This document shows positions 1 through 10,672 of a stretch of DNA of 10,672 bases, piece after piece. Made by a program: the position numbers and the translations under genes. Numbering within the stretch: position 1 is the stretch's first letter; the number at the start of each line of letters is the position of its first letter. The notes below the pieces were generated by a model. That model had not been told where the DNA came from, made no database searches, and worked only from the letters and a program-made list of their open reading frames with translations. Source of the stretch: Desulfobacteraceae bacterium (GTDB lineage: Bacteria; Desulfobacterota; Desulfobacteria; Desulfobacterales; BuS5); contig DAOWMW010000020.1 of the NCBI GenBank assembly GCA_030642865.1, positions 1-10,672 of the forward strand, read 5' to 3'.

Positions 1-155
1 AATTGCGCCTGGCTTGTGGTCGTCTTCAAGGCGCATCAAGGGTTGCATACTCGGAGCATTTTGGGCACCCACAAGGGATGCCCCTACGCAATTTTGGCCA
101 TTGATGCGACACGGAAGACGGGCACAAGAACAAGTAATTTTGGGTAATTTATAAA
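1..155. repeat. Inverted-repeat (MITE-like) element, left end possibly cut by the window edge
   Basis: Two arms face each other: CGTCTTC...CGCATCAA at 21-39 and TTGATGCG...GAAGACG at 101-120, with further matching CTTGTG outside them. In the middle, GGGCA (63-67) pairs with TGCCC (79-83) around a short CCC/GGG inner stem. No open reading frame is supported here. The arrangement fits a non-autonomous palindromic element. The outer boundary near 155 is approximate. Confidence 0.5.
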
Positions 156-164
156 ATTCACGAT

Positions 165-186
165 CCTTAGGGTTCGCACAAAAAAA
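165..186. repeat. End fragment of the 164-bp dispersed repeat
   Basis: The sequence CTTAGGGTTCGCACAAAAA matches the terminal bases of the complete element at 1599-1762. It stops abruptly where a different repeat (TGTAACTACTCAGCTA, from 188) begins, so only a terminus remains. Confidence 0.5.
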
Positions 187-187
187 C

Positions 188-203
188 TGTAACTACTCAG
201 CTA
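188..203. repeat. Copy of the TGTAACTACTCAGCTA dispersed repeat
   Basis: Sixteen bases are identical to 5516-5531. A more diverged and longer relative lies at 3071-3120. Only the core is conserved here. Confidence 0.5.
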
Positions 204-221
204 TATGGAGTAATAAAGGTA

Positions 222-293
222 AGTGGTGTCCGGTTAGGAAATTGCAAGAAACAATTAAACTTCCCTTTCCCGAGATTCTAACCGGACACTACT
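222..293. repeat. 72-bp element with 16-bp terminal inverted repeats
   Basis: The left end AGTGGTGTCCGGTTAG (222-237) pairs with the right end CTAACCGGACACTACT (278-293) with one mismatch. The same left end plus GGAAATTGCAA and an ACAATTAAA-TTCCC block recurs at 10038-10124. This shows a dispersed family and not a one-off terminator. It is too short to encode anything and resembles a MITE or the collapsed ends of an insertion sequence. Confidence 0.65.
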
Positions 294-300
294 GAGAAAA

Positions 301-334
301 GGTGCAGCCTGATTGCAAAAAGCATTTGCGCCCC
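301..334 (-). terminator. Weak candidate terminator of the HMG-CoA-lyase-like gene
   Basis: Read on the minus strand, GGCGCA can pair with TGCACC (one mismatch) around an AT-rich loop, followed by TTTTCTC. It lies 44 bases beyond the stop codon of the leftward gene. The stem is short, so confidence is low. Confidence 0.3.
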
Positions 335-377
335 ATCTTTTTTGCGTAATTATTTGACAATTCATAGATGGAAAAAG

Positions 378-1541
378 CTATTTAAGATTTTTCGGAAGAA
401 CAGCCTTTTTTGTCCAGGTCTGGGGTATTTTTTGTCCTGGCTTTTCTCCCAGTTTTCTCTTTGTGGTGGCAAGCCCGGGCCTTGCGTATTGCATATGTCC
501 TGTTTTTAATGTGCGGCCGTTGATTATTGCCTCGGATCGCAATCTCCTGCCGATGGTTTTTTCCATCTGCCCACCAAGCCATAGAATTCTGTCCAGATCG
601 TAGCCATGTTCTATTCCCATCTCATCTATCTGAACAAGGGTATCTTCCAGGGTTACCAGCCCAACATACCGCGGGTCATCATAGTAATATTCCCCTGTTC
701 CCTTTACAGGGGAGTCATCAATGAAGTTGGCAGGCTGTCCCCCAAGACCGCCCAAAGTTGCTTCTAGACGGGTTATCCCTGCCTGCAGGGAGGCCAGAAT
801 AGAGGCTGAAGCGACTCTTTTTGTCTCATGAAAATGGGCAACATGGAGGTCAGGGTTGGGAATTGCATCGAGAATCATGGAAAAATACCGGTATACATCA
901 GGGGCAGAAGCACTCCCGTCATGATCAGCATGCTCAATATCATAGGCCCCTAATTCCAGAAATCTTTTTGTAAATTCCACAGCATCATTAAGGTCTGTTG
1001 CTCCACCTATGGGGCTTCCCCAAATGGTACTTACTGTACCACACATTTGCATGCCCGCTGCATTACATTTTTTTATACACCTCTCAACCTCTTTCCAGTA
1101 TTCTGGAAGAGTTGTGCCTGAATTTGCAAAATGGTGTTCTTCTTCAGTCGAAACCATCATTAGTATTCTGTCGGGGCCTATCCCTTTCTCTTTTAGGCGT
1201 ATGGCCTTATCCACTGCTGATTCACGAATAGTAATGGCAGTAAAACAGATATCATCATAATTTACCCCCTTTTTCTCACATCGCTTTTTAAAACGGTCAC
1301 TTCTCATCTGTTTTAAAAGCTCTTCTCCATCCTTGAACTGGGGCATTAAAAAAGGATTTCCCAGATTAGTTACCTCTATTTCCCGTGCCCCTGCAAAGAT
1401 AAGTTCTTCAAGGTAAAATATTTTTGCTCCAGTTGAAATAAATTTTTCCTCATGTTGAAAACCGTCTCTTATGGTTATATCTCCAATACTGACTTTTTTG
1501 GGCATCTTTGGAAAAATTTTCCACATATCATATTCTGTCAT
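378..1541 (-). CDS. Divergent HMG-CoA-lyase-like (DRE-TIM metallolyase) enzyme
   Basis: This 387-residue soluble protein belongs to the HMG-CoA lyase / pyruvate carboxyltransferase-like TIM-barrel family, which makes or breaks carbon-carbon bonds next to a thioester using a divalent metal. Matching motifs, in order, are RDGFQ (25-29, metal Asp26), IEV then P.F..P.F.D (55-71), ST.WGSP (171-177, for the usual SCVxGCP), HFHET (236-240, metal His236 and His238) and GGLGGQP (264-270). It departs from true HMG-CoA lyase at three sites. The loop cysteine (Cys266 in the human enzyme) is Gln269. The usual GDTxGxGTP stretch reads ADHDGSASAP (205-214). The position of the fourth metal ligand (Asn275) appears to be a hydrophobic residue. 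Cleavage of HMG-CoA is therefore doubtful and the substrate is unknown. The start at 1541 is supported by GGGGAG five bases upstream. The gene is oriented like the acyl-CoA dehydrogenase, but a repeat element separates them. Confidence 0.8.
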   Translation of the reverse strand: MTEYDMWKIFPKMPKKVSIGDITIRDGFQHEEKFISTGAKIFYLEELIFAGAREIEVTNLGNPFLMPQFKDGEELLKQMRSDRFKKRCEKKGVNYDDICFTAITIRESAVDKAIRLKEKGIGPDRILMMVSTEEEHHFANSGTTLPEYWKEVERCIKKCNAAGMQMCGTVSTIWGSPIGGATDLNDAVEFTKRFLELGAYDIEHADHDGSASAPDVYRYFSMILDAIPNPDLHVAHFHETKRVASASILASLQAGITRLEATLGGLGGQPANFIDDSPVKGTGEYYYDDPRYVGLVTLEDTLVQIDEMGIEHGYDLDRILWLGGQMEKTIGRRLRSEAIINGRTLKTGHMQYARPGLATTKRKLGEKPGQKIPQTWTKKAVLPKNLK

Positions 1542-1598
1542 TTAGCTCCCCATATCTGTTTTTTTTGGACATGGTTCTAATTTCGGCCAGGCACTTAC

Positions 1599-1762
1599 TT
1601 AAGGGTTCGCACAAAAATAAATTGGCAAATTTAAGTGTTGAGGCGCCCGCCTGGCAAGGCACAAAAGTGCAGTAATATCAGGATATTCCTGCACTTTTGT
1701 AACGCAGTCAGGCGGGATGCATCGGCGCTTAAAATGTTAAGTTATTTTTGCGCGAGCCCTAA
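1599..1762. repeat. Complete 164-bp MITE-like element, copy A
   Basis: The element begins TTAAGGGTTCGC and ends GCGAGCCCTAA. Its termini form an imperfect inverted repeat of about 55 bp. In the centre is a long hairpin: ACAAAAGTGCAG pairs perfectly with CTGCACTTTTGT, enclosing AATATC-AG-GATATT. A second, inverted copy lies at 10125-10287, and end fragments at 165-186 and 8450-8478. There is no coding capacity. It is presumably a non-autonomous mobile or REP-like element lying between the lyase and dehydrogenase genes. Confidence 0.75.
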
Positions 1763-1771
1763 GGCATAATA

Positions 1772-1828
1772 AAATTTAAAAACTTTGAAAACCAGCTTGT
1801 ACTCAAACAACCAGAGCTTTTTAAATTT
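1772..1828. repeat. AT-rich hairpin downstream of the acyl-CoA dehydrogenase gene
   Basis: AAATTTAAAAA (1772-1782) pairs perfectly with TTTTTAAATTT (1818-1828), and the pairing continues imperfectly inward (CTTTG against CAGAG). It lies 55 bases past the stop of the leftward dehydrogenase gene. It could end that transcript, but no clear uridine tract follows on the minus strand. It may instead be another dispersed repeat. Confidence 0.4.
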
Positions 1829-1882
1829 CACAATAGCCCGGCTATGGTACCTGGTGGACTAAAATAGAACCAATTCCGTTTT

Positions 1883-3031
1883 TTACGCGCCAATTAGTCT
1901 TGAAATAACAATCCTCTGTACTTCTGAGGTTCCTTCTCCGATTTCCAGTAATTTATGGTCTCTGTAAAATCTCTCAACATCATACTCTTTCATGAGCCCG
2001 TATCCGCCATATAATTGAACAGCATTATTTGCGCATCTTCCCATAACTTCCGAGCAGTAAAGTTTAGCCATGGCTGCCTCTTTGGAAAAAGGCTCATTAT
2101 TATCCCTCAGCCAGCATGCCTTATAAAGGAGAAGACGGGCGCACTCCACTTCCACAGCCATATCAGCAAGTTTAAAAGCATTTGCCTGGAATTTGCAGAT
2201 TTTTTGGCCAAACTGTTCCCGCTGGTTACTGTATTTTAAAGCCATATCCAGGCACCCCTGGGCTCCCCCCAGACCCATAGCTGCAATGGAGAGTCTTCCG
2301 CCGTCTAAAGTCTGCATCATCTGGTAAAAGCCGTGTCCCATGGGTCCTATCTGATTTTTTTTAGGAACTCTGCAGTCATTAAAGTACAATTCAGCAGTAT
2401 TTGACCCCCTCCACATCATTTTTCCATGCATCGGTTTTGCTGTAAACCCTGGTGTCCCATTTTCAACAATAATACAGGTGAGTTCGGGTCTGCCGTCATC
2501 ACGGGTTCCTGTTCTGCATAAAATAGTGGAACCCAAAGTAATGTCAGTCGCAGCATTTGTTATAAAAATTTTGCTTCCGTTTATGACCCATTCGTTTCCA
2601 TCAAGAACCGCGGTTGTTGTGGAGCTGCCGGCATCTGAACCAGCATTTGGTTCTGTCAGCCCAAATCCCCAAAGAGCTTCCCCTGAGCATAGTTTTGGAA
2701 GATATTTTTTCTTTTGTTCATCATTTCCAAAATAATATAATGGGCCTATGCCCAAAGAATTTCCAGCAGCTACAGTGGCAGCATGTGATCCGTCAATCCT
2801 CGCAATCTCTTCAACTGTGATAATATATGAAAGATAGCTCATACCCTGGCCATTGTAGCTGGGAGAAACAAATGGACCGAAGAGACCCAGTTCACCCATC
2901 TTTTTCATTGTTTCGCAGGAAAATTCTTCTTTTTCATCCAGTTCCTGTGCAACCGGTTTGATCTCGGCAACGGCAAAATCACGGACAGCATCACGAAGCA
3001 TTTCCTGTTCCATTGTGAGTTTATAATCCAT
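1883..3031 (-). CDS. Acyl-CoA dehydrogenase (short-chain / butyryl-CoA dehydrogenase type)
   Basis: This 382-residue flavoprotein would oxidise an acyl-CoA to the 2,3-enoyl-CoA in the cytoplasm, passing electrons to ETF. It is full length for the family. The FAD/substrate motif GFGLTEPNAGSDAGS spans 122-136. The usual N-terminal helical, middle beta and C-terminal helical layout is recognisable. Glu366 in IGEGTSEVQR (364-373) sits where the catalytic base of short-chain and butyryl-CoA dehydrogenases lies. Isovaleryl-CoA dehydrogenases usually lack a Glu at this site, which argues against that activity. The start at 3031 has AGGAG six bases upstream. The gene is divergent from etfBA across a 507-bp region, which suggests shared control. 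The substrate cannot be read from sequence: butyryl-CoA-like and substituted succinyl-CoA esters both remain possible. Confidence 0.9.
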   Translation of the reverse strand: MDYKLTMEQEMLRDAVRDFAVAEIKPVAQELDEKEEFSCETMKKMGELGLFGPFVSPSYNGQGMSYLSYIITVEEIARIDGSHAATVAAGNSLGIGPLYYFGNDEQKKKYLPKLCSGEALWGFGLTEPNAGSDAGSSTTTAVLDGNEWVINGSKIFITNAATDITLGSTILCRTGTRDDGRPELTCIIVENGTPGFTAKPMHGKMMWRGSNTAELYFNDCRVPKKNQIGPMGHGFYQMMQTLDGGRLSIAAMGLGGAQGCLDMALKYSNQREQFGQKICKFQANAFKLADMAVEVECARLLLYKACWLRDNNEPFSKEAAMAKLYCSEVMGRCANNAVQLYGGYGLMKEYDVERFYRDHKLLEIGEGTSEVQRIVISRLIGA

Positions 3032-3070
3032 TATGTCTCCTCTATTATCAGGTGTATATCGGACATATTT

Positions 3071-3120
3071 TATAACTGTTCAGCAACACTGATTCAAGTA
3101 TCACAACAGGTCTGATCTGA
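3071..3120. repeat. Diverged copy of the ACTACTCAGC dispersed repeat
   Basis: Aligned without gaps to the start of the 5516 copy, it shares TAACT, TCAGC, ACACTGATTCA, CAAC and ATCTGA (roughly three quarters identical by eye). It lies just upstream of the dehydrogenase gene and may overlap its 5' untranslated region. Confidence 0.4.
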
Positions 3121-3161
3121 TTAAAATTTTAAAATTGCTTAAACATGTTTAAAAACGTCAA
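3121..3161 (-). promoter_or_regulatory. Candidate operator/promoter: two perfect palindromes before the dehydrogenase gene
   Basis: TTAAAATTTTAA (3121-3132) and TTAAACATGTTTAA (3139-3152) are both perfect palindromes, seven bases apart. On the minus strand a TTGACG -35-like box (3156-3161) lies directly upstream of the second palindrome. A bound repressor would therefore cover the core promoter of the dehydrogenase gene. No convincing -10 box was found. The AT-rich composition makes chance palindromes likelier, and the regulator is not in the window. Confidence 0.35.
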
Positions 3162-3258
3162 GAAAGAACCCAACTGCAACTTTTTATTTTTAGGTAAAAG
3201 TTCATCAATTGTCAACCTTAAATAACCATGCTTTTGTATGAAAAAACATCTTGTTATC

Positions 3259-3288
3259 TTGACAAATAAACCATTTTTTGGGTATAGG
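3259..3288 (+). promoter_or_regulatory. Candidate sigma70 promoter toward etfBA
   Basis: TTGACA (3259-3264) is followed after 18 bases by TATAGG (3283-3288). The -35 box is perfect and the -10 box acceptable. It would give etfBA a leader of about 245 bases. A second TTGACA at 3506-3511 is too close to the TATATA after it to form a standard promoter. Confidence 0.4.
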
Positions 3289-3351
3289 GACTATTTAACT
3301 CTTTAATATATATTCTATAGATCGTCACATAAATAATTTCAAGCTGTGCGG

Positions 3352-3379
3352 TTAGCCTTTAGCAGTTAGCTATTAGTCA
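3352..3379. repeat. Four heptamer tandem repeats, TTAGCNN
   Basis: TTAGCCT, TTAGCAG, TTAGCTA and TTAGTCA follow each other without gaps. The last unit is degenerate. They lie between the candidate promoter and etfB. They could be an activator-binding direct repeat or a simple-sequence relic. Confidence 0.45.
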
Positions 3380-3425
3380 AAATGATCACAGGATGTTTGC
3401 TACAGGTTTCCAGATAATAAATTTC

Positions 3426-3482
3426 ACTGCGTTATCGGTCGTTGGAGTATTACAATACGCCTTCTCCCTCTGGCCTTGTGCC
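3426..3482. repeat. REP-like hairpin, possibly a distant relative of the 164-bp element core
   Basis: GGAGTATT and AATACGCC (3444-3461) form an eight-pair stem with one mismatch and a two-base loop. The flanks ACTGCGTTA (3426-3434) and CCTTGTGCC (3474-3482) recall the ACTGCGTTAC...GCCTTGCC flanks of the central hairpin in the 164-bp element. The relationship is tentative. Confidence 0.3.
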
Positions 3483-3538
3483 GAATTTTAAAATCGGGTT
3501 ATTATTTGACAATCTATATAAGACGAAAGGAAAAAATA

Positions 3539-4327
3539 ATGAATGTTGTTGTTCTTGTGAAACAGGTTCCCGATACTGAAGCCTTAATTCAGGTCGCTGA
3601 AGATGGGAAGTCGATAAATACAGATGGCATTAAATGGATTATGAATCCTTATGATGAACTGGCTGTGGAAGAAGCCCTGCAAATTAAAGAAGCCCATGGG
3701 GGAAGCGTAACAGTATTGTCCATGGGTCTTAAAAATTCAGAAAAAATTTTGAGAACAGCCCTTGCCATGGGTGCAGACAAGGCTCTTCTTGTTGATGATC
3801 CCCTTGCTTTTGCCAGTGATTCCCTTGCCACTGCCAAAATACTATCGGCTGCTCTTAAAGAGATACCATTTGACCTTATTATTGCGGGGCAGAGGGGAGT
3901 TGATGAGGATAATTATCAGGTTGGTGCGGCAGTGGCAGAATATCTCGGGATTCCTCAGATTTCCCTGGTGGTAAAGGAAGAAATTTCTGATGGAAAAATC
4001 AGGTGTCACCGGACTGTTGAAGGTGCAGTCGAAATTATAGAGGCTTCTCTTCCAGCTTTAATCACCACCCAGCGTGGATTAAACGAGCCCCGTTATGCCA
4101 CCCTGCCTGGAATAATGAAAGCCAAAAAGAAACCACTTGAAACCAGAAATCTGGCAGATATAGGCGTGGAGCCTGCCTCAGTGGGTATGGACAACCGCAG
4201 GGTAAAAATTGTTTCTCTGACCCTTCCGCCGCAAAGGGAGGCTGCTGTAATGATCCAGGGTGAAACCCCTACTGAATTGGGAGCTGGTCTGGTCAAAATA
4301 CTCCATGAAGAGATTAAAATAGTATAA
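3539..4327 (+). CDS. etfB: Electron transfer flavoprotein beta subunit
   Basis: This 262-residue FixA/EtfB protein pairs with EtfA to carry electrons from acyl-CoA dehydrogenases. The N-terminal MNVVVLVKQVPDTEA, the nucleotide-binding AGQRGVDEDNYQVG (116-129) and the family signature NEPRYATLPGIMKAKKKPL (182-200) are all present. An in-frame ATG lies 21 codons upstream at 3476. The start at 3539 is preferred because AAAGGA lies eight bases before it and homologues begin with this MN(V/I)VVLVKQ sequence. etfA follows after 24 bases, so the two form an operon. Whether this ETF is bifurcating (two FADs) or conventional cannot be settled by eye. Confidence 0.95.
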   Translation: MNVVVLVKQVPDTEALIQVAEDGKSINTDGIKWIMNPYDELAVEEALQIKEAHGGSVTVLSMGLKNSEKILRTALAMGADKALLVDDPLAFASDSLATAKILSAALKEIPFDLIIAGQRGVDEDNYQVGAAVAEYLGIPQISLVVKEEISDGKIRCHRTVEGAVEIIEASLPALITTQRGLNEPRYATLPGIMKAKKKPLETRNLADIGVEPASVGMDNRRVKIVSLTLPPQREAAVMIQGETPTELGAGLVKILHEEIKIV

Positions 4328-4351
4328 CCATAGATTTGTAAGGAGATTGGT

Positions 4352-5311
4352 ATGACGCAATCTGTTTTAGTGATAACAGAACAGCAAAATAAAGTATTTC
4401 GTAAAGTTTCTTTTGAAGTTGTGAGTGAGGGGAGACGTATAGCAGATTCTCTCAATGGAGAACTTGTTGCATTGGTAATAGGTGCAGATGTGGAGTCGAT
4501 TGCAAAGGATCTTGGACAATATGGGGCAGATAAAATACTGGTGGCGGATGATTCTGCATTATATGATTATACCACAGACGCTTTTACCGATATATCAGCC
4601 GCTGCTGCCGCCCAGACAGACCCTGCTTTAATTATTATCGGTGCATCTTCCCAGGGGAAAGACCTTGCAGCAAGACTTGCAGCAAGACTCGACGCTGGCC
4701 TGGCAATGGATTGTCTTGCCATTAAAGATACAGATGAAAAATTGATCTTCACCAGACCTTTATATGGAGGAAAAATAATGGCACAGGTGGAGATTGAAGG
4801 GACCCCTCAAATAGCGGCGGTTAGACCCAATGTTCTATCAACTACCAAAACAGCCGGATCAGGGATTGTTGAAAAAATAGATATTAATTTTGAAAAAAGC
4901 AGAACATCTGTTGTGGAAAAGCTCATTGAAGAGGGTGATAAAATTGAGTTAACCGAAGCTGATGTAATTGTATCCGGAGGGCATGGGACCAATGGAGATT
5001 TTGAAGCTATTGAGGAGTTGGCCTCTGTTTTAAATGGTGCTGTTGGAGCCTCCAGGTTTGCTGTTGACGAAGGCTGGCGTTCCCATAATGATCAGGTGGG
5101 CCAGACCGGTAAAATAGTCTCCCCCTCTTTATACATTGCATGCGGTATATCCGGGGCTATTCAGCATGTAGCGGGGATGTCCACATCAAAGACGATTGTT
5201 GCAATAAATAAAGACCCTGAAGCGCCTATTTTTCAGAAAGCCGATATTGGAATAGTCGGCGATCTGTTTGAGGTGATTCCAAAAATTACAGAAGAAATAA
5301 AAAAACTGTAA
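4352..5311 (+). CDS. etfA: Electron transfer flavoprotein alpha subunit
   Basis: This 319-residue FixB/EtfA protein carries the FAD of the ETF heterodimer. The N-terminal adenine-nucleotide-binding-like domain covers about residues 3-170. The C-terminal FAD domain includes VGASRFAVDEGW (231-242), QVGQTGK (248-254), YIACGISGAIQHVAGM (261-276) and INKDPEAPIFQKADIGIVGD (285-304). In place of the common SGGRG turn at the start of the FAD domain it reads SGGHG (208-212), a minor variation. AAGGAG lies six bases before the ATG. It is co-transcribed with etfB. The divergent acyl-CoA dehydrogenase is its most obvious local partner. Confidence 0.95.
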   Translation: MTQSVLVITEQQNKVFRKVSFEVVSEGRRIADSLNGELVALVIGADVESIAKDLGQYGADKILVADDSALYDYTTDAFTDISAAAAAQTDPALIIIGASSQGKDLAARLAARLDAGLAMDCLAIKDTDEKLIFTRPLYGGKIMAQVEIEGTPQIAAVRPNVLSTTKTAGSGIVEKIDINFEKSRTSVVEKLIEEGDKIELTEADVIVSGGHGTNGDFEAIEELASVLNGAVGASRFAVDEGWRSHNDQVGQTGKIVSPSLYIACGISGAIQHVAGMSTSKTIVAINKDPEAPIFQKADIGIVGDLFEVIPKITEEIKKL

Positions 5312-5332
5312 TTTCCAGGGATTTTTTTGTCG

Positions 5333-5407
5333 CCCCTTTGTTCCCGGCCAAAATCTCTTGTTAAGAGAGATTAATCCGGGGAGAAGGGGTCACATCTTAA
5401 TTTTTTC
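5333..5407 (+). terminator. Hairpin terminator after etfBA
   Basis: CCCCTT...CCCGG (5333-5347) pairs with CCGGGGAGAAGGGG (5376-5389), and an inner stem AATCTCTT / AAGAGAGATT extends it. A T-run (5401-5406) follows after about ten bases. The distance to the T-run is longer than ideal. The hairpin also separates etfA from the convergent response-regulator remnant and may act in both directions. Confidence 0.45.
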
Positions 5408-5516
5408 CACGATTCTTCAATGCTTTTTTGATAGTTTTTGCAAGATCGTCCATGGCAAAAGGTTTTATCAACAAAGCGTCAATCCCCATATCTTCAGCTT
5501 TTTTAAAAGAAATTTT
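5397..5516 (-). pseudogene. C-terminal remnant of a response-regulator receiver domain
   Basis: Minus-strand translation gives about 40 residues ending in a TAA at 5397-5399, including KKAEDMGIDALLIKPF and then MDDLAKTIKKAL. This is the classic end of a CheY-like receiver domain: the conserved Lys-Pro after beta strand 5, then helix 5. Upstream, similarity ends where the TGTAACTACTCAGCTA repeat begins (5516), and the frame soon meets a stop. The phospho-acceptor Asp and the rest of the domain are missing, so it is a broken gene, apparently cut off by or at the repeat. Confidence 0.65.
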
Positions 5517-5570
5517 GTAACTACTCAGCTACACTGATTCAGTGTATTGCAACGGGTGTAATCTGAAGCA
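5516..5570. repeat. Copy of the ACTACTCAGC dispersed repeat
   Basis: TGTAACTACTCAGCTA is identical to 188-203, and the following ACACTGATTCA...CAAC...AATCTGA matches 3071-3120. The left boundary coincides with the truncation point of the receiver-domain remnant. The right boundary is uncertain. Confidence 0.5.
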
Positions 5571-5942
5571 GGGTACTAAAAGAGTTGCTAAAAATAATCA
5601 CATTAAATATAGTAATATTACTACACATATAGTGTCTAAGCTGGGCGATGCCCACAACCTGTATTTTCAAAATATTCACTTGCGTTTCCAGGCTTTGCAA
5701 GCCTGTTGCTGTCTATACTTGCAAGGTGATTAAAAAAAAATTGTTTTTTAGGGCAGGAATTCAGGAGTACTGTAATTTATAGAAAAATCAGAATTTTCGA
5801 AACCTGTTGCTTGCATCAACGGAGTAAAATTATTTGTGTGAAAGTCTATTATACAAGGTCTTCCAAGTTAAGAAGTTTGGCTTAAATTAAATATTAGATC
5901 CAGAATACTTAAGGAGCGTGAATTTATTTCATCCCCAATCCT
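5571..5942 (+). other. Apparently noncoding leader region of the glycyl radical enzyme gene
   Basis: No credible gene was found between the repeat and the glycyl radical enzyme. A hairpin CAGGCTT/AAGCCTG sits near 5690-5706, flanked by CACTTGC and GCAAGGTG that can extend the pairing. Runs of A and T near 5732-5750 follow it, so it might terminate transcription entering from the left. TTATAC (5849-5854) is a possible -10 box without a good -35. No clear sigma54 -24/-12 pair was seen. The promoter of the enzyme probably lies here but is not identified. Confidence 0.35.
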
Positions 5943-5949
5943 AAGGAGG
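5943..5949 (+). promoter_or_regulatory. Strong ribosome binding site of the glycyl radical enzyme gene
   Basis: AAGGAGG stands four bases before the ATG at 5954, a near-perfect Shine-Dalgarno match, and fixes the start codon. It suggests high translation, as expected for an abundant catabolic enzyme. Confidence 0.8.
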
Positions 5950-5953
5950 AAAA

Positions 5954-8446
5954 ATGGCTTCAGTATCAGAAAAAGAAACACAGGAACTTCTTGAAAAAAG
6001 AGAATATTGGAAATGGGCAGAAAAAACAAGATCTCCAAGGATCGACTACCTGCGAAAAGCTGTCTGGTCAAAAGCAACCAAGGGATCATCATATCTCCCT
6101 GGAATCAAGGCGGATACCGAGCTGATTTATCGGACTACAAAAGTTTTCAAAGAGGCTGACCCCATGGAACCATGGGTTCTGACCAAGGCTGCTGCTCTTG
6201 ATTCTGTTTTTGCTGATACACCCATTTTTATTATCGATCAATCAAGAATAGTCGGATACAACGGTTCGGCTCCCCACAAAATACAATGGATTCCATGGGC
6301 ATCCTACATGGGTAATGAGGATATTTTTAATGACAGGGCAGGGTATATTGATGAAAAAGACAGGCCATGGTTAAAAGAGGCATTGGATTACTGGAAACCA
6401 AGAACTCTTTTGGCAAAAGCTGAAAAATACCTTACTAACAAAGAAAGAATGGTCAGCGCCATGGGCTTTACCCTGTGGGGGAACCGGGCATTATCCAACT
6501 TTGATTATGTTACACTCCAGCCGGACTGGATGTATAAGTATGGACTGGAGGGGATTGTGGGCCAGATTGATGAAAATTTGGGAGCGGCCCTGAAAAAACT
6601 CCACGAGGGAGCCCCCGACGGAGCAGAAGCATTTGAGTTATTGCCCAAAATTGATCAATGGAAAGCGATGAGAACCTCACTTCTGGCTGTTATAAAATGG
6701 GCAAAAAGATATTCACGGCTGGCCAGAATAATTGCCGAAAATTTTACAGCTGATTCAAAAAGAAAAGAAGAGCTGCTAAGGATTGCTGAAACCTGCGAAA
6801 AAGTACCAGCCAGGCCCCCGGAGCATTTCTGGGAAGTGATTCAGTTTGATCATTTTACCAACCTTGCTTACAGGTTTGAAAGGGGAGCCACTGGTGCGTG
6901 GCCCTGCCGTTTTGATTACCACCAGTGGGAGTATTACAAAAAAGATGTTATAGATGAAAAGAATATGACCAGGGAAGAGGCTGTGGAATATTGTTCTGAA
7001 CTCCGTATGAGGTGCTATGAAACCACAGGTATCATATTCCGGCTTGCAAGGGAGAGCTCCCAGGGTGGTATTGTGTATGTTTGGACTTTGGGAGGTGTTG
7101 ATGAGGAAGGAAATGATGCGTGCAATGATCTGACAGATTGTTATCTCGAGGCTGCACGTCTTGTTAGAACATGTGATCCCAGCATAGGGTTCAGATACCA
7201 TCCCGATGTAAGAACTGAAACCCTTAAACAAGTTTTTGAATGTATAAAACATGGTTTGGGATACCCATCCATGCGAAACGACTCCGTATGTATCGAATCT
7301 TTACGACACTGGTTCGGGTTTGACCTTAAGGATGCAAGACGGTGGATGCATCAGGCATGCATGGCGCCAGCTCCCAATACTAAAATGGGGGCGCCACACT
7401 ACAGGTATCCCGGCCCCATAACCAGTGCCGGTGTAAAATCTTTGGAGCTGGCTCTGTTTAATGGAATGGATCCTGTTAGTAAAATGAGGATGGGTATTAA
7501 AACTGGAGACCCTTTAAAATTTAAAACCTATGAAGAATTCTATCAGGCGTGGTTAAAACAGCATGAGTATATTATGTACATGGGATGCCGGATAGACAAT
7601 ATTATCAGATGGGTAGTCGGAACACAGCACCCCAGACCGTTGATATCGGCTCTTTTTGAAAGATGTGTTGAAAGCGGACAGGATGCAGACCTGTATGCCA
7701 AGGAAAAAGCAAGCCTCTGGTTTACCCATTTTGGATTCAGCGAATTTGGAGATGCCCTGGCTGGATTAAAAAAACTGGTTTATGATGAAAAAAAATATAC
7801 CATGGAACAATTGCTCGAAGCCATCAAATCCAACTGGAGAGGATCTGAAGAGATGAGGATGGACTTTGTCAAGGCACCCAAGTGGGGAAATGATGATGAT
7901 TATGTTGATCATATATACACCAGGGGGATGAAGGATATCGCTGAAATTTCATGGCGGTGCAAAAATCCCGGGGGAAATCCATGGCCTATTCTTCCGGAAA
8001 ATGTGGCAGCCTATATTGTATCTTCCAATAAGGTTGGAGCCCTTCCCAATGGCAGAAGTTTTGGCGATACCATGTATGATGGGGGATGCTCACCAGGGGC
8101 AGGGCTCGACAAAAAAGGTCCCACAGCAGTATTAAGATCAGTCTCCAAGTTTGATCATGTAAAAGATTTCAGGTCTAATCTGCTCAATCAGAGACTTAAT
8201 CCCAATCAATTTACCGGTGACAGGGGATTTGAACTCTGGCGAAATTATATACAATCCTGGTCGGATCTGGGAATCAACCATGTTCAGTTTAACATGGTTG
8301 ATAATGAAACATTACTTGCAGCCCAGATAGAACCCGAAGATTACCCTGAACTCCTCGTAAGGGTGGCCGGGTATAGTGCTCATTTTGTTGAATTAAACAG
8401 AAAATCCCAGGATACTATTATTGCCCGCACAGTACAATCTTTATAA
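5954..8446 (+). CDS. Glycyl radical enzyme, X-succinate synthase-like (fumarate-adding) catalytic subunit
   Basis: This 830-residue cytoplasmic enzyme has the pyruvate formate-lyase-like barrel domain and a C-terminal glycyl radical domain. The radical would sit on Gly806 in RVAGYSA (803-809). The thiyl cysteine is Cys469 in HQACMAP. The preceding GALPNGR (695-701), DGGCSPGAGLD (709-719) and GPTAVL (722-727) are typical of the family. Decarboxylases and dehydratases carry Cys-x-Glu at the active cysteine, whereas this protein has Cys-Met-Ala. Arg484 lies exactly 15 residues after Cys469, the same spacing as Cys493/Arg508 in benzylsuccinate synthase, where the arginine contacts fumarate. The Cys-to-Gly distance (337) nearly equals that of BssA (336). 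The inference is radical addition of an organic substrate to fumarate; the substrate is unknown. Unusually, it stands alone: no activating radical SAM enzyme and no BssB/BssC-like iron-sulfur subunit adjoin it. An uncharacterised glycyl radical subfamily remains possible. Confidence 0.82.
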   Translation: MASVSEKETQELLEKREYWKWAEKTRSPRIDYLRKAVWSKATKGSSYLPGIKADTELIYRTTKVFKEADPMEPWVLTKAAALDSVFADTPIFIIDQSRIVGYNGSAPHKIQWIPWASYMGNEDIFNDRAGYIDEKDRPWLKEALDYWKPRTLLAKAEKYLTNKERMVSAMGFTLWGNRALSNFDYVTLQPDWMYKYGLEGIVGQIDENLGAALKKLHEGAPDGAEAFELLPKIDQWKAMRTSLLAVIKWAKRYSRLARIIAENFTADSKRKEELLRIAETCEKVPARPPEHFWEVIQFDHFTNLAYRFERGATGAWPCRFDYHQWEYYKKDVIDEKNMTREEAVEYCSELRMRCYETTGIIFRLARESSQGGIVYVWTLGGVDEEGNDACNDLTDCYLEAARLVRTCDPSIGFRYHPDVRTETLKQVFECIKHGLGYPSMRNDSVCIESLRHWFGFDLKDARRWMHQACMAPAPNTKMGAPHYRYPGPITSAGVKSLELALFNGMDPVSKMRMGIKTGDPLKFKTYEEFYQAWLKQHEYIMYMGCRIDNIIRWVVGTQHPRPLISALFERCVESGQDADLYAKEKASLWFTHFGFSEFGDALAGLKKLVYDEKKYTMEQLLEAIKSNWRGSEEMRMDFVKAPKWGNDDDYVDHIYTRGMKDIAEISWRCKNPGGNPWPILPENVAAYIVSSNKVGALPNGRSFGDTMYDGGCSPGAGLDKKGPTAVLRSVSKFDHVKDFRSNLLNQRLNPNQFTGDRGFELWRNYIQSWSDLGINHVQFNMVDNETLLAAQIEPEDYPELLVRVAGYSAHFVELNRKSQDTIIARTVQSL

Positions 8447-8449
8447 AGC

Positions 8450-8478
8450 TTTGCGAATTTATTTTTGTGCTAATCCCT
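8450..8478. repeat. End fragment of the 164-bp dispersed repeat
   Basis: TTGCGAATTTATTTTTGTGC followed by TAATCCC closely matches the element terminus TTGCCAATTTATTTTTGTGCGAACCC. Only the end is present, starting a few bases after the stop of the glycyl radical enzyme. The rest of the element is absent. Confidence 0.45.
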
Positions 8479-8496
8479 GGTAAAATTTGAAAATTT

Positions 8497-8528
8497 ATGG
8501 GACGCAGATTGTCAAATCTGCGTCCCAT
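8497..8528. terminator. Perfect 14-bp hairpin between convergent genes
   Basis: ATGGGACGCAGATT and AATCTGCGTCCCAT pair perfectly around a GTCA loop. It lies 50 bases past the glycyl radical enzyme and about 80 bases past the end of the convergent coaE fusion. It could stop or stabilise both transcripts. No T-tract follows on either strand, so rho-independent termination is not assured. It could also be a dispersed palindrome. Confidence 0.5.
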
Positions 8529-8609
8529 GAATGTTAATGCGGGGCTATCGGCCATCAGATGTCAAATTTTATTATAGCTCAATTGCATGGCCTAAATTGA
8601 AACAGACCC

Positions 8610-10010
8610 CTAATGCGCTGTCTTTAAAGTCTCCCAGAGCTTTTTTACCTGTTTTCTTGTTTCATCAATACTCTTTTCATTATCAATAATGTAATCAGCA
8701 TATCCCTTTTTTTCCTCTATGGGAAGTTGAGCTCTCAGCATATTTTCCGCTTCTTCCTGAGTTATCCCTTCACGTTTCAGGAGGCGCTTAAGCTGCTCAT
8801 CGCGGGAGGTGTAAACAACCACCAGGCTGTGAAACATATACTGTAAGTTAGTCTCAATCAGCAGAGGAATTACCACCTGGATTATTGCATCAGGGTCTTT
8901 TTTTGCAATGGACTCGACCTGTTTGACAAATTCTTCATGAATCCTGGGATGTATAAAGCTCTCCAGTTTTTTTCTTTTTTCAAGATCACTAAAGACTATT
9001 TTTGAAAGAACATCCCTTTTTAATTGACCATCTTCTGCAATGACCTGTTTCCCGAAATATTCAACGATATTTGTCCATGCAGGTTTTTCCGGTTCAACAA
9101 CATCTCGTGAAATAATATCAAAATCTATGGTGTGGGCCCCCAGATCCTCCAGCATATTCGATACTGTTGTTTTGCCGCTGGCAATCCCTCCTGTGAGGCC
9201 AATGAGACGGCGATTATCTTTTCCGCGAATTGTTTCGATATCATCAATTCCTGAATATGTAAAGGGGAAGGTTGCCTCAATACTCAACTCTGCTCCTGCA
9301 AAACTTATGGGATAACGGATTCCTCTTCTGTATAAAGTTTCCATTCCAGCAAGGGCTTTTTCCATCATATTTGCAGGAAGCGCCATCACCATATCCTCAT
9401 CCTGGGCATGTCCATATCTGCGTTCACCATAGCAAGGTATGGTTAGAGATGGCTTTTGGGTTAGATAGCACCTTGCAATGGCATCGGAGCATGATGATTC
9501 TCCAACGCAGAAAAACTTCATAACCTCATAATTTTCAAACTGAAGAGAATTAATCAAAAGAATCATCTGCGCGGGATTGGCATATATAAGAACAATGTCC
9601 GGCTCAAATGGATTATAAACCAGGGGGGCCATTACAACTGCCTGGTATCTCCCTGAAGGAATTCTTTGAATGGACTCTTCATATTTTTTCCCATCCGCCC
9701 TGGTCTTGGCCCATACTATACTCCGAAAGGTGCCATCTTTATATATGTCAGGCAAATCTGTCATTCCTATAATAGATGGACACATTGGAGAAAAAAAATC
9801 ATCCATATCTGCTCCAACAGTCCAGTCAAAATTTCTGACAAGAGTTATAAGCTGGCAAAGGGTAACCTTATTGTCCAACCTGCGTATAAATTTTATTTTG
9901 TCCAGATCTTCTCTTTTTTCAAGCATTTTAAAAGCCACGGGAAATGACTTAAGCCTCATTAGAAGTTCCAGACGTCTTATTATTTTTTCCCAGTCGTTTG
10001 TTTTTGTCAT
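8610..10010 (-). CDS. coaE: DUF169 - dephospho-CoA kinase (CoaE) fusion protein
   Basis: This 466-residue protein joins two domains. Residues about 8-245 resemble DUF169, a family of unknown function common in anaerobes. It has several cysteines (52, 77, 168, 174, 181, 193) and a P.L..PCYGERRYG segment (187-200). Residues about 268-466 are a full-length CoaE, the ATP-dependent kinase that phosphorylates the 3'-hydroxyl of dephospho-CoA in the last step of CoA synthesis. Supporting motifs are the P-loop GLTGGIASGKTT (271-282), IDFDIISRDV (295-304), HPRI (354-357), IPLLIET (381-387) and ADYIIDN (438-444). The usual IDAD is IDFD, but the aspartates are retained. Free-standing CoaE is about 200 residues, so the N-terminal half is an addition. 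No frameshift is seen at the junction. An AAGGTG lies ten bases before the ATG, a rather long spacing. The gene converges on the glycyl radical enzyme. Confidence 0.88.
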   Translation of the reverse strand: MTKTNDWEKIIRRLELLMRLKSFPVAFKMLEKREDLDKIKFIRRLDNKVTLCQLITLVRNFDWTVGADMDDFFSPMCPSIIGMTDLPDIYKDGTFRSIVWAKTRADGKKYEESIQRIPSGRYQAVVMAPLVYNPFEPDIVLIYANPAQMILLINSLQFENYEVMKFFCVGESSCSDAIARCYLTQKPSLTIPCYGERRYGHAQDEDMVMALPANMMEKALAGMETLYRRGIRYPISFAGAELSIEATFPFTYSGIDDIETIRGKDNRRLIGLTGGIASGKTTVSNMLEDLGAHTIDFDIISRDVVEPEKPAWTNIVEYFGKQVIAEDGQLKRDVLSKIVFSDLEKRKKLESFIHPRIHEEFVKQVESIAKKDPDAIIQVVIPLLIETNLQYMFHSLVVVYTSRDEQLKRLLKREGITQEEAENMLRAQLPIEEKKGYADYIIDNEKSIDETRKQVKKLWETLKTAH

Positions 10011-10037
10011 TTTAGATATACACCTTTATTTTTATTT

Positions 10038-10124
10038 AGTAGTGTCTGGTTAGGAAATTGCAAAAATACCTGGAGATTTAATTGTTTTTTTCGCCAATAC
10101 GCTATAAAAACAATTAAAGTTCCC
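10038..10124. repeat. Longer, right-truncated copy of the 72-bp repeat family
   Basis: AGTAGTGTCTGGTTAGGAAA (10038 onward) matches the left end of the 222-293 element, and ACAATTAAAGTTCCCTT matches its middle. Between them is an extra segment holding a perfect 13-bp inverted repeat, TTTAATTGTTTTT (10077-10089) and AAAAACAATTAAA (10106-10118). The expected right end is missing because the 164-bp element begins at 10125. Confidence 0.55.
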
Positions 10125-10287
10125 TTAGGGCTCGCCCCAAAATAACTTAACATTTTAAGCGCCGATCCATCCTACCTGACTGCGTTACGAAAACGTATAA
10201 ATATCCTGATATTCCTACGCTTTCGCGCCTTGCCAGGCAGGCGCCTCAACACTTAAAATTGCCAATTTATTTTTGGGCGAACCCTTA
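10125..10287. repeat. Complete 163-bp MITE-like element, copy B (inverted relative to copy A)
   Basis: The sequence from TTAGGGCTCGC to GCGAACCCTTA aligns over its whole length with the reverse complement of 1599-1762. The central stem is CGAAAACGTA / TACGCTTTCG around AATATC-CT-GATATT. Several stem positions differ from copy A, yet pairing is kept at three of them by paired changes. It directly precedes the ribosome binding site of the AMMECR1-domain gene, so it probably forms part of that gene's leader. Confidence 0.75.
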
Positions 10288-10303
10288 TTATGGAGATAAT
10301 ATT

Positions 10304-10672
10304 ATGAAAAACAAAGAAAAAGCTTTCCATGGTATGACAAAAAAGCAAGGGGATACCCTTGTGAGTCTGGCCAGACAGACCATTATGGATAGTCTTGGTG
10401 TAAAGAACTCAAATATAAAAAATGAAAATATTGAAGAGATTTTAAAGGATGAAATATTTCAAACCACCAGGGGCACCTTTGTCACCCTCCACATGAAGGG
10501 GCAGCTCCGCGGCTGTATGGGAAACATCATGGGATCTGAAACCATAAAGGACGGGATTAAACGCAACGCCATTAACGCAGCATTCCATGACCCAAGATTT
10601 CCAGAAGTAAAAAAAAATGAACTAAAAAATATAGATATGGAGATCAGCATACTAACAAAACCTGAGCGGATG
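10304..10672 (+). CDS. AMMECR1-domain protein (AmmeMemoRadiSam system protein A), 3' end outside the window
   Basis: The first 123 residues are present, open to the window edge. Conserved AMMECR1 motifs are RGTFVTL (56-62), GQLRGCMG (66-73, normally LRGCIG with an invariant Cys), HDPRFPEV (95-102) and the IEISVLS.P-like MEISILTKP (112-120). The family is found in bacteria and archaea, often beside Memo-like and radical SAM partners. Its biochemical role is not firmly established, and those partners, if present, lie beyond 10672. The ATG at 10304 has GGAG eight bases upstream. The fragment extends just past the domain middle and shows no frameshift. Confidence 0.85.
   Translation, partial: MKNKEKAFHGMTKKQGDTLVSLARQTIMDSLGVKNSNIKNENIEEILKDEIFQTTRGTFVTLHMKGQLRGCMGNIMGSETIKDGIKRNAINAAFHDPRFPEVKKNELKNIDMEISILTKPERM

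Follow-up and report, generated by a model that had tools for sequence, protein, structure and literature searches.

Fumarate addition is the start of oil-hydrocarbon degradation in many anaerobes, and alkylsuccinate synthase is the enzyme that joins alkanes to fumarate in oxygen-free bacteria. The solved complex of (1-methylalkyl)succinate synthase (MAS) is, by its structure title, an alpha-beta-gamma-delta assembly. Its MasD chain (9o8u) and the AssA proteins are the described systems closest to the enzyme analyzed here, followed by the benzylsuccinate synthase (BSS) alpha subunit TutD/BssA (4pkc). A further relative, at locus L068, comes from the uncultivated Peptococcaceae SCADC of methanogenic alkane-degrading cultures and is probably the putative AssA reported for that organism (PMC4161757). 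PMC13298812 names the BSS residues Arg508, Trp613, Asn615, Ile617, and Gln707, and according to it small subunits appear necessary in characterized fumarate-adding enzymes. The stretch of DNA analyzed here (the window) is an entire contig of 10,672 bp (C152) from a Desulfobacteraceae genome assembled to 1.62 Mb in 285 contigs (67% complete). Its glycyl radical enzyme gene (Table 1) is preceded by 5,953 bp and followed by only 2,226 bp.

The window protein matched the Pfam families PFL-like (E 1.6e-121) and Gly_radical (E 6.3e-26). A sequence search of solved structures returned MasD 9o8u (E 6.8e-231), then TutD (1.1e-150), and then glycerol dehydratase as the next family (1.9e-97). An AlphaFold model computed from 36 sequences (pLDDT 85.2, pTM 0.89) was matched by Foldseek first to 9o8u_A, at a TM score of 0.94 and 44% identity over the full length, and then to benzylsuccinate synthase (TM 0.91-0.92, 34%). 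A careful 41-row tree placed the window enzyme on the AssA/MasD side against four BssA-like rows with support of 100/100, within a seven-row set (99/98) that also holds L055, L056, L058, L093, and two paralogues from its own genome. This set lies outside the 20-row set (100/100) containing MasD and Desulfatibacillum AssA; a 10-row clade, which includes L068 (51% identical to the window enzyme), is also separate. A 19-row clade seen in a quick tree (109 rows, SH-aLRT 95) was not resolved in the careful tree. Named relatives are a sample: one scan with two peptide patterns gave 289 confirmed stretches, of which the best 80 were taken, and among these the closest is an enzyme of DeMMO5_3 (G058; 62% identical). 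Genome G003 belongs to the same family as the window organism; "Desulfobacterales bacterium isolate G11" (L122) has an enzyme identical to the one in G003. The original prediction of an X-succinate-synthase-like enzyme is thus borne out by sequence, fold, and tree, which place the protein among fumarate-adding relatives and narrow the assignment to the alkylsuccinate side. Because MasD and Desulfatibacillum AssA fall in another strongly supported clade, alkylsuccinate function is transferred here at approximately 44% identity.

Table 1. Features of the window enzyme gene and of related loci elsewhere. Window positions are given for the 10,672-bp contig; C and L numbers denote contigs and loci.
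Feature	Location	Strand	Remarks
Ribosome-binding site AAGGAGG	5943..5949	+	4 bases 5' of ATG, read from sequence
Alkylsuccinate-synthase-type glycyl radical enzyme gene, alpha-subunit homologue	5954..8446	+	830 aa, ATG start
Codon 374, first past one-residue deletion in probable substrate-pocket loop	7073..7075	+	From alignment; pocket role inferred
Cys469, thiyl cysteine	7358..7360	+	Between strands 464-467 and 471-474 in model
Arg484, equivalent of BssA Arg508	7403..7405	+	Invariant in 36/36 aligned
Trp589, Thr591, Phe593 (W-x-T-x-F)	7718..7732	+	Equivalents of BssA Trp613, Asn615, Ile617
Glu682, equivalent of BssA Gln707	7997..7999	+	Glu 29/36, Gln 7/36
Gly806, glycyl-radical residue	8369..8371	+	Between strands 801-804 and 807-810 in model
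Candidate radical SAM activase	C62:8048-9043		Own genome, other contig than window; above PFLE_PFLC cut-off
MasE-like small protein, about 113 aa	L036 (own genome C62) 7667-8007	-	In-frame TGA codon starts at 7941
Relatives of the C62 small protein	L077:13334-13681, L111:11629-11970, L137:1006-1350		

The catalytic residues were found exactly where they had been placed from the sequence: Cys469, Ala471 at +2 (no Glu), Arg484 at +15, and Gly806, with a Cys-Gly spacing of 337. In the glycyl radical fold, Cys and Gly are expected between short strands, and the model places both residues in this way. The TutD row is numbered one behind the crystal structure (Cys493 = 492), a shift that was applied when BssA residues were mapped. 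Among 36 aligned enzymes including that of the window, R484, W589, and F593 are conserved in all 36, and T591 is conserved in 33. MasD shares the Cys/Arg/Gly layout and, like the window enzyme, has Trp, Thr, Phe, and Glu at the positions equivalent to 589, 591, 593, and 682. In contrast, TutD/BssA, on the opposite side of the tree and at 34% identity, agrees in the Cys, Arg, Trp, and Gly positions but has Asn615, Ile617, and Gln707 where the window enzyme has Thr, Phe, and Glu. By homology to 9o8u and 4pkc, Arg484 would face the active-site pocket. NCBIfam models for glycyl radical enzymes of other chemistry (lyases, dehydratases, or decarboxylases) do match the protein, with E values down to 3e-118, but all 12 matches lie far under their cut-offs. 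Together with the missing +2 Glu, the Arg at +15, and the grouping with alkylsuccinate synthase in tree and fold, these sub-threshold matches led us to reject such a chemistry, which we consider highly improbable.

The window enzyme differs from MasD/AssA not only in falling outside their clade but also in its probable pocket loop. One residue is missing after position 373 in this enzyme and in its two near paralogues (81% identical), while 37 of 37 other enzymes have Gly at this site. We take the loop, from its counterpart in BSS, to line the substrate pocket, and its deletion may reflect a specialized substrate. The same three enzymes also deviate together at other near-invariant sites; for the part beyond residue 526, this comparison covers one of the two paralogue rows. 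At position 20, these three have Lys or Asn in place of a Trp that 35 of the 37 others keep. When the window gene was compared with paralogue C173a, pN was 0.12 and pS was 0.74 (near saturation), values that rule out a recent duplicate or a decaying pseudogene; judged from these substitutions, the gene at 5954-8446 looks old, functional, and under purifying selection.

We assign a probability of approximately 0.7 to the reading that the product of 5954-8446 is the catalytic alpha subunit of a divergent alkylsuccinate-synthase-type fumarate-adding enzyme that is activated in trans. Observation covers the residues, fold, tree placement, and an activase gene in the genome; the chemistry and the pairing with the C62 activase are our inference. 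A radical SAM activase encoded elsewhere, for which that on contig C62 is the best candidate, would install the radical on Gly806. The radical would then pass from Gly806 to Cys469, and Cys469 would abstract a hydrogen atom from a hydrocarbon or a similar aliphatic substrate. The substrate radical formed in this step would add to fumarate, which Arg484 and Trp589 would hold in place.

The original claim that no activase or small-subunit gene adjoins the enzyme gene holds: none was found in the window among ORFs of at least 80 aa, among short Cys-rich ORFs inspected by eye, or with two small-subunit models run genome-wide. The ORF list and family searches identified as neighbors an HMGL-like protein, an acyl-CoA dehydrogenase, EtfB, EtfA, a DUF169-dephospho-CoA kinase fusion, and AMMECR1. 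The ETF, acyl-CoA dehydrogenase, and HMGL-like genes are uninformative about the role of the enzyme. The fusion protein, encoded at 8610-10010 on the minus strand, joins a DUF169 domain (14-221) to a dephospho-CoA kinase (269-457). Short dispersed repeats occupy the intergenic region 5' of the enzyme gene (5513-5567, 5638-5736, and 5906-5942), and copies of approximately 80 to 95% identity are present on other contigs of the same genome. A receiver-domain-like ORF of 30 aa (5397-5489, minus strand) had no significant relative among the 15 loci compared. Promoter and terminator scans remained at chance level, and Rfam at gathering scores gave no match on the window, L036, or L067.

A base-rate sample comprised 96 related rows, which are non-independent, and the window was excluded from it for its short downstream flank. 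Flanks of at least 5 kb on each side are available for 29 genes; an activase lies within 10 kb of 20 of them, and three have no activase (10 kb), C-type (3 kb), or zinc-ribbon (4 kb) gene nearby; a lone enzyme gene is therefore uncommon but not unique. When flanks of at least 3 kb on each side are required instead, 38 rows qualify: a C-type gene is present in 25, a zinc-ribbon gene (selenoprotein type included) in 28, and neither in six. The C-type families match MasB and MasC, and a 54-aa form is recognized by Pfam as BssC_TutF (E 5.9e-17); the zinc-ribbon (E-type) proteins match MasE (E 1.3e-23).

When the window protein was searched against its own genome, 13 matching places were found. Five alkylsuccinate-type genes lie on four contigs: that of the window, C173:1-2277, a gene split between C166 and C173, C166:3145-5643, and C261:8057-10555. 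The two pieces of the split gene (C166:1-1578 and C173:2651-3706) overlap by 141 identical bases at the contig ends and so were taken as one gene, the reading as two genes being rejected. C269, C61, C248, and a C115 fragment encode more distant glycyl radical enzymes. On C166 (L031, approximately 1668-1945, minus strand), fragments 58 to 60% identical to parts of the enzyme, one of them with two stops, are what is left of an additional copy between two intact-looking ones. C261 also encodes a putative methylmalonyl-CoA-mutase-type large subunit, an activity presumably downstream of alkylsuccinate.

Two activases of this genome score above the family cut-off (PFLE_PFLC): one on C269 beside its own enzyme and the candidate on C62. 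The suggestion that the window enzyme depends on an activase encoded elsewhere thereby gains a named candidate, which stands among genes recurring in alkylsuccinate-type loci, although its pairing with the window enzyme is our proposal. C62 is a contig of 9,580 bp, with one gene running off an end, and it also encodes, according to Pfam, a VWA protein and another radical SAM protein, as well as a MoxR-like ATPase, named by likeness.

Searches for small subunits gave a different outcome. The C-type model found no match in this genome, whereas it matched eight of eight other genomes, five of which had given rows to the model, such that G003, G051, and G071 are the independent controls. In four further genomes having an alkylsuccinate-type enzyme, the model matched two, and a miss is therefore not rare. 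The sole match of the zinc-ribbon model was the C62 small protein, a piece of which had been used to build the model. Apart from this protein, no masB, masC, or masE homologue was found in the 67%-complete genome, a further difference from MasD/AssA and a negative outcome of the search for BssB/C-like proteins that had been proposed. With a third of the genome unassembled, the missing genes are not proof of absence, and the proposal that the enzyme works without small subunits is not established.

Two explanations for the missing partners were weighed against activation in trans of a divergent alpha subunit. The window enzyme may have no functional peculiarity and be an alkylsuccinate synthase alpha subunit of the ordinary kind, with the genes for its beta, gamma, and delta partners in the unassembled third of the genome, an explanation to which we give an even chance. 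The fragmentation of the assembly and the short, truncated C62 contig are consistent with it. So are locus L137 of the sister genus (G001), which within 19 kb unites homologues of most C62 genes, including an activase 42% identical, with C-type and E-type small-subunit genes and an alkylsuccinate-type enzyme gene, and the C-type genes that adjoin the enzyme gene in L055, L057, L058, L059, and L068 (directly downstream in L068, unlike the window). However, no beta, gamma, or delta gene was found near any of the five paralogues on their four contigs, several of which end close by, and the pocket-loop deletion and the other common changes at near-invariant sites also argue against an ordinary alpha subunit.

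Alternatively, the subfamily may have lost the Fe-S gamma subunit and may work alone or with another accessory protein. The lack of a C-type match in this genome and the replacement of Trp20 point in this direction, as does a BssC-like protein of the sister genus (G001 and G003) without its four conserved cysteines. Yet absence from a 67%-complete genome is weak evidence, the sister genus retains E-type genes and another C-type gene, and characterized enzymes appear to need their small subunits, as noted above; loss of the gamma subunit is thus unlikely. The altered BssC-like protein (62 aa; L042 and L043, 1299-1487) is encoded just 5' of the enzyme gene and has been kept in both genomes. Under the preferred reading of a divergent alpha subunit activated in trans, the window enzyme stands alone on its contig but is probably not partnerless in the cell.

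An excess of alpha subunits over activases recurs in this genome, in DeMMO5_3, and in G091. At the start of contig C104 of DeMMO5_3 lie the C-terminal 95 residues of an alkylsuccinate-type enzyme, its gene cut by the contig end, and small-subunit genes; this contig carries two activase genes in tandem, one 61% identical to the C62 activase; the other alkylsuccinate-type enzymes of this genome are on C84, C90, C107, C145, and C23. Among 23 matches in G091, nine long and two partial ones are of the alkylsuccinate type; this genome also has five activase-like places, including a tandem pair on C264. One activase may serve several alpha subunits, and the five paralogues of the window genome seem to use one accessory set. 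Tandem pairs of differing activase-like radical SAM genes were observed in the alkylsuccinate-type clusters L135 (2037-3954), L136 (1538-3477), and L093 (782-2670). Proteins of approximately 130 to 160 aa, often paired, recur near enzyme or small-subunit genes in L057, L059, L067, L068, L122, L135, and L137; the one that was searched matched PNPOx_N weakly, below the cut-off (E 4.7e-4).

The MasE-like small protein on C62 contains an in-frame TGA, which lies 107 bases from the activase gene, and is probably a selenoprotein, as judged from comparison of its homologues. Among solved structures, MasE alone is a convincing relative (E 1.7e-6). At the aligned position, 40 distinct sites in the fetched loci comprise 24 TGA, 15 Cys, and one Ile, and the TGA form occurs in the named strain Desulfosarcina alkanivorans PL12 (L077). 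Distances were tabulated for 36 sites, the remaining four being in loci left out; 31 of these have a glycyl radical enzyme gene, and 25 an activase, no more than 5 kb away. The hairpin 3' of the codon is more stable after TGA (mean -16.6 kcal/mol, n = 24) than after Cys or Ile (-11.8 kcal/mol, n = 16; p 1.6e-5), a comparison that, like those that follow for the larger class, counts related rows as independent. In this class, all six core hairpin pairs are present in 12/19 TGA members versus 0/10 Cys members, with Gly encoded by GGA in 16/19 versus 2/10 and Leu by CTC in 16/19 versus 3/10. Coverage of these stretches by known SECIS models consisted of the Rfam search of L036 and L067, which was negative.

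The selenocysteine machinery was less informative. SelB scores above the cut-off in 30 of 34 genomes, including that of the window (E 1.5e-111), and so does not discriminate TGA from Cys genomes; three of the four genomes below the cut-off carry the TGA form (L111, L112, and L121). tRNA-Sec passes in 29 of 34, and three of the five negative genomes have the TGA form: that of L112, the window genome (best score 42.9 bits against a cut-off of 47; 67% complete), and G049, which is 100% complete and has SelB. In 14 control genomes, tRNA-Sec passes in five and SelB in two, making tRNA-Sec the weaker sign. Searches with the small-protein family gave no match at the displayed cut-offs of NCBIfam or Pfam. 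Among NCBIfam models, "zinc ribbon-containing (seleno)protein DG" comes nearest (26.7 bits versus 130), such that a distant seleno-relative may already be catalogued, and the best Pfam match is a zinc finger (E 9.9e-5). The U/C-x-x-C or U/C-C motif could, as a guess, form a redox or metal site. No report of a selenoprotein in alkylsuccinate synthase systems was found in the literature searched, which included few subscription journals. We tentatively suggest, as a possibility with less than even odds, that alkylsuccinate synthase systems widely include a selenocysteine MasE-like accessory protein in the same clusters, and that several dispersed subunit-less alpha subunits of this genome, including that of the window, share the C62 activase and selenoprotein set rather than having their own beta, gamma, and delta subunits.

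The window enzyme belongs to the AssA-like enzymes outside the characterized clade. Five alpha subunits on four contigs with one fitting activase make the need of each alpha for its own small subunits testable. Standard gene calling would end or begin at the TGA codon of the small protein. A selenocysteine protein in alkylsuccinate synthase clusters would add an unrecognized redox component to a well-studied pathway, and this side finding may outweigh the main finding in importance.
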